From Selenomonas ruminantium subsp. lactilytica TAM6421 (GTDB taxonomy: Bacteria > Bacillota > Negativicutes > Selenomonadales > Selenomonadaceae), in contig NC_017068.1 in assembly GCF_000284095.1 (NCBI RefSeq), forward strand, positions 1,612,001-1,676,000: DNA of 64,000 nucleotides, written 5' to 3'. The notes below the pieces were generated by a model that saw only the letters and a list, made by a program, of their open reading frames with translations, was not told the origin of the DNA and did no database searches. The position numbers were made by a program, and so were the translations under genes. Of this stretch, positions 1-64,000 are shown piece after piece (the first letter of the stretch is position 1; every line of letters begins with the position of its first letter).

Positions 1-753
1 TAAAGGTGCTGCATCCGAGATGGCGGATCCAATCTTCACAGGGCTGACAATATCCACACAGTTCATTATGGGAGATTCCGGCAGGCCAAATAATTTGTCA
101 AGCTGCACAGTGAACATATCATAGGCACTGGTATAGCCACAGTCTTCAATGGCAGCCACCACATTTTGCGGCTGCTTTGCCGTCGTCATCATCACCGTGG
201 CCGCCCCCATGGAAATCCCATGCAAGGCAATTTTAGCGATCTCATTCTTCTGGGCGATCTCTTTTGCCCAAAGGGCGATATCATCGCTCTCCTTTACCCC
301 CATGGTAAAGTATTTCCCTTCACTTGCTCCGGCAGCACGCAGATCCGGCGTCAGGACGTTGTAGCCATGCTTTATGTACTCATCAGCATAATCCCAGACA
401 AAACTCTGATTGCGCCCATATCCATGCACCAGGATTACCCAGCGGTTGCTGGGCTCTGGGGGTGAAAAATGGGTGGCCACAAGTTTCAGCCCGTCCGGAG
501 AGATTATCGTCCATAGTTCATTTTTGGCCTGCGGTTTAGCTGGCGCATCCAGTCCCGGCTCCACAATTGCCGCAGCCGCTTCCGGTATGGCCGTGGGGTC
601 TTCCGGATTGCCCCGCAGCAGGGCATAGTCTACGAACCCACTACCGATAAGATAGCCTGCTCCCGCCAGCAACAGCAGAAGTATGACGCACAGACTTAAA
701 AAGATTTTTTTGCTCTTGATAATTGCCAACATCTTCTTTCCCTTCTTATGCAT
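1..753 (-). CDS. Alpha/beta hydrolase, membrane-anchored or secreted (3' end beyond window)
   Basis: The gene reads in from position 753 and runs off the left edge, so at least 251 codons are present without a stop. Residues 1-16 are Lys-rich and are followed by a hydrophobic stretch (about 17-35), which fits an N-terminal membrane anchor or signal. A VHGYG oxyanion-hole motif and a nucleophile elbow GISMG are visible, the hallmarks of serine alpha/beta hydrolases of the YqiK/BAAT-like kind often annotated as 'alpha/beta hydrolase, DUF3887-like'. The catalytic Asp and His would lie partly outside the window. Two in-frame ATGs exist, at 753 and 732; 753 is chosen because it adds the basic residues before the anchor and has a GGGGAA stretch upstream. 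The substrate cannot be told. Confidence 0.8.
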   Translation of the reverse strand, partial: MHKKGKKMLAIIKSKKIFLSLCVILLLLLAGAGYLIGSGFVDYALLRGNPEDPTAIPEAAAAIVEPGLDAPAKPQAKNELWTIISPDGLKLVATHFSPPEPSNRWVILVHGYGRNQSFVWDYADEYIKHGYNVLTPDLRAAGASEGKYFTMGVKESDDIALWAKEIAQKNEIAKIALHGISMGAATVMMTTAKQPQNVVAAIEDCGYTSAYDMFTVQLDKLFGLPESPIMNCVDIVSPVKIGSAISDAAPL

Positions 754-843
754 CAAATTCCCCAATCAGCCGCCAAGGAAGGGACGATATTCTTGAGGTC
801 TTCCTAATTTTCTTACGCATATTCAGTCCCCCCCATCGTCAAG

Positions 844-3084
844 TTACAATTTACGACTGTCCTCTCTTGAGTTTTTTTTATAGCCATAAAATTTCAGTCC
901 CAGCATGGTGATATCATCAGATTGTTCCGCTTCTCCAGCATAGACGCCCACATCCTGCCGAACGGCAGCGAGGATTTCTCGCACATTTTTTTCTCCCTGG
1001 ACATTCAGCGTTTCCTGCAGACGCTCTTCCGAATACATCCCTCCTGCCTCATTCATGGCCTCCGTCACACCGTCCGTATAAAGGAAAATCATCTCTCCTG
1101 GCTGCAGGACAAGGCTGTGGGACTCATACATCCCCTCCTCGTTTACACCGAGCATCATATGCTTTTTCTTATGCCGCAGATAACGGAACCTACCATTTTC
1201 CTGCACCAGTGGCGGATTATGGCCGCCGTTTACATAGATGAGTTCTCCCGTAACCAGGTCAAGCTGGGCAATAAACACGGTGACAAACATCATTTCCTCA
1301 TTTTCCCGGCATAGCTCCTGATTGGCCAACATCACGACAGCAGCAAAATCATCGGGGTCTTTGGCCATCAGCACCAGATTTTTCAGCGTCGTTTTGGCGC
1401 GCATCATGTAGAGCGCTGCGGGAATGCCCTTGCCAGACACATCGGCGATGGTGATGACCAGATGATTCTCATCCGTCAGGTAAAAATCGTAGAAGTCCCC
1501 TCCCACGCCCTTAGCGGCATCCATGGAGGCATAGATCTGAAATTCCTGGCGGCTGGTCAGGAAATCCTGTGGCAGCGCCCCCAGCTGAATGTTTTTGGCC
1601 ACCGAAAGCTCAGCTGCCGCTTTCTCCTTCTCTGCCGTCACCTGGGACAGGTTCTCGATATATGCTTTCAGCTCATCCGTCATAGCATTGAAGCAGACGG
1701 CTAGATGTTCAATCTCATCACCGGTTTTTATCTCCAACTTCTTGTCCAGATTGCCGCTGGCAATTTCCCTTACGCCATCAGCCATCTGCTTTATGGGCTG
1801 AACGAATCGGTCTGAAAGCCGCTCTGACATGAAAAACATGATGACAATCATGATGAGCAGCGCCAGCAGAGCCGCCTGCAAAAGGAAAAGATATTCACGC
1901 TGCAGGTTTTCCTTGAAATTATCCATCTGCCCCATAAAATAATTCTGGCTTTCCTGAAGAGAAGAGGAAATATCCTCCTGTGACACCAAAAGACCAAGGC
2001 TCCAGCCCATGGTGGGGATAGGCGCAAAGGCCAGCATATACTTCTCGCCGTATACCTCCACAGGCAGCATGCCTCTTTCGCCCTTGGCCATCTGCCGGGC
2101 AGCCTGGGCCAGCTCCGCCACCTCACTTTGCCGCAGGTCCTGTGGCTGGTCTGTCTCTGCCAGCACACCTTCCTGCATAGGCGAAAAGACAATTTTGCCC
2201 TCATTGGTCATGACAAAGTTGATGCCCTTTTCGCCAATGGCAGTATCGTGAATGTATTGCCGCAGCTTTTTCGTAGCCATATCCAGGCTTGCCACTCCGG
2301 CAATCCCTTCCGCATCATAGTAAGGGACAGAGCAGCTTATTACCTCCACATCGCTGTGTTCCTCGTTCAGAATCGTGAGATAAGGCAGGGAAAATACCAC
2401 CTTATTGGCGTTGACAGCATTTACATACCAAGGCCGGACACGAGGGTCATAGTCAAAGGCCGGGTCATCGGACAAGGGACTGTATTCATCGCCGGGAAAT
2501 ACGCTGCTGCAGATCAAAAATCCATGTTTGCTGCCAAAATAGGTTGCCGAATAGCTGTCATTGCCGTATGACTTTTCCATCGGCACCAGCGTGCCCTTGA
2601 TATTGGCAGACAGCTCCACTTCCTTTTGTACCGTTTCGATGCCACGCTTGCGCACATCGGGGCTGTAAAGAATACAGGGCGCAGTAGGCGGAACTTTTCC
2701 ATTATACAGGTCAAATACGTTCCCCGGCAGAAAGTTTTCTGGATGCAGCTGAATCCAGGTCAAAGCCTCGGACAGGATCTGCACATCATGCTGCATCAGC
2801 GACATTTCACGATCAATATACCCTGCTTCCGCCTTGGCCAGTTCCGCCAAAGTATCCTTGCTGGTCTTGTTGATATACTGCTTCGTGTACTCAGCCCCCG
2901 ACTCCGAAAGCTGCGTTCCCATGTCCGCTATGTCTTTGCGGACAAAGGTCATGCCATAAAATGACAGCCCGGCAAACACCATGGCCGACAACAAGCTGCT
3001 TAAGATCAGCAGCCGCAACAGACGCGTCCTGATATTTGGCTGTTCATGCACCATTTTTCGTAATACCCGCAAGAACTCTCCCAT
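844..3084 (-). CDS. Sensor PP2C phosphatase (RsbU/SpoIIE type) with Cache and HAMP domains
   Basis: A 746-residue membrane signalling protein. A first membrane helix (about 22-46) is followed by a roughly 350-residue extracytoplasmic part that reads like a double Cache ligand-binding domain (RVRPWY motif, 'GVASLDMA'). A second helix (about 397-418), a HAMP linker and a C-terminal PP2C-like SpoIIE phosphatase domain follow. The phosphatase shows GGDFYDF, ADVSGKGIPAAL, GGHNPPL and SDDITML, the usual metal-binding Asp motifs. Proteins of this layout normally dephosphorylate an anti-sigma-factor antagonist in a partner-switching pathway, but no anti-sigma or antagonist gene lies nearby. A GAGAGGA ribosome site lies 10 nt before the ATG. 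The gene sits downstream of the structured element at 3262-3410, which could be its leader. Confidence 0.9.
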   Translation of the reverse strand: MGEFLRVLRKMVHEQPNIRTRLLRLLILSSLLSAMVFAGLSFYGMTFVRKDIADMGTQLSESGAEYTKQYINKTSKDTLAELAKAEAGYIDREMSLMQHDVQILSEALTWIQLHPENFLPGNVFDLYNGKVPPTAPCILYSPDVRKRGIETVQKEVELSANIKGTLVPMEKSYGNDSYSATYFGSKHGFLICSSVFPGDEYSPLSDDPAFDYDPRVRPWYVNAVNANKVVFSLPYLTILNEEHSDVEVISCSVPYYDAEGIAGVASLDMATKKLRQYIHDTAIGEKGINFVMTNEGKIVFSPMQEGVLAETDQPQDLRQSEVAELAQAARQMAKGERGMLPVEVYGEKYMLAFAPIPTMGWSLGLLVSQEDISSSLQESQNYFMGQMDNFKENLQREYLFLLQAALLALLIMIVIMFFMSERLSDRFVQPIKQMADGVREIASGNLDKKLEIKTGDEIEHLAVCFNAMTDELKAYIENLSQVTAEKEKAAAELSVAKNIQLGALPQDFLTSRQEFQIYASMDAAKGVGGDFYDFYLTDENHLVITIADVSGKGIPAALYMMRAKTTLKNLVLMAKDPDDFAAVVMLANQELCRENEEMMFVTVFIAQLDLVTGELIYVNGGHNPPLVQENGRFRYLRHKKKHMMLGVNEEGMYESHSLVLQPGEMIFLYTDGVTEAMNEAGGMYSEERLQETLNVQGEKNVREILAAVRQDVGVYAGEAEQSDDITMLGLKFYGYKKNSREDSRKL

Positions 3085-3261
3085 AATCCGAACATCCTCT
3101 CAATTCAAAAGCACCATAACCAGTACATGTATTTTTTATAATTTCTATAAAAGTCATAAAATTCCTTCTTGCTTTGGTTTCAGATTGCCTGTTCAAAAAT
3201 GGCACTGCTTTTTTCTACTTTTTCCGTCACTAGTGAGCCATAGGGAATTTTTGGCAAACGA

Positions 3262-3410
3262 AAAGAACCGTCATCACTCCACTGACTCCGGTTCTTTCTA
3301 AAAAGATGTAAGGAAATGGGATACTGGAAACTGGGATATGTTTCCAGAGAAGAGACCGATAGGTTTTTTCGGGGGCTGGTGGGATATCCAACCTCTCCCC
3401 TATCGACAAT
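3262..3410 (-). ncRNA. Candidate structured RNA or 5' leader (three hairpins, family not recognised)
   Basis: The roughly 490-base gap between the phosphatase gene and hypF holds three separate stems: CGATAGG (3357-3363) with 3399-3405; CTGGAAAC (3324-3331) with GTTTCCAG (3340-3347) around an 8-nt loop; and AAAGAACCG (3262-3270) with 3289-3297. Read on the minus strand, a TACAAT -10-like box lies at 3414-3419, and the last stem is followed by TTTT, as in an intrinsic terminator. The heptamer TATCCCA (TGGGATA on plus) occurs three times, at 3317-3323, 3332-3338 and 3380-3386. The middle copy is exactly in a hairpin loop. This could be a small RNA or a leader of the phosphatase gene. I do not recognise a known riboswitch, 6S, SRP or RNase P signature. 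Strand and function are inferred. Confidence 0.4.
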
Positions 3411-3570
3411 TATATTGTATCATACTATAAAGAAAAAATATACCCCTTTGCGCAAAAAAAATTCTTTATATAAATTTTTCTGTCTATTGCAAATTTATCT
3501 CGATCCTTTTTATTCCGCTCACTGATATAGTATAATGAATAGAGATTTTTTACGAAAGTGAGTGACAGAT

Positions 3571-5847
3571 ATGGCACTTTATCAGGCAAGAGTCTTCGGA
3601 ATTGTTCAGGGCGTGGGCTTTCGTCCCTTCGTGGCCAGATTGGCTGCCCGTTTTCACATCAATGGCAGCGTCTGCAACAAGGGGCCCTATGTGGAAGTTT
3701 TCGCCCAGGGAGACGGCGAGGCCGTGAATGATTTTTTGACTGCCATCGAGCAGGAACCGCCGGAACGGGCTTCCATCCTGAAATTGACACGTCAGTCTTT
3801 GCAACAGGAGGAACGCTATGAGGACTTCCAGATCATTGAAAGTGCCAAGGAAAAAGGCTCCATTTTTGTGTCACCGGATATTGCCACCTGCGACAAGTGT
3901 CAGACAGAACTCTTTGATCCCCAAGATAGACGCTATCTGCATCCCTTCATCAACTGCACAGCCTGCGGACCACGACTGACTATATTGGACTCCATGCCCT
4001 ATGACCGGGAACGCACCAGCATGGGAGATTTTCCCCTGTGTCCGGACTGCCAAGCCGAGTACGACTCCCCCGCTACCCGCCGCTACGATGCCCAGCCCGT
4101 CTGCTGCAATCACTGCGGGCCGGAAGTCTACATCATCGGTGCGGAAGCTATCCGGGGCGCCGAGGCGATCACCCACACCCGCAAGACGATTATCGACGGC
4201 GGCATTGTTGCCATCAAGGGAATCGGCGGTTTCCATCTCTGCTGCGATGCCACCAATGACGACGCTGTCCAGCGACTGCGTAAGCTGAAGCACCGCCCGG
4301 TCAAGCCCTTTGCGATTATGGCCCGGAATATGGCTGCAATTGAACGGGAATGTCATGTGGAAAATGGCCAGCAGGGAATGTTGACCGGTCATCAGAAGCC
4401 TATTCTGCTGTTAAAGCGGAATTTGACCGGTCAGATCGTGGACAGTGTTGCTCCCGGCAATCCGAAAATCGGTGTGATGCTCCCTTATGCGCCTTTGCAT
4501 ATGCTGTTGTTTGACTATCCGGATGGACTCACCATGCCCGATACTCTGATCATGACCAGCGGCAATCCGGCGGGGGCCCCGATCTGCCGGGACGATGAAA
4601 GCGCCATCGCTGCCCTTGAGGGCTTCTGCGACCTGATGCTCTCCCATAACCGCAAAATCCGCATCCGGGCTGATGATACGGTGATGGACTGGCTCGATGG
4701 AAAACCTTATATGATCCGCCGCAGCCGCGGTTTTGCCCCTCTGCCCTTTATGCTCAAGAATGATTTCCATGGTGCTGTGCTGGGGATTGGCGGGGAACTC
4801 AAGAATACTTTCTGCGTAGGCAGTGACAATATCTTCTACCCATCTCCCTATGTGGGCGACATGAGCGATCTGCGCACCATGCAGGCCTTGCGGGAAACCA
4901 TCGGGCGGCTGACGGAACTATTGGAATGTGAGCCACAGCTGGTCGCCTGCGATATGCACCCCCGCTATAATACCGTAACCATAGCCAAAAAGCTGGGCCT
5001 GCCCCTGTTCCCGGTACAACATCATTATGCCCATATCCTTTCCTGTATGGCCGAAAATGACTATGACGAAGCTGTTATCGGCGTAGCCTTTGATGGCACG
5101 GGATATGGCCCGGACGGTACCATCTGGGGTGGGGAAATCCTGCAGGCGGATCTGGCAGGTTTTGAGCGGCTGGATTCCATCACCCCTTTCCGGCAGGCAG
5201 GCGGCGACAAGGCCAGCCGCGAAGGCTGGCGCATCGCGGTATCCCTGCTCTACAATTTAACCAAAAGCCAGGTTGAAACCCAAAAACTCGTGCAACAGTT
5301 GGGTCTTTGTTCCGATAATGACCTAAATGCCATGTTCTTTATGCTGGACAACAATATCAATACCATTACCAGCACCAGCGCCGGGCGCATCTTTGATGCA
5401 GTCAGTGCCATCCTGGGCATCCGCAAAAGTTCCACCTTCGAAGGAGAGGCCAGCATGTATCTGGAATTTGCCGCCCAGAAATGGCAGGATGAACATAAGG
5501 CTGATTTGCCAGTCCACTCTGCCGCCTTCAACACGGACAAAATATTCGCCCTTTTGCTGGAACAGCGGCTGGCTGGTGAAAACTGCTGCAAATTAGCCTA
5601 TCATTTCCATGCCCAGCTTGCGCAGTTCACTGCTGCTGCCTGCCTGCGGGCCCGCGCCAAGACCAGCTTATCCACCGTGGCCCTGTCCGGAGGCGTATTC
5701 CAGAATCATTTGCTGACAGAGCTGACCACTAAAATATTACGGCAGCACGGTTTCCAGGTTCTGCGCCATAGCCAAATCCCCCCCAACGATGGCGGCATCT
5801 GCTTAGGTCAGGCTGTAGCAGCTATGTACCATCTTAATCAAAAATGA
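3571..5847 (+). CDS. hypF: Carbamoyltransferase HypF, [NiFe] hydrogenase maturation
   Basis: HypF makes the thiocarboxamide on HypE that supplies the cyanide ligands of the NiFe hydrogenase site. All domains are visible in order: an acylphosphatase-like domain (GIVQGVGFRPFVARLA, residues about 8-23); two zinc-finger units with CxxC pairs (CDKC/CTACG and CPDC/CNHCG, about 105-180); a YrdC-like carbamoyl-adenylate domain (about 195-380); and a Kae1-like C-terminal domain with HHYAH and DGTGYGPDG metal and nucleotide motifs. The length, 758 residues, matches the family (about 750). A GTG at 3562 is also in frame, but the ATG at 3571 gives the usual short N-terminus. No other hyp or hydrogenase genes are in the window, so it stands apart from its partners. 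Confidence 0.95.
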   Translation: MALYQARVFGIVQGVGFRPFVARLAARFHINGSVCNKGPYVEVFAQGDGEAVNDFLTAIEQEPPERASILKLTRQSLQQEERYEDFQIIESAKEKGSIFVSPDIATCDKCQTELFDPQDRRYLHPFINCTACGPRLTILDSMPYDRERTSMGDFPLCPDCQAEYDSPATRRYDAQPVCCNHCGPEVYIIGAEAIRGAEAITHTRKTIIDGGIVAIKGIGGFHLCCDATNDDAVQRLRKLKHRPVKPFAIMARNMAAIERECHVENGQQGMLTGHQKPILLLKRNLTGQIVDSVAPGNPKIGVMLPYAPLHMLLFDYPDGLTMPDTLIMTSGNPAGAPICRDDESAIAALEGFCDLMLSHNRKIRIRADDTVMDWLDGKPYMIRRSRGFAPLPFMLKNDFHGAVLGIGGELKNTFCVGSDNIFYPSPYVGDMSDLRTMQALRETIGRLTELLECEPQLVACDMHPRYNTVTIAKKLGLPLFPVQHHYAHILSCMAENDYDEAVIGVAFDGTGYGPDGTIWGGEILQADLAGFERLDSITPFRQAGGDKASREGWRIAVSLLYNLTKSQVETQKLVQQLGLCSDNDLNAMFFMLDNNINTITSTSAGRIFDAVSAILGIRKSSTFEGEASMYLEFAAQKWQDEHKADLPVHSAAFNTDKIFALLLEQRLAGENCCKLAYHFHAQLAQFTAAACLRARAKTSLSTVALSGGVFQNHLLTELTTKILRQHGFQVLRHSQIPPNDGGICLGQAVAAMYHLNQK

Positions 5848-5875
5848 TTATTTTGCAAAAATTGTAAAAAAATGA

Positions 5876-5905
5876 TTGCCCATCTATTGCTTTTCATGTT
5901 ATAAT
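5876..5905 (+). promoter_or_regulatory. Sigma-A type promoter of the 92-residue orphan gene
   Basis: TTGCCC (5876-5881) and a perfect TATAAT (5900-5905) are separated by 18 bases, just downstream of the hypF stop and about 45 bases before the small gene starting at 5952. The small gene is therefore probably its own transcription unit. Confidence 0.6.
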
Positions 5906-5951
5906 TTAAATGGAGGTACTGTCCTGTTTGCATGGCAAGGGAGGGATAGTT

Positions 5952-6230
5952 ATGAGCGGTGCAAGCAGCATTGGTGGTTTCAGCTACCGTTGGAATCTGA
6001 TGGCATCCGGAATTGCTTCTGTGGATGCCATAGTCAGGTCATCGAATTCATTCCAACATAATTCCAATACTCAAGACTCCTCTGCTGATCGTAATGCTGT
6101 GGAAAGTGCTACGATCACTAAGAGAATGTCTGATGGTACTATGGTTATCGTCCGCTATGATCAGCGTGCACATGTTTCATCGTACGACGCTGGCAATAAT
6201 ATCGGCGGCAATGTCAATTTAACTGCTTGA
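5952..6230 (+). CDS. Hypothetical protein, 92 residues, Ser/Asn-rich
   Basis: I do not recognise this gene. It has its own promoter (5876-5905), a strong GGGAGGG ribosome site 6 bases before the ATG at 5952, and a terminator at 6299-6326, so it looks like a real monocistronic unit. An in-frame ATG at 5910 exists but precedes the ribosome site. The protein begins MSGASSIGGFSYRWN, is rich in Ser, Asn and Ala, and has no membrane helix, signal peptide or cysteines. A more ordered central part contains TITKRMSDGTMVIVRYD, which resembles a beta-hairpin. The function is unknown. Confidence 0.65.
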   Translation: MSGASSIGGFSYRWNLMASGIASVDAIVRSSNSFQHNSNTQDSSADRNAVESATITKRMSDGTMVIVRYDQRAHVSSYDAGNNIGGNVNLTA

Positions 6231-6298
6231 TTGTATCTTTTTCAAGGATGGATTATACAGACAGGCGTATCTCATGCAACAATATGCAGGCGTAAATA

Positions 6299-6326
6299 GA
6301 AAACCGGCTGGTAGCCGGTTTTTTAT
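6299..6326 (+). terminator. Rho-independent terminator after the 92-residue gene
   Basis: A perfect ACCGGCT/AGCCGGT stem with a GGT loop is followed by six T residues, lying between the orphan gene and the TtcA-like gene. Confidence 0.85.
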
Positions 6327-6353
6327 ATTCCACAAGGCAAAAGGAGACATTTA

Positions 6354-7151
6354 ATGAACATCCAAATTCCTCAACTATATTACAGCAAACTGATGCGGGC
6401 CATTGTCGAATTCGATATGATAAACGACGGCGATCATATCCTGCTGGGGATTTCCGGCGGCAAGGACAGCATCTTCCTCGCCTATGCCATGGCCATCCTA
6501 AAAAAGCGCCTGCATAAGGATTTCAAACTGTCGGCCCTCACCATCAACCCTCAGTTCAGGGACGAGAATGGCCGCCCTGCCCTCTTTGATATCGAGCGGG
6601 CGCGGGATTTTATGGCCGAGCTTGAAATCCCCTATGATATCATCGATGTGGATATTGCCGGCACGATTGAAAATACCCCCGAGAAAAATCCTTGCTTTAC
6701 CTGTGCTTTTTTCCGCCGGGGAGCCATGAACCGCTATGCCCTGGAACATGGCGTGAATAAGATTGCCTATGCCCACCACCATGATGATGCGGTGGAAACC
6801 TTCCTGATGAGTCTGCTCTATTCCGGGCAGCTCCATACCTTTACCCCCGTCACTTATCTGGACCGCACCAAGCTCACCGTCATCCGCCCGCTGGTTTACT
6901 TCCGGGAGTCCGAAATGGTGGACGCCATCCATATCCACGGCTTCGATCCGGTCAAAAGCCCCTGTCCCCATGATGGCAACACCTGCCGTCAGGAGGTCAA
7001 GGAACTGATTGCCACTCTGGGCGAGACCATTCCCGATGTCTATGACCATTTGGGCGCTGCCATGCGAAAAGGCGCACTCGGGGAGCTTTGGCCTGCTACC
7101 AAAACCCGCGCCGAAATGCGCCAAACATATTTTGAGTATAAAAATAAATAA
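6354..7151 (+). CDS. TtcA-like tRNA 2-thiolation ATPase (PP-loop family)
   Basis: A 265-residue PP-loop ATPase. The pyrophosphate-binding SGGKDS lies at about residues 34-39, a CFTC cysteine pair at about 107-110, and a later CPHDGNTC cysteine pair. TtcA enzymes adenylate a target cytidine in tRNA and transfer sulfur with help of a 4Fe-4S cluster held by such cysteines. The sequence is shorter than E. coli TtcA (about 311 residues), so it belongs to a shorter TtcA-like branch, and the exact tRNA position modified is not certain. An AAGGAG site lies 9 bases before the ATG. The gene appears monocistronic: a terminator precedes it and a 13-bp hairpin follows. Confidence 0.8.
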   Translation: MNIQIPQLYYSKLMRAIVEFDMINDGDHILLGISGGKDSIFLAYAMAILKKRLHKDFKLSALTINPQFRDENGRPALFDIERARDFMAELEIPYDIIDVDIAGTIENTPEKNPCFTCAFFRRGAMNRYALEHGVNKIAYAHHHDDAVETFLMSLLYSGQLHTFTPVTYLDRTKLTVIRPLVYFRESEMVDAIHIHGFDPVKSPCPHDGNTCRQEVKELIATLGETIPDVYDHLGAAMRKGALGELWPATKTRAEMRQTYFEYKNK

Positions 7152-7161
7152 ATGATTTTTT

Positions 7162-7211
7162 TGCGCAGGTCACGCCTTATGGTTTGCCGTGACCTGCGCA
7201 TTTATTTTATC
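7162..7211 (+). terminator. 13-bp hairpin terminator of the TtcA-like gene
   Basis: TGCGCAGGTCACG (7162-7174) pairs perfectly with 7188-7200 and is followed on the plus strand by TTTATTTTAT. The same bases encode the last residues and stop of the convergent TPR gene, so the terminator and coding end overlap. Confidence 0.75.
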
Positions 7212-8039
7212 CAGCAGTTCCTTTAATTCCTTGTTTTCCGTGAGTTTATAGGCGATATCCAGGAAATAGTTGGCATGTTCATACTTTTTATTGGCCAGCA
7301 TGGATTTGCCGTACTGCATGGCGGTTTCGATGATTTTGGCATCAGGGCCTACCGGGAAACCGTATTTCTCGCCATAGGAACGCAGGGCACCGATGGATGG
7401 ACGCTGGGCTTGGCCTTCAGTTTCCTCGTGGATGTATTTGAGCTCCAATTCCGCCTGATAGCGTCCCTCAGCATCGGCAAAGCTCATGCTCAGCAGGTAA
7501 CAGCCTACCGCCTCATCCCACATCTGCTTTTCCACGAAGTAATAGCCCAGGTTGCGATAACAATGGGCGATTTCCTTGCGCTTGTAGGCAATGGGAAATA
7601 CTGCCACCGTAAGTTCCTTGAACTTCTCCCAGTCCTTCTTCTGCTTGAAGATCTCTGCATGTTCAAAGGCGATGGCCGCGCTCATGGGATTCCAGTCCAT
7701 GGCAATGGCCAAGGCCTCCTCTGCCTCATCCAGCTTGCCCTGCTCCAGCAGGATGGAGCCATACATGGCATAAAGGCGGTTCAGCGGTTCTTCAACATCG
7801 GCCACTGGCTGGATTTCGGGATGCTGCGTCTGGAACATGACCATTTCCATCAGGGTATTGAAGTCATAATAGTCCGCATGACCGTCATTATAGAGATTCA
7901 ATTGTTCAACCTTATCGATTTCTGCTTTCAAGGCCGCCTCTGCTTCGGCGGCTTTTTTATTTTGCGCCAGCTCCACCGCCTGTGTCAGGATTTCATTTAT
8001 TTCTTTGGTAAGGACACCATTCTGCATATTCTTGTTCAC
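7170..8039 (-). CDS. TPR-repeat protein of unknown role
   Basis: A 289-residue, helix-rich, soluble protein. Several 34-residue-like repeats are readable, for example YGSILLEQGKLDEAEEALAIAM (in part, about 90-115) and NLGYYFVEKQMWDEAVGCYLLS (in part), with the small-residue and Tyr/Ala spacing of tetratricopeptide repeats. It probably acts as a protein-interaction scaffold; no catalytic motif is seen. The start is a GTG at 8039 with an AAAGG site just upstream; an ATG four codons on is less well spaced. It follows pnp on the same strand, but the hairpin at 8054-8086 separates them. The stop codon lies inside the 7162-7200 hairpin. Confidence 0.7.
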   Translation of the reverse strand: MNKNMQNGVLTKEINEILTQAVELAQNKKAAEAEAALKAEIDKVEQLNLYNDGHADYYDFNTLMEMVMFQTQHPEIQPVADVEEPLNRLYAMYGSILLEQGKLDEAEEALAIAMDWNPMSAAIAFEHAEIFKQKKDWEKFKELTVAVFPIAYKRKEIAHCYRNLGYYFVEKQMWDEAVGCYLLSMSFADAEGRYQAELELKYIHEETEGQAQRPSIGALRSYGEKYGFPVGPDAKIIETAMQYGKSMLANKKYEHANYFLDIAYKLTENKELKELLDKINAQVTANHKA

Positions 8040-8053
8040 ACTGCCTTTCCCAT

Positions 8054-8086
8054 AAAAATAAAGGGGCCCGTAAGCCCCTTATTTAT
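8054..8086 (-). terminator. Terminator after pnp
   Basis: AATAA-GGGGC and its complement form a hairpin directly after the pnp stop. On the minus strand the GC stem is followed by TTTATTTTTA. Confidence 0.75.
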
Positions 8087-8091
8087 TTCTA

Positions 8092-10161
8092 TTACAGCAA
8101 TACTTTATGGCTGAGGTTTACGCGGCCCTTGTCATCAATCTCCACGACCTTGACTTCGAGCTGGTCACCAACCTGTACCACATCTTCCACATTCTCCACG
8201 CGGCGTTTAGCCAACTGGGAGATATGGCAGAGACCTTCCTTGCCCGGCAGGACTTCCACGAAGGCGCCGAACTTCATCAGGCGGGTTACGGTACCGGTGT
8301 AGACCTCACCGACCTCAACTTCCTTGACGATGTCTTCGATCATCTGACGGGCTTTCTTCATGCCCTCTGCATCGGCGGAGAAGATGAAGATATTGCCGTC
8401 TTCATGGATGTCGATCTGTACGCCGGTAGCATCAATGATGCCCTTGACCACCTTGCCGCCGGTGCCAATGACGTCACGGATCTTGTCCACCTTAATCTGC
8501 ATGGTTTCCACACGCGGAGCGTACGGAGACAGGTCTTCGTTGGGCTTATCGATGACTTCCAGCATCTTGCCCAGGATGAAGGCACGGCCACGCTTAGCCT
8601 GCTGCAAAGCAGAAGACAAGATGTTGCGGTCGATACCAGCCACCTTGATATCCATCTGAATAGCGGTGACACCATTTTCCGTACCGGCCACCTTGAAGTC
8701 CATATCGCCCAGCGCATCTTCCATGCCCTGGATATCGGTCAGGATCGTGTAGGCATCCCCTTCTTTGACCAGACCCATAGCCACGCCGGAAACCGGACGT
8801 TTGATGGGCACGCCGGCCTGCATCAGGGACAAGGTGCTGCCGCAAACGGAACCCATGGAACTGGAACCGTTGGATTCCAGAACTTCCGAAACGAGGCGGA
8901 TGGTGTACGGGAATTCTTCCGTGGAGGGAATGACCGGTACCAGAGCGCGCTCTGCCAGTGCACCATGACCGATTTCGCGGCGGCCTGGGCTGCGGATGGG
9001 CTTTGCTTCGCCGACGGAATAGCCGGGGAAGTTGTAATGATGGATATAGTGCTTCGTGGTTTCGGGGCCAAGGCCATCGATGATCTGTTCATCGCTCATC
9101 GGCCCTAAGGTGGTCACCGTCATGATCTGCGTCTGGCCGCGCGTGAACAGGCCGGAACCATGTGCACGGGGCAACAGACCTACTTCGCAGCTGACCGGGC
9201 GCACTTCTTCGAGGCCACGGCCATCCGGACGGATCTTTTCATGGGTGATCATATGGCGCACGATCTCTTTTTCCAGATCATGCAGGGCCATGGCGATTTC
9301 CTTGTCCATTTCCGGATATTCCACGAGGAAATGTTCCATGGTATCGGCATTGACTTCCGCAATATGGGCATCGCGATCGAGCTTGTCCGGATTGCGGGTT
9401 GCTTCGTCAAGTCTGTCCTTGGCGTATTCACGAATGGCAGCTTCGAGTTCTTCAGGCACAGTGAAGAGCTTGGTGATACGCTTTTCCTTGCCGCAGGCCT
9501 GCTGGATCTCTTCCTGGAACGCCACGATGCGCTTGATTTCCTGATGGCCATAGAGGATGGCATCGAGGATCACATCTTCCGGCAGCTCGTTAGCACCAGC
9601 TTCCACCATCATCACGGCATCCTTGGAGCCGGCAACGGTGAGGTTCAGCGTGGAAACCTTGCGCTGTTCTTCCGTGGGGTTGATGACGAATTCATCATTC
9701 ACGCGGCCGACACGCACACCAGCAATCGGACCCATGAACGGAATATCGGAGATGCAGAGGGCAGCAGACGCACCAATCATGGCAGCCAGTTCCGGAGCAT
9801 TGTCCTGCTCAACGGACATTACCGTAGCCACAATCTGCACATCATTGCGGTAGCCCTTGGGGAACAGCGGGCGGATGGGACGGTCAATCAGGCGGGCACA
9901 GAGGATGGCGTCGCTGGAAGGACGGCCCTCACGCTTGATAAAGCCGCCGGGAATCTTGCCTGCAGCATACATCTTTTCTTCGTAATCCACCGTCAGCGGG
10001 AAGAAATCCACGCCTTCGCGGGGTTCAGCGGATGCGGTAGCCGTGACGAGCACCACCGTATCACCATAGCGGACGAAGGCAGCGCCGTTGGCCTGTTTTG
10101 CCAGTTTGCCGGTTTCAATCGTCAGCTTGCGGCCGCCCAGTTCCATTTCAAAACTTTGCAT
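8092..10161 (-). CDS. pnp: Polyribonucleotide nucleotidyltransferase (PNPase)
   Basis: PNPase degrades RNA 3' to 5' with phosphate and can also add tails. The 689-residue protein has the full architecture: a first RNase PH domain (about 1-140), an all-helical linker, a second RNase PH domain (about 310-540, with FTRGQTQIM and [15 protein letters not shown]), a KH domain with [12 protein letters not shown] (about 560-572), and a C-terminal S1 domain ([15 protein letters not shown], about 625-639). A TAGGAGGAG site lies 5-6 bases before the ATG. It follows rpsO, the widespread rpsO-pnp order, but a hairpin with a T run (10244-10267) lies between, so some independent transcription or processing is likely. 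Confidence 0.98.
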
Positions 10162-10243
10162 AATTCTCCTCCTACGTCAAACTCATACTTTGATATAGTT
10201 CGACATCTATTGATTTAATCCTGTCATAAAGGAAATATACAAG

Positions 10244-10267
10244 AAAAAAGCGGGAAAATCTCCCGCT
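10244..10267 (-). terminator. Hairpin between rpsO and pnp
   Basis: GCGGGA and TCCCGC (10250-10267) with a short loop are followed on the minus strand by TTTTTTC. It is a terminator or an attenuating/processing site in the rpsO-pnp unit. Confidence 0.75.
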
Positions 10268-10292
10268 TTCTTTGCTTAAGGTAATCTCGCTA

Positions 10293-10568
10293 TTAGCCGA
10301 TCGTAGCGCGGATGCCGAGCTTAGCGATGATGGAACGATAACGCTCGATGTCCTTCTTGTAGAGGTAGCTGAGGAGACGGCGGCGATGACCAACCATCTT
10401 CAGCAGGCCACGACGGGAATGATGGTCCTTCTTGTGCTCCTTCAGATGATCCGTGAGGTACTGAATGCGAGCGGTCAGTACAGCGATCTGTACTTCCGGA
10501 GAACCCGTGTCACCTTCGTGAACGGCATACTTCTGCATGATTTCCTGTTTTGCTTCCTGAGTCAACAT
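10293..10568 (-). CDS. rpsO: 30S ribosomal protein S15
   Basis: S15 binds the three-way junction of 16S rRNA early in 30S assembly. The 91-residue product shows the family signature [22 protein letters not shown] and the [11 protein letters not shown] start region. Length and spacing fit the family (about 88-90). It has a strong GGAGGAG site, a promoter at 10669-10698, and a leader of about 95 bases containing short hairpins (a GGTGT/ACACC hairpin, and GGCG/CGCC around 10617-10632) that could bind S15 for feedback control, as known in other bacteria; that last point is inference. Confidence 0.98.
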
Positions 10569-10668
10569 GTGAAAACTCCTCCTATAAATCTAAAATATGT
10601 CCTACAGCTAAGATGGCGTCGGAGTTCTTCGCCGTCCGGGCTGTGGATTGGTGTCAAACACCTTTGTA

Positions 10669-10698
10669 AGTATAGCATAGGCCCATTGGCCTTGTAAA
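10669..10698 (-). promoter_or_regulatory. rpsO promoter
   Basis: On the minus strand TTTACA (10693-10698) and TATACT (10669-10674) are 18 bases apart, about 100 bases upstream of the rpsO start. Confidence 0.6.
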
Positions 10699-10720
10699 GA
10701 CAAATCTTGCGCTTTGCCCT

Positions 10721-11278
10721 TTATTTCGGCAAATATTTCATGAAGATGCGTTCGTCCTGTCGGATCTCACCGGAAAGATGCTTGTAAGTCACAAGCTGTG
10801 TCATCCCCTGCACGATCCGATATCCTAATTTCTTATGTGCTTTCAGGGACGCGGTATTCGTAGCCTTGGTACGGCTTACAATTCCCTTCGCAGAAATTTT
10901 CCGGCGTAGTTCCTGTTCCATGCTGGAAAAAATCTGCCGATGACGATAGGCCTTCCCTACGCCCCCTTCTTCCAGAAACCAATAAGCCTCCGGATTTATG
11001 CCATTATTCTGTGCTATCCGGGCTATTTCCACATCATCCTTCAGCGGCACCGCAGCCAAAAAGCCCGCACACCGCGCCAACTCGCTATCCATACAGAGAA
11101 CAATCAGCCCTTTGTCTGCGTAACTGCGAAAGAGACGAGCCACCTCATCAGCAGTAAAATATTCTTCGTAAGGAGGTTGGGCAAAACATTCCAAATAAAT
11201 CTCATATAATTCGATTTCCGTAAATAATGCTGCCATCCGCTGGCCGGAATCAATGGTCAATAGCTCCAGATTATTCAT
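10721..11278 (-). CDS. GNAT-family N-acetyltransferase
   Basis: A 185-residue protein with a GNAT-like ending: the TNTASLKAHKKLGYR segment (about 141-155) is the typical acetyl-CoA-binding helix and beta-7 region in which Asn/Ala-rich residues contact the cofactor. A RHRQIFSSMEQELRRK stretch sits before it, where the pyrophosphate loop normally lies, but a clean Q/RxxGxG/A motif is not obvious, so the fold call is good while the substrate is open. It starts one base after the mutS2 stop, so the two are probably co-transcribed and translationally coupled. Confidence 0.7.
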   Translation of the reverse strand: MNNLELLTIDSGQRMAALFTEIELYEIYLECFAQPPYEEYFTADEVARLFRSYADKGLIVLCMDSELARCAGFLAAVPLKDDVEIARIAQNNGINPEAYWFLEEGGVGKAYRHRQIFSSMEQELRRKISAKGIVSRTKATNTASLKAHKKLGYRIVQGMTQLVTYKHLSGEIRQDERIFMKYLPK

Positions 11279-11279
11279 A

Positions 11280-13658
11280 TCACTTCAACTCCACTACTGT
11301 GGCACCAGTGCCACCCTCGTTAATATCAGCAAATTGGAAACTAAGTACATTACGATGATTCTTCAAATAGGCATGGACCCCCTTGCGCAGGGCGCCGGTT
11401 CCCTTGCCGTGGATAATCAGGACCTGCGAAAGCCCGGCAATCACGGCATCGTCGATAAACTTGCCTAAAGTCATTTCTGCTTCGTCCACCATCATGCCAC
11501 GGATATCGATATCCCGGCCGATGTTCTGAGTCTTCTGCAGGAAACTGCCAGACTGGGAATTCTTGCGGCTGCCGGTATTCACACCGGGCTTTTCCTCGAC
11601 CTTATGAGCAAGGAAGGTGCAGGCATTGGCCTTGAGTTTGGTACGCAGGGCGCCTACCTGTACCGTCAGGTCCTTGCCCTGGATCTCCAGCACCGTGCCC
11701 TTCTGATCCAGCTTCTTCACATAAACCGTATCGCCCACGCGGATCTTCTTGAGATCGATGCGCTGGCCCACGCCCTTCTGCGCCATGATGCCTGGATTAG
11801 CCTTGGCCGAAGCTTCATTGATTTTCGCCCGGGCATTCTGGATGGCCTGCTGGCGTGCCCTGATGCCCTGATCGTCAAACTGCTCCTTGAGCTGGTTGAT
11901 GACCTCTTCCGACTCCCGCCGCGTCTGACGGATAAGGGCGGCACTCTTGTCCTTAGCCTTGCGGATGATATCGCCCTTCTTCTGGCTGAGCTCTTCCTTG
12001 GCCTTCAGCAGCTTTTCTTCCAGCTTCTTCACCCGGGCCTGCCGCTCAGCAATATCGGCATTGCGCTGCTCATACATCATCTTTTCATTTTCCAACTCAT
12101 TGATGACATGTTCAAACTGCGCATGGTCGGCCTTTACGAGCTGCTGGGCCCGCAGGATCAAGGAATCCGCCAGCCCCAGCCGCTTGCTGATGGCAAAGGC
12201 ATTGCTGGCACCCGGGATACCGATCAACAGGCGGTAAGTGGGGCGCAGGGTTTCAATATCAAATTCAACACAGGCATTTTCGATTCCTTCCCGGGTATAG
12301 GCAAAGGTCTTCAATTCCGAATAATGCGTAGTGGCAATAGTCGTAGCCTGTACTTCCAGTAATTTTTCCAGAATGGACATGGCCAAAGCCGCACCTTCTT
12401 CGGGATCAGTGCCGGCACCCAATTCGTCCAACAGCAATAAATCGTCGCTTTCCACCTTATCCAGGATGCTGACGATATGCGTCATATGGGCCGAGAAAGT
12501 GGACAAGCTCTGCTCAATGCTCTGCTCATCCCCGATATCGGCATAGATATTCGCATACAAGGCGATTTCCGAGCCCTGATCGACAGGCAGGTAAAGACCT
12601 GCCTGAGCCATCAATACCAGCAGCCCCAAGGTTTTCATGGTGACGGTCTTACCGCCGGTATTCGGGCCGGTAATCAGCAGCATCCGATAATCCTGTCCGA
12701 TGCTGATTGTGGTCGGTACGACCTTATCCACAGCAATCAGCGGATGACGGGCATTACTCAGCACCGTACGGCCTTCCTCATTCAGGAGAGGTCTTACCGC
12801 CTTCATGGCATTGGCCAGCCTTGCCTTGGCAAAGGTGAAGTCAATGTCCCCTAAGATCTCGCAGTTGGCAGAAAGCGTCTCCTTCTCCCGCTGGATCTCA
12901 CCGGACAGCTGCCGCAGGATGCGTTGGATTTCCTGCTGCTCAGCCAAAGTCAGCTGCTTCACATCATTATTGAGCTCCACCACAGCCATCGGCTCGATAA
13001 AGAGGGTGGAACCGCTGGCGGACTGGTCGTGGATCAGGCCAGGAAAATGCGCGCGGTACTCAGCCTTTACCGGAATAACATAACGCTCATCACGGACCGT
13101 AACGATGGCATCCTGAAACATCTTCTGATAAGCCCCATCATGGAGAATCGCATTGATCTTGTCCTTGATGCGGGTTTGGGAGGATTTCAGTTCCCGGCGG
13201 ATGCGGCGCAATTCCACGCTGGCATCTTCCCGCATATTACCATGTTCATCGATGACATTATTGAGGTTGCGCTCCAGCTGTCCTAGGATTTCCAAGGAAC
13301 GTGCCCATTCCTGTAAAATTGGGGATTCCATTTCCAGATCCCGAAAGAAATACTTGATGGTACGCATGGCATACATGGTGCTCATGATATTCTGCAGCTC
13401 TTCGAGTTCCAGTATGGCCCCCTTGCCCGCTTTCTTCAGAAGCAGACGGATATCCCGGATTCCTCCTAAAGGCGGTGCTGACATAGAAAGCACCTTGACC
13501 GCTTCCGTCGTCTGCTCCTGCCATTCCAAAACTTCGGCAAAGTCCGAGCTGGGCACCAGCTCATGGGCTTTTTCCTTGCCCAATGCCGAACCGGCATATT
13601 CTGCCAATTTATCGGTTATCTTCCTGTATTCTAAAACCTTAAATGAATCTTGTTCCAT
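11280..13658 (-). CDS. mutS2: Endonuclease MutS2 (RqcU)
   Basis: MutS2 is a MutS-like ATPase that in Firmicutes either suppresses recombination or senses collided ribosomes and splits them. The 792-residue product lacks the MutS mismatch-reading domain, as expected. It has the core/clamp region, Walker A GPNTGGKTVTMK, Walker B LLLLDELGAGTDP, a long charged coiled coil (about 510-630), a KOW-like segment, and a C-terminal Smr nuclease domain (DIRGMMVDEAE, HGKGTGALR). The start is the ATG at 13658, with an AGAGGAG site 11 bases upstream; the reading frame stays open to 13691, but that part carries the ribosome site. The presence of rqcH in the same window is consistent with a role in ribosome rescue. 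Confidence 0.95.
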   Translation of the reverse strand: MEQDSFKVLEYRKITDKLAEYAGSALGKEKAHELVPSSDFAEVLEWQEQTTEAVKVLSMSAPPLGGIRDIRLLLKKAGKGAILELEELQNIMSTMYAMRTIKYFFRDLEMESPILQEWARSLEILGQLERNLNNVIDEHGNMREDASVELRRIRRELKSSQTRIKDKINAILHDGAYQKMFQDAIVTVRDERYVIPVKAEYRAHFPGLIHDQSASGSTLFIEPMAVVELNNDVKQLTLAEQQEIQRILRQLSGEIQREKETLSANCEILGDIDFTFAKARLANAMKAVRPLLNEEGRTVLSNARHPLIAVDKVVPTTISIGQDYRMLLITGPNTGGKTVTMKTLGLLVLMAQAGLYLPVDQGSEIALYANIYADIGDEQSIEQSLSTFSAHMTHIVSILDKVESDDLLLLDELGAGTDPEEGAALAMSILEKLLEVQATTIATTHYSELKTFAYTREGIENACVEFDIETLRPTYRLLIGIPGASNAFAISKRLGLADSLILRAQQLVKADHAQFEHVINELENEKMMYEQRNADIAERQARVKKLEEKLLKAKEELSQKKGDIIRKAKDKSAALIRQTRRESEEVINQLKEQFDDQGIRARQQAIQNARAKINEASAKANPGIMAQKGVGQRIDLKKIRVGDTVYVKKLDQKGTVLEIQGKDLTVQVGALRTKLKANACTFLAHKVEEKPGVNTGSRKNSQSGSFLQKTQNIGRDIDIRGMMVDEAEMTLGKFIDDAVIAGLSQVLIIHGKGTGALRKGVHAYLKNHRNVLSFQFADINEGGTGATVVELK

Positions 13659-13693
13659 TAAACGTAAAACTCCTCTAAAAAAAATGGTCATAA

Positions 13694-15262
13694 TCAGGAT
13701 TGACCAGTCAACTGTTTTTTCCGTAATCCTTTCAATGCCTGGGCTAGATTTTCCCGGATATCACCGGCAAGCAGGGATTCCCCCTTTTCGCCATAGGCAA
13801 TATCGCCTGCCCGGCCATGCAGGTAAACACCTGCCAACGGTGCCAAACCGCTCTCCGTCTGCTTCATCAGTCCCGTAATGGTACCGGCCAGCACATCACC
13901 GCTGCCAGCTGTTGCCATGCCGGGATTCCCCTGGGAAGACAAAAAGATCATGCCATCCGGATAAGCCACCAGCGTACATTCACTCTTGACCACCAGGATG
14001 CACTGATATTCTGCCGCAGCCTCACGGACAATGGGCAGAAGCGACTCCCGCAGTTCCGGCACAGTTACGCCCAAAAGAGCTGCCATTTCCCCTAAATGCG
14101 GTGTGAGTACCGGCACCTGCGGCAATTTGCTCAAATCATCCGGTTGGCTGTTAAAGGCAAAGAGCGCATCCGCATCCATGACCAATGGCTTATTGACACG
14201 CTGCACGAACATGCGGATCAGTTCCTGCGTTTCCATGCTGCGCCCCATTCCCGGGCCAATCAACACGGCATCATGTATCTGCGCCAGTTCCAGCAGTTTC
14301 TTCAACGCCTCTTCACCGCCCATTGCTCCCGTGGTCTTTTCCGCCACGGGCTGCACCATGACTTCCTGCAGCTGACCAGCCAGTACAGGCTGTAACGATG
14401 CTGGCACGGCCAACGTGACAATCCCCGCACCGGCACGCAAAGCGGCTGTCGCGGCCAAAGCTGCCGCGCCGGTCATCCCCAGTGACCCGGCCACCACGAG
14501 GATTTTGCCGCAATCTCCCTTATGCACCGCTTTCCCACGCAAGGGCAGTAATGTCACCGCCAGTTTATCATCCAGCAATGCCTGCCGGATCTGCTTGCTT
14601 TGCAGCAGATTCTGCGGAATGCCGATATCATCAACAATCAACTGGCCGGTCATATCCGCACCGGGACTCAGCAAATGACCAACTTTGGGCAGCCCCAGTG
14701 TCAGTGTCATATTCGCCATAATCGCTACCGTAGAGACCTTGCCTGTATCAGCCTCCACACCACTGGGAATATCCACAGACAGTACCTTTTTGCCGGCTTC
14801 ATTGACTTCTTCAATCAGACGCAGGACTTTCTTCTTCAACTCACCATTGAAGCCCGTACCTAAAATACCATCCACGATGCCATCGGCAAATTTCAGCGCT
14901 ACATGCAGGCGATTCCAATCCCGGTCTTCTTCCAGACCATGGACTTCGATGCCCATTTTGTCACTGGCCTTTTTCATGCGGGATGAAGCAGTCTTCAGAT
15001 GCGCCGGTTCACAGGTCAAAAAGATCTTGATCTTCGCCCCCATATTGGTCAGATAGCGGGCGGCGGCAAAGGCGTCTCCACCGTTATTGCCACTGCCTGC
15101 CAATACACAGATGGTTTTGCCTGCCACTTCGCCCAACAGATGCTCCATGGCCTGAGCAATACGATGACCGGCACTTTCCATCAGCAGGAGTTCCGGCAGA
15201 CCGTATTCCTCGGCAGCCAATCGATCGATATTACGCATTTCTTCACTTACTGCTATCTTCAT
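13694..15262 (-). CDS. nnr: Bifunctional NAD(P)HX epimerase/dehydratase
   Basis: This enzyme repairs hydrated NADH and NADPH: the N-terminal YjeF domain epimerises R- and S-NAD(P)HX, and the C-terminal kinase-like domain dehydrates the S form with ADP. The 522-residue protein has the epimerase part (AGSGNNGGDAFAAAR, about 58-72; VDIPSGV) and the ribokinase-like part (VVAGSLGMTGAA; GPGMGRS; TPHLGEMA; GNPGMATAGSGDVLAG). The start at 15262 gives the canonical MKIAVSEEM with a GGAGG site 7 bases upstream. It begins two bases after the acpS stop, a common acpS-nnr pair. Confidence 0.95.
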   Translation of the reverse strand: MKIAVSEEMRNIDRLAAEEYGLPELLLMESAGHRIAQAMEHLLGEVAGKTICVLAGSGNNGGDAFAAARYLTNMGAKIKIFLTCEPAHLKTASSRMKKASDKMGIEVHGLEEDRDWNRLHVALKFADGIVDGILGTGFNGELKKKVLRLIEEVNEAGKKVLSVDIPSGVEADTGKVSTVAIMANMTLTLGLPKVGHLLSPGADMTGQLIVDDIGIPQNLLQSKQIRQALLDDKLAVTLLPLRGKAVHKGDCGKILVVAGSLGMTGAAALAATAALRAGAGIVTLAVPASLQPVLAGQLQEVMVQPVAEKTTGAMGGEEALKKLLELAQIHDAVLIGPGMGRSMETQELIRMFVQRVNKPLVMDADALFAFNSQPDDLSKLPQVPVLTPHLGEMAALLGVTVPELRESLLPIVREAAAEYQCILVVKSECTLVAYPDGMIFLSSQGNPGMATAGSGDVLAGTITGLMKQTESGLAPLAGVYLHGRAGDIAYGEKGESLLAGDIRENLAQALKGLRKKQLTGQS

Positions 15263-15264
15263 CC

Positions 15265-15636
15265 TTATGCCTCCATCACACATTGCGCTGCCCCATACTC
15301 TTTTGTATGCGTCAGGGACAGCCAAATATTCTTTACGCCCTTCGTCCGGGCCAGATCTGCAAAATAACCGGTCAGTCGAGTCTGGGGACATCCCAACTCA
15401 TCCGGCAGGATTTCCATATCCGTGAGTTTCCCACCGCGCAAGCCTGTCCCAAAAGCCTTCATAATCGCTTCTTTGGCCGCAAAACGGGCAGCAAAGCTCT
15501 GTGCTGCCTGTTGTCCACGACTGCGGCAATACTCGATCTCTGCCGGGGTAAACACCCGGGTGACAAAGTGATCACTTATGATCGCCTTTTTCACCCGGCT
15601 GACTTCTACTATATCCATACCAATTCCTGTAATCAA
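15265..15636 (-). CDS. acpS: Holo-[acyl-carrier-protein] synthase
   Basis: AcpS moves phosphopantetheine from CoA to acyl carrier protein. The 123-residue product has the family start GIGMDIVEVSRV with the magnesium-binding Asp, and the second motif FAARFAAKEAIMKAFGTG with the metal-binding Glu. Translation starts at a TTG (15636) preceded by GGAGG at 8 bases; an internal ATG would remove the catalytic N-terminus. It leads directly into nnr. Confidence 0.95.
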   Translation of the reverse strand: MITGIGMDIVEVSRVKKAIISDHFVTRVFTPAEIEYCRSRGQQAAQSFAARFAAKEAIMKAFGTGLRGGKLTDMEILPDELGCPQTRLTGYFADLARTKGVKNIWLSLTHTKEYGAAQCVMEA

Positions 15637-15686
15637 AAAAACAGCCTCCTATAATCTTACCATTTATTTGTCTTTTAGGCAAAGAA

Positions 15687-15707
15687 CAAGCCGGCTTTTC
15701 AGCCGGC
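15687..15707 (-). terminator. Terminator after motB
   Basis: GCCGGCT and AGCCGGC with a GAAA tetraloop are followed on the minus strand by TTGTTCTTT, between the motB stop and acpS. Confidence 0.75.
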
Positions 15708-15722
15708 TTTGTCCTGCTTGCT

Positions 15723-16601
15723 TTACATAGATGTTGTTGCCATCCTGCTGCTGGCCGCTCCATCGGTGGAGGGAGTAGCTGGACCACTATTGTTCGTCGG
15801 CATGCCATCGGCGCCCGTATCGGGCTTGGTGACCTTGCCGCCTGCAGGCTCATTGGGATTAAAGCGATAATTGCGGGCGATGAAAATCTCTACCCGGCGA
15901 TTCTGCTGTCTGCCGGCATCGGTCTTATTATCGGCAATAGGCCGATATTCGCTATAGCCAATGGCACTGAAACGGGCAGGATTCAACGATTTCTCTGCCG
16001 CCAGCACAGCCTTCATCAGGTTCATAGCCCTGGACGAGCTTAGCTCCCAATTGGAGGGATATTGAGCCGTATTGATGGGAACATTATCCGTGTGCCCGGA
16101 AATGACCACCCGTTCCGGCAGCGATGCCAGCATACCGGCCACTACGGGAACAATGGATTGGGCCTGTCCCACCAGCTGGGCAGAACCCGAGGGGAACAGC
16201 GCCCGTTCCTTGATGCGGATCATCAGGCCTTCTTCGGCCATCTCCGTACTGAGCTGATCCTCCAAATGATTTTCTTCAATGTATTCCTGCATCTTTTTCT
16301 GGACTTCTTCCAGCTGGCTGTTTTCCGCAAAATAAGCCGAATTACCCAAATCCTCATCCGACGGCATCTCAGCCCGGCGGCCTACATTGGGGCCTGCCTT
16401 ATCGAAGAAGGAGGGACCGCCCATATTGAAAGCTGCCGTGAATGCCTGCGCCAGTTCCGACATCTTCTTCTGGTCCGTCTGGGAAATAGCAAAGAGGGCG
16501 ATAAAGAGGGCCAGGAGCAACGTCATCAAGTCAGAATACGGCAGGAGCCAGGGCTCACCTTCATGTTCTTCGTGAGGCGGATGATGTTTCTTTCTAGCCA
16601 T
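15723..16601 (-). CDS. motB: Flagellar motor stator protein MotB
   Basis: MotB anchors the proton- or sodium-driven stator to peptidoglycan. The 292-residue protein has a short basic N-terminus, one membrane helix with the ion-binding Asp in PYSDLMTLLLALF (about 22-34), a plug/linker, and a C-terminal OmpA-like peptidoglycan-binding domain (ISGHTDNVPI, NWELSSSRAMN, RQQNRRVEI). The start is the ATG at 16601 with AAGGAG 7-8 bases upstream; a TTG one codon earlier is less likely. The C-terminal tail is low-complexity, rich in Gly, Pro, Ser and Thr. It follows motA with a gap of a few bases. Confidence 0.95.
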   Translation of the reverse strand: MARKKHHPPHEEHEGEPWLLPYSDLMTLLLALFIALFAISQTDQKKMSELAQAFTAAFNMGGPSFFDKAGPNVGRRAEMPSDEDLGNSAYFAENSQLEEVQKKMQEYIEENHLEDQLSTEMAEEGLMIRIKERALFPSGSAQLVGQAQSIVPVVAGMLASLPERVVISGHTDNVPINTAQYPSNWELSSSRAMNLMKAVLAAEKSLNPARFSAIGYSEYRPIADNKTDAGRQQNRRVEIFIARNYRFNPNEPAGGKVTKPDTGADGMPTNNSGPATPSTDGAASSRMATTSM

Positions 16602-16605
16602 CAAA

Positions 16606-17379
16606 TCACTCCTTCTTCAAACCTTCACGTTCGGACTGCGGAATGAATACCATCAGTTTTGCTTCAATTGCCGTAGGTGAATCACCGGCCTGCAAGGAGA
16701 GGATACCTTCAATGATCATGCGTTTCTCACTGACCTCTGCCTTGGACAAAAGCTTCAGCTTGTTAGCCATAGGCAGATAGACAACGTATGCGGTGAAGAT
16801 ACCAAGAATCGTAGCAACGAAGGCTGCAGCAATTGCATGACCTAATTTGTTAACGTCGTTCAAGTTACCAAGAGCAGCGATAAGACCGATAACGGCGCCC
16901 AACACACCAAGGGTAGGTGCATAAAGACCAGCCTGCTCCAACATGGCACGGCCTTCTGCATGACGTTCCTGCATGACCGCCAGTTCTGCATCCAATACAT
17001 CGCCGACGAATTCCGGGTCCATACCATCAATGACCATGCCTAAACCGGTACGGAAAAAGGGATCTTCAATCTCCTGTACCTTGCTTTCCAGCGCCAGAAT
17101 GCCTTCACGGCGGGCAATCTGGGAAAGTTCGATAAACAGGCCCAAAAGCTCTGACTTCTCATGAAGTGAGGGCTTGAAAAAAACCATCTTGATCAGCTTG
17201 GGCAAGTTTTTCAGCTGGTTCATGTTGAATGCTGTGAACAAGCAGGAGAAAGTACCGCAGATAATAATCAGGAATGCTGCCGGGTTATTCAGCGAGCTAA
17301 TAGGTGCACCCTTGATGATCATGCCGACGAAGACGGAAATAAGACCGCCCACTGCGCCTATAAGTGTTGAAATTTCCAA
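16606..17379 (-). CDS. motA: Flagellar motor stator protein MotA
   Basis: MotA forms the ion channel of the stator with MotB. The 257-residue protein has four membrane helices: two near the N-terminus (about 4-22 and 33-50), a long cytoplasmic loop with charged residues, then two helices (GVLGAVIGLIAALGN and HAIAAAFVATILGIFTAYVVYLP). The Pro and Thr/Ala residues of the channel are in the expected places. An AGGGGGG site precedes the ATG. motAB form a two-gene operon, divergent from the LysR gene; no clear flagellar-sigma promoter was found upstream. Confidence 0.95.
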   Translation of the reverse strand: MEISTLIGAVGGLISVFVGMIIKGAPISSLNNPAAFLIIICGTFSCLFTAFNMNQLKNLPKLIKMVFFKPSLHEKSELLGLFIELSQIARREGILALESKVQEIEDPFFRTGLGMVIDGMDPEFVGDVLDAELAVMQERHAEGRAMLEQAGLYAPTLGVLGAVIGLIAALGNLNDVNKLGHAIAAAFVATILGIFTAYVVYLPMANKLKLLSKAEVSEKRMIIEGILSLQAGDSPTAIEAKLMVFIPQSEREGLKKE

Positions 17380-17558
17380 GATAAAAGCCCCCCTAACCTT
17401 CCTTTGCTATTGAAGGAACATCATCTAAGCAGAAAATACACATGTATCTAATTTGTATAATTCCATACGCAGAATAAAAATCCTACTATAGAGTCAGAAA
17501 AATTTTTCTATTTTTTATAATAAATTTTTATTATTATATCATACATTCATCAAAAGTA

Positions 17559-17567
17559 TGGTATAAT
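17559..17567 (+). promoter_or_regulatory. Extended -10 promoter of the LysR gene
   Basis: TGGTATAAT is an extended -10 element about 40 bases before the LysR start; no good -35 box is visible. The 229-base gap to motA is otherwise AT-rich without recognisable structure. Confidence 0.5.
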
Positions 17568-17608
17568 AGATGTGAATAAAACTAGTTTATAGAGAAAGAA
17601 GCGATACG

Positions 17609-18505
17609 ATGGAACTTAGACAACTTGAATATTTCCAGATGGCCAGCCGTCTGCGAAATATCACCCGGGCTGCAGAACGCCTTCGCGTGTCCCAGCCCAA
17701 CATCACCGTAGCGATTAAGAAACTAGAGGCCGAACTGGGAATCCAGCTCTTTGACCGCAGCCAGAAGCAGCTGTCCCTGACGCCGGAAGGTGCCGTCTTT
17801 CTCAATCGCGTAGAACTGGCGCTCCGCAATATTCAGGACGCCGTGCTGGAAGTCAACGACTACAAGCAGCTCCAAAAGGGTACCATCAAAATCGGTATCC
17901 CTCCCATGATGGGTGCTTACCTCTTCCCCAAGATCTTCTCCAGTTTCCAGCGCCGCTATTCCCATCTGGAAATCTTTATGCACGAAGAAGGCTCCATGTC
18001 CATTCGTGAACAGCTGGAACGGGATGAACTGGATTTCGGTATCATCATCATTTCCGGCGCCTCCAATCACCTGCAGCTGCTGCCCATGACCACAGACCAG
18101 ATTGTCTGCTGTGTGCCGGAGGACAGTCCGCTGGCGGAAAAGAAGAGCATTTCCCTGCAGGATATTGCAGAGGAAAACATCATCATGCTCAAGGAAGGTT
18201 CCTTCCTGCGCCAGACCATTCTTTCCAAGATGAAGGAAGAAAATGTTACGCCCAATATCGTATTGGAATCCAATCAGGTCGTCACGTTGAAAGGTCTCGT
18301 AGCCAGTGGCGTGGGTATCGCCTTCCTGCTTAACATGGTAGTCGAAGATACACCTGGTGTCAAGGCTATCCCCCTCTCCGATCCTCTCTTTGTCGATGTC
18401 GGCTTAGCCTGGAAAAAAGATCGCTACATCTCCAAGGCTGCCCAATCCTTCATCGATTTCTGCAAAGATCTCCTGAAAGAGAGTAAAGCCAACAAGAATA
18501 AATAA
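17609..18505 (+). CDS. LysR-family transcriptional regulator
   Basis: A 298-residue regulator. The N-terminal winged helix-turn-helix (MELRQLEYFQMASRLRN; AAERLRVSQPNITVAIKKLE) is typical LysR. The rest is the two-lobed effector-binding domain (PMMGAYLFPKIFSSF; SGVGIAFLLN). The closest familiar relatives are CysL/CbbR-like regulators with unknown effectors. It is divergent from motAB and convergent with dcuB. LysR proteins often act on a divergent neighbour, but motAB is an unusual target, so dcuB or distant genes may be controlled. The ligand cannot be inferred. Confidence 0.9.
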   Translation: MELRQLEYFQMASRLRNITRAAERLRVSQPNITVAIKKLEAELGIQLFDRSQKQLSLTPEGAVFLNRVELALRNIQDAVLEVNDYKQLQKGTIKIGIPPMMGAYLFPKIFSSFQRRYSHLEIFMHEEGSMSIREQLERDELDFGIIIISGASNHLQLLPMTTDQIVCCVPEDSPLAEKKSISLQDIAEENIIMLKEGSFLRQTILSKMKEENVTPNIVLESNQVVTLKGLVASGVGIAFLLNMVVEDTPGVKAIPLSDPLFVDVGLAWKKDRYISKAAQSFIDFCKDLLKESKANKNK

Positions 18506-18515
18506 AATCAGCTAA

Positions 18516-18553
18516 AAAATCGACGGTTCCCAATGGAACCGCCGATTTTTTTA
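18516..18553. terminator. Bidirectional terminator between the LysR gene and dcuB
   Basis: AAAATCG-CGGTTCC pairs with GGAACCG-CGATTTT around a CAAT loop, with T runs on both strands, between two convergent genes. Confidence 0.85.
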
Positions 18554-18567
18554 TGGAAAATATTCCT

Positions 18568-19908
18568 TTACATAACGATATGTGCCATAACAAAGCCCAT
18601 GCAGCAACCAGTTGCTACACCGATAAGGCCCGGAATCATAAAGCTGTGATTCAGGATGTACTTGCCGATGCGGGTCGTACCAGAACGGTCGAAACCGATG
18701 CAGGCCAGGTCGGAGGGATAAGTCGGCAGGAAGAAGTAACCATAGCAGGCAGAGATAAAGGACATGATCATCACCGGATCCATACCTACGGACAGAGCCA
18801 GCGGCACAACAATGGCGATGGCAGCTGCCTGAGAGTTAACCAGCTTGGACGTCAGGAAGGCGATGATGGCATAAGCCCAAGGATAAGTCGTCACTGCTGC
18901 ACCGAGGCTTTCCTTCAGGAAGGTCATATGTGCACCAAAGTAAGTGCTGGCCATCCAAGCAACGCCGTATACGGATACGAGTGCTACGATACCAGAACGG
19001 AACACCTGGCTGTTACCCACGTCTTTAGCCTTGATCTTGCAGCTCAGCAGGATCATAGCAGCCACAAAGAGCATGACCATCTGGATGACAATCGTCATGG
19101 AGATAGGTTTCATCACACCCTTGGCATTCTTGAAGTGCGGCAGCAGATCAGGGAAGTTGCCCAGGCAGGCAATGACGAGGATGCCGGCAAAGAAGATGTA
19201 CATTGCCCGGTAATAAGTTGCGGGCAGTTCCTTGTCCATCAGGGATTCCGTGTCACCATACACATAGTCACGGTTCTCAGGATCCTTGATGAAGGCCTGG
19301 AAGCGTTCATCATCAGCCAGCTCCTTGCCGCGGCGGTAAGACCACAGAGCAGCACAGAGCACGCCAAAGCCGGTTGCAGGGATAGATACAGACAAAATCT
19401 GCAAAACAGAATAATGGAAATCAGCCGCAGCAAAGAAGCTAACGACGGATACGACAGCTACCGATACAGGGGAAGCACAGATAGCCATCTGGGATGCCAC
19501 TGAAGCAACAGCCATAGGACGCTCCGGACGGATATTCTGCTTGATAGCGATATCATAGATGATGGGGAACATGGTATAAACCACGTGACCAGTACCGCAG
19601 AGCACCGTCAAGAACCAGGTAGTGAGTGGAGCGAAGATCGTAACCTGTTTCGGGTTGCTGCGCAGAAAAATCTCCGCGTATTTCAGCATAACCGTCAAGC
19701 CGCCGGAAGTCTGCAGGAAACCGGCGCAGGTTACAACCGCCAAGATCGTGAGCATAACATCGATAGGCGGGTTCCCCGGCTTATAGCCGAAGACAAAAGT
19801 GAAGATAATGAGACCAATACCACTGATGACTGCGAGACCGATGCCGCCATGACGGACGCCGACAATCAGGCAGGCCAGCAGTACTACGAGACCAACTAAC
19901 ATTTCCAT
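18568..19908 (-). CDS. dcuB: Anaerobic C4-dicarboxylate transporter, DcuA/DcuB family
   Basis: DcuB-type carriers exchange external fumarate, malate or aspartate for internal succinate under anaerobic conditions. The 446-residue product has the same length as E. coli DcuB and shares strongly conserved stretches, such as LCGTGHVVYTMFPIIYD, KQNIRPERPMAVAS, ENRDYVYGDTESL, FGAHMTF, YPWAYAI and LPTYPSDLACIGFDRSGTT, with about a dozen membrane helices. The start at 19908 has GGGAGA 8 bases upstream; the frame is open further upstream without a better start. It lies next to the propionate operon but is a separate unit. In Selenomonas-like fermenters it would feed or drain the succinate pool. Confidence 0.95.
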   Translation of the reverse strand: MEMLVGLVVLLACLIVGVRHGGIGLAVISGIGLIIFTFVFGYKPGNPPIDVMLTILAVVTCAGFLQTSGGLTVMLKYAEIFLRSNPKQVTIFAPLTTWFLTVLCGTGHVVYTMFPIIYDIAIKQNIRPERPMAVASVASQMAICASPVSVAVVSVVSFFAAADFHYSVLQILSVSIPATGFGVLCAALWSYRRGKELADDERFQAFIKDPENRDYVYGDTESLMDKELPATYYRAMYIFFAGILVIACLGNFPDLLPHFKNAKGVMKPISMTIVIQMVMLFVAAMILLSCKIKAKDVGNSQVFRSGIVALVSVYGVAWMASTYFGAHMTFLKESLGAAVTTYPWAYAIIAFLTSKLVNSQAAAIAIVVPLALSVGMDPVMIMSFISACYGYFFLPTYPSDLACIGFDRSGTTRIGKYILNHSFMIPGLIGVATGCCMGFVMAHIVM

Positions 19909-20065
19909 AATTGTAATCTCCCTTTCCTTATAAGTTTTTGTTAGCAGATATCTCCCCTTACGGTTTCTATTCGTCAAAGCCAGTCAATTTCCTGCAACCA
20001 TAAAAAAAATTTCATAACTTTTCTAAATAGTATCAATAAACCGTTAATCTGCTAAGTCCTTGCTA

Positions 20066-20094
20066 ATTATACTACAACGACTATATATAAGTAA
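20066..20094 (-). promoter_or_regulatory. Candidate dcuB promoter in a 319-base AT-rich gap
   Basis: On the minus strand TTACTT (20089-20094) and TATAAT (20066-20071) are 17 bases apart. This would give a leader of about 150 bases before dcuB. The gap 19909-20227 otherwise shows only AT-rich sequence and the epimerase terminator. Confidence 0.5.
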
Positions 20095-20165
20095 ATACTA
20101 TTTATTATAAAATATTTCAATGATTATTTATATTTATCTTATATTAAATAATACTAATCATAAAG

Positions 20166-20205
20166 CAAAAACAGGTCTTGACATCGAAAAAATGTCAAGA
20201 CCTGT
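20166..20205 (-). terminator. Terminator of the propionate operon
   Basis: A perfect 14-bp stem (20171-20184 with 20192-20205) is followed by TTTTTG on the minus strand, directly after the epimerase gene. Confidence 0.9.
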
Positions 20206-20227
20206 CTTGCAAACGACTCTTTAATTA

Positions 20228-20644
20228 TCAGTCACGCTGGCAAAGTTCGAGCAGCACGCCATGAGAAGCTTTCGGATGAACGAAGGCAATCTTGGCGCCG
20301 CCGGCACCCTTGCGGGGCTTTTCGTCAATCAGACGCACGCCTTTTTCCTTGAGGTCCGCCAGAGCTGCTTCGAGGTTGTCCACACGCAGGGCAATGTGCT
20401 GGATGCCGCCACGGCCGCCGTTCTTTTCGATGAACTTGGCAATCGGGGAATCATCCGCCGTAGCTGCCAGCAGTTCGATCTCGCTGCCATTGGGCGTCGG
20501 GAAGAAACCCGTGGTCACCTTCTGCTCTTCAACGGTTTCCTCACCGTTGTTAGGCAGGCCCAGCATATCGCCCCAGAAGGAGCCAACTTCCTTGAGGTCA
20601 CCAACAGCAATACCAATATGGTCTACACCTAATACCTTAAACAT
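20228..20644 (-). CDS. mce: Methylmalonyl-CoA epimerase
   Basis: Interconverts R- and S-methylmalonyl-CoA, linking the mutase to the decarboxylase or carboxyltransferase. The 138-residue glyoxalase-fold protein has metal ligands in VDHIGIAVGDL (His about 9), GGIQHIALRV (His about 82) and the final LLELCQ Glu. An AGGAGG site lies 8 bases before the ATG. It is the last gene of the operon with meaB, the two mutase subunits and the CoA transferase. Confidence 0.95.
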   Translation of the reverse strand: MFKVLGVDHIGIAVGDLKEVGSFWGDMLGLPNNGEETVEEQKVTTGFFPTPNGSEIELLAATADDSPIAKFIEKNGGRGGIQHIALRVDNLEAALADLKEKGVRLIDEKPRKGAGGAKIAFVHPKASHGVLLELCQRD

Positions 20645-20674
20645 GATTCATACCTCCTAAAATAATGGATTCTG

Positions 20675-21616
20675 TTATTTTTTCAGCATCTCGTCCATCA
20701 GATTCCCCACCACTGTGTAGGGATCGGTATCATGGGCGCGAATCTTTTCCACAAAAGCATCCAAACGGCCGCTGTCAACGATCTGCCGCTTGACATGATT
20801 GTTGATACCACTGTTCAGAATGTCGAGCATCTCATCACGGGTGCGCTTCGTGCGGCGTTTGGTGAGTTCACCGTTGCCTTCGATATACGCCCTGTGCTTT
20901 TCTACAGTACCAATAAGCTCTTCAATACCTTCGTTCTGGCTGGCAATCACCTTGGTAATGGGCGGCCGCCAATCCGTCATGAAGCTGTCCAGATCCAGCA
21001 TCATATTGATTTCCCGCACCAATTTGTCCGCCCCGTCAAGGTCAGATTTATTGATGCAGTACAGATCACCAATCTCTAAGATACCAGCCTTGATGGCCTG
21101 GATATCATCCCCCATGCCGGGAATCAATACGACCATCGTTGTATCGGCGGCTTTGACAATATCCACCTCCGACTGGCCTACGCCAACAGTCTCGACAATA
21201 ATGATGTCCTTTCCAAAAGCATCCATGGCCTTTACGGCATCAGCAGTCTTGTGGGATAACCCTCCCAGACTGCCGCGGGTGCCCATGCTGCGGATAAAGA
21301 CTCCTGCGTCAAGTGTCAGTTCATTCATACGGATACGGTCGCCTAAGATGGCACCACCGGTAAAGGGGCTGGTGGGGTCCACCGCCACAATCCCCACGGT
21401 CTTGCCCTGGGCACGATAGGCCCGGGTAATCTTGTCCGTCAGAGTGCTCTTGCCGGCTCCCGGCGGCCCCGTGATGCCCAATACATAGGCATGGCCCGTA
21501 TGTGGATAGATTTCCTTCATGATTTCCGTGGCTTCCGGATATTCGTTTTCAATGGCCGTAATGGCCTTGGAAAGCGCCAGACGATTGCCTTTGAGTAATT
21601 CTTTTGCTATATCCAA
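20675..21616 (-). CDS. meaB: Methylmalonyl-CoA mutase-associated GTPase MeaB
   Basis: MeaB is a G3E-family GTPase that guards loading and repair of the B12 cofactor on the mutase. The 313-residue protein has Walker A GPPGAGKST (about 52-60), the Switch/Mg motif in VAVDPTSPFTGGAILGDRIRM, VETVGVGQSEVD (Walker B-like), and NKSDLDGA (base recognition). The start is a TTG at 21616 with a GAGGTGG site. Its place directly after the mutase genes supports the role. Confidence 0.95.
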   Translation of the reverse strand: MDIAKELLKGNRLALSKAITAIENEYPEATEIMKEIYPHTGHAYVLGITGPPGAGKSTLTDKITRAYRAQGKTVGIVAVDPTSPFTGGAILGDRIRMNELTLDAGVFIRSMGTRGSLGGLSHKTADAVKAMDAFGKDIIIVETVGVGQSEVDIVKAADTTMVVLIPGMGDDIQAIKAGILEIGDLYCINKSDLDGADKLVREINMMLDLDSFMTDWRPPITKVIASQNEGIEELIGTVEKHRAYIEGNGELTKRRTKRTRDEMLDILNSGINNHVKRQIVDSGRLDAFVEKIRAHDTDPYTVVGNLMDEMLKK

Positions 21617-21716
21617 CTTGTCACCACCTCTCGGTAGTAATGCAAGAAAATAGTGTCAGGGAGGAAAGCTCATCTTAATCAGCTTCCCCCTCCTAACACC
21701 TACTTGTCCCGCTTGA

Positions 21717-22112
21717 TCAGAGCTTTACATTTTCCTTGATGAAGTTGACCACATCGCTGGTCGGAGTGCCCGGCGTGAACACTTCTGCTACGCCAGCTTC
21801 CTTGAGGGCCGGGATATCGCCATCGGGAATAACGCCGCCGCCGATGATGAGTGTATCGGTCATGCCATTGCCACGGATGAGGTCAACGACTTTCGGGAAT
21901 AGGTGACCATGGGCACCGGACAGGATGCTCATGGCAACAACGTTAACGTCTTCCTGCAGGGCAGCTTCGGCAATCTGTTCCGGAGTCTGGCGCAGGCCCG
22001 TGTAGATAACTTCAAAGCCGGCATCACGCAGGGCGCGGGCAACAACCTTTGCACCGCGGTCATGGCCATCAAGGCCCGGTTTGGCAACAAGAACTCTGAT
22101 TTTCTTTTCCAT
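21717..22112 (-). CDS. mcmA2: Methylmalonyl-CoA mutase, small cobalamin-binding subunit
   Basis: A 131-residue B12-binding domain as a free subunit. The DGHDRG sequence (D-x-H-x-x-G, about 13-18) supplies the histidine that ligates cobalt from below; [12 protein letters not shown] and [11 protein letters not shown] form the rest of the pocket. The ATG at 22112 has GGAGG 8 bases upstream. It follows the large subunit by about 45 bases. The two-piece mutase resembles archaeal and some clostridial enzymes rather than the fused mammalian form. Confidence 0.95.
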
Positions 22113-22157
22113 TTTGTATTCCTCCAAGCTAAACGCTATATTACGATTTGCTGTCCA

Positions 22158-23807
22158 TTACAGGCTGACATGAGCTTCGTACTCGCCGAAGACCTCACGC
22201 ATGACATTGCAGATTTCACCGAGCGTTGCGTAGGTCTTGACAGCGGCGAGAATGTGCGGCATAAGGTTTTCATTTTCGTCCTGACAAGCCTTCTTGAGAT
22301 CAGCCAGAGCTGCTTTTACAGCCTCATTGTCGCGTTTTTCCTTCATGGCGTTGACTTTTGCCTTCTGGCGTTCGCCAACAGCTTCGTCAACCTTCAGCAA
22401 ATCTTTTGGAGGTTCTTCATTTTCCATCTGGAACTTGTTGACACCAACGATGGTGCGGGCACCGGATTCAACATCCATCTGCCACTTGTAGGCGGAATCC
22501 TGGATTTCCTTCTGGATATAGCCTTTTTCGATAGCAGCAACGGCACCGCCCATATCGTCAATCTTCTTGATGTAATCCCAAGCCTCAGCCTCGATCTTGT
22601 CCGTCATGGCCTCTACATAGTAGGAACCAGCCAGCGGGTCGATAACATCAGCCAGACCGCTTTCGTAAGCCACGATCTGCTGCGTGCGCAGAGCAATCGT
22701 AACGGATTCCTGCGTCGGCAGAGCCAGAGCTTCATCGCGGGAGTTGGTGTGCAGGGACTGCGTACCACCCATAACAGCAGCGGCCGTCTGCAGAGCAACG
22801 CGGACAATGTTGTTGTTCGGCTGCTGAGCCGTCAGCATGGAGCCGGCAGTCTGAGTGTGGAAACGCAGCATCATGGATTTATCTTTTTCAGCATGGAAGC
22901 GTTCCTTCATGACTTTCGCCCAAATACGGCGGGAAGCACGGAACTTGGCAACTTCTTCGAGCACGTTGTTGTGTGCGTTCCAGAAGAAGGACAGGCGGCC
23001 AGCGAAATCGTCGATTTTCAGGCCAGCTTTGATAGCAGCTTCGCAGTAAGCGATACCATCAGCAATGGTGAAAGCGATTTCCTGCGCTGCCGTGGAACCT
23101 GCTTCACGGATATGGTAACCGGAAATGGAAATCGTGTTCCATTTCGGTACGTTCTGGGAGCAGTATTCAAAGATATTCGTGATCAGACGCATGGACGGGC
23201 GCGGAGGGAAGATATACGTGCCGCGGGCTGCGTATTCTTTCAGGATATCGTTCTGAATCGTACCACGGAGCTGGTCAGCAGGAACCCCCTGCTTTTCAGC
23301 CACAGCGATGTACATGGCCAAAAGGACCGAAGCCGGTGCATTGATGGTCATGGACGTGGAAACCTTGCCCAGGTCAATCTGGTCAAACAGCGTTTCCATA
23401 TCAGCCAGGGAGTCGATGGCCACGCCAACCTTACCAACTTCACCTTCGGAAATCGGATCGGTGGAGTCGTAACCGATCTGCGTCGGCAGGTCAAAGGCGC
23501 AGGAAAGGCCCGTAGCGCCGTTTTCAATCAGCATACGATAGCGCTTGTTGGACTCTTCGGCCGTGGAGAAACCGGCATACATACGCATGGTCCAGAAACG
23601 GCCACGGTACATGGTGGGCTGTACACCACGGGTGAAGGGATAAACGCCCGGGAAGCTGATTTCGTCCGCATAGTCATCGCCTTTGATATCCAGCGGCGTA
23701 TAAAGACGCTGCTCCGGCAGATGGGGACGTTCCGGGAAACGTGCTACTGCTTTTTCGACTTTAGCCTGGTATTTGGCCAGCTCAGCCTGAATTTTTTCCG
23801 TGCTCAT
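22158..23807 (-). CDS. mcmA1: Methylmalonyl-CoA mutase, large catalytic subunit
   Basis: Catalyses reversible rearrangement of succinyl-CoA and R-methylmalonyl-CoA. The 549-residue TIM-barrel subunit has family motifs: [20 protein letters not shown] with the substrate-contact Tyr and Arg; [36 protein letters not shown] with the conserved His; and [11 protein letters not shown]. It has no B12 domain of its own, which is encoded next (21717-22112). An AGGAGG site precedes the ATG at 9 bases. Confidence 0.97.
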
Positions 23808-23857
23808 TAGGATATACCTCCTGCTTCATTCAGTTAAATCTATCTATATATTTTGTA

Positions 23858-25363
23858 TTAGTCTTTCATCATGCTGCCATTGGCCACGAATCTCTCATGG
23901 AAGGACAGAGCCTCTTCGAGAATATGCGGCGTATTGGCATGGTGGGTTGCTTCGGTTGCTCTCTCGAAGTAATCCAGCAGAATCGGACGATAGTCCGGAT
24001 GGGCGCAGTTATTGATGATTTCCAAAGCGCGCTCACGCGGAGCCTTGCCACGGAGATCGGCAATACCCTGTTCCGTGATGATGATATCCACATCATGTTC
24101 CGTGTGGTCGATATGGGAGCACATGGGCACAACTGCGGAAATCTTGCCGCCTTTGGCAATGGACGGCGTATAGAAGATGGTAAGATATGCGTTGCGGGCA
24201 AAGTCGCCGCTGCCGCCGATACCGTTCATCATCTTGGTACCCGTGATATGCGTGGAGTTGACATTACCGTAGATATCCACTTCGATAGCCGTGTTCATGG
24301 CGATAACGCCGAGACGGTGAACGACTTCCGGGCTGTTGGAGATTTCTTCCGGACGCAGCAACAGATACTTCTTGTATTTGGCCACATCCTTATAGAAACG
24401 TGCCATGCCTTCCGGGGACGGGCTGAAAGCCGTACCAGAGGCAATCAGCAGCTTGCCGGCATCGATGAGGTCCAACATGCCGTCCTGGATTACTTCGGTG
24501 TAAACCGTCAGATCCTTGAGGTCGGAATCTACGAACCCTGCCATAACAGCGTTGGCTACGTTGCCGACACCAGACTGCAGCGGCAGCAGATTCTTCGGCA
24601 TGCGGCCGGCTTCCACTTCCTTCTTGAGGAAGTCCAGGGTGAACTGGCTCATCTTGCGGGAATCCTCATCAATCGCCTTCAGCGGACGCGTATGGTCAGG
24701 AATATCGCAGGGAACGATGTATTTGATCTTATCCGGCGTGCAGGGGATATAAGGCGTACCTACACGATCCGTAGCCTTGACGATGGGAATGGGCAGGCGG
24801 TTTGGCGGATCCATCGGGATATACACATCATGCATGCCTTCAAGTTCCAGCGGCTGGGAAGTATTGACTTCCACGATGACCGTATCGGCGCTCTGCACAT
24901 AGGAAGCGGCATTACCCAGTGATGTCGTCGGGATGATATTGCCCTCTTCCGTGATGGCACAGGCCTCTACCACCGCCACATCCACCTTGCCAAGATAGCC
25001 GCAACGGCTGAGCTGGGCTGACTCGGAAAGATGCAGATCCAGATAATCTACAGAACCGTCGTTGATTTCATTGCGCAGATCCTTATCCGTCTGGTAGGGT
25101 AAACGCTTCTTGATACCATGAACTTTGGCCAATGCCTCATCCAGCTCTGGGCCTGTGGAAGCTCCCGTCCAGAGGTTAATGGTGAACGGCTCTTTCTTCA
25201 TCCGTTCAGCTAATGCCAGTGGAATGGCTTTCGGATATGCCGAGGCTGTAAAACCACTGGTTGCAACATTCATGCCTTCTTTGAAAAAAGCTGCTGCTTC
25301 TTCCGCCGTGACAATCTTGCTCTGCAACTCTTTGTTGCGCACGCGGTCAAGAATATCAATCAT
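23858..25363 (-). CDS. Succinate/propionyl-CoA:CoA transferase (acetyl-CoA hydrolase/transferase family)
   Basis: A 501-residue class I CoA transferase of the acetyl-CoA hydrolase/AarC type. The catalytic region reads YTEVIQDGMLDLID, where the Glu (about 290) carries CoA in the family. The CoA-binding loops are GIGGSGDFARNAYL and ITEQGIADLRG. At the head of the mutase operon it most likely swaps CoA between propionyl- or acetyl-CoA and succinate, activating succinate without ATP. A GGGAGG site lies 7 bases before the ATG. The name scpC is used for such enzymes, but donor specificity cannot be read from sequence. Confidence 0.9.
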   Translation of the reverse strand: MIDILDRVRNKELQSKIVTAEEAAAFFKEGMNVATSGFTASAYPKAIPLALAERMKKEPFTINLWTGASTGPELDEALAKVHGIKKRLPYQTDKDLRNEINDGSVDYLDLHLSESAQLSRCGYLGKVDVAVVEACAITEEGNIIPTTSLGNAASYVQSADTVIVEVNTSQPLELEGMHDVYIPMDPPNRLPIPIVKATDRVGTPYIPCTPDKIKYIVPCDIPDHTRPLKAIDEDSRKMSQFTLDFLKKEVEAGRMPKNLLPLQSGVGNVANAVMAGFVDSDLKDLTVYTEVIQDGMLDLIDAGKLLIASGTAFSPSPEGMARFYKDVAKYKKYLLLRPEEISNSPEVVHRLGVIAMNTAIEVDIYGNVNSTHITGTKMMNGIGGSGDFARNAYLTIFYTPSIAKGGKISAVVPMCSHIDHTEHDVDIIITEQGIADLRGKAPRERALEIINNCAHPDYRPILLDYFERATEATHHANTPHILEEALSFHERFVANGSMMKD

Positions 25364-25489
25364 GGAAAATCCTCCCTCATCAGTGCCGACTCATCTTCGA
25401 TTCCGGCAACAGATTTTAATAACACGGACATTCATCATACATAAATAGAAGATATGATTACCTATATTCTAACTAATAATAACATGAAG

Positions 25490-25547
25490 TTATCGTAATT
25501 ATGAATTATAATCATAGATTATCGTACTACTATGTTATAATTATGTC
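25490..25547. repeat. Tandem 29-bp imperfect repeat upstream of the propionate operon
   Basis: TTATCGTA occurs at 25490-25497 and again at 25519-25526, exactly 29 bases apart. In each copy TTATAAT follows at the same offset. This AT-rich duplication sits about 130-180 bases upstream of the CoA transferase start and may be a double regulator site or duplicated promoter; the protein that binds is unknown. Confidence 0.45.
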
Positions 25548-25570
25548 CCACGACTTATGTTAGCACGAAA

Positions 25571-25604
25571 AGAAACCGCCGTCAAGGTGAATTGACGACG
25601 GTTT
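25571..25604 (-). terminator. Terminator after the metal-binding lipoprotein gene
   Basis: GAAACCG-CGTCAA pairs with TTGACG-CGGTTTC and is followed by TTTTCG on the minus strand. Confidence 0.75.
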
Positions 25605-25628
25605 CCTATTATTTATGAAAATTTCCTT

Positions 25629-26522
25629 TTACTTTAACGCTTCTTTCAATACTTCCATATTCTTTTTCATCGTACTAATATAAGCGTCCAATGCACTTTC
25701 ATCAGCCTCTCCCGTTACGACAGGATCCAGCTGATAGATCTTTGCACCGGTTTCCCGGGCAATCGTTTCTGCGGCAGCAGGTGAATACTGCGGTTCCATG
25801 AACAGGACTTTCGTGCTGAGACCATTGACCTGTTTGATGGTGTCTTCCAGTTCCTGCGGAGTCGGCTCCGTACCGGGTTCTCTCTCGATGACGCTGGCAA
25901 TGTTCAGCTTGAATTCCTTGGCCAGATAAGGGAAAGCTTCATGGAAGGTGACAATGTCCTTATGGGGCAGGTCATCGAGATTTTCATGCATTTCCTTTTT
26001 CAGCGCTTCCAGCTTCATGCAATAATCCAGGGCGTTCTGCCGATAAGCATCCTTATGCGCCGGATCTGCTTCGCAAAGGCCTGCGGTAATCGCCTTCACC
26101 TGTGCAATGGCATAGGTAACAGACAGCCAGACATGAGGATTTTCCTCATCACCATCTTTCAGCAGTTCGATATCCTTGTAATTGGATGCCTCGATGGTCT
26201 TCATCTTCGGATTCTGCTTGGCAGCCTTATCCAGGAAGCTTTCCATGCCTGCGCCATTCACCACAAACACATCCGCGCTTTCCAAGGTCTTCATATCTTC
26301 CGTGGTCAGCTGATAGTCATGCAGGCAACCGGTCTGCGGCTTGGTCATATTGACCACCTTCACCCCATCTACTCCCTTGGTGATGTTCAGGACGTCGATA
26401 TACATGGGATAAAAGGATGTGACGATGGTAAATTCCTTCTTGCTCTGACCTGCCTGACTGCCGCAGCCAACCATTGCCAGACATAAAAAAACAACTGACA
26501 ATATACCCATCAATTTTTTCAA
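25629..26522 (-). CDS. Zinc/manganese ABC transporter substrate-binding lipoprotein (ZnuA-like)
   Basis: A 297-residue cluster-9 solute-binding protein. The signal peptide ends in a lipobox (AMVGC, Cys about 20), so it is lipid-anchored. Putative metal ligands are visible: His in CLHDYQ, His in NPHVWLS, His in TFHEAFPY, and Glu/Asp near MEPQYS and the C-terminus. The best start is a TTG at 26522 with AGGAG 7 bases upstream; a GTG at 26531 lies too close to the ribosome site. No ATPase or permease (znuC, znuB) is adjacent, so its transporter must be elsewhere. Zn versus Mn cannot be decided. Confidence 0.85.
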   Translation of the reverse strand: MKKLMGILSVVFLCLAMVGCGSQAGQSKKEFTIVTSFYPMYIDVLNITKGVDGVKVVNMTKPQTGCLHDYQLTTEDMKTLESADVFVVNGAGMESFLDKAAKQNPKMKTIEASNYKDIELLKDGDEENPHVWLSVTYAIAQVKAITAGLCEADPAHKDAYRQNALDYCMKLEALKKEMHENLDDLPHKDIVTFHEAFPYLAKEFKLNIASVIEREPGTEPTPQELEDTIKQVNGLSTKVLFMEPQYSPAAAETIARETGAKIYQLDPVVTGEADESALDAYISTMKKNMEVLKEALK

Positions 26523-26642
26523 ACGAAACACTCCTCTCAGGAAAATAACAGTAAATGAGAACAGATCCCATTTTACAAGTATATGCTTTATCTGTCAAGT
26601 TAATTGAGTAAAATTATCAGTTGCATATCTGTTCATATATAA

Positions 26643-26960
26643 TCAGCGGCGCTTCTTTTCTCTTTGCAGCCGCCGTTCATGAAGCTCTGCGCATTTCTCC
26701 ACAATGAGCCTTACCACCCAGGATGGCGGGCGTGATGCCTCCTTGTGAAACCACATTTCCACCGTACGGCTGGGAGCCCCCAACAGCTTTTCACAATCCC
26801 GGGGGGTTATCCCCCAGAGCTCCCGCATCAGCTTCATGGGTTCGTCAGCGCAGGCTATGCGGTCAAGTTCCGCCGCTTTTTTCAGTTCTTCCACATCGAC
26901 ATTGAAACCAGTCTTACGCTGGAACCAGTTAGGAATATCTTCACGGGTAACCTTAGGCAT
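26643..26960 (-). CDS. Small helix-turn-helix protein, 105 residues
   Basis: A basic protein whose centre (about 42-90) reads like a Cro/XRE-type HTH: MRELWGITPRDCEKLLGAPS then RTVEMWFHKEASRPPSWVVRL, with a tryptophan in the recognition helix. The C-terminus ends in a run of Arg and Lys. It has an AAAGGAGG site 6 bases before the ATG and begins 17 bases after coaBC, so it is the last gene of the dapF-coaBC unit. DNA binding is inferred from the pattern. It is not a family I can name, and no toxin partner is adjacent. Confidence 0.65.
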   Translation of the reverse strand: MPKVTREDIPNWFQRKTGFNVDVEELKKAAELDRIACADEPMKLMRELWGITPRDCEKLLGAPSRTVEMWFHKEASRPPSWVVRLIVEKCAELHERRLQREKKRR

Positions 26961-26977
26961 AGCACGCCTCCTTTTGG

Positions 26978-28177
26978 TCAGGGCAGGATTGCTGCCAGCT
27001 TGTCCAATATGACCTTGGCTAATTCCGTTTTTGCCATCAATGGGTATTTTTCTACGCGGCCATCGCGGAAATAAAGCTGGACGCGGTTATTGTCTACTGC
27101 AAAGCCGGCATCCCTTGCGGAAACATCATTGGCCACGATGAAGTCAAGATTCTTCTTGGCCAGTTTCTTTTTGGCATATTCCTCCAGATGGCAGGTTTCA
27201 GCGGCAAAGCCCACAAGGATCTGCTGCTGCTTTTGCTGGCCCAGTCCCAACAAGATGTCCGGATTGCGCTCCAGATGTAATACCAGCTCATCATCACTCT
27301 TCTTGATCTTTTCAGCCGACACTGCTTTGGGACGGTAATCCGCTACTGCAGCCGACATGATGACGGCATCTGCCTGCGCGTATTCCGCCTGCACAGCCGC
27401 CTGCATCTCACGGGCAGTCTGAATGCGCTCGATACGTACATTTGCCGGGGCCGGCAGGCCGCTGGGCCCGGATACCAATAATACATCTGCCCCCTGCCGG
27501 GCAGCTTCCGCTGCAATCGCGTAGCCCATTTTGCCGGTGGAATGGTTGCCCAGGAAACGAACCGGGTCCAATGGTTCAATGGTCCCCGCAGCCGTAACAA
27601 TGATCTTTCGGCCTCGCAATGGCTGCGCTTCGGTCATGAAATCGCTGACCGCCTGCACAATATCCACAGGTTCCGGCAGACGCCCCTTGCCCTCGATACC
27701 ACAGGCCAGATGACCAGAAGCCGGTTCAATGAGCTGCATACCCCGGGTTCGGAGCTCTGCCATATTCCGCTGGGTGATGGGGTTTTCATACATATTGGTG
27801 TTCATGGCCGGTGCCAGCATAACCGGGGCTTTCGTCGCCAATACCGTAGTAGTCAGCATATCATCGGCAATACCTGCGGCGATCTTGGCAATGATATTCG
27901 CCGTTGCCGGCGCAATCAGCACCAAATCGGCCAGATTTGCCAGGGCGATATGCTCCACATTGAAATTGGCCACCTTAGCCCACATATCCACAGATACAGG
28001 CTGTCCCGTGATCTCCCGAAAGGTCAGTTCCGTGACGAACTCTGTGGCCTCCTTTGTCATGATCACATGGACTTCTGCCCCTGCCTTGCGGAGACGGGAG
28101 GCAATCTCCACCGCTTTATAAGCGGCAATGCCTCCCGTCACACCCAAAACAATTTTCTTGCCTTCTAAGGTTCCCAT
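26978..28177 (-). CDS. coaBC: Bifunctional phosphopantothenoylcysteine decarboxylase/synthetase
   Basis: Makes 4'-phosphopantetheine in CoA synthesis in two steps. The 399-residue protein has an N-terminal flavin-dependent decarboxylase (LGVTGGIAAYKAVE; catalytic His in NVEHIALAN, about 74; PAMNTNMYENP) and a C-terminal CTP-dependent synthetase (VTAAGTIEPLDPVRFLGNHS, then TGKMGYAIA; SAAVADYRPK). The ATG at 28177 gives the family start; the frame is open to 28240, but that part overlaps rpoZ. It begins one base after the rpoZ stop. Confidence 0.95.
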   Translation of the reverse strand: MGTLEGKKIVLGVTGGIAAYKAVEIASRLRKAGAEVHVIMTKEATEFVTELTFREITGQPVSVDMWAKVANFNVEHIALANLADLVLIAPATANIIAKIAAGIADDMLTTTVLATKAPVMLAPAMNTNMYENPITQRNMAELRTRGMQLIEPASGHLACGIEGKGRLPEPVDIVQAVSDFMTEAQPLRGRKIIVTAAGTIEPLDPVRFLGNHSTGKMGYAIAAEAARQGADVLLVSGPSGLPAPANVRIERIQTAREMQAAVQAEYAQADAVIMSAAVADYRPKAVSAEKIKKSDDELVLHLERNPDILLGLGQQKQQQILVGFAAETCHLEEYAKKKLAKKNLDFIVANDVSARDAGFAVDNNRVQLYFRDGRVEKYPLMAKTELAKVILDKLAAILP

Positions 28178-28178
28178 C

Positions 28179-28415
28179 TTACAGATCAGCCTTGGAAATC
28201 TTGTAGGCAATCTTGCCTTCGGCGATTTCTTCCAGAGCATTGGTTACGTCCTTCGTGGATTTCATTTCGATATCCTTGAGCTCGTCCCCATCCACCAGCT
28301 GACGGGCACGCTTGGAAGCGCATACCACGAGGCCATAGCGGCTGTCCACACGGGACATCAATTTATCCGTAGACGGGTTTACCATGCTCATTTCCGGTTT
28401 GCTCATTACTTTCAT
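28179..28415 (-). CDS. rpoZ: RNA polymerase omega subunit
   Basis: Omega helps beta-prime fold and may bind ppGpp. The 78-residue product has the signature region NPSTDKLMSRVDSRYGLVVCASKRARQL (in part) and ends in a variable acidic region. The start overlaps the gmk stop (TAATG), so translation is coupled; a GAGGAG site lies 11 bases upstream. The gmk-rpoZ-coaBC order is the usual one in Firmicutes. Confidence 0.95.
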   Translation of the reverse strand: MKVMSKPEMSMVNPSTDKLMSRVDSRYGLVVCASKRARQLVDGDELKDIEMKSTKDVTNALEEIAEGKIAYKISKADL

Positions 28416-29017
28416 TAATCTGCCAACTCCTCAAATATGTTCTGATTTTTATCTACACGGCAATGTTCAGCGGTACGAATCGCCAAAATGCGATTAACGG
28501 CATTCTTCACCGTGTCATTGACAACCACATAGCCGTATTTCCTGCCATCTTCGATTTCCTTACGGGCCGAACCCATACGCTTCCGCAGGGATTCCTCCGT
28601 CTCAGAGCCACGGCCGCGGATACGGCGCTCCAACTCAGCGATGGAAGGCGGCACCAGGAAGATGAACAGCCCATCCGGGCACTTTTCCATGACATTCAAG
28701 GCACCCTGGGTGTCGATTTCCAGCAGGATATCTTCGCCCTTGCCCAGACGTTCTTCAATCTTCGCCAACGGCGTACCATAGTAATTGCCATAAACATTGG
28801 CATATTCCAGGAAACCGCCTTCGGCAATCCGCTTTTCAAAATCCGCTTTATCCATGAAGTAATAATTCTTGCCATCTACTTCGCCTGCGCGCGGCTGACG
28901 TGTAGTGGCAGAAATGGAGTAAGCAAGATCCTGGGCCTGGTTCAAAAGTTCACTGCATACAGTTCCCTTGCCTGTTCCCGAAGGTCCGGAAACCACGATC
29001 AATAATCCTTTGTTCAT
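28415..29017 (-). CDS. gmk: Guanylate kinase
   Basis: Phosphorylates GMP to GDP. The 200-residue product has a P-loop GPSGTGKGTV (about 11-20), the GMP-binding TTRQPRAGEVDGKNYYFM region, and the lid RGSETEESLRKRM. It starts directly after the remA stop and runs into rpoZ. Confidence 0.97.
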   Translation of the reverse strand: MNKGLLIVVSGPSGTGKGTVCSELLNQAQDLAYSISATTRQPRAGEVDGKNYYFMDKADFEKRIAEGGFLEYANVYGNYYGTPLAKIEERLGKGEDILLEIDTQGALNVMEKCPDGLFIFLVPPSIAELERRIRGRGSETEESLRKRMGSARKEIEDGRKYGYVVVNDTVKNAVNRILAIRTAEHCRVDKNQNIFEELAD

Positions 29018-29302
29018 TTACTCTTCGTCTTCTTTCTCTTTCTCCGTCTTTACATCTTCGTCATCATCCTCGACCCGGTGCGCAACTGTTTCCGGCTGCA
29101 CCGCAGAAAGGATGACATGGTCGCTGTCCATAATGATGACAGCCCTTGTCCTGCGTCCATATGTAGCATCGATAAGCCGTTCCCCATCCCGGGCTTCCTG
29201 AATAATGCGCTTGATGGGCGCTGATTCAGGGCTCACAATGGCCACAATGCGATTGGCCGATACAATATTACCAAAGCCGATATTGATGAGTTTGATATCC
29301 AC
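29018..29302 (-). CDS. remA: RemA/DUF370-family regulator
   Basis: In Bacillus, RemA is a DNA-binding activator of biofilm and osmoprotection genes; in other Firmicutes the gene sits, as here, between yicC and gmk. The 94-residue product has the family core [21 protein letters not shown] and [16 protein letters not shown]. Its tail, after about residue 80, is a highly acidic Asp/Glu/Lys run that is longer than in Bacillus. It starts with GTG at 29302 with GGGGAG upstream. Confidence 0.9.
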
Positions 29303-29315
29303 CAGTATCTCCCCT

Positions 29316-30191
29316 TTACTCGATATTTTGCACCTGCTCGCGAATCTTTTCGATCTCGCTCTTCATATCCACCACCAGCTGGGCCACATCCTTGCTGTTA
29401 GCCTTGGAGCCAATGGTGTTCGTTTCCCTGTTGAATTCCTGGATCAGAAAATCCAGTTTCCTGCCCACAGGTTCGTCTGCGGCCATGATCTGGCGGAACT
29501 GGGCAATATGGCTTTCCAGCCGTACAACTTCCTCGGTATAATTCACCCGGTCGGCAAAGAGAGCGGTTTCCTGAATCACTCTGGCCTCGTCGAAATCCTT
29601 ACCCGCCAAAGCATCTGCCAGCACTGCCTGCAGATGCTGACGCCGTTCTTCCACAATGGACGGCGCCAATTCTATGACCTGCTGGCGCATCGTTTCCAAT
29701 TTCACCAGACGCTGCTCAAAATCCTGAGCGATATGTGCGCCTTCACGCTGACGCATGGTATCAAAGGCTGCCAGGGCCTTTCCCAAAGCCTCTTCCAATA
29801 CAGGCTGGAACCCATCCAGCTCCGTGGTCTGCTCCACCTGCAGGACATCCGGGAAACTGGCAAACATAGCAGCACTGTCCGGGCGTGGGAGATGCAGCGT
29901 ATCACTGAGCTCATTCAAAGCGGACTGATATGCCAGGGCCAACCCCTTATCCACCCGAATGGAACTTTTGGACTCCCGCTTGTCCACATAGTTGATGAAG
30001 AGATCTACCTTTCCCCGGGCAGCAGTCTGACGCACCAGCTGACGCAGGCATTCTTCCCACTGGCCTAATTGACGTGGCATATGGAAAATCAACTCCAGGA
30101 AGCGCTGGTTGACGGCCTTGATCTCTACCGTAACCTTATAATCATCCAGCTCCACAGTTGCTGCGCCGAAACCGGTCATACTTTTCAACAT
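29316..30191 (-). CDS. yicC: YicC-family endoribonuclease
   Basis: The 291-residue product starts MLKSMTGFG, the hallmark of the YicC/YloC family, and has the C-terminal DUF1732 part ([21 protein letters not shown]), which carries conserved Glu, Asn and Ser residues tied to RNA cleavage. E. coli YicC assists RNA decay with PNPase, which is also encoded in this window. It overlaps the dapF end by seven bases. Confidence 0.93.
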
Positions 30192-31039
30192 GACAATGCC
30201 TCACAATCCGTCAGCTCCCCGCTGAACACCAATTCGGCCGGGCCAGTCATAAAGACATGATTGTTATCCGCCCAATGGATCAGCAGCTTGCCCCCATCCA
30301 GTTCCACTTCAGCTTCACGATCCAGCTTGTCATTGAGGATGCCGGCTACTACCGTGGCACAGGAACCCGTGCCACAGGCAAGCGTCACCGCAGCCCCGCG
30401 CTCCCAAACCCGCATGCGCACATGCCGACGGTCTCTGACCTCCACAAATTCCGTATTGGTCTTGCGCGGAAACAATTCATGTGTCTCAAACTTATGCCCC
30501 AACTCATAGATAGGGAAGTTTTCCGCATCATCCACGAAAATCACACAATGGGGATTGCCCATGGATACCGCCGTGAACTTATACTCCTTGCCAGCTACGG
30601 ACATTGACCGGTCAATGACTTTCTGACCGTCAAAACCAACCACGGGGATTTCTTCCCCCAAAAGATGCGGCTCACCCATATCCACCTTGACACCTTTGAC
30701 CTGACCATCTGCCAATACGATCTCCGGAACGAGAATCCCCGCCCCCGTTTCCACGGTAAAGCTGGTCTTTTCCGTCAAACCAAAGTCATAGAGATAGCGC
30801 GCAAAGCAACGGATACCGTTGCCGCACATCTCCGCCTCACTGCCATCCGTATTGAAGATCCGCATGCGAAAATCAGCTTTATCAGAAGGAAGCACTATCA
30901 ATATCCCATCTGCCCCCACACCATAGTGACGGTCACAGACCTTGCGGGCCAAAGCTGCATAATCCTGAATGTCTTCCTGGAGACAATCGAACAGAACAAA
31001 ATCGTTGCCGCAGCCTTGCCACTTCGTAAAATTCTTCAT
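30185..31039 (-). CDS. dapF: Diaminopimelate epimerase
   Basis: Converts LL- to meso-diaminopimelate for lysine and peptidoglycan synthesis. The 284-residue product has both catalytic cysteines: EMCGNGIRCFARYL (about 75) and ACGTGSCATVVAG (about 220), and the start MKNFTKWQGCGNDFV. The ATG at 31039 is 10 bases from AGGAGG; a GTG two codons earlier is also possible. It is the first gene of the dapF-yicC-remA-gmk-rpoZ-coaBC unit. Confidence 0.96.
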   Translation of the reverse strand: MKNFTKWQGCGNDFVLFDCLQEDIQDYAALARKVCDRHYGVGADGILIVLPSDKADFRMRIFNTDGSEAEMCGNGIRCFARYLYDFGLTEKTSFTVETGAGILVPEIVLADGQVKGVKVDMGEPHLLGEEIPVVGFDGQKVIDRSMSVAGKEYKFTAVSMGNPHCVIFVDDAENFPIYELGHKFETHELFPRKTNTEFVEVRDRRHVRMRVWERGAAVTLACGTGSCATVVAGILNDKLDREAEVELDGGKLLIHWADNNHVFMTGPAELVFSGELTDCEALSC

Positions 31040-31076
31040 CAACACTATGCCTCCTATCTATTTCGATATCTTTATT

Positions 31077-31105
31077 ATAATACCTGCATTTTCGTAAATT
31101 TTCAA
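31077..31105 (-). promoter_or_regulatory. Promoter of the dapF-coaBC operon
   Basis: On the minus strand TTGAAA (31100-31105) and TATTAT (31077-31082) are 17 bases apart, about 35 bases upstream of dapF. Confidence 0.55.
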
Positions 31106-31158
31106 GGTTTTTCTCTCAAATTCGCACTTTCTCTTAATCAATCAGGTATTTGCATGCA

Positions 31159-31199
31159 AAAAAGACATTGAAAAACCATGCAGACTTTCAATGTCTTTT
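31159..31199 (-). terminator. Terminator after rnj
   Basis: AAAAGACATTGAAA pairs with TTTCAATGTCTTTT and is followed on the minus strand by T residues. Confidence 0.85.
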
Positions 31200-31219
31200 C
31201 AGCTATGCTTATTAAAATT

Positions 31220-32881
31220 CTATACTTCCTGAATTATCGGCAGGATCATCGGTCTGCGGCGGGTTTTCTCAAAGAGATAACGTCCCAAGGCGTCACGGAC
31301 ATTGGCCTTGATGGCAGCCCATTCCTTTACGCCTTCCTCCTGGCAGCGATCCAGTGCCTGTTCAACACGGGCTCTGGCTTCATCCATCAGGGCTTCAGAC
31401 TCACGCACATAGACGAAGCCGCGGGAAACGATATCCGGGCCACCTACAACGGTGTTGGATGCCCGGTCCATGGCCACAACGATGATCAGGATGCCATCCT
31501 GAGATAACTGACGGCGATCACGCAGGACGATATTGCCCACATCGCCGACGCCCAAACCATCAACCATGACCATGCCAGCCGGAACCTTGCCGGCCACCTG
31601 GCCTTTATCCCGAGTGAACTCGAATACGTAACCATTCTCACCCAGGAAGATATGATCCTTGGCCATGCCCAATTCCTGGGCCAGTTTGGCATGCTGTACC
31701 AAATGATGGTACTCACCATGAACGGGAATGAAGAATTTCGGGCGCACGAGATTGTGCATGAGCTTCAGCTCTTCACGGCTGGCGTGGCCGGATACATGGA
31801 CTTCCTTATCCCGGCCATAGATTACGTTGGCACCGAGACGCATCAGATTGTCAATGGTCTTGGAAACCAATTTTTCATTGCCCGGAATCGGCGTAGCCGA
31901 AATGATGACCGTATCATCGGGAACAATGGTGACCTTGCGATGGTCAGACAGTGCCATGCGCGTCAGTGCCGACATGGGTTCGCCCTGACTGCCCGTAGTG
32001 ACAATGACGATTTGTTCTGGACGATAGTTATTGATCTCATCAATATCGATTATAGTTCCTTCCGGAGCTGTGATATAACCAAGCTCCAGGGATATGGTCA
32101 CAACATTTACCATGCTGCGGCCCAGGATCGCCACGCGGCGTTTGTAACGCACGGCCGTGTCAATCACCTGCTGGATGCGGTGGACGTTAGACGAGAACGT
32201 CGCCACGATGATGCGGCTGCGTGCGCCATGGAAAGCCTTATCGAAGGATGCTCCCACCGTGCTTTCGCTGGGCGTATGACCAGCCCGTTCCGCATTGGTA
32301 GAATCGGCCATCATCAGAAGAACGCCCTTGTTGCCAAGCTCCGAGAAACGACGGAAATCCGTCATCTTGCCATCAATGGGTGTATAATCCAGCTTGAAGT
32401 CACCGGTATGAACAATCATGCCCACCGGCGTCTTGATGGAAAGTCCCACCGCATCGGGAATGGAATGATTCACGCGGATAAAACCAACGCTGAAACAGCC
32501 CACATTGATAATATCCCCCTGCATTACCGAATGCAGATTGCTGGAATCCACCCCGTTTTCCTTAAGACGGCCTTCCAATATCCCCAAAGTCAGGCGCGTA
32601 CCATAAACCGGCACATTCAGCTGTTTGAGGACATACGGGAGCGCCCCGATATGGTCCTCATGGCCGTGAGTCAGGACAATCGCCTTGATCATATCGCGAT
32701 TCTCCAAAAGATAGCTGATATCCGGAATAACCAGGTCAACCCCCAGCATATCTTCCTCGGGGAACATAAGACCGGAATCAATCACGAGGATTTCATCCTC
32801 AACCCGAACAACGGTCATGTTCTTGCCGATTTCCCCCAGTCCGCCTAAGGGAATAATCTGTAGTTTTTGTGCTTTTGACAA
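31220..32881 (-). CDS. rnj: Ribonuclease J
   Basis: RNase J is the Firmicute 5' exonuclease and endonuclease that matures and decays mRNA. The 553-residue protein has the beta-lactamase fold with the zinc motif LTHGHEDHIGA (about 73-83), HTGDFKLD, then the beta-CASP insert with ADSTNAE, and VSGHASREELK near the C-terminal end of the catalytic part. The start is a TTG at 32881 with GGAGG 8 bases upstream. It stands alone between two terminators. Confidence 0.97.
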   Translation of the reverse strand: MSKAQKLQIIPLGGLGEIGKNMTVVRVEDEILVIDSGLMFPEEDMLGVDLVIPDISYLLENRDMIKAIVLTHGHEDHIGALPYVLKQLNVPVYGTRLTLGILEGRLKENGVDSSNLHSVMQGDIINVGCFSVGFIRVNHSIPDAVGLSIKTPVGMIVHTGDFKLDYTPIDGKMTDFRRFSELGNKGVLLMMADSTNAERAGHTPSESTVGASFDKAFHGARSRIIVATFSSNVHRIQQVIDTAVRYKRRVAILGRSMVNVVTISLELGYITAPEGTIIDIDEINNYRPEQIVIVTTGSQGEPMSALTRMALSDHRKVTIVPDDTVIISATPIPGNEKLVSKTIDNLMRLGANVIYGRDKEVHVSGHASREELKLMHNLVRPKFFIPVHGEYHHLVQHAKLAQELGMAKDHIFLGENGYVFEFTRDKGQVAGKVPAGMVMVDGLGVGDVGNIVLRDRRQLSQDGILIIVVAMDRASNTVVGGPDIVSRGFVYVRESEALMDEARARVEQALDRCQEEGVKEWAAIKANVRDALGRYLFEKTRRRPMILPIIQEV

Positions 32882-33018
32882 AAATTACACCTCCATAATT
32901 CAATTGTCTTCTTACTCAAATTTTTAATTCATATATTTCATTGCGTCTGCGCAATCAAAGTCCGAACAATTCATTCCTTACTATTTTATCATTCTGGAAA
33001 GCATAATGCAACGAAAAA

Positions 33019-33054
33019 AGGACATTTCCCCGCCATAATGCAGAAAAATGTCCT
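33019..33054 (-). terminator. Terminator after hisIE
   Basis: AGGACATTT (33019-33027) pairs with AAATGTCCT (33046-33054), followed on the minus strand by a run of T residues. Confidence 0.8.
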
Positions 33055-33073
33055 CGGACTTTCAAAATAAATC

Positions 33074-33781
33074 TTATAAATCAGGTCTTACGCCCGTCTT
33101 GCCTGTAAACTTGTGATAGGAAGCACCCTTGCGGCGGCTCATGAGCTCATCCAGCAGCTGATCCGGCGTGAGCTTATGGTATGCCAGCAACACCAGGCAA
33201 TGATACCAAAGATCGCCCATCTCATAGAGCACTTCTTCGCTCTTGTTATTCTTAGAGGCAATAACCGTCTCCACAGCCTCTTCTCCGACTTTTTTGAGGA
33301 TCTTATCCTGCCCTTTTTCAAAGAGATAGTTAGTATAGGACCCCTCCACCGGGTTGAGCTGACGATTCTGAATGACATTATACAGATCGTTCAGCACGGT
33401 AGCCAGCGAAGTTTCCTGCTCGGGCTCAACAACAGCCAAGCCCTTTTCATTTTCAGCCAGCAGCTTACGACCGCTGAAGCAGGTATAAGTCCCCGTATGG
33501 CAGGCTACACCGGTCTGGTGAACCTTGATGAGCAGGGTGTCGCCATCGCAATCATAGGAAATCTCTTTCACCTTCTGCTTATTGCCGGATTCCTCGCCTT
33601 TATTCCAAAGGCGCTGGCGGCTGCGGCTATAGAACCAGGTGTATCCTGTTTCAATGGTCTTCTGCAGGGATTCCGCATTCATATAGGCCAGCATCAGTAC
33701 CTGACCATTTTCCTCCTGCACGACCGCCGGCACCAGCCCCTTGTCGTCAAAATTAATCATGGAAATATCAACTTCATTCAT
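33074..33781 (-). CDS. hisIE: Bifunctional phosphoribosyl-AMP cyclohydrolase/phosphoribosyl-ATP pyrophosphatase
   Basis: Carries out the second and third steps of histidine synthesis. The 235-residue protein has the HisI zinc and magnesium motifs ([37 protein letters not shown]) and the HisE helical part ([21 protein letters not shown] in part). It starts at an ATG overlapping the hisF stop (TGATG), giving tight coupling. Only these two his genes are present here, so the pathway is split across the genome. Confidence 0.96.
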
Positions 33782-34551
33782 CAGAATCTTACCTCCACGC
33801 CCCGTGATTTCAGATATTCTTTAACCTGCCGTACCGTAAACTCCCCATAATGGAATACGGAAGCTGCCAATACCGCATCTGCCTTGCCCTCTGTCAGCAC
33901 ATCATAGAAATGTTCCAGCTTGCCTGCGCCGCCGGAGGCGATAACCGGGACATCCACCGCCTCAGAAACAGCCCTTGTCAAGGCAATATCATAACCATCC
34001 TTCGTGCCATCGGCATCCATACTGGTGAGCAGAATCTCTCCAGCTCCCAAATCCACAGCCTTCCTTATCCAATCCAGACAGTCAAGACCTGTCGGCGTAC
34101 GGCCGCCATTGACAAAGACCTCCCACTTATCTTCGCCACTGCGCCGGGCATCTACCGCCAGGACAACGCACTGACGGCCAAACTTTGCCGCACCTTCCCG
34201 AATCAGTTCAGGATTCTTGATGGCCGCCGTGTTCACAGATACCTTGTCGGCACCGGCTTTCAACATACGGCGCATATCTTCCACCGTGCGGATACCGCCG
34301 CCGACAGTGAAGGGAATGAACACCTGACTGGCACAATCCTGGGCAACCTGCACAATGGTATCCCGCTGGTCACTGGAAGCCGTGATATCCAAAAAAACCA
34401 GTTCATCGGCCCGTTCCTTGTCGTAACGCGCTGCCAGTTCCACCGGATCACCGGCATCCCGCAAGCCAACGAAATTCGTGCCCTTCACCACCCTGCCGGC
34501 TTTGACATCCAAACAGGGAATAATACGTTTCGTATAGGTAGATGTACTCAT
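33781..34551 (-). CDS. hisF: Imidazole glycerol phosphate synthase, cyclase subunit HisF
   Basis: HisF forms imidazole glycerol phosphate using ammonia from HisH. The 256-residue TIM barrel shows [16 protein letters not shown] with the catalytic Asp (about 14), the second Asp in [14 protein letters not shown], and phosphate-binding loops [11 protein letters not shown] and [17 protein letters not shown] site lies about 10 bases upstream of the ATG. hisH is not in the window. Confidence 0.97.
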
Positions 34552-34592
34552 ATAGCAAAATCCTCATACAATAGTTACAATCAACATTACCT

Positions 34593-34621
34593 ATTTTACA
34601 ATATACGGCGAAGGTTTACAA
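34593..34621 (-). promoter_or_regulatory. Promoter of hisF-hisIE
   Basis: On the minus strand TTGTAA (34616-34621) and TAAAAT (34593-34598) are 17 bases apart, about 40 bases before hisF. Confidence 0.5.
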
Positions 34622-34704
34622 GTTTACACCAGGTTAAAATATCTCTTTACGTTATTCTAATTATAACGCCCTTCGCAGAAAATTTCCATAGCCCAATGTC
34701 CATC

Positions 34705-35481
34705 CTACAGCATATTCTGCAAAAATGATTTGGTCCGTTCTTCCTTGGGGGCCGCAAAAAATGCCGCCGGTTCCCCTTCTTCCACGATGTTGCCATCCGC
34801 CATAAAGATAACATGGCTGGCTGCCTCCCGGGCAAAGGCCATCTCATGGGTAACAACCACCATGGTCATATGTTCCGCAGCCAGTTCCCGCATGGTTTTC
34901 AGGACTTCGCCGGTAAGCTCCGGATCGAGGGCTGAGGTTGGCTCGTCAAACAGCATGATATCCGGCTGCATGCACAAGGCTCTGGCAATAGCTACACGCT
35001 GCTGCTGGCCGCCTGACAGTTGCGAGGGATAATAATCAGCCCGGTCAGACAGGCCTACTTTATCCAACAGTTCGCGGGCATAAGGCTCCACTTCACTGCG
35101 TTTCAGCCCCTTCACCTGCATAGGCGCCTCCAACAGATTCTCCAGCACCGTCATATGCGGAAAGAGATTGAACTGCTGGAATACCATACCCGTGCTGGCC
35201 AGGATTTCCCGCTCTTCCCTGCCATTTGCGTACCTTGCCTCACCATCCTGGGTCTGCACCAGGAACCTGTCCTTGATGGCAATGCTGCCCTTATCGATGG
35301 TTTCCAACTTATTGATGCAGCGAAGCAGCGTGCTTTTCCCGGAGCCGGATGGCCCAATAATGGCCAGGACTTCCCCCCGGCGCACTTCCAGATTGATACC
35401 CTTCAAAACATCCAATTGATCATAGGACTTATGAATATCTGTCATTTTCAGCATGACTTCGTCCTGCTTAGTATTTGCCAT
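34705..35481 (-). CDS. Polar amino acid ABC transporter ATPase (GlnQ/HisP type)
   Basis: A 258-residue ATP-binding subunit with Walker [10 protein letters not shown] (about 43-51), Q-loop [17 protein letters not shown], signature [15 protein letters not shown], Walker [14 protein letters not shown], and H-loop VTHEM. The FNLFPHMT and the [10 protein letters not shown] region are typical of the polar amino acid uptake family. It overlaps the permease gene end by 14 bases. No substrate-binding protein gene is next to the pair. Confidence 0.93.
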
Positions 35482-36106
35482 AATATGCCTCCAATTTCTT
35501 AAAGCCCCAGGTCAGGACAAAGGTCATCACCAAATAAAAGATTGCCGCAAACAGGAACGGTGTCATATCAAATTCCCGCTGCACGATCGTACGGGCCACA
35601 CGCAGCAGATCATTCATGGCCAAGATGTAAACCAAAGAGGTATCCTTGACCAGATTGATGGTCTCATTGCTCACTGGCGGCAGCACGATACGAATAACCT
35701 GCGGCAGGATAATACGACGCATGGTCTGCGGATAGCTCATGCCCAACGTCTTGGCTGCCTCATACTGTCCCTTGGGCACTGCCTGAATCCCGGCGCGGAA
35801 AATCTCGGCAAAGTAGGCCGCATAGTTGAGCGTAAACGCCAGCAGGGCCGCAGCAATGTCCGGCAGACGGATGCCAATCATCGGCAGGGCAAAATAGACG
35901 AACAGCAATTGCAGCATGAGCGGCGTGCCCCGCATGATCCAGATGTAGAATTCCACCAGCCGGCTCACCAGCTTGAAGCTGGACAAACGCCCCAGAGCAG
36001 CCAGCATCCCCAAAGGCAGGGCCAGTATCAGGGTAACAAAAAATATCTCCAACGTTATTTCTGAACCATCCAGCATCAGCAGGAACGTGTCCCAAAGTTT
36101 TTCCAT
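35468..36106 (-). CDS. Polar amino acid ABC transporter permease
   Basis: A 212-residue permease of the HisM/GlnP family with about five membrane helices. The EAA loop reads [21 protein letters not shown], where the ATPase docks, and RGTPLMLQL is the family's N-terminal motif. It has a GGAGA site and starts a two-gene unit with the ATPase. The amino acid carried cannot be told, and a separate binding protein must work with it. Confidence 0.92.
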
Positions 36107-36255
36107 GCGTCTATTCTCCTTTAGTGTCGTAAAGCGTTAATACATTAGATTATACACAAGAACCTGAGAACTGTAAAGGGTATTCCTGTCAGCAAACACA
36201 TAGTTTCCCCCTATTCGCTATAAAAAATTTTTATGGTAAATACTTAAAAAATTAC

Positions 36256-36283
36256 TTGCAAAAATGATTTTACCTGCTATAAT
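36256..36283 (+). promoter_or_regulatory. Promoter of the 50-residue gene
   Basis: TTGCAA (36256-36261) and an extended -10, TGCTATAAT (TATAAT at 36278-36283), are 16 bases apart, about 57 bases upstream of the small gene. Confidence 0.7.
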
Positions 36284-36301
36284 ATTTTCTGTTAGCAGGT
36301 A
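36271..36301. promoter_or_regulatory. Inverted repeat overlapping the promoter (operator candidate)
   Basis: TACCTGCTA (36271-36279) and TAGCAGGTA (36293-36301) are perfect 9-bp inverted arms separated by 13 bases. They flank the -10 box and the likely start site. The position suits a repressor site; alternatively the right part could be the start of a 5' hairpin. The regulator is unknown. Confidence 0.55.
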
Positions 36302-36339
36302 CTAAGATGTACCATTAATTTTGGAGGTGTATTTTACTC

Positions 36340-36492
36340 ATGCGCGATTGCGAAAAAATTCTCGATCAGAAACTGGGCAGCCGTGAATTCCAGGAGGCTT
36401 TTGAAGCTACTTCCATGGAGTATGATTTCATCGACCGTATTGCTGCCGCTTGCGCCAAACTGGCCAAAGCTGATAGCTGCGACAAGAACTAA
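36340..36492 (+). CDS. Small protein of 50 residues, unknown
   Basis: Begins MRDCEKILDQKLGSREFQEA and ends AKADSCDKN. It is mostly helical, charged, and has three cysteines (residues 4, 39 and 47). It has a strong promoter and operator-like repeat, a TTGGAGG site 12 bases before the ATG, and a strong terminator, so it is a real transcription unit. No membrane helix or signal is seen. I do not recognise a family. Confidence 0.7.
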   Translation: MRDCEKILDQKLGSREFQEAFEATSMEYDFIDRIAAACAKLAKADSCDKN

Positions 36493-36515
36493 TTCGATTT
36501 TTCCATATAGCATTA

Positions 36516-36561
36516 CAGACAAAAATTGACCGGTCAATTATGACCGGTCAATTTTTGTCTG
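36516..36561. terminator. 21-bp bidirectional terminator carrying the TGACCGGTCA palindrome
   Basis: Arms 36516-36536 and 36541-36561 are perfectly complementary over 21 bases around an ATTA loop, with A/T tracts giving U runs in both directions. It ends both the 50-residue gene and rpoN. Each arm contains the palindrome TGACCGGTCA. Confidence 0.85.
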
Positions 36562-36568
36562 CTTATTT

Positions 36569-37933
36569 TCAGTAACGCTTGCGTTTTACTGACGACGGAT
36601 AGCCCAGCTGTTCACGGTATTTCATCACCGTACGGCGGGACAGTTCCATATTCTTTTCTTTCAGCAGTTCACAAAGCTTTTGGTCGCTCAGGGGCTTCTG
36701 GGGATTTTCCCCCTTGATGAGCTCCTCGATCGCGGCCTTGGCCTGACTGGCGATGAAATCTTCGCCGCTGCTGCTCTTATTGAGACTGGCCGTGAAGAAT
36801 TTCCGCAGGGCCATGATGCCGTTGGGCAGTTCCACGTACTTATTGGCTACTGCCCGGCTGACGGTTGATTCATGGACGCCGATGGCTTCGGCCACATCCC
36901 CCATGGTCAGCGGCCGGAGGCTGGCATGGCCTTCCTCCAGGAAATCATGCTGCACGCGGATGATTTCCTCCACCACTTTCTTGATGGTACTGCGGCGCTG
37001 CTCAATGCTGTTGATCAGCCAGGAAGCAGCACTCAGGCGCTTGCTGATATATTTCTGGGTATCCTTGTCAAAATCTGCTGCCTCCTTGTATAAGGGGGCA
37101 ATCTTGAGTTTTGGGATATAGGTGTCGTTAAGGCTTACCTGATACCCCGTGGGCGTTTTCTGCACCAATACATCCGGCGTGATATAGCTGGTCGCTTCGC
37201 CACCGTAGACGCTACCGGGCTTGGGATCGAGCTTGCGCAGGATATCCACCGCCATCTGCACTTCCGCAGGCTTGCAGCCTTCCGCCGCAGCGATTTCCTT
37301 GATGCGGGCATCGGCCACATCCGTCAGGTGTTTGTCGATCAGTGCCGCCACGAGGCCATTGTATATGCCCAGCTTCTGTGCCTGCAGGCGCAGGCATTCG
37401 CTTAAATTGCGGGCGCCAACCCCCACGGGCTCAAAGCCCTGCACTACAGCCAAAACCTGCTCAACCTGCGCAGGCTCCGTGCCCATAGTCCTGGCAATAT
37501 CTTCCACAGGCAAGGTCAGATAACCCCAATCGTCAATGGAACCGATGATGAAGGTGGCAATGGCCCGCTCCTCATCGTCGTCAAAGGCAAATTCAGCCTG
37601 TTCCAGCAGTTCATTTTCCAGGGTGGTGCTTACAGGAGCTGCCGATTCAAAGACATGCTCCCGTTCCGCAAACCCACCACTGAAATCATTGCTGTCGTCC
37701 CCCAGATAATCGGCCAACGCCGTAAGATTATCCGCCCGGAAGAGCTCGCCCTGATTTTCGCCGGCACCATCACCATATTCCATCTCCAGCGCAGGATTTT
37801 CCAAATATTCTTTTTCGATTTCATTTTTCAGATCCTGGGCCGATAACTGCAGTATCTGGATTGCCTGCTGCAGCTTCATGGTCATGGACAGATGCTGCGA
37901 GAGGTTCATATTCAGGGATTGTGCCTGCTGCAT
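36569..37933 (-). CDS. rpoN: RNA polymerase sigma-54 factor
   Basis: Sigma-54 recognises -24/-12 promoters and needs an AAA+ activator. The 454-residue product has the Gln-rich activator-interaction region I (about 1-40, SLNMNLSQHLSMTMKLQQA), the core-binding region, an HTH (GIHESTVSRAVANKYVELP), and the RpoN box near the end (SRRTVMKYREQLGYPSS). AAGGAG lies 7 bases before the ATG. No sigma-54 activator gene and no convincing -24/-12 promoter were seen in this window, so its targets are elsewhere. Confidence 0.96.
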   Translation of the reverse strand: MQQAQSLNMNLSQHLSMTMKLQQAIQILQLSAQDLKNEIEKEYLENPALEMEYGDGAGENQGELFRADNLTALADYLGDDSNDFSGGFAEREHVFESAAPVSTTLENELLEQAEFAFDDDEERAIATFIIGSIDDWGYLTLPVEDIARTMGTEPAQVEQVLAVVQGFEPVGVGARNLSECLRLQAQKLGIYNGLVAALIDKHLTDVADARIKEIAAAEGCKPAEVQMAVDILRKLDPKPGSVYGGEATSYITPDVLVQKTPTGYQVSLNDTYIPKLKIAPLYKEAADFDKDTQKYISKRLSAASWLINSIEQRRSTIKKVVEEIIRVQHDFLEEGHASLRPLTMGDVAEAIGVHESTVSRAVANKYVELPNGIMALRKFFTASLNKSSSGEDFIASQAKAAIEELIKGENPQKPLSDQKLCELLKEKNMELSRRTVMKYREQLGYPSSVKRKRY

Positions 37934-37963
37934 GGAGATGCTCCTTCATTACTTTGATGTTGC

Positions 37964-39253
37964 TTATTTCTGGGACATTGCTGCTGCAATAGCTGCGCCT
38001 AAACCGCTGCCGCCATTTTCCAGCACCGTATCCACCACGCTGGCTTCTTCACCCAGAAGTTCAGACAGCGCACGCATGATATTTTCCTTGGCCAGCGGCA
38101 TCTTTTCATAGACGGAACCGTCCACGGCAATATGCTGCTTGGGTGCCTTGCCTTCACCGGCCAGCTGCCAGATGATACCCACAAAGGATGCCGTAACGAG
38201 GCGGGCAGAACGAACCACCAGCGCGCTGGCCAGGTCGCGGACCATTTCTGCATCAGCCGTTTCAATGGTCTTGCCCGTCTTAGCGGCAACGATCTTGACT
38301 ACTTCCGCCTTGTCAGCGCTTTCATCGAGAATGATATTGCTCATATCGATGCTGGTAAAGCCGTAGTTCTTGCCTTTTTCGTCCAGCAGTTCAGCCAGGG
38401 CCATACCGAAGAGTTCACCCATATAACGGCCGGACACCATTTTTTCCAGACGCTGTTCGCCGGGCTTTTCAGAGGCCTTGTCGAATTCGATATCGAGACG
38501 GCTGGGCACGAGCTTCATGAAGCCGCCGGATTCCAGATTCAGGATCATGGGAGCATCAGCGCTGTCGGCATAGGGTTCGAGATAGCAGGTGTTGTGGCCT
38601 GTAGCATAGATAGAACCGATGTAGATATCCGGCTGCTTATAGGCAGCGGCCAGCAGTACGGCCACCGTATCATTGATGACAGCCGTCGGCTCTACGTTGT
38701 CGATGCCCTGACGATGCAAAGCTTCCTTGAGCAGGTCATTGACCACCTTGCCTTCAACACCCGGCGTAGCAAATTCCTTGGTCCAGATGATCAGTTTGGC
38801 ATTGTAAAGGTCAGTCTGCTCGGACGGGAACGAGAAGGTATGACCTAAGAGATACTTCGTCGTGTGGTCGCCTTCCACGGCTTCGTCCACGAGTTCGGCG
38901 ATGAAATCAAACATCTCTTCCGCAGTGGAGTCTGCACCGATAAAGTCATAAACGCCTTCCACCTTCAGCGGCTTGGCAACTTTCTTGAGCACTTCAAACT
39001 TGCCTTCCCCCAGGAGTTTGATGCGCAGGACACGCAGGTTCGTGCCACCGAAATCCAAAGCCAGATACTCACCGGTTTCCTTGCCCGTGGGCAGGCCCAC
39101 ATAGGATTTGAGCATGCGCAGGGAGGACTGATCCGGGTCCTTGAGCCCCAGGCGCAGGTCATAACGGAAATCAGCGGCGATTTCCCGCAGCTGTTCGGTC
39201 TTGACCGTGAATTCCTCAATGAGATTTGCAAATTGTTCCTTGTTGAATGCCAT
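37964..39253 (-). CDS. Hexokinase, eukaryotic-type family
   Basis: Phosphorylates glucose or related hexoses with ATP. The 429-residue protein does not look like bacterial ROK or Glk glucokinases; it has the features of the eukaryotic hexokinase family: LALDFGGTNLRVLR (phosphate 1, about 67-80), LGHTFSFPSEQ, the substrate and catalytic segment AVINDTVAVLLAAAY with the catalytic Asp, YATGHNTCY (variant of GTGTNACY), SGRYMGELF, and GSVYEKMP near the end. Its ~430 residues are close to a single yeast hexokinase unit. It lies between uup and rpoN on the same strand, with an AAGGGGAA site. Lateral gain from a eukaryote or an old bacterial branch are both possible. Confidence 0.9.
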   Translation of the reverse strand: MAFNKEQFANLIEEFTVKTEQLREIAADFRYDLRLGLKDPDQSSLRMLKSYVGLPTGKETGEYLALDFGGTNLRVLRIKLLGEGKFEVLKKVAKPLKVEGVYDFIGADSTAEEMFDFIAELVDEAVEGDHTTKYLLGHTFSFPSEQTDLYNAKLIIWTKEFATPGVEGKVVNDLLKEALHRQGIDNVEPTAVINDTVAVLLAAAYKQPDIYIGSIYATGHNTCYLEPYADSADAPMILNLESGGFMKLVPSRLDIEFDKASEKPGEQRLEKMVSGRYMGELFGMALAELLDEKGKNYGFTSIDMSNIILDESADKAEVVKIVAAKTGKTIETADAEMVRDLASALVVRSARLVTASFVGIIWQLAGEGKAPKQHIAVDGSVYEKMPLAKENIMRALSELLGEEASVVDTVLENGGSGLGAAIAAAMSQK

Positions 39254-39290
39254 TTTCTTTTCCCCTTTTTTATATATTAAGGCCTAAGCC

Positions 39291-41207
39291 TTATTGACTT
39301 TGTTCCTCCGCGATGGCCTCGAGATATTCCCAACGCTCCATCAGCTGTTCCAGTTCAGCGCTCAGCCTTGTTTCCTCTTTGGCCAACTCATTGAGCTTGC
39401 CAAAGTTGGTGGCATTTTCCGCCATCTGGAGCTGCACCACCTTGAGTTCCCCTTCCTTGCTGGCGATGATGCCTTCAATTTCCGCATATTCCTTCTGCTC
39501 CTTGAAGGTGAAACGCCGCTTGGCGGCTGGTTCGCTATCGTGGCTGGCAGCAGGTTTTGCCTTGAGCTCAGCGGTCTTTTCCTTTTTGACGGTATCTTCT
39601 GTTTCTGCCTGTTCCTCCGCCAATCTTTCCTTGTAATAGGAATAGCCGCCGGAGTACATCCGCAGCCTGCCGCCCGCCTCGTAAGCAAAGACCTTGTCGG
39701 CCAGCCTGTCCACAAAGAAGCGGTCATGGGATACGAAGATGATGGCGCCCTGAAAATCGTCAATGAAGCTTTCCAGCACGGCCATGGTCTCCAAATCCAG
39801 ATCATTGGTGGGCTCGTCCAACAGCAGGACATTGGGTTCCTCCATCAGCACCCGCAGCAGGTAAAGGCGCCGCTTCTCCCCGCCGGAAAGCCGGGAAATG
39901 GGCGTCCACTGCAGATCCCCCGGGAACAGGAAACGCTCCATCAGCTGGGAAGCCGAAATCCTGGTACCATCTGCCAACGTGATATAATGGGCGGCCTCCT
40001 GCACATACTCGATGGCCCGCAGACGCTCATCCATCTCCCGGGCCTGCTGGGCAAAATAACCTATTTTGACTGTCTGCCCGATGGTCACGGTACCGGAAGT
40101 GGGCTGCTGCAGACCGGCGATGATATTCAAGAGCGTGGTCTTGCCGGTGCCATTGGCCCCTAAGATCGCCACCCGGTCATTGCGCAGTACCGTATAGGTG
40201 AAGTCCTGCACAATGGTGCGGCCATCCACTTCATAATGCACATGATCCAGCTCGATGACCGTACGGCCCAAGCGGCTGCCCGCCAAGCCGATTTCCACCG
40301 TATCATTGCTGATATTGACGCTCTGGCTCTTGACTTCCTCATAGCGCTGAATGCGGGCCTTCTGTTTGGTGGAACGGGCCTGAGCGCCGCGGCGCAGCCA
40401 TTTGAGCTCATTGCGCAGGAAGTTCTGCCGCTTGGCCTCGGTGGCCTGCAGGCGCTCCAGCCGCGCCGCCTTCTGCTCCAGGAACTCCGAATAATTGCCC
40501 GTATAGGTATAGGCAGAACCCTGGTCAAGCTCCAGTATCTTATTGGCGGTATTATCGAGGAAATACCGGTCATGTGTCACCATCAAAAGTGCACCCTTGA
40601 GCCCCCGCAGATACTCTTCCAGCCAGGCAATGGTCTCACTGTCCAGATGGTTGGTAGGCTCGTCAAGGATCAACAGGTCACAGGGCTGGATCAAAGCCGT
40701 GGCCAGAGCCAGACGCTTCTGCTGCCCACCGGAAAGGCTGCCCACCGGAGCAGTGAAGTCATTGATGCCCAGTTTGGTGAGCACGGTCTTGGCAGAACTT
40801 TCAATCTGCCAACCGTCATTCTCATCAATCACGGCAGTATAACGCATGATTTCCTGCTGCAAAGCCTTATCATCAGGATTATCTGCCGCCCTTGCCATAG
40901 CCAGCTCATACTCGCGCAAAGCCTGCATCAGCGGGGAAAGCCCACGAAAGACTTCCATCAGCACGGTATTTTCCGGAGCAAAAGCCTTATCCTGCGCCAG
41001 ATATTCCAGCTGCAGCCCCCGCATGGTGGTCATCGTGCCATCATCCACGGGAATCAGGCCAGCCACCGCCTTCAGGAAGGTGGATTTGCCGGTACCATTG
41101 ACACCGACAATCCCCACCTTATCCCCGGCCTCCATGCTGAAGTCAATGCCCGAGAACAAGGTTTTCTCGCCATAACTCTTGGTAAAATTTTCGATGGTGA
41201 TTATCAT
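39291..41207 (-). CDS. uup: ABC-F ATPase, Uup-like
   Basis: A soluble ABC-F protein with two ATPase domains and no membrane helices. Domain 1 has Walker A GVNGTGKST, signature LSGGQQKR and ILDEPTNHLD; domain 2 has GANGTGKTT, LSGGEKRR and LLDEPTNDLD. A linker of charged residues (LKWLRRGAQARSTKQKARIQR in part) joins them, and a C-terminal coiled coil (after about 560) is typical of Uup. These proteins bind stalled ribosomes or branched DNA. The 638-residue length matches the family. Confidence 0.93.
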   Translation of the reverse strand: MIITIENFTKSYGEKTLFSGIDFSMEAGDKVGIVGVNGTGKSTFLKAVAGLIPVDDGTMTTMRGLQLEYLAQDKAFAPENTVLMEVFRGLSPLMQALREYELAMARAADNPDDKALQQEIMRYTAVIDENDGWQIESSAKTVLTKLGINDFTAPVGSLSGGQQKRLALATALIQPCDLLILDEPTNHLDSETIAWLEEYLRGLKGALLMVTHDRYFLDNTANKILELDQGSAYTYTGNYSEFLEQKAARLERLQATEAKRQNFLRNELKWLRRGAQARSTKQKARIQRYEEVKSQSVNISNDTVEIGLAGSRLGRTVIELDHVHYEVDGRTIVQDFTYTVLRNDRVAILGANGTGKTTLLNIIAGLQQPTSGTVTIGQTVKIGYFAQQAREMDERLRAIEYVQEAAHYITLADGTRISASQLMERFLFPGDLQWTPISRLSGGEKRRLYLLRVLMEEPNVLLLDEPTNDLDLETMAVLESFIDDFQGAIIFVSHDRFFVDRLADKVFAYEAGGRLRMYSGGYSYYKERLAEEQAETEDTVKKEKTAELKAKPAASHDSEPAAKRRFTFKEQKEYAEIEGIIASKEGELKVVQLQMAENATNFGKLNELAKEETRLSAELEQLMERWEYLEAIAEEQSQ

Positions 41208-41310
41208 AAACTATCGTCCTATCTGTAAACATTCCTTCTTATTATAGCGGTTTTTCCTCTTTTTTCCTAGTACCTAACACGAAACAAATTTCTTTCATCA
41301 GTACAAACAA

Positions 41311-41338
41311 AGAAAAAACCGGTCAATTTGACCGGTCA
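41311..41338 (-). terminator. Terminator after the small membrane-protein gene
   Basis: ACCGGTC and GACCGGT form the stem, followed on the minus strand by TTTTTTC. The stem partly overlaps the 3' coding end and contains TGACCGGTCA (41329-41338). Confidence 0.7.
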
Positions 41339-41709
41339 GACTGCTCCTCCATATGCTGTTGCTTGCCAAACCACAACCAGAACAATAACGGGAACACGAT
41401 AATCTCGAAAAGGATGATGACGACAAACAGCCCGTTGATAAAATCCCAGCTTAAAAACAATGGCGCTTCCTTCGGCTGAGGCGGTCCCATATGGCGTTCC
41501 GGTACAAAGCCGCCGACAATCCGCGGTCCCTCTGTGTCACTGCCGTTGTCAGCAGCTGTGACGATATTCGGCTTTTCTTCCTCATAACCACTATCAGGCT
41601 CACAGATAATGCCAAACAGACAGAACGACACCAGCATCAGTACCAGCACGGCCAGTACAATCACCGACTTTTCCCCTTTGCTCTGGGAATCATGTACTCG
41701 CTGCTTCAT
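41323..41709 (-). CDS. Hypothetical membrane protein, two helices, 128 residues
   Basis: Two hydrophobic segments are clear: about residues 14-36 and 88-113. They are joined by a charged, Pro-rich loop. The first segment has a Cys-rich end (FCLFGIIC). The C-terminus is charged and ends within the terminator hairpin. No family is recognised, and neighbours (uup upstream, symporter divergent) give no clear clue. Confidence 0.6.
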   Translation of the reverse strand: MKQRVHDSQSKGEKSVIVLAVLVLMLVSFCLFGIICEPDSGYEEEKPNIVTAADNGSDTEGPRIVGGFVPERHMGPPQPKEAPLFLSWDFINGLFVVIILFEIIVFPLLFWLWFGKQQHMEEQSDRSN

Positions 41710-41842
41710 CTGTCTTCACCACCATACGCCATCTATACTCTAAGAAAGTTCTCATAAAAATCTAATCTCTTTTTAATACTTTACCTTTTCCTATCTGTTT
41801 TGTCAATTTTAAACGATAAGATTACAGAAAATCGTCCAATCC

Positions 41843-41872
41843 TTGACAACATGTAAACTTTTTAGTTATAAT
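41843..41872 (+). promoter_or_regulatory. Strong promoter of the symporter leader
   Basis: A perfect TTGACA (41843-41848) and TATAAT (41867-41872) are 18 bases apart. Transcription would start near 41879, leaving a leader of about 133 bases before the symporter start. Confidence 0.8.
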
Positions 41873-41878
41873 ATCTAT

Positions 41879-42011
41879 GCATAAAAGATTATATTTTTCA
41901 GGCAATGGCGCCTTTTGCTTCTCCCCGGCAAAACTGACAGGATTTCTGTCTCTTTTGGATTCGGCAGAAACAAAAGGCGCTTTATATTTTTTTATGGAAA
42001 GAAGGTTGTTT
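41879..42011 (+). promoter_or_regulatory. Attenuator- or riboswitch-like leader of the Ala/Gly symporter
   Basis: GCGCCTTTTG (41908-41917) pairs perfectly with CAAAAGGCGC (41971-41980), and is followed by TTTATATTTTTTT, an intrinsic terminator placed before the start codon at 42012. Inside lie a GACAG/CTGTC hairpin (41936-41950) and alternative partners: TTTTGC (41913-41918) with GCAAAA (41928-41933), and CTTTTG (41952-41957) with CAAAAG (41971-41976). These alternatives exclude the terminator stem. A known glycine riboswitch core was looked for and not found. Confidence 0.55.
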
Positions 42012-43427
42012 ATGATTTTACTAAACTCTGTTGTTGATAGCATCAATACCATTCTTTGGTCATATGTGCTCATCATCATCCTGATCGGGTGTGGTATCTA
42101 CTTCACCCTGTCCACCAAGTTCGTCCAGCTGCGTATGTTACCGGAAATGGTAAAACTCCTTACGGAAGGAATCGGCAAAAAGACGGAAGGCGGCGCCATC
42201 AGCTCCTTCCAGGCCTTCTGCGTCAGCACGGCGTCCCGCGTAGGTGTCGGCAATATCGCCGGTGTAGCCATCGCCATAGTCACGGGCGGCCCGGGTGCTG
42301 TATTCTGGATGTGGGTTATCGCCTTTATCGGCAGTGCCACGGGTTTTGTAGAAAGTACCCTGGCACAGATCTACAAGATCCAACGTCCTGATGGCTCCTT
42401 CCACGGCGGCCCGGCTTACTACATCAAGAACGCCCTGCATCAGTCTGGCGTGGCTAAGCTCTTTGCTGTACTGCTGGCTGTCACTTTCGGCCTTATCTAT
42501 AACTCCGTACAGGCAAACACCATTGCCCTTTCGGCAGCCACGGCCTTCAATGTCCCACAGTATGTGACCGCCGGCGTGCTGGCATTCTTCACCGGCCTGG
42601 TCATCTGCGGCGGCGTACAGCGCATTGCCCAGGTTACGGAATTTCTTGTTCCGATTATGGCAGGTCTCTATATCCTCGTGGCCATTATCATCACAGTAAT
42701 CAATATTGACAAAGTTCCGGCTATGTTCGCCATGATCATCCATGATGCTTTCTCTCCGCAGGCTGCTGTTGGTGGCGGTCTCGGCTCTGCCATCCTCACG
42801 GGTGTGAAGCGCGGCCTGTTCTCCAATGAAGCCGGTGAAGGTTCCGTACCGAATGCCGCTGCCACGGCAGATGTCAGCCATCCGGTCAAACAAGGCCTGA
42901 TTCAGGCGTTCGGCGTTTATGTAGATACCTGGCTGGTCTGCTCGGCTACCGCATTCATCGTATTGCTGGCCGGTCAGTATACCGTGGGCGGCGAGCTTAC
43001 GGGTATTGCACTGGCACAGGCATCGCTGGCCAGCATCTTCGGTGCTTCGGCACCGGCAGCGGTTTCCTTCATGATCCTGATGTTTGCCTTCAGTTCCATT
43101 GTCGGCAACTACTACTATGGTGAAATCAACATTGCCTTCTTCGAAGCCAAGGGCAAGACCGCTCTCTTCCTGTTCCGGGCTTTGGTCATCTTCATGGTCG
43201 TTTTCGGCAGCATGGCCGAACTTTCCCTGGTCTGGAACCTGGCCGACCTCTTCATGGGGCTCCTGTGCCTGACCAACCTCTATGCAATCTCCCGCCTGTA
43301 TAAATACGCTCATGTAACCTTCGTCAGCTACTTAGAACAGAAAAAGCGCGGCGTTGAACCGGTCTTCGACCCGGCTATCCTGCCCGACGAACATGGCATC
43401 CATGCCTGGGGCGTAGATAAAGACTGA
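42012..43427 (+). CDS. Alanine/glycine:cation symporter (AGCS family)
   Basis: A sodium- or proton-coupled importer of alanine or glycine. The 471-residue protein has about ten or eleven membrane helices and family motifs such as ASRVGVGNIAGVAIAIVTGGPGAVFWMW (in part) and GLFSNEAGEGSVPNAAA, which line the substrate site. Translation most likely starts at the ATG at 42012, with AGAAGG 6 bases upstream; upstream in-frame codons from 41877 belong to the leader. The terminator-like leader suggests control by the transported amino acid or a related signal. Confidence 0.92.
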   Translation: MILLNSVVDSINTILWSYVLIIILIGCGIYFTLSTKFVQLRMLPEMVKLLTEGIGKKTEGGAISSFQAFCVSTASRVGVGNIAGVAIAIVTGGPGAVFWMWVIAFIGSATGFVESTLAQIYKIQRPDGSFHGGPAYYIKNALHQSGVAKLFAVLLAVTFGLIYNSVQANTIALSAATAFNVPQYVTAGVLAFFTGLVICGGVQRIAQVTEFLVPIMAGLYILVAIIITVINIDKVPAMFAMIIHDAFSPQAAVGGGLGSAILTGVKRGLFSNEAGEGSVPNAAATADVSHPVKQGLIQAFGVYVDTWLVCSATAFIVLLAGQYTVGGELTGIALAQASLASIFGASAPAAVSFMILMFAFSSIVGNYYYGEINIAFFEAKGKTALFLFRALVIFMVVFGSMAELSLVWNLADLFMGLLCLTNLYAISRLYKYAHVTFVSYLEQKKRGVEPVFDPAILPDEHGIHAWGVDKD

Positions 43428-43441
43428 ATATCATAATAAGA

Positions 43442-43476
43442 AAAACGTGCAGTGATCCGATTTCACTGCACGTTTC
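43442..43476. terminator. Bidirectional terminator between the symporter and chemoreceptor genes
   Basis: AAACGTGCAGTGA pairs with TCACTGCACGTTT, between convergent genes, with flanking A/T residues. Confidence 0.8.
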
Positions 43477-43504
43477 TTATTTTACACAAAGTTTGCTATA
43501 ACAA

Positions 43505-45595
43505 TCAGAATTTAAACCTTGCGCTTTCCTTCTGGAGTTCTTCTGCCATATTAGCCAGTCTGTGGCTGGAAGCAGCCAATTCTTCCATGGAAGCAGACTG
43601 TTCCTCGGTTGCCGCCGAGATGGACGCGATGTTCTGGGTGATCTGCTTGGTGGTTTCATCCACATCTTCAGCATCCCGCAGTACGCTCACACTGTCATCG
43701 GCTACCCGAGAAGCACTATGTGCCGCATCCTTGACCAGATTATCCACTTCTTCGATATGCGAAGCAATCTGGCGGAATTTCTCACCGGCTTCGACAACCG
43801 TGCGACCGCTGGTGCTGACCTGTTCCGTACCCACATTCATGGATTCCACGGCACGTTTGGTCACCTGCTGCACGCCACTGATCATCTGCGCGATTTCCGT
43901 AGCAGCTTCGGAGGACTGCTCAGCCAGTTTACGGACTTCATCAGCCACAACAGAGAAACCGCGGCCCTGTTCACCGGCCCGTGCTGCTTCGATAGCGGCA
44001 TTCAGTGCCAGAAGATTGGTCTGTTCGGCAATGCTTTGGATGGTGTTGATGATTTCGCCAATCTGTTCGGAGCTCTTGCCCAGTTCATCCACATTTGCTG
44101 CGGATTCCACGACCGTCTTATGCGCAACCTTCATCTGTTCTACCGCTGCTTCAATGGCGGCAACACCCTCTTTGGCCGCTACACCGGCCATACCGGAAGT
44201 CTTGCTGATATTGGCCGATTTATCGGCAATACCGTTGACATGTTCCGTCATCTGCCGTATATTGCCCACGACATTATTGATGGTCTCACTCTGATGGCTG
44301 GCAGCTTCCGCGATATCACCGACCTGTTCAGCTACGTGGGTGATGGTTTCAGCCACCTGCTCTACGCCGCTGGACATCTGACCGGAAGAGTTGGATACTT
44401 CATCGGCACTGCCCTTGATCTGTTTCAAAAGTGTAGTAAGTTCCGTCGTCATCTTATGGAACGACTGCGCCAGCGTGCCGATTTCATCATCCGAATCAAC
44501 AGCGAGCTGGTTATTACGCAAATCGCCATCGGCCAGCCGCTCTGCCGAAGCCTGCAGGCCTCTGAGCGGGGATACGATGAGATTGGAGATAAAATAGGTA
44601 GCCGCAAAGATCAAAAGCAGAGCAACGACCAAAACACCGCCCAGAATCATACGCATGTGATTGACGTTTTGCATGAGCTGGGAACGATCCACAATGGTCA
44701 GGTAACGATAACCGGTCTTTTCCGAAACATAGGTATTGACCATCTTGCTGCTGCCATCCAGATTCACTTCCCGCAGGCCTTTGAGACTCTTGGCCGTATC
44801 CAGGTTGGACAACTCACCCAGTTCTGCTTCCGCCAGTTTCTTGAAGGCTGCATCCTGATGTTTGGGATCTGCGATAATCACGCCATCCGCATCCAACATC
44901 ATGATATAGCCGGTCTCCCCCACCTTGATCTCGGAAATCATATCCGTAACCACCGGCAAATCGATATTGAGCCCCAGAACACCCAAAGGCTGGCCATCCA
45001 TCCCCTTGACCGTCGCGAAGATACCAACGGTCGGCGTCCCTTTGGAAGTCTTGAACGGCTTCGTGATGCGAACCTTGCTCACATCGGCCATGCTTTCCTT
45101 GAACCAGTCGCGCTTGCGGGAATCATAGCCCTTCTTGCGTTTCACGGCCGGATACTGCAGATAACCGCCATCCGTCGTACCATAGCTGATTACCGATACG
45201 GTGGCCTTATGGGATTCGCCAAAGCGCTGGAAGACCTGATAAGCTGCCAGCTCAAAGCCGCCCTTTGCCTGCGGATCCATGGCGATATTGCCATCGGAAG
45301 CTGCCGTAGCAGCTACGGCCTCATCCATATAGCGGGTGATTTCGCCGCCCGCCCTGAGTACCGGATCATTGGCCATATTCACCAGGCCATCCCGCAAGCC
45401 AATGAGGAACAGATCCATCGCATTATCCACCTGTGTAGACTGCAGATCTGCCTCTTCCTCAAAATTGTTCATCTGGCTGTCGGTGATGATACCATCCAGC
45501 ACAAGTCCCAGCACTGCCATCACAAAGATAAAGAGCACCGACACGGATACCATTATCTTCTGTTTGACATTGAGCCGGTCTAATAATCCGCCCAT
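43505..45595 (-). CDS. Methyl-accepting chemotaxis protein
   Basis: A 696-residue chemoreceptor. An N-terminal helix (about 12-36) is followed by an extracytoplasmic double-Cache sensor (GDLTT-less; '[20 protein letters not shown]' and 'GVLGLNIDL' segments), a second helix (about 335-355), HAMP, and a long methylated coiled coil with the signalling tip ([20 protein letters not shown], then [18 protein letters not shown]). The best start is the ATG at 45595 with AAGGAG 8 bases upstream. No CheW-binding tail pentapeptide is seen. Ligand unknown; Cache sensors often bind amino or organic acids. Confidence 0.93.
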
Positions 45596-45681
45596 TCCCT
45601 CATCTCCTTTATGCACTTCCTATACACCTCACTAGACTTGCTTTTCTTATACGACAGGAGGGTAAATTTTTCCTGCTAAAA

Positions 45682-45708
45682 TTATCGCTCGATTCATAAA
45701 TTTTTGTA
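45682..45708 (-). promoter_or_regulatory. Possible flagellar-sigma (sigma-28) promoter of the chemoreceptor gene
   Basis: On the minus strand TACA (45705-45708), a 15-base spacer and AGCGATAA (45682-45689) resemble the sigma-28 pattern TAAA-N15-GCCGATAA. The match is partial (three of four and six of eight bases), but a motility promoter is expected here. Confidence 0.3.
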
Positions 45709-45798
45709 AAAAATCGGCGAATCTCATCCTTCATTGTTTTTCCAGAATCACTGTGCTAAACTAGGACTTAACGACGGGCGCACCAGGGAGGAAAAATC

Positions 45799-46584
45799 AT
45801 GGCTTTACCATATAATCTCATCGACTTTGATATGAAAATCGGACGGCAGAAACCGGAGACCATCCGTCATCCGGATAACTACTGTCCTTTTTGTCATCCC
45901 GAGGAACTGACCGACATCATAGCGACCGATGGCCCCATCATCCTCCTGCGCAATAAATATAATGTCCTTGCCGGCACAGAACAATTCGTGCTGATTGAAA
46001 GCGACATCTGCCAGAGCGATATCCCGGATTACAGCCCCGAACATATGCAAAGACTGTTGCGCTTTGGCCTTCATCACTGGCAGGCAATGCTGCATTCCGG
46101 AAAATACGCGGATGTGGTCTTCTTCAAAAACTATGGCCCCCTGTCCGGGGGCACAATCCGGCATCCCCATATGCAAATCGTGGCCTTCCCCCATCTAAAT
46201 CAGCCCCTGCAGGTTTACCCGGAGGAATTTTCCGGTGAAATCATTACCACGGAGCATAATGTGGAATTCAATATTTCCACGAGTCCGCGGATTGGCTTCT
46301 GGGAACTGAATATCGTACCACAGGAAATTGAAAGCGATTGCGCCATCCAGGCTATGGCTCATTTCCTGCAAACCGGCACGCGTTATCTGACCAGTCAATT
46401 CCACAAGGGACGCGTGCAAAGCTACAATATCTTTTTCTATCAGCTGGCCGGGCAAATCTATGGAAAGATCGTGCCGCGCTTTGCCACACCGCCGTTGTTC
46501 ATCGGTTATGGCGTCCATGTGCGTCCCACCAATATCCGGGAAGCAGCCCAAAACATCCGCCAGTTGTATTTCGCTGAGGTTTGA
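45799..46584 (+). CDS. GalT/HIT-like protein, DUF4931 type
   Basis: A 261-residue protein with a CPFC zinc-like pair (about 29-32) and GGTIRHPHMQIVAFP (about 116-130). The HPHMQ motif is the catalytic nucleotidyl-transfer motif of galactose-1-phosphate uridylyltransferase and HIT relatives. This suggests a nucleotide-sugar or nucleotidyl transferase or hydrolase; the substrate is unknown. A GGGAGG site lies 6-7 bases before the ATG. It lies just upstream of rqcH on the same strand with a 72-base gap and may be co-transcribed. Confidence 0.7.
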   Translation: MALPYNLIDFDMKIGRQKPETIRHPDNYCPFCHPEELTDIIATDGPIILLRNKYNVLAGTEQFVLIESDICQSDIPDYSPEHMQRLLRFGLHHWQAMLHSGKYADVVFFKNYGPLSGGTIRHPHMQIVAFPHLNQPLQVYPEEFSGEIITTEHNVEFNISTSPRIGFWELNIVPQEIESDCAIQAMAHFLQTGTRYLTSQFHKGRVQSYNIFFYQLAGQIYGKIVPRFATPPLFIGYGVHVRPTNIREAAQNIRQLYFAEV

Positions 46585-46656
46585 CCGTTCCCCGCATCTA
46601 AAATCTAAAGTATAATGATTTAATCTATATTTCGTAATACAAGGAGATTTACCACT

Positions 46657-48420
46657 ATGAGTCTTGACGGCTTTTCCATGCGTCCTCTCGTGCGCGAGCT
46701 GAATGACAAGCTTGCCGGGGGCCGCATCGATAAGATCACCCAACCCAATAAACAATCCATCGTCCTGTCCATCCGCCAGCCGGGGCAAAACCATCAACTG
46801 CATATCAGCATCAATTCCCAGAATCCTGCCGCCCATATCATGGCCAAGAATCTGGAAAATCCGCCCGAACCGCCCGTATTCTGCATGGTTCTCCGCAAGC
46901 AGCTGGAAACCGGCCGCATCGCCGCCATCCGCCAGCATGGCCTGGATCGCCTGATCCTGATGGATGTGGACTCCATTGCCGCGGGCGGCAAGATCGTGAC
47001 CAAGACGCTCGTCATGGAACTCATGGGCAAATACAGCAATATCATCCTCGTGCAGGATGGCACTATCATCGATGCCCTGCGCAAGATTGGCAGCAACAGC
47101 AGCCGTGTGCGCACAGTGCTGCCCGGTGATGCCTATGAACTGCCGCCGGGCCAGGATAAACTCGACCTCTTCACCGCAGATTTGCCTGCCGTTATAGAGC
47201 GAATCAAACAAGCAGATCATGAAGAACGCCTTGACAAGGCCATCCTGGGCGCCTGCATGGGCTTTGGCCCCGTGTCAGCTAAGGAAGTCTGCTTCTGCGC
47301 GGGCTTTGCTCCGAGCACCAGGTTGAATACATTGGACGAAGCTGACTTTACTTCCATCGAGCAGGCTTTGGCCGAAATCCGCCAGGCCGCCAGCAGTGAA
47401 GAAGCCCAGCCCGTAATCCTGATGGACGAAAACCAGAAAGTGCTGGCCATGGCCTCCTTCCCCCTCCACTATCTGCCCCAGGCTGTCACATTGGACTTCG
47501 ATACCATCAGCGCCATGCTCGAAAAGGCCAGCGCACTGGCCGGCAGCTATGTGCTGCCCGATAAGGACCGCTTCAAGAAACTCGTGAAGAACGAACTGCA
47601 CCGCGCCGAAAACAAGCTGGTGAAGCTCGATGAGGAAATAGCCGCCGCCGAAAATGCCGAGGAATACAAAATCCGCGGCGACAACCTTATGACCTATCAG
47701 TATCAATATAATGACCATGAAGATGCTGAAATCACCGTGGTCAATATCTACAGTGAAACCGGCGAGGAAATCACGATTCCCCTCGACCAGCGTTTCACCA
47801 TCATCCAGAATATGCAGCTTTGCTACAAAAAATATGACAAACTCAAACGCGCCCAGGAACTTTTGCAGGTACAGCGACAGGAATGCGAAGCTTCCATCAG
47901 CTATCTCGAAAGCATTGACACATCCCTTAATGCCTCCTCCAGCTTAGGCGAAATCGCTGAAATCCATAATGAACTGGTGGAAGGCGGCTACCTGCGGGAG
48001 AAGCTCAAGCGCAAGAACAACGACAAGCCCTCCCATCCCTTCCGCTTTACCGCTCCCAATGGCATGCAGATCCTTGTGGGCAAGAACAATTACCAGAACG
48101 ACAAGCTGACCTGCAAGACAGCCAGCTTCAACGACACCTGGTTCCATACCCAGAATATCCCCGGCTCCCATGTCATCCTGCGCAATGGAGGCGAAGAACT
48201 GGACGAAGACACCATCCTGCTGGCGGCCAGCCTTGCCGCCCACTTCAGCAAGGCTCAGGGCTCTTCCAAAGTTCCCGTGGACTACACGGAAATCCGCTAT
48301 GTCAAGAAACCCTCCGGCAGCAAACCGGGTTTTGTGATCTTCACCAACCAGAAAACCCTCTATATCACGCCGGATGAACAGGAACTGGCCCCCATCCTCG
48401 CACAAGATCCACAACAATAA
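46657..48420 (+). CDS. rqcH: Ribosome quality control protein RqcH (NFACT family)
   Basis: RqcH binds 50S subunits carrying stalled peptides and recruits tRNA-Ala to add alanine tails. The 587-residue product has the NFACT-N domain (SLDGFSMRPLVRELNDKL start), helix-hairpin-helix, a long coiled coil (about 295-435), and the NFACT-R domain (NDTWFHTQNIPGSHVILR). Older names are fibronectin-binding protein FbpA. An AAGGAG site lies 8-9 bases before the ATG. mutS2, a possible ribosome-splitting partner, is in the same window but distant. Confidence 0.93.
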   Translation: MSLDGFSMRPLVRELNDKLAGGRIDKITQPNKQSIVLSIRQPGQNHQLHISINSQNPAAHIMAKNLENPPEPPVFCMVLRKQLETGRIAAIRQHGLDRLILMDVDSIAAGGKIVTKTLVMELMGKYSNIILVQDGTIIDALRKIGSNSSRVRTVLPGDAYELPPGQDKLDLFTADLPAVIERIKQADHEERLDKAILGACMGFGPVSAKEVCFCAGFAPSTRLNTLDEADFTSIEQALAEIRQAASSEEAQPVILMDENQKVLAMASFPLHYLPQAVTLDFDTISAMLEKASALAGSYVLPDKDRFKKLVKNELHRAENKLVKLDEEIAAAENAEEYKIRGDNLMTYQYQYNDHEDAEITVVNIYSETGEEITIPLDQRFTIIQNMQLCYKKYDKLKRAQELLQVQRQECEASISYLESIDTSLNASSSLGEIAEIHNELVEGGYLREKLKRKNNDKPSHPFRFTAPNGMQILVGKNNYQNDKLTCKTASFNDTWFHTQNIPGSHVILRNGGEELDEDTILLAASLAAHFSKAQGSSKVPVDYTEIRYVKKPSGSKPGFVIFTNQKTLYITPDEQELAPILAQDPQQ

Positions 48421-48438
48421 AGCATCAAAATTGAACTT

Positions 48439-48519
48439 CCCCCGCCAGTGGAGACTTATTCCTAAGCGATTTACACGCTCGCGCGTACTAGCGCAGGAAT
48501 AAGTCTCCACTAGCGGGGG
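48439..48519. repeat. Inverted repeat with 25-bp arms, mobile-element-like or strong terminator
   Basis: Left arm 48439-48463 and right arm 48495-48519 match over 25 bases with a single mismatch. The 31-base loop contains a smaller hairpin (AGCG/CGCT). It lies between the convergent rqcH and mupG genes. There is no U run, so it is not a classical terminator; the form suits a REP-like or MITE-like unit. Confidence 0.6.
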
Positions 48520-48540
48520 CATCTCTTTATCATAATGCCA

Positions 48541-49611
48541 TCACGAGCATACAAATGAAAACCTGCGCCCTGGCGTTATGTATTTCAGCATGAACAGTTC
48601 ACATTCGGCCACCCGCCCCACTACATTCACCCGTGTATCAGGGGGCTGGGATTTTTTGATTATCTGCAGCTCGCCCATATAGCGCAGATAATCCTTGTTG
48701 TCGATGGTAATGGCCCCCCGCCGGCGTTCCTTGTTGTTCTCTGGCACCACCGTCCCCTGCAGCAGCCCCCGGCTTTCCTGAGCGCGGATGGCATCCCGGG
48801 CTTCATCCTCCCGGGCCGTAAAAGTATGCCGTAAAAGCTCCCGCTGCACCGCATCTTCGGTTAAGAAAGTTGCCTCTACCGCCACTTCATCGGCATGCAA
48901 TCTGCCCAAAACCTGTAATTCAGAGGTCAGGGGCAAGCTGTCGCTCAAAAACACTGAATCCACCCCCAAGGCTGCCATATGCCGGGCTGCCCTGTCCGTC
49001 TGCCAGAGGCGATGGGCTTCCAATGTGGGCAGGCCTTCAAACAGCGGCCCCCGCTGTTTGCCATGACTGGGCACAAAGGCTCCCACCTTTATCCCTGCTT
49101 CTTTGAGCAGGTCATTTTTTTTGCACAGGACCGACTCACTAAGACCTGTGCCCTGCCGCGGATAGAAATTATGCAGGGCATCGATATGTGAAAAATCCGT
49201 TCCTGCTTCTTTCAGCGCCGTCAAAATCGTTTCCGTCACCGTGCTGGCATTAAGCTGCAAACGTATGCCCATTTCGTTATGGCTGAGCTGAGCAATCTGC
49301 TCTGGCTCATAGCCATAGTCCAGCCGCAGGGTAGTGATTCCCAGCTTCTGGAAAGCCTCCAGACTGAATTCCGGCAGTTCCAGCATTTCCAAGGTTCTTG
49401 GGGAAATATCGGAAATGATCTCCATATCGTGTTCTCTGGCCGCCTGCAAAAGGGTGGCCAGTTCTTTTTTCAGCACAGCCGTGTCGGTTTCGGGAATATG
49501 CAGGGACGTGAACACCCGGCGAATGCCGCAGGCAGCCGCCGCTTCCAGCAGCTGCAGATTTTCTGCCAGCGTATTGTCCAGTCCCGGATAAAGCGAAATG
49601 CCATTTTCCAT
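48541..49611 (-). CDS. mupG: 6-phospho-N-acetylmuramidase MupG (DUF871)
   Basis: MupG cleaves MurNAc-6-phosphate-GlcNAc inside the cell, releasing MurNAc-6-P for MurQ. The 356-residue TIM-barrel protein has the DUF871 features: GISLYPGLD at the start, HIPETD, LRLDYGY, ALHNFYPRQGTGLS, and FVPSHGKQRGPLFEGLPTLE. The start overlaps the murQ stop (TGATG). In the operon murP-murQ-mupG, it completes MurNAc salvage. The cyclophilin-like C-terminal part is present. Confidence 0.93.
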   Translation of the reverse strand: MENGISLYPGLDNTLAENLQLLEAAAACGIRRVFTSLHIPETDTAVLKKELATLLQAAREHDMEIISDISPRTLEMLELPEFSLEAFQKLGITTLRLDYGYEPEQIAQLSHNEMGIRLQLNASTVTETILTALKEAGTDFSHIDALHNFYPRQGTGLSESVLCKKNDLLKEAGIKVGAFVPSHGKQRGPLFEGLPTLEAHRLWQTDRAARHMAALGVDSVFLSDSLPLTSELQVLGRLHADEVAVEATFLTEDAVQRELLRHTFTAREDEARDAIRAQESRGLLQGTVVPENNKERRRGAITIDNKDYLRYMGELQIIKKSQPPDTRVNVVGRVAECELFMLKYITPGRRFSFVCS

Positions 49612-50519
49612 CAGCCTACCCCCCTCTGTTGCAGCGCTGCGCCCAAATGACCATGAGCCTTGCCCAGATATTCCTGTCCCGTGGCAAAATCCGTACCCGT
49701 CAGATGGATAAAGATGGCCAGCTTGGCATTGCCCTGCGCTTCCATAAGTGCCGCGATGCTTTCCTCCCGGCTGCAGCCTGTGGCCTCCATCACAATGCGC
49801 CGTGCCCGCTCCTCCAGCTTTTTGTTGGAGGTTTTGACATCCACCATCAGATTGCCATAGACCTTGCCCAATTTGATCATGGTGCCGGTGGACAACATAT
49901 TGAGCACCAATTTCTGTGCCGTGCCCGCCTTCATGCGGGTGGAACCTGTGACCACCTCGGCCCCGGTAACCGGCACCAGCACGATATCGGCAAAGTCACC
50001 GATGGCCGGCTCCGGTGAGCAGGCCAGAGCGATCGTTGCCGCCCCCACATCCTTTGCATATTGCAGGCCGCCGATAACATAGGGGGTACGCCCGGAAGCC
50101 GCGATACCCACCAGCACATCCTTGGCTGAAAAATCCTTTTCCCGCAGATCCTTCTGCCCCAGCTCCGGACTGTCCTCAGCCCCTTCCTGTGCTTTGAAGA
50201 TAGCCGGGATCCCCCCGGCAATCAGCCCCTGTACCAGTTCCGGCTCCACGCCATAGGTAGGCGGGCACTCGGAGGCATCGAGGATGCCCAGCCGCCCGGA
50301 GGTGCCAGCTCCCATATAGAAGAGCCGCCCGCCCTTTGACAGCCTATCTGTAATCACATCCACGGCTTTGGCAACCTCCGGCAGGATCTTTTCCACAGCT
50401 AGGGCGACCTTCTTATCCTCCTCATTGATAACCTGCAGCATGGATAAGGTGGATAGTTCATCAATATGAGCGGTGGCCGGATTGCGTCTTTCCGTGCTTA
50501 ATTTCTGCAAATCGATCAT
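49611..50519 (-). CDS. murQ: N-acetylmuramic acid 6-phosphate etherase
   Basis: Cleaves the lactyl ether of MurNAc-6-P to give GlcNAc-6-P. The 302-residue SIS-domain protein shows TERRNPAT near the start, [32 protein letters not shown], and [13 protein letters not shown] with the conserved Glu/Asp acid-base region. It follows murP by seven bases and overlaps mupG. Confidence 0.97.
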
Positions 50520-50526
50520 GGATTAG

Positions 50527-51876
50527 TTACGACTCCTTTTCTTCAGCGGGATCATCAAATCCCAGCAGATATGTGGCAATAAAACCGGCGATATAGGCAA
50601 CGACAATGCCCAGCAGGTAAATCGGAATATTATTGGTCGTCCCCGCCAGCGGCAAACCGGATATGCCCATGGCCGAAGCGCCCACCATGAAATGTGCCTG
50701 CACGGCGCCGCCAAAAGCCCCACCGATACAAGCGCCGATAAAGGGCCGCCCCAAAGGCAGAGTAACGCCGTAAATCAAAGGCTCTCCCACCCCCATCAGA
50801 CCAACGGGCAAAGCCGAGACCACGGTTTTCCGCAGAAACTCGTTCTTACTCTTGACATAGACCGCTATGGCTGCGCCTACCTGACCGGCTCCCGCCATGG
50901 CCAGAATCGGCAGCAGGATGGTCACGCCATACTGAGCAATCAGATCTGCATGGATGGGCGTCAGGGCCTGATGAATCCCCATCATGACCATGGGCAGCCA
51001 CATGCCGGCCAAGATAAAGCCCACCACCGCGCCGCCGGAACCCACTGCTCCCGTAGCCGCCGTACCGATAGCCGTGGAAATCATGCCGCCTAAGGGCTGC
51101 AGGACAAAGATTGCCGCCATGCCGGCCAACAAAAAGGACAAAAGTGGTGTCAGGAACAAGTCAAAAATCGTCGGCACCAAACGGTGCAGATGCTTTTCCA
51201 GCCATGCTCCAATAAAGGCCACCAAGATCACGGCAATCACGCCGCCACGGCCGGGAACCAGCTTATCCCCACCGATAACGACATTCGCCAGTCCCGGATG
51301 GCTGATCAAAGCCGCGAGTGCTCCGCCCAAAATCGGCGTGCCGCCAAATACCTTGGCGGCATTATAGCCCACAAAGAGATTCATCCCCCAGAACACTGCA
51401 TTGCCCGCCACAGCCAGCAATTGCCAGATGGACGAATCCACCACCTCCGGCGAGACCTTCGCTGCCACACCCAATATCCCCGTAAGCAGACCACAAGCGA
51501 TAAAGCCCGGAATCAACGGGATAAAGATGCTGGCAATCTTTTTGAGCAGCAATTTTGCCGGCGTGGCATTGCGCTGCCGGATCTGCTGGTGCAGTTCCTT
51601 GCCGTCGCCGATTTTGGGCTTGGAACTTTTCCCCAACAATTCGTTGACCACTGTTGTTACCTGCGTGGCCGTTCCCGGCCCCAGGATGATATGCAGCTCT
51701 TCCTCGGCATCATGGATGCCCATAACCCCCGGCACTTTTTTGATTGCCGTAAGCAACGCCTCATCCTTCTGCCTTAGCTGTACCCGCAGCCGTGTCATGC
51801 AATTATAGGCATGGATGATATTCTCCCGCCCGCCTAATACTTCAAATAGTTTTTTCCCCAGCTCGTCACTATTCAT
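50527..51876 (-). CDS. murP: PTS EIIBC, N-acetylmuramic acid-specific (MurP-like)
   Basis: Imports and phosphorylates MurNAc (or its GlcNAc disaccharide) at the 6 position. The 449-residue protein has an N-terminal EIIB domain with the phospho-accepting Cys in AYNCMTRLRVQL (about 26), then the EIIC membrane domain of about ten helices (GMNLFVGYNAAKVFGG; GVGEPLIYGVTLP). No EIIA domain is fused, so an EIIA such as the glucose type must be shared. The name rests on its place in front of murQ and mupG; a sucrose-type relative is less likely. Confidence 0.88.
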   Translation of the reverse strand: MNSDELGKKLFEVLGGRENIIHAYNCMTRLRVQLRQKDEALLTAIKKVPGVMGIHDAEEELHIILGPGTATQVTTVVNELLGKSSKPKIGDGKELHQQIRQRNATPAKLLLKKIASIFIPLIPGFIACGLLTGILGVAAKVSPEVVDSSIWQLLAVAGNAVFWGMNLFVGYNAAKVFGGTPILGGALAALISHPGLANVVIGGDKLVPGRGGVIAVILVAFIGAWLEKHLHRLVPTIFDLFLTPLLSFLLAGMAAIFVLQPLGGMISTAIGTAATGAVGSGGAVVGFILAGMWLPMVMMGIHQALTPIHADLIAQYGVTILLPILAMAGAGQVGAAIAVYVKSKNEFLRKTVVSALPVGLMGVGEPLIYGVTLPLGRPFIGACIGGAFGGAVQAHFMVGASAMGISGLPLAGTTNNIPIYLLGIVVAYIAGFIATYLLGFDDPAEEKES

Positions 51877-51888
51877 CTATTACACTCC

Positions 51889-53238
51889 CTAAAACCGCTT
51901 TGGCCAGCACCGACGCAAATAATCCCCCAAGCGCTTTTCCTGGCCGTTATCACTTGGCTGATAGTAATGGGCATCCTGGATTTCCTTGGGCAGATAAGCC
52001 TGCTCCGTAAAATGATCCGGATAATCATGGGGATAGATATATTCCGTCCCATGACCGAGTTTGGCCGCTCCCTTGTAATGAGCATCCCGCAGATGCATAG
52101 GCACCGCCCCGCAATTCCTGCCGCGCACATCCTGCAGTGCCGCATCGATGGCCATATAGGCCGCATTGCTCTTAGGCGCCGAAGCGATATAGCTTACCGC
52201 CTGCCCTAAAATAATCCGTGCCTCAGGCATACCCACAAATTGCACCGCATTGGCCGCATTCATGGCAAGCACCAGCGCCATGGGATCAGCATTGCCCACA
52301 TCTTCGGAGGCGCAGATGACCACCCGCCGGGCAATGAACTTCACATCTTCCCCGGCAGCCAGCATACGCGCCAGATAGTGCAGGGCCGCATCCGGATCAC
52401 TGCCCCGCATGCTCTTGATAAAGGCCGACACCGTATCGTAATGGTTGTCCCCGGTCTTATCATAACGCTGTACCCGCTGGCCGAGAATCTCCTGCACCAT
52501 ATCCAATGTGATCTCGCCGCCCGTAAGCGGCAGCATGGAAGCCGTGCCTTCAAGGATGTTAAGCGCCATGCGGGCATCGCCGCCAGCCAGCTGGGCCATA
52601 GCCAGCATAACCTCGTCGCTGACGGTTATGGATTGGGCACCAAGCCCCCGCTCCTTATCCATCAGAGCCTGCCGCAGGATTTTGACCAGCTGCCCATCGG
52701 TGAGCTGATAAAGCCGCACAATCCGCACCCTTGACAACAAGGCATGATTGACCTCAAAGAACGGATTTTCCGTGGTGGCGCCAATCAGTATCAGCCGCCC
52801 ATCCTCCACATAGGGCAGCAGCACATCCTGCTGGCTCTTATTGAAGCGGTGGATTTCGTCAATGAATACGATTGTGCGCTTCTGATAAAACTTCCGGGCA
52901 TCATCGGCTTCCTTGACAATCTGCCGGATATCGCCGATACCTGCCGCCACTGCATTGAGCTTCTTGAACTCACTGCCTGTCATGCCCGCAATCATCTGAG
53001 CCAGAGTGGTCTTGCCTGTGCCCGGAGGCCCATAGAAAATCATGGAGGAAATCTGGTCTTTCTCAATCATCTGCCGCAGGAACCGGCCGCCGCCCACAGC
53101 CTCCTGCTGACCGATAAACTCCTGAAAATTCCTTGGCCGCATGCGCTGGGCCAAAGGTGCAAACCGCTGCCCAGCGCCACTGGCATTGCCGCTGTTATTG
53201 GCTGCGGCAGCTGAAAACAAATCAAGTTCCTCTGCCAT
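51889..53238 (-). CDS. rarA: Replication-associated recombination protein RarA
   Basis: RarA (MgsA) is an AAA+ ATPase that acts at stalled replication forks. The 449-residue product has Walker A GPPGTGKTT, Walker B IVFIDEIHRFNKSQQD, sensor 1 IGATTENPFFEV, arginine finger segment LLSRVRI, and the C-terminal tetramerisation part (PMHLRDAHYKGA). It starts at the ATG at 53238, one base after the dut stop. murP follows twelve bases after its stop, so rarA and murP are probably transcribed together. Confidence 0.95.
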   Translation of the reverse strand: MAEELDLFSAAAANNSGNASGAGQRFAPLAQRMRPRNFQEFIGQQEAVGGGRFLRQMIEKDQISSMIFYGPPGTGKTTLAQMIAGMTGSEFKKLNAVAAGIGDIRQIVKEADDARKFYQKRTIVFIDEIHRFNKSQQDVLLPYVEDGRLILIGATTENPFFEVNHALLSRVRIVRLYQLTDGQLVKILRQALMDKERGLGAQSITVSDEVMLAMAQLAGGDARMALNILEGTASMLPLTGGEITLDMVQEILGQRVQRYDKTGDNHYDTVSAFIKSMRGSDPDAALHYLARMLAAGEDVKFIARRVVICASEDVGNADPMALVLAMNAANAVQFVGMPEARIILGQAVSYIASAPKSNAAYMAIDAALQDVRGRNCGAVPMHLRDAHYKGAAKLGHGTEYIYPHDYPDHFTEQAYLPKEIQDAHYYQPSDNGQEKRLGDYLRRCWPKRF

Positions 53239-53239
53239 C

Positions 53240-53698
53240 TCAATCACCTGTACCCGTAGAGCCAAAACCGCCCTGACGCTTAGCGCCAACACCTGCCATA
53301 TCCGCATCTACAGTCAGATAAGACAGGAAAATCCCCTGGGCGATCCGGTCGCCCTTATGGATCTGGAAATCCTCCTGCCCCAGGTTGGTCAGCGCCACCA
53401 TGATATGACCTTCATTGTCCGGATTGTTATAATAATCCGCATCAACAATGCCCACACTGTTACTCAAGAGCAGCTGATGTTTCACCGCCATGCTGGAACG
53501 GATATTGAGCGTCAGGACCTCGCCAGCCTGCATATAGGCTTTCAGCCCCGTAGCTGCCAACACCGTCCCGCCAGCCTTTACCGTTACATCTTCTGCCGCC
53601 TCTATATCATAACCAGCACTGGCCGCAGTTTTTCTCTGCGGCAGGTGAATATCCCGCTCCTGCCAGCTGCTGACAATCTCAAAGCCTCGTAATCTCAT
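53240..53698 (-). CDS. dut: dUTP diphosphatase
   Basis: Hydrolyses dUTP to dUMP. The 152-residue trimeric enzyme has five family motifs, including AGYDIEAAEDVTV, RSSMAVKHQL, VGIVDADYYNNPDNEG and a Gly-rich tail GGFGSTGTG. A GAGGGAG site lies 6 bases before the ATG. It heads a minus-strand unit with rarA and the mur genes. Confidence 0.95.
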   Translation of the reverse strand: MRLRGFEIVSSWQERDIHLPQRKTAASAGYDIEAAEDVTVKAGGTVLAATGLKAYMQAGEVLTLNIRSSMAVKHQLLLSNSVGIVDADYYNNPDNEGHIMVALTNLGQEDFQIHKGDRIAQGIFLSYLTVDADMAGVGAKRQGGFGSTGTGD

Positions 53699-53730
53699 GC
53701 CAAACTCCCTCAGACCATCAATGAAAAAGC

Positions 53731-53748
53731 CTTCCCCGCTGGGGAAGG
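53731..53748 (-). terminator. Terminator after hfq
   Basis: CCTTCCCC and GGGGAAGG with a three-base loop are followed on the minus strand by TTTTTC. Confidence 0.8.
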
Positions 53749-53760
53749 CCCGTCTTCAAC

Positions 53761-53997
53761 TCAACCTTCTTCTTTTGCTGCAAAATTTACGGGCTTAGCC
53801 GGCGTGATGGTGGAAATCGCATGTTTATACACCATCTGCTGTTTTCCCATCACATCGAGAACTACCGTAAAATTATCAAAGCCTTTTACTTTGCCTTTAA
53901 TCTGAAAGCCATTGACAAGGTGAATCGTCACTTCAATATTTTCCTTCCGCACCTGATTGAGGAATGTGTCTTGTAAATTAATCGCTTTTACTGGCAT
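53761..53997 (-). CDS. hfq: RNA chaperone Hfq
   Basis: Hfq is a hexameric Sm-like ring that matches small RNAs to mRNA. The 78-residue product has the Sm1 motif ([19 protein letters not shown]) and Sm2 motif ([11 protein letters not shown]), including the conserved YKHAIS. The ATG at 53997 with a GGGGG site is the family start. The tail is short, as in Firmicutes. It appears monocistronic. Confidence 0.97.
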
Positions 53998-54113
53998 AGT
54001 TAATCCCCCCATTGAATTACGAATTATATACGTTGTTATTATATCATATATCCCCCTATATGTCCCGCAGAAAGGGTTTGACCAATAAAATTAAACTAAA
54101 ATGCTTAAAACTA

Positions 54114-54146
54114 TTGACAAAATCAGAATATGTATGCTAATATAAT
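54114..54146 (+). promoter_or_regulatory. tRNA-Arg promoter region
   Basis: A perfect TTGACA (54114-54119) precedes an overlapping -10 region: TAATAT (54138-54143, 18-base spacing) or TATAAT (54141-54146, 21-base spacing). Confidence 0.6.
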
Positions 54147-54156
54147 ACCTGTTGTT

Positions 54157-54231
54157 GCGCTCGTAGTCCAGTGGATAGGACGTTAGCCTCCGGAGCTGAA
54201 AGCGTGGGTTCGACTCCCGCCGAGCGCACCA
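54157..54231 (+). tRNA. tRNA-Arg (anticodon CCG)
   Basis: A 75-base cloverleaf with the CCA end encoded. The acceptor arms GCGCTCG and CGAGCGC pair. The anticodon loop CTCCGGA gives anticodon CCG, reading CGG. The T arm carries GGTTCGACTCC. It has its own promoter and is followed by a terminator. Confidence 0.97.
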
Positions 54232-54245
54232 TTTTTGTCTATACA

Positions 54246-54280
54246 ACACCTGCTTTTCCGATGATTGGCAGGTGTTTTTT
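54246..54280 (+). terminator. Terminator after tRNA-Arg
   Basis: ACACCTGC (54246-54253) pairs with GCAGGTGT (54268-54275), followed by a T run. Confidence 0.85.
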
Positions 54281-54293
54281 ATGCCATCAAATA

Positions 54294-54330
54294 AAAGACC
54301 TCAGGGGAAATTTCCCTTGAGGTCTTTTTG
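54294..54330 (-). terminator. Terminator after ligA
   Basis: GACCTCA-GGGAAA pairs with TTTCCC-TGAGGTC and is followed on the minus strand by TTTT. It abuts the ligA stop. Confidence 0.8.
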
Positions 54331-54333
54331 CAA

Positions 54334-56268
54334 TCAATGCAGCATATTTTCCAATTCTTCCGGGCTTATGAGCTGTGTACCGACTTCCCGGGCTTTTTTT
54401 GCCTTGGCGCTGGTACTGTTTACATCCTGGATCACCAGATAATCTGTCTTGCTGCTGACGGACTTGCCTTCTTTGCCACCGGCGGCTTCAATCAGCTCCA
54501 CATAATAATTTCTGGGCTTGGCCATCTTGCCGGTCAGGACGAAGATCTTGCCCGCATATTCCCCTGCAGGAGCTTCCTGCTTGGCATAGGGAGCAATGGT
54601 CACATGACGCTCCAGCATATTTACCGCCATGGTGAATTTATTCGAGGTCAGCATTTCTGCCGTCTTGGGGCCAATCCCATTGATTTCCTGCAGCATGGCC
54701 TGCGGCTCCTCGGCCTCAGCAATGACCTGATTGATTTCCTCGATGCTGCCAAAGCGATCTGCCAGGATCTTGCCCACATCGGTGCCAATCCCCGGCAGGC
54801 AGAGCGCCTTGATAAAGCGCGGCAGCTCCACATCCTGGCTGGCCGCCGTGATGCTGTTATAAAGCTTCTCCGCCGATTTTTCAGCAAAGCCCTCCAGTTT
54901 CGCCAGCATTTCCGCCGTGAAGCTGAAGAGGATCGTATAGGTAGGCTTCACCGCCGCATACTGCTCTTTCCAATAGGCTACCATCTTGCGGGCGGTCTCA
55001 ATGGACAGGCCGTCAATATTCAGCACATCCTTGCTGCCCACAAAGGCGATATCCTGTGCGATGCGCTCGTCGCAGGCCGGATTGTTGCAGAACTGCTGGC
55101 CGTTGATCTCCTCCAGGGGTTCGCCGCAGGAAGGGCAGACAGCCAACGTAATCTCAGTATTCCCCGGCTCCAACACCTTGGTAATCTGGGGAATGATCTC
55201 GTTGGCCTTATGGATTTCCACCTTAGCTCCGATGGAAAGTCCCAATTCCTTTATCATTGCCGCATTGTGAAGCGAAGCGCGGGTTACCGTAGCACCATCA
55301 ATCTCTACGGGATCGACAATGGCTACCGGCGTAGCCTTGCGCCGCCCCATCTGCCAGATAACATCGCGCACCACGGTCACGAATTTTTCCGACAGGGCCT
55401 TATAGGCAAAGCCATTGCGCGGATGATGCGCCGTGAAACCGAATTTTTCCAGGCTGTTCCGTTGTCCGCTTTTGACTACGATGCCATCGATGGGAATGGT
55501 ATTCTGCAGCTTCAGCGCATCATAGTAGGCCTCGATCTCTTCTAAGGCACTATTCGGCGATGCAAGTTCCTGCATGGAAGTCACTTTGAATTCCGTATGG
55601 GAGGAAATGATCTGCCGGGCTTCCTGCGGCGTTACATCCTCCCCGGGAAGCTCATAGCAGACATAGCTCAGATAATCCACATAGGGACTGCGCTCCTTGC
55701 GGCGCAGAAGTCCTGCTGCCGCATTGCGCATGTTCTTCATGGGTTCATCGCCATGAGCCATAAGTTCCTCATTCATCTTGGCAAAATTTTCCTGCGTGAT
55801 ATAGACCTCACCGCGGACGGCATAGCCGCTGTTATTGACACCAGGGCCTTCATAGGCGCTGATGAAATTCGGCAGGACTTCGCCAATCCGCCCGCCTAAG
55901 CCCCGGGTGACAAACCGGCAGGAACCATCGGCATTCGGATAAGCTACGACAGTCAGACCGTCAAACTTCGGCTGGATCACTACCGGCCAGAGTTCTCCGA
56001 CCTTCTTGACCAGATCAGCCTCATCATCCACGCCCTTGGTCCACTTGCTCAGCGAAGTCACCGGACTGGGATGGGTGAACTTATCAAAATCACCGGTAGC
56101 GCCGCCGGGCACATAGTTCAGATCCTCGGCGCCGTATTTATCGATATAATCCCGGCGCAGGGCATCGTATTCTTCATCAGCCAGCACTGGATCGTCCAAT
56201 TCATAGTATTCGCGGTCGGCTTTCTTAATTGCTGCTAAATGTTCTTCTCGTGTTAAATCTTGTGACAC
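54334..56268 (-). CDS. ligA: NAD-dependent DNA ligase LigA
   Basis: Seals DNA nicks with NAD. The 644-residue protein has the Ia domain, the adenylated Lys in PKFDGLTVV (KxDG, about 103), the OB domain, a four-Cys zinc finger (CPSC...CNNPAC, about 384-408), helix-hairpin-helix repeats, and a C-terminal BRCT domain (about 565-640). It is slightly shorter than E. coli LigA (671). It starts with a GTG at 56268. It follows pcrA after a gap containing a long imperfect hairpin. Confidence 0.94.
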   Translation of the reverse strand: MSQDLTREEHLAAIKKADREYYELDDPVLADEEYDALRRDYIDKYGAEDLNYVPGGATGDFDKFTHPSPVTSLSKWTKGVDDEADLVKKVGELWPVVIQPKFDGLTVVAYPNADGSCRFVTRGLGGRIGEVLPNFISAYEGPGVNNSGYAVRGEVYITQENFAKMNEELMAHGDEPMKNMRNAAAGLLRRKERSPYVDYLSYVCYELPGEDVTPQEARQIISSHTEFKVTSMQELASPNSALEEIEAYYDALKLQNTIPIDGIVVKSGQRNSLEKFGFTAHHPRNGFAYKALSEKFVTVVRDVIWQMGRRKATPVAIVDPVEIDGATVTRASLHNAAMIKELGLSIGAKVEIHKANEIIPQITKVLEPGNTEITLAVCPSCGEPLEEINGQQFCNNPACDERIAQDIAFVGSKDVLNIDGLSIETARKMVAYWKEQYAAVKPTYTILFSFTAEMLAKLEGFAEKSAEKLYNSITAASQDVELPRFIKALCLPGIGTDVGKILADRFGSIEEINQVIAEAEEPQAMLQEINGIGPKTAEMLTSNKFTMAVNMLERHVTIAPYAKQEAPAGEYAGKIFVLTGKMAKPRNYYVELIEAAGGKEGKSVSSKTDYLVIQDVNSTSAKAKKAREVGTQLISPEELENMLH

Positions 56269-56306
56269 TATATCACCTTCTTGATATTGATAGTCCGCAG
56301 TAAGCC

Positions 56307-56380
56307 GGGCGGAGGGGGATGGCTTTCCGTAGCGTTTGACGCTTTTTGTCTAAGCGAAGGAAAGTTATCCCCTTCTGCCC
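56307..56380. repeat. Long imperfect hairpin between pcrA and ligA
   Basis: Arms 56307-56336 and 56351-56380 pair over about 30 bases around a 14-base loop. Several positions are G-U wobbles only if read on the plus strand and mismatches on the minus strand, although both flanking genes are on the minus strand. It has no clear U run. Confidence 0.45.
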
Positions 56381-56401
56381 AGCGCCTACGATGCCAATAT
56401 G

Positions 56402-58699
56402 TTATACCTTACTGATGGGCGCATATTTCTGCATAAGCCCCTTCACGCCTTGGCCCGGGAACGCGATCTTGAGCTCGACTTCTTCACCTTCGCCCTTAAC
56501 GGAAACGACGGTTCCTACGCCCCACTTGCCATGCTGGGCCTTATCCCCGACTTTCCACTGTACGGAAGTATCGGGACGGATCACGCCGGTCTGAGGCTGG
56601 ACATTGACGCCGCGCTTCTGCAGGGAATTCATGACTTCCAACGCTGACTTAGCCTTGTCGGAGAAGTTCGCGCCGTTGCCCATCTGGCTGGCAGAGGGGC
56701 GGAAAGTCATGGTACCGCTGCGCTGCTGGGCACCATAGTGGTTGGCATTGGCAAAGCCATAGGCGTTGACACGGGGTACCAGGCGCTCCGTATATTCCGC
56801 GGGAATCTCATCCAGGAACCGCGACGGCGTAGATGCGCTGGTCTTGCCATAAATCGTACGCTGCTGGGCGCAGGTCAGATAGAGCTTGCGCTGGGCACGG
56901 GTGATGCCCACATAGCAGGTACGGCGCTCCTCCTCGATCTCATTTTCATCCATAAGCGTACGGGAATGCGGGAAAAGCCCCTCTTCCATGCCCACCATGA
57001 AGACCGTGGGGAACTCCAGACCTTTAGCCGAGTGCAGCGTCATGAGCGTGATGCGGTCATCTTCCAGCTCCGCATTGTCAATATCCGATACCAGGGACAA
57101 GGTGGACAGGAAGTTTTCCAGCGTCGGATTGTCCTCTGCCTTCTGGAAGTCCCGGGCCACACCGATGAATTCCTTGAGGTTTTCAATCCGGCTTTCGTTC
57201 TCGGGCTTCTTTTCATCCTGCAATTCCTTGATGTAGCCGGACTCTTCCAAGACCTTTTCAATCAGATCATCCAAACGCAGATTGCTCTGATAGCCCATGA
57301 ACTGGAAGATGAAGGTAGCAAAGAGCTCCAACGGTCGCTTGGCTCTGGTCGTCAGCCCTTCCACCGCATCGAGATTGGACATCACATCGAACAGTGTCAG
57401 CCCGTTGAAATCCGCATATTCCGTGAGCTTGGCAATGGTGCTGGCACCGATGCCCCGCTTAGGCACATTGATGATGCGCAACAGGCTGACCGTATCCAGC
57501 GGATTGTAGATCACCCGCAGGTACGCCAGGATATCCTTGATTTCCTTGCGGTCGTAGAATTTCAAGCCGCCCACCATGGTATAGGGAATGCCATTGCGCA
57601 TAAACATTTCCTCGATGACACGGGACTGGGCATTGGTGCGGTAAAGGATCGCCATATCGCCATAGGATGTATTGAACAGTGTCTTCTGCTTGTTCACCGT
57701 GGTGGCTATGAACTGGGCTTCATCCCGTTCATCCCGGGCTTCATAGATGGTCAGCTTCTCCCCCGTGGCGTTTTCCGTCCAAAGGTCTTTCTTCTTGCGG
57801 TTGATGTTGTGCTCAATCACGGCATTGGCTGCCGCCAGGATATTCTTGGTGGAACGGTAATTCTGCTCCAGCTTGATAGTGCGAGCTTCGGGGTAATCCT
57901 GCTCGAAGTCCATGATGTTGCGAATATCCGCACCGCGCCAGCCATAGATGGACTGGTCCGCATCACCCACGACGCAGAGATTATGATGCTTGGCCGCCAG
58001 GATTTTCGTCAGCTGATACTGCGCACCGTTGGTGTCCTGATACTCATCCACCAGGATATATTTGAAACGGTTCTGGTATTTTACGCGGATTTCCTCATGC
58101 TCCTCCAAGAGAAGTACGGATACCATCAGCAGGTCATCAAAGTCCATAGCATTGTTGGCCCGGAGTTTCTTGGCATAGAGCGCATAGACTTCTGCCACTT
58201 TCTTCTGGAAGAAATTATCCGCATCCCGTTCAAAGGCCTTGGGGCCCATAAGCTGGTTCTTGCCGTTGGAAATGGCATTCTGCACGGCACCGGGTGCATA
58301 CTGTTTGGGATCCAGATTCAGTTCTTTCAGGCATTCCTTGATGACCACCTGACTGTCGCTGCTGTCGTAGATGACGAAGTTGCGCTTATACATGCCCGTG
58401 GCTTCGACTTCCCGCCGCAGGAATTTGGCACAGAAGGAATGGAAGGTGGAGAGCCACACATCCTTGGCCCCCTCGCCGATCATGCGGTCCACGCGTTCCC
58501 GCATCTCAGTGGCAGCCTTGTTGGTAAAGGTGATGGCCAGAATGCTCCAGGGAGACACGCCCTTGGCCAGCAGATTGGCAATCTTGCATGTCAGCACCTT
58601 GGTCTTGCCGGAACCTGCGCCAGCCATAATGAGAAGTGGTCCATCCGTATGCTCAACCGCCTGTTTCTGGGCGGGATTCAGTCCTGCAAAAATATCCAA
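56402..58699 (-). CDS. pcrA: DNA helicase PcrA/UvrD
   Basis: A superfamily 1A 3'-5' helicase for repair and for clearing RecA or RNA polymerase. The 765-residue protein has motif I AGAGSGKTKVL (about 32-42), Ia FTNKAATEMRERV, II VDEYQDTN, III GDADQSIYGWRGAD, IV LEQNYRST, V MTLHSAKGLEFP and VI EERRTCYVGITRA. A C-terminal KOW-like domain (VGDKAQHGKWGVGTVV) matches the PcrA branch that binds RNA polymerase. The start is a TTG at 58699 with GGAGG upstream. Confidence 0.97.
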   Translation of the reverse strand: MDIFAGLNPAQKQAVEHTDGPLLIMAGAGSGKTKVLTCKIANLLAKGVSPWSILAITFTNKAATEMRERVDRMIGEGAKDVWLSTFHSFCAKFLRREVEATGMYKRNFVIYDSSDSQVVIKECLKELNLDPKQYAPGAVQNAISNGKNQLMGPKAFERDADNFFQKKVAEVYALYAKKLRANNAMDFDDLLMVSVLLLEEHEEIRVKYQNRFKYILVDEYQDTNGAQYQLTKILAAKHHNLCVVGDADQSIYGWRGADIRNIMDFEQDYPEARTIKLEQNYRSTKNILAAANAVIEHNINRKKKDLWTENATGEKLTIYEARDERDEAQFIATTVNKQKTLFNTSYGDMAILYRTNAQSRVIEEMFMRNGIPYTMVGGLKFYDRKEIKDILAYLRVIYNPLDTVSLLRIINVPKRGIGASTIAKLTEYADFNGLTLFDVMSNLDAVEGLTTRAKRPLELFATFIFQFMGYQSNLRLDDLIEKVLEESGYIKELQDEKKPENESRIENLKEFIGVARDFQKAEDNPTLENFLSTLSLVSDIDNAELEDDRITLMTLHSAKGLEFPTVFMVGMEEGLFPHSRTLMDENEIEEERRTCYVGITRAQRKLYLTCAQQRTIYGKTSASTPSRFLDEIPAEYTERLVPRVNAYGFANANHYGAQQRSGTMTFRPSASQMGNGANFSDKAKSALEVMNSLQKRGVNVQPQTGVIRPDTSVQWKVGDKAQHGKWGVGTVVSVKGEGEEVELKIAFPGQGVKGLMQKYAPISKV

Positions 58700-58756
58700 A
58701 ATAGTCCTCCAAAATTCTTTTTCTCTTTTTCCTTGTCCTTACATAAGACAGAAAGC

Positions 58757-58782
58757 CCGCCTCTGACAGATGTAAGAGGCGG
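58757..58782. terminator. Hairpin terminator between ppaC and pcrA
   Basis: CCGCCTCT (58757-58764) pairs with AGAGGCGG (58775-58782). The U run is weak, but its place after the ppaC stop suits a terminator. Confidence 0.5.
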
Positions 58783-58813
58783 TGCTTCCTTTATAACAGG
58801 TCAAACCATAAAA

Positions 58814-60460
58814 TTATTTGCTGATGCATTTAACCGCTTCAGAAAGAGGCGGGATAATCTGCTTCTTGCGGCTCATGACGCCGGGCAGATATACATGGGT
58901 GCCGCTGGCATCCTTCTTGAAGGCTTCGCCAATCAGCGTCTTCGGGGAACCCGTGAAGAGCAGGTACGTTGCCTCTTCGAGGATATCCGTAACCATCACG
59001 AGGCTCATATCGAAACCATCATGGTCGCAAATCTTCTGCATGGCTTCAATCAGCTGCGGTTCGAGGTCCATGACTTCCTTAGTGTCCATTACGGAAATCT
59101 GGCTCACTATGATGCGGTAATCGCCAATCTGGAATTCCTTGAGGTCGTTCTTGGCGATCTCAGCCGGCGTCATATCGCCGATGCCGGAACCGGCCTTGAG
59201 CATTTCCATGCCGTATTCGTTGATGTCCACGCCTGCAATCTCAGCCAGACGGTAAGCCGTCTTCTTGTCGTATTCCGTGCAGGTCGGGGATTTAAAGAGC
59301 ACCGTATCGGAGATGATAGCCGACAGCAAGAGGCCGGCGATGGAAGCCGGGATATCGATATCCTTCTGCCAATGCATATTAGCCACGATGGTTGCCGTGC
59401 AGCCAACGGGTTCAGCATGGGTGAAGATCGGCTCGCTGGTCTGGATGCCGCCGAGACGATGATGATCCACGATTTCCACGATCTTGGCTTCTTCGATGCC
59501 CTCTACGGCCTGACCACGTTCATTGTGATCCACGAGGATAACCTGCTCACGCTCCGGAACCATGAGGTTGTCACGGCTTACGATACCCACAAGCTTGCCG
59601 TTCTCGACAACCGGATAGTTGCGGTAGTTGGTCTCATCCATCGTGCCCTTGATATCGGAGAGCATATCCAGCGGCTTGAAGCAGACCGGATTCTCATGCA
59701 TAATGCGGCGGATGGGCACGCACTGATTGATCAGGCGGGCCACCGTATACGTGTCATACGGCGTGGACAGAACGAACATGCCCTTGGCTTCAGCAGCTTC
59801 GATAACGTCCGCAGAAACACGGCCATTGCCCGTCACGATCAGGCAGGAAATCCCCTGATTCACGATGTCAATCAGCGTTTCATCATGACGGTCGCCTACG
59901 AGCACTACGTCATTTTCGCTGATGATGTTCTGGATCATGCTGATGGAACCAGCGGCAATGCGTACATTGCCCTTGATGAAGTCGCCTTCCTCACCAGAAA
60001 CCAGCACCTTGCTGTCGGTAGCGGCAATCACATCACGATAGCGCACGCGCATATCGGCCAGATTCTGCATGCCCAGTTCCTGGAAGTAACGTTTAGCCAG
60101 GTCGGAAACCGTCACGATGCCCACCATGACGCCCTTGCTGTCCGTAACCGGTACGGAACGCAGATCATGTTCGCGCATAACCTCACCCAGACGACGCAGC
60201 GTATCATGCTGACGCACTACGATCTGGCTGTCCAGCATCACATCTTTTACCCGGGGATAAAGATCAGCCAACAGCAGCGGCTGTTCCACGCGGAAATGCT
60301 CCAGAGCATACTTGGTTTCCGCATTGACTTTGCCTGCTCTGGCGGGAACGACGTTTTCCCCCATAGCCTGCTTCAGATGAGCATAACCGATGGCGGAGCA
60401 GATTGAGTCCGTATCCGGATTGCGATGACCAATGGTATAAATAGGTTTTGCGCTTCTCAT
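58814..60460 (-). CDS. ppaC: Manganese-dependent inorganic pyrophosphatase with CBS and DRTGG domains
   Basis: Hydrolyses pyrophosphate; the CBS-type enzymes are inhibited or activated by adenine nucleotides. The 548-residue protein has DHH motifs (IGHRNPDTDSICSAIGYA, about 11-28; VDHHRLGGIQ), with a regulatory insert of two CBS units and a DRTGG domain between about 65 and 300, and the DHHA2 domain at the C-terminus (MTDILEEATYLLFTG; RKKQIIPPL). It begins 16 bases after the csrA stop, so the two form an operon. Confidence 0.95.
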   Translation of the reverse strand: MRSAKPIYTIGHRNPDTDSICSAIGYAHLKQAMGENVVPARAGKVNAETKYALEHFRVEQPLLLADLYPRVKDVMLDSQIVVRQHDTLRRLGEVMREHDLRSVPVTDSKGVMVGIVTVSDLAKRYFQELGMQNLADMRVRYRDVIAATDSKVLVSGEEGDFIKGNVRIAAGSISMIQNIISENDVVLVGDRHDETLIDIVNQGISCLIVTGNGRVSADVIEAAEAKGMFVLSTPYDTYTVARLINQCVPIRRIMHENPVCFKPLDMLSDIKGTMDETNYRNYPVVENGKLVGIVSRDNLMVPEREQVILVDHNERGQAVEGIEEAKIVEIVDHHRLGGIQTSEPIFTHAEPVGCTATIVANMHWQKDIDIPASIAGLLLSAIISDTVLFKSPTCTEYDKKTAYRLAEIAGVDINEYGMEMLKAGSGIGDMTPAEIAKNDLKEFQIGDYRIIVSQISVMDTKEVMDLEPQLIEAMQKICDHDGFDMSLVMVTDILEEATYLLFTGSPKTLIGEAFKKDASGTHVYLPGVMSRKKQIIPPLSEAVKCISK

Positions 60461-60476
60461 AAAGAAAAATTCCTCC

Positions 60477-60734
60477 TCATATTACAGCGGTTTCAGCCGC
60501 CTGCTTGCTAATGCTGTGACCAGCTACCTTCATGGCATTTCCCTGTGGCTCCTGCGCTGCACGAGCCTGGGCCTGCCGGTCGAATTTCTGTGGATCTTCT
60601 TCGCGTTTTATGGAAATCTCTGGCGGTGCGGTAATGCCTATTTTGATTTTTCCTCCGCTGACCTTGACGATACTTACCACAATATTATCGCCGATCATGA
60701 TTTCTTCCTGTGCTTTCCGCGTGAGTACCAGCAA
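60477..60734 (-). CDS. csrA: Carbon storage regulator CsrA, with extended C-terminus
   Basis: CsrA binds GGA motifs in mRNA leaders and controls motility and carbon use. The N-terminal 50 residues match the family (MLVLTRKAQEEIMIGDNI; KIGITAPPEISIKREE), including the conserved LTRK and the RNA-binding end region. After residue 50 there is an unusual tail of about 35 residues rich in Gln and Ala. The start is a TTG at 60734 with GGGGGAG 7 bases upstream. In Bacillus csrA lies next to fliW and flagellin genes; here it pairs with ppaC instead. Confidence 0.88.
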   Translation of the reverse strand: MLVLTRKAQEEIMIGDNIVVSIVKVSGGKIKIGITAPPEISIKREEDPQKFDRQAQARAAQEPQGNAMKVAGHSISKQAAETAVI

Positions 60735-60828
60735 AATCGCACTCCCCCTTTAATCCGTCACTGTTAATGATATCACAACTGACGGGGGAATTTCAAACGA
60801 AAATACAAGTTTATGGACAGAAAATAAA

Positions 60829-60862
60829 GAGATCCGCAGATAAATCGCATCTGCGGACCTTC
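60829..60862 (-). terminator. Terminator after ndk
   Basis: TCCGCAGAT (60833-60841) pairs with ATCTGCGGA (60849-60857), with T-rich sequence following on the minus strand. Confidence 0.75.
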
Positions 60863-60872
60863 TTGCTAAAAA

Positions 60873-61310
60873 TTATTCCATCACATGGTACTCGCCATCG
60901 AGGATTTCCGTTTCATTGAAGAAAATATGGATTTCCCGCTGGGCGCTTTCCGGACTGTCGGAGGCGTGTACCGCATTGCGGCGGCCGTTGGTGGCGTAGA
61001 GCTTGCGGATCGTGCCTTCGGCAGCTTCTGCCGGATTGGTCTTGCCGTGCAGCTCACGGACGCGGGCGATGGCATTCTCGCCTTCGAGGACCAGCGCAAT
61101 CAGCGGCGCCGATGTCATAAAGCCCACCAGATCGCCATAATAAGGACGCCCAATATGTTCAGCATAGTGGATGGAAGCCAATCTTTCATCCATCTTGAGC
61201 ATCTTCATGGCTACAATGCGGAAGCCTTCTTCTTCGTACCGTTTGATGATATCGCCGCTGTAATGCAGGGCAAATGCGTCCGGTTTGATGAGTACCAATG
61301 TTTTTTCCAT
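60873..61310 (-). CDS. ndk: Nucleoside diphosphate kinase
   Basis: Transfers the gamma phosphate between nucleotides. The 145-residue product has KTLVLIKPDAF at the start and the active His in RNAVHASDSPESA (about 116). A 10-base spaced AAGGGG site precedes the ATG. It starts 19 bases after the gamma-carbonic-anhydrase-like gene. Confidence 0.97.
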   Translation of the reverse strand: MEKTLVLIKPDAFALHYSGDIIKRYEEEGFRIVAMKMLKMDERLASIHYAEHIGRPYYGDLVGFMTSAPLIALVLEGENAIARVRELHGKTNPAEAAEGTIRKLYATNGRRNAVHASDSPESAQREIHIFFNETEILDGEYHVME

Positions 61311-61329
61311 GTCTAACTTAACCCCTTGC

Positions 61330-61863
61330 TTATTTATTGTTGATTTTATCCAGTTCCGTCTGGTAGATTTCCGCTACCTGCCGGTAATTCTCCGCCGAAA
61401 CCTGCAAAGCTTCGATTTCATCTTCCCGCAGGGCCCGGATGATCTGGGCCGGATTGCCGTAAACCAGGGAATTGGACGGTATCTTTTTGTGCTGCGTCAA
61501 TTGGGTGCCTGCACCGATGACCACATTATCACCGATTTCCGTATAACCAAGAATAATAGAGCCCATGCCGATCAGGCAATTGCTGCCGATTTTTTTGGCA
61601 TGCACCACGGCATTATGCCCCACAATGACATTATCGCCGATTTCCGTAGACTCATCCGCCATCACATGGATGGTGCAGTTATCCTGAATGTTACAGTTTT
61701 TACCGATGGTGATTTTCTGGAAATCACCGCGTACCACAGCATTGAACCACAAGCTTGTGCCTTCACCGATTTCCACATCCCCCACCACCGTAGCCGATGG
61801 CGCCATGAAGACATCTTTGCCCATAACAGGTGTTTTCCCCTTGTAGGAAAGGATAGTGCTCAT
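61330..61863 (-). CDS. Gamma carbonic anhydrase-like hexapeptide-repeat protein
   Basis: A 177-residue left-handed beta-helix protein. Hexapeptide repeats run from about 20 to 140, and the metal-ligand histidines appear in order: NCTIHVMADE (first His), VGHNAVVHAKKIG (two His, as the H-x5-H pair of YrdA/CamH-like proteins). It may be a carbonic anhydrase or a metal-binding homologue without activity. The start is the ATG at 61863 with AGGAGG 8 bases upstream. Confidence 0.85.
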   Translation of the reverse strand: MSTILSYKGKTPVMGKDVFMAPSATVVGDVEIGEGTSLWFNAVVRGDFQKITIGKNCNIQDNCTIHVMADESTEIGDNVIVGHNAVVHAKKIGSNCLIGMGSIILGYTEIGDNVVIGAGTQLTQHKKIPSNSLVYGNPAQIIRALREDEIEALQVSAENYRQVAEIYQTELDKINNK

Positions 61864-62041
61864 AAATACCGCCTCCTGGTTCATTTTGGAAAACTATGAT
61901 TCACTTTCTATTATTCTCTATTATAACGATTTTTGCGAAATTTAGCAAATATCACGAAGAAATAACTTTAGCATTGGTTTTTCCCACTGTCTATGATAGA
62001 ATATTTCTTATACTATAGTTTTTTAAGGATGTGACTTTACG

Positions 62042-63361
62042 TTGGATAATTCTGACGCGGGCCTATTACTGGCCTTAATGTTTATTTTTCTCTTTACCCT
62101 GGGTTTCTTCTCTTTGATGGAAACCGCCATTACCGAAAGCCATAAGAGCAAACTGGAAAAAATGCAGGAAGATGGCGATACCGCCGCAGAAAAAGCACTG
62201 GAGCTTCTCGAACAGGCCGACCGCATGTTGTCCCTGTCCCAGATTGGCATCACCATGAGCAGCATCCTGATCGGCGTCTGCACAGGTGTATTGCTGGCGC
62301 CCATGATTGCATCGCTGCTGCCACTTCCCCAGGCAGATTCCCTGGCACTTGTCATCAGCATCCTGCTGATTACCTATATCTCTTTGTTGCTCGGGGAGTT
62401 CCTGCCCAAGAAAACGGCCCTGCACAATCCGGAAAAAATGCTCCTGAAATACAATGGTATCATGTGGACGCTGGCCCAGCTCACCCGGCCCTTCGTCTCC
62501 CTGTTGTCCGGCTCCGCCAATATGATCCTGTTGATCTTTGGCATCAATCCGGAAGCCGACGACACCGTGACCGAAGATGAGGTCAAGGATCTCATTGAGC
62601 AGGGCACCGAGGACGGCACCTTTGAAAAGACCGAGCAGGCCATGGTGGATCGGATTTTCCACCTGAGCGACCAGACCGCCTATGCCCTGATGACGCCCCG
62701 CACCCAGATGCTCTGGCTGGATCTGTCCGACTCCCTTTGGGAGAACATGCGGCTGATCCGGGAAACGCCCCAGGATATTTTCCCCGTGGGACGGGACAGT
62801 CTCGATGATTTCTGCGGCGTGCTCTATGCCAAGGATCTGCTCAATGCCACTTTGGCCCATGAGGTATTGGATCTTTCCCAGTATATCCGCAAGCCCCTTT
62901 TCATCCCCCGCTCCATGGAAACCTTCCGGGTGCTCCAGCAGTTCCATACCACAGGCATCCATGAAGCCATGGTGCTGGATGAATACGGCGGCGTGATTGG
63001 CTTTTTGACCATGGACGATATCCTGCAGGAAATCGCCGGGGAATCCTTCGCGGCCCATGAAGAGGACACGGCCCAGATCACCCCCCGGGATGAGAACAGC
63101 TGGCTCGTGGACGGGCTCTACGATATCGATGATTTCAAGGAGCGCTTCTCCATTGAGGAACTGCCCGACGAAGATCACGACCATTACCAGACCATGGGCG
63201 GTTTTCTGACCTCCTATTTTGGTTATATCCCCAAGGCCGGTGAACGCATCAACTGGCAGGATTTCACCTTTGAAGTCGTGGATATGGATGGCGCCCGCAT
63301 CGATAAGATCATGATCACCCAGAATCCGCCCGCAGAAAATACAGAAACGGCAACCGAATAG
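62042..63361 (+). CDS. CNNM/CorC-family transporter-like protein with CBS pair
   Basis: A 439-residue membrane protein of the HlyC/CorC family. The N-terminal DUF21/CNNM part (about 1-180) has three to four helices and the signature MSLSQIGIT-like segment (MLSLSQIGITMSSILIGV) plus GEFLPKKTALHNPEK. Two CBS domains (about 205-330) and a C-terminal CorC_HlyC domain (DGLYDIDDFKERF; MGGFLTSYFGYIPKAGE) follow. These proteins are linked to magnesium or cobalt efflux. The start is a TTG at 62042; AAGGA lies 12 bases upstream. Confidence 0.93.
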   Translation: MDNSDAGLLLALMFIFLFTLGFFSLMETAITESHKSKLEKMQEDGDTAAEKALELLEQADRMLSLSQIGITMSSILIGVCTGVLLAPMIASLLPLPQADSLALVISILLITYISLLLGEFLPKKTALHNPEKMLLKYNGIMWTLAQLTRPFVSLLSGSANMILLIFGINPEADDTVTEDEVKDLIEQGTEDGTFEKTEQAMVDRIFHLSDQTAYALMTPRTQMLWLDLSDSLWENMRLIRETPQDIFPVGRDSLDDFCGVLYAKDLLNATLAHEVLDLSQYIRKPLFIPRSMETFRVLQQFHTTGIHEAMVLDEYGGVIGFLTMDDILQEIAGESFAAHEEDTAQITPRDENSWLVDGLYDIDDFKERFSIEELPDEDHDHYQTMGGFLTSYFGYIPKAGERINWQDFTFEVVDMDGARIDKIMITQNPPAENTETATE

Positions 63362-63373
63362 AATATAACACAA

Positions 63374-63410
63374 AGAACCGCCTCTCTGAGCCTTGAGAAG
63401 CGGTTCTTGC
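63374..63410. terminator. Bidirectional terminator
   Basis: AAGAACCGC pairs with GCGGTTCTT between convergent genes, with A/T residues on both sides. Confidence 0.75.
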
Positions 63411-63419
63411 GTATGTATG

Positions 63420-64000
63420 TTATTTGCTCGCTATGATGCCGAACAAAGGAAGAGTATCGAATTTCATGGCTGCATCCACGCGCACCCGCGGTGCAATGTC
63501 TTCTTCCAGCGTCACCTTCATGCCCAGGCTGCGCAGGAACTCAGCATCCCATGCAGGGCGGCGATGACTGCTGATCCGCAGCTCATCTTTGATATCATTG
63601 CATTCCGTCACCAATTCCTGACGGATATTGGCATGGACATCGGCCTGATCTTCCTTGCGGGAAAAAGTCATCAGCCCATAATCCGAATCAAAATTCAAGA
63701 GCCTGCCGCCTGGCTTCAATACGCGCTGCCACTCGCGGTAAGCCTGCATGACATCCGGCAGCGTCCAGGTCAGATTGCGGCTGATCACCACATCGAAAAC
63801 CTCATCATCAAAATCCAGCGCCTGGGCATTCATCTTGTGGAATTCTGCCCTGCAGCCTGCTGCCAATACATTCTGCTTAGCCTGATGAAGCATATCCGCT
63901 GACATGTCAATTCCCGTAACCTGATGCCCCAAACTCCCCAGCAGGATGGCAAAGAACCCCGCACCTGTCCCCACATCCAAAATCTTCAGGGAAGCTGCTG
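63420..64000 (-). CDS. SAM-dependent class I methyltransferase (5' end beyond window)
   Basis: At least 193 codons; the gene enters at the right edge of the window without its start. The SAM-binding motif I reads ILDVGTGAGFFAILLG, with the acidic ribose-binding residue in GIDMSADML, motif II DVVISRNLTWTL (about 70 residues in) and RVLKPGGRLLNFD, as in UbiE/MenG-like enzymes. Substrate unknown. Confidence 0.88.
   Translation of the reverse strand, partial: AASLKILDVGTGAGFFAILLGSLGHQVTGIDMSADMLHQAKQNVLAAGCRAEFHKMNAQALDFDDEVFDVVISRNLTWTLPDVMQAYREWQRVLKPGGRLLNFDSDYGLMTFSRKEDQADVHANIRQELVTECNDIKDELRISSHRRPAWDAEFLRSLGMKVTLEEDIAPRVRVDAAMKFDTLPLFGIIASK

Follow-up and report, generated by a model that had tools for sequence, protein, structure and literature searches.

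In Selenomonas ruminantium subsp. lactilytica TAM6421, the gene of a symporter of the Na+:alanine/glycine (AlsT/AGCS) family is separated from a strong promoter by a leader that carries an intrinsic terminator, and the question raised by this locus is which factor decides whether transcription ends in the leader or continues into the gene. An initial annotation of the window, i.e. the whole stretch of 64,000 nucleotides that was analysed (NC_017068.1, positions 1,612,001 to 1,676,000), had described the leader as an attenuator and had proposed that either a small molecule or a protein acts on it.

According to the available parts of PMC3369931, PMC7496416 and PMC3369936, ANTAR proteins recognise an RNA hexaloop with A at its first (A1) and G at its fourth position (G4), closed by a terminal C:G pair; where two such hairpins follow each other, the second (P2) overlaps the terminator at its 5' base. 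As likely ANTAR targets in diverse bacteria, the same partial texts (PMC3369931, PMC3369936) name the genes of glutamine synthetase and glutamate synthase as well as ethanolamine genes. The linker between the upstream hairpin (P1) and P2 measures 5-12 nt in eut leaders, for which deletion of P1 ablated induction by EutV (excerpts of PMC3369931), and 2-25 nt in actinobacteria (excerpt of PMC8164766). The accessible text of a 2022 article on the EutV-RNA structure (PMC8934654) states that one hexaloop suffices for ANTAR binding and asks to what extent single hexaloops are used.

By comparing leaders across genomes, we found it highly probable that the symporter leader is a single-hexaloop ANTAR transcription attenuator belonging to a nitrogen regulon, for which we infer both the binding of the ANTAR protein and the read-through into the gene.

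Methods

Regions upstream of the symporter gene were collected by DNA and protein searches of 189 family genomes and by a protein search of GTDB contigs (best 80 of 575). The 18 distinct symporter leaders are the regions with the conserved core at no more than two substitutions, duplicates and the degenerate leaders L048, L132 and L192 being excluded. For glutamine synthetase, the family sample consisted of 110 leaders from 108 of the 178 matching genomes, namely the 30 best matches supplemented with leaders hand-picked for genus coverage. In a draw of 150 genomes across the class Negativicutes, to which the organism belongs, 121 came from other families and 111 had a match; 60 leaders were picked for family spread. 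The strict scan accepted a C:G-closed A..G.. hexaloop whose stem has 3 bp or more, provided that it overlaps a terminator that has 6 bp or more and a U tract. The stem test was performed on 170 family and class leaders, with no demand on the stem beyond its closing pair and with a minimum terminator length of 8 bp.

Results

The features of the locus are listed in Table 1. The promoter matches the consensus at all twelve positions and, judging from its pattern, the transcript is predicted to start at about 41879, which gives a leader of 133 nt up to the ATG at 42012. In a scan with the promoter fixed, exact TTGACA and TATAAT boxes with an 18-nt spacer were found in all 18 distinct leaders. Promoter, leader length and terminator are thereby as initially annotated, with the addition of a G-U pair (41907/41981) that extends the terminator stem of 10 bp (41908-41917/41971-41980) to 11 bp. 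The leader fold reaches -40.3 kcal/mol compared to -28.1 +/- 3.6 kcal/mol in 200 shuffles, only one of which was as stable (z -3.4). The leader is wholly open in the symporter frame from an ATG at 41877 (516-codon frame), which is probably unused as start because it lies at about the predicted +1. The closest named symporter among the best 80 of 575 in the protein search of GTDB contigs is that of S. ruminantium S137, with 99% identity. Further downstream, a strong bidirectional terminator (window 43441-43477) separates the symporter gene from a convergent gene that, judged by eye, reads like a chemotaxis receptor.

Table 1. Features of the symporter locus (window coordinates) and related elements elsewhere in the genome
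Feature	Position	Strand	Description
Sigma-70 type promoter	41843..41872	+	TTGACA-18-TATAAT, 12/12 consensus matches
-35 box TTGACA	41843-41848		18-nt spacer to the -10 box
-10 box TATAAT	41867-41872
Predicted transcript 5' end up to hairpin	41879..41899	+	21 nt
Putative ANTAR-type hexaloop hairpin (P2-like antiterminator)	41900..41913	+	stem 41900-41903/41910-41913, loop 41904-41909 AAUGGC
Terminator 5' arm	41907..41917	+	shares bases with loop and 3' stem strand of the hexaloop hairpin; only one of the two can form
Apical part of terminator hairpin	41918..41970	+	varies between species
Terminator 3' arm CAAAAGGCGCU	41971..41981	+	CAAA and GG invariant
U-rich tract of intrinsic terminator	41981..41993	+	sequence
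Shine-Dalgarno-like AGAAGG	42000..42005	+	read directly
Na+:alanine/glycine (AlsT/AGCS) family symporter, 471 aa	42012..43427	+	PF01235, E 1.2e-149
Tandem permease-eutA elements	L362:2385 and L362:2471 (G000:C1 about 1321884 and 1321970)
ATP-grasp operon element	L363:2779 (G000:C1 about 1521278)		single hexaloop and terminator

No Rfam family matched the leader at gathering score, the single match over the 64 kb being a tRNA at 54157, and neither the glycine riboswitch nor any other Rfam riboswitch or T-box gave a covariance-model match at that score. A permissive search of 451 bases around the leader returned eight matches far below gathering scores, none to a bacterial riboswitch: they were eukaryotic, archaeal-snoRNA-type or plant-virus models.

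The 5' arm of the terminator shares bases 41907-41913 with a small hexaloop hairpin, of which A1 and G4 are 41904 and 41907 and the closing pair is C41903:G41910; folded alone, this hairpin has a free energy of -4.4 kcal/mol. In folds of the growing transcript it was favoured (stem-pair probabilities 0.60-0.99) at ten ends from 41913 to 41975, i.e. while about 57 nt are transcribed, and it was gone at the four ends from 41978, where the terminator had formed instead. Since the terminator replaces the hairpin only at 41978, a bound ANTAR protein would have these ~57 nt of transcription to hold the hairpin; the same stretch has a median of 29 nt in glutamine synthetase leaders (range 9-104, 106 sites). 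That this delay compensates for a missing P1 is a guess.

The core AGGC[AAYGRC]GCCU varies across the 18 distinct leaders at Y3, R5 and the outermost A/G only; its longer form AGGCAAYGRCGCCUUUUG is kept together with the terminator 3' arm and most else varies. All 18 leaders, which were collected by this core, have the A1/G4 hexaloop on a GGC/GCC stem that ends in a C:G pair and is extended to 4 bp in the window. The initial annotation had announced two alternative pairings without naming them, and the two pairings seen here may or may not be those. AGGC (41900-41903) is able to pair with GCCU (41910-41913) in every one of the 18 leaders, two of which use a G-U pair; the second pairing, about 41914-41919 with 41927-41932, is by eye not kept in most relatives. 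The sixth hexaloop base is unchanged even in the six of 18 leaders in which it is unpaired in the terminator (L050, L052, L053, L133, L136 and L137), and AGGCAAY lies 5' of the terminator stem, in a leader that further upstream mostly differs between species. On these two grounds, the small hairpin seems to be conserved for itself. Of all signs of function, the strongest is that AGGCAAYG, most of which lies 5' of the terminator stem, is conserved. Outside hairpin and terminator arms little is common to all 18 leaders, the apical part varying in sequence and length. Hairpin and terminator stem are nearly invariant, so that no pair changed on both sides within the symporter leaders. A check for a leader peptide, made in the frame of the in-core AUG only, found this AUG in 11 of the 18 leaders and ACG instead in the other 7.

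A covariance model of the symporter leader (R1) found the element in 18 of the 22 genomes of the genus and gave no strong match outside that genus among the 189 family genomes, 119 of which encode the symporter at E <= 1e-100. Within the searched genomes, G144 and G161 have both symporter and ANTAR gene without the element, and G162 has a degenerate leader in which the terminator arms are kept and the hairpin with its A1/G4 hexaloop is lost (L048 and L192 are of the same kind). Twelve lower-scoring R1 loci were read (L192-L203): one is the degenerate G162 leader, three are glutamine synthetase leaders (L194, L195 and L197) and the other eight resembled ordinary terminators or chance. Elsewhere in the TAM6421 genome, the leader gave 13 other matches, all short (best E 0.02). 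The exact 18-base core occurs once in the genome, and with up to three mismatches 20 times compared to 21 for a reversed-pattern control. A pattern search of the plasmid collection was without match.

The glutamine synthetase leaders that the symporter-leader model weakly matched carry the same hairpin on a different terminator. In the family sample, the strict scan was positive in 64 of the 71 genomes with an ANTAR gene over the Pfam cut-off (ANTAR+) and in one of the 37 without (ANTAR-), with a Fisher p of 2e-20 that ignores relatedness; by genus, the counts are 23/26 and 1/4. Glutamine synthetase leaders were sampled for this comparison, and many of the genomes are incomplete assemblies. 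The element was absent throughout the ANTAR-free controls g6 (0/14), g11 (0/21) and g24 (0/1), three of the g11 genomes having weak PF03861 matches below the cut-off. Each of the 16 possible letter pairs at loop positions 1 and 4 was scored in the same way; A/G occurred in 64 of 73 ANTAR+ leaders and the next, G/G, in 5. Seven ANTAR+ genomes had no scored element (G185, G178, G182, G004, G005, G023 and G118). Conversely, G142 (g21; L233), a near-complete single contig, has a hexaloop-terminator before glutamine synthetase and no ANTAR gene over the cut-off, a recheck at permissive threshold giving only fragments below it.

An ANTAR gene was present in 55 of the 60 genomes of the class sample. 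Here the strict scan was positive in 33/55 ANTAR+ compared to 1/5 ANTAR- genomes, and a scan with slightly wider terminator placement in 36/55 compared to 1/5. The ANTAR+ misses (22 in the strict and 19 in the relaxed scan) include leaders with a hairpin and a terminator outside the thresholds: in six of the 22 the hairpin can be recognised by eye (G189, G192, G195, G198, G204 and G231), and the relaxed scan accepts three of these. A hexaloop-terminator without an ANTAR gene over the cut-off was found before glutamine synthetase in G275, an assembly that is 88% complete. Its leader (L411) holds two such elements, with hairpins 39 nt apart.

In many other families G-G-C[A..G..]G-C-C is replaced by G-U-C[A..G..]G-A-C. 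In the stem test, the loop letters A/G were found at 96 sites in 94 leaders; G/G came next, with 17 sites. Of the 96 A/G sites, 93 have stem position 2 paired (61 G:C, 30 T:A; shuffle mean 51.7) and 73 have position 4 paired (shuffle mean 40.5), values that none of 2000 shuffles reached; position 3 hardly varies and was uninformative (94/96 paired, 215 of 2000 shuffles). With the proviso that these counts enumerate sequences and not independent events, the hexaloop stem shows compensatory change across families. The covariation that the initial annotation had asked of the alternative pairings was thereby seen for the hairpin once the comparison was widened to the glutamine synthetase leaders, and not among the symporter leaders. 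As chance background, three further A/G hits (57120 +, 15767 - and 14950 -) arose when both strands of the 64-kb window were scanned for stems of 3 bp or more on terminators of 8 bp or more; these were taken as chance, and 57120 lies inside long reading frames.

The genome encodes exactly one ANTAR protein over the Pfam cut-off (PF03861, E 4.2e-22), consisting of a receiver and an ANTAR domain, and its gene directly follows that of a HisKA_2 kinase. Its closest solved relatives are the 'putative antiterminator' 1s8n (E 2.8e-59) and EutV (6wsh, E 1.2e-46). Six of the ten RNA-contact residues of EutV, as taken from the available part of PMC8934654 and matched in numbering with an offset of two, are kept (R142, K143, K149, Y164, M172 and R175), K147 is replaced by R, and R168, N173 and R177 are replaced by Q, Q and P. 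In genus g4, a glutamine synthetase gene has the ANTAR gene as its next neighbour downstream (adjacent in G020, about 230 nt away in G021).

For other targets in the TAM6421 genome (G000), the pattern GGCAAYGRMGCC was searched, giving 28 matches compared to 2 for the reversed control. Most look like coding sequence, and 24 have no overlapping terminator. The four that do are the leaders of the symporter, of glutamine synthetase, of a permease-eutA operon and of an ATP-grasp operon, a list that is partial since the pattern fixes stem and loop letters. Three other genomes gave 49 matches, and among the 22 loci read a terminator was present at three (glutamine synthetase twice, symporter once). 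The permease-eutA operon encodes an amino-acid permease (Pfam) directly followed by EutA (PF06277, E 2e-138), and judging from its sequence and this neighbour the permease probably carries ethanolamine. It is preceded by two tandem attenuators, AGC[AAUGGC]GCU and GGC[AAUGGA]GCC, each with its own terminator. The third operon encodes circularly permuted ATP-grasp, alpha-E and transglutaminase domains and is a possible new nitrogen-linked target.

A second hexaloop (P1) with a short linker was missing in nearly all leaders scanned. The sole A1/G4 candidate upstream of the hairpin in the window, AUA[AAAGAU]UAU (41881-41892), has a free energy of +3.0 kcal/mol and does not appear in the predicted folds. 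Of the 18 symporter leaders, two have an upstream A/G hexaloop whose stem reaches 3 bp (that of the window and its sister L039, both with three A-U pairs and with linkers of 7 and 6 nt), and the other 16 have none. A scan of 65 glutamine synthetase leaders, reaching up to 60 nt upstream from P2, found C:G-closed hexaloops of the A/G type in four leaders and of the G/T type in as many. Two strong P1-like hairpins, both in g15, stand before glutamine synthetase (L204 and L205; genomes G122 and G123), namely GUCAAC[AACGGC]GUUGAC and AUCAAC[AACGGA]GUUGAU, with linkers of 31 and 40 nt to P2. Of the 34 class leaders in which the hairpin was scored, two offer a candidate for P1, and the linkers measure 39 and 45 nt. 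Across 67 promoter-pattern sites, the hairpin starts a median of 25 nt after the -10 box (~18 nt after the assumed +1), and at three sites it does so within 15 nt (6 nt in G244), which leaves no room for P1.

Discussion

Our results suggest the following course of events. As long as the regulator is inactive, RNA polymerase starting from the strong promoter would first make the hexaloop hairpin 41900-41913; once the 3' arm (41971-41981) has left the polymerase, the terminator, being far more stable, would invade this hairpin and transcription would stop before the symporter gene. Upon a signal, the neighbouring histidine kinase, which is the presumed partner, would phosphorylate the ANTAR protein, which would then grip A1 and G4 of the hexaloop and keep the 5' arm from the terminator, so that the symporter is transcribed, positive control being the presumed direction. 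The proposed regulon would comprise glutamine synthetase, permease-eutA, the ATP-grasp/alpha-E/transglutaminase operon and the symporter, the latter being a member, as far as searched, only in the S. ruminantium clade. In the available text of PMC7299772, AlsT of Staphylococcus aureus, named like relatives of the Selenomonas symporter, is an efficient glutamine transporter; glutamine transport by an AlsT-type symporter would suit a nitrogen regulon.

The attenuator of the initial annotation is recognisable in the conserved promoter, the conserved hexaloop hairpin and the terminator that excludes it, and protein dependence is supported and can be given a name, as the hairpin obeys the rule for ANTAR recognition and occurs where ANTAR genes do. 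A small-molecule attenuator with an element sensing alanine, glycine or another amino acid, as also envisaged at first, would suit an importer gene with a conserved leader and a switchable terminator in which no known riboswitch was found, but we consider it very improbable: conservation is limited mainly to the 14-nt hairpin and the terminator arms, in our view not enough for an aptamer; the apical part differs in both sequence and length; and the same hairpin recurs on the different terminators of other nitrogen genes and tracks ANTAR genes. Equally little speaks for a plain terminator or 5' hairpin of no regulatory role that is conserved by common descent. Although the 18 leaders come from one clade and show no covariation among themselves, the bases 5' of the terminator are invariant while the flanks diverge, and the hairpin recurs across families with compensatory stem changes.

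Given that correlation is not binding and that G142 carries the element while none of its genes passes the ANTAR cut-off, the attenuator might be read by some other RNA-binding protein or factor that happens to track ANTAR genes. Against this stand the A1, G4 and C:G positions, which are those of the ANTAR rule, and the presence of glutamine synthetase and a eutA operon, both expected ANTAR targets, among the genes concerned, so that we regard another reader as quite improbable. Finally, the leader could be a canonical dual-hexaloop ANTAR target, of which P1 has diverged and still works, e.g. as AUA[AAAGAU]UAU at 41881-41892. The A1/G4 hexaloop with three A-U pairs shared by the window and L039 and the strong P1 of two g15 genomes would fit such a reading. 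It is nevertheless unlikely, in view of the unfavourable energy of the window candidate and its absence from the folds, the 16 symporter leaders without any A/G hexaloop, the equal numbers of A/G and G/T hexaloops before glutamine synthetase, the scarce and distant class candidates, the g15 linkers that exceed published lengths, and the leaders in which P2 starts at about the predicted +1. The single-hexaloop ANTAR attenuator remains the reading that we adopt.

This attenuator resembles the eut leaders controlled by EutV in Enterococcus faecalis, as far as these are described in the available parts of PMC3369931 and PMC8934654, in the A1/G4 hexaloop over the terminator 5' arm, in the receiver-ANTAR protein with a partner kinase and in having ethanolamine genes among the targets, and differs from them in having one hexaloop per terminator, no recognisable P1 and a 53-nt apical part. 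The nasF leader of Klebsiella oxytoca, controlled by NasR, has the same C:G closing pair, A1 and G4, but two hairpins with an essential P1 where there is one here, and NasR senses nitrate itself, in contrast to a receiver-ANTAR protein encoded beside a kinase (excerpts of PMC7496416 and PMC3369936). Unlike the Pseudomonas ANTAR systems, the symporter attenuator has one hexaloop only. The searches behind earlier predicted ANTAR targets required two hairpins, according to the parts available of PMC3369931 and PMC3369936, whereas the leaders described here have one. In its accessible text, PMC8934654 expects single sites where the transcribing polymerase sets no time limit and P1 plus P2 for attenuation; here, by contrast, single hexaloops sit on transcription terminators. 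Among the papers listed by our literature searches, which covered few subscription journals, we found no report of single-hexaloop attenuators in Negativicutes, and the supplementary tables of PMC3369931 may list some of the loci.

Conclusions

We think it reasonably likely that Negativicutes widely control nitrogen genes by one-hexaloop ANTAR attenuators near or at the mRNA 5' end, in which one hexaloop beats the transcribing polymerase. If so, the rule of an obligatory recruitment hairpin (P1) would be overturned, and covariance searches that demand two hairpins would miss such single-hexaloop targets. About 100 glutamine synthetase leaders (those of 102 genomes in the relaxed scan, two of them with a strong P1) and the 18 symporter leaders provide candidate natural single-hexaloop attenuators, together with an ANTAR-free control set, and make the question of single-hexaloop sufficiency directly testable. 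Glutamine synthetase in Negativicutes thereby gains a predicted regulator, and the S. ruminantium clade would have brought an AlsT-type importer under the same control.
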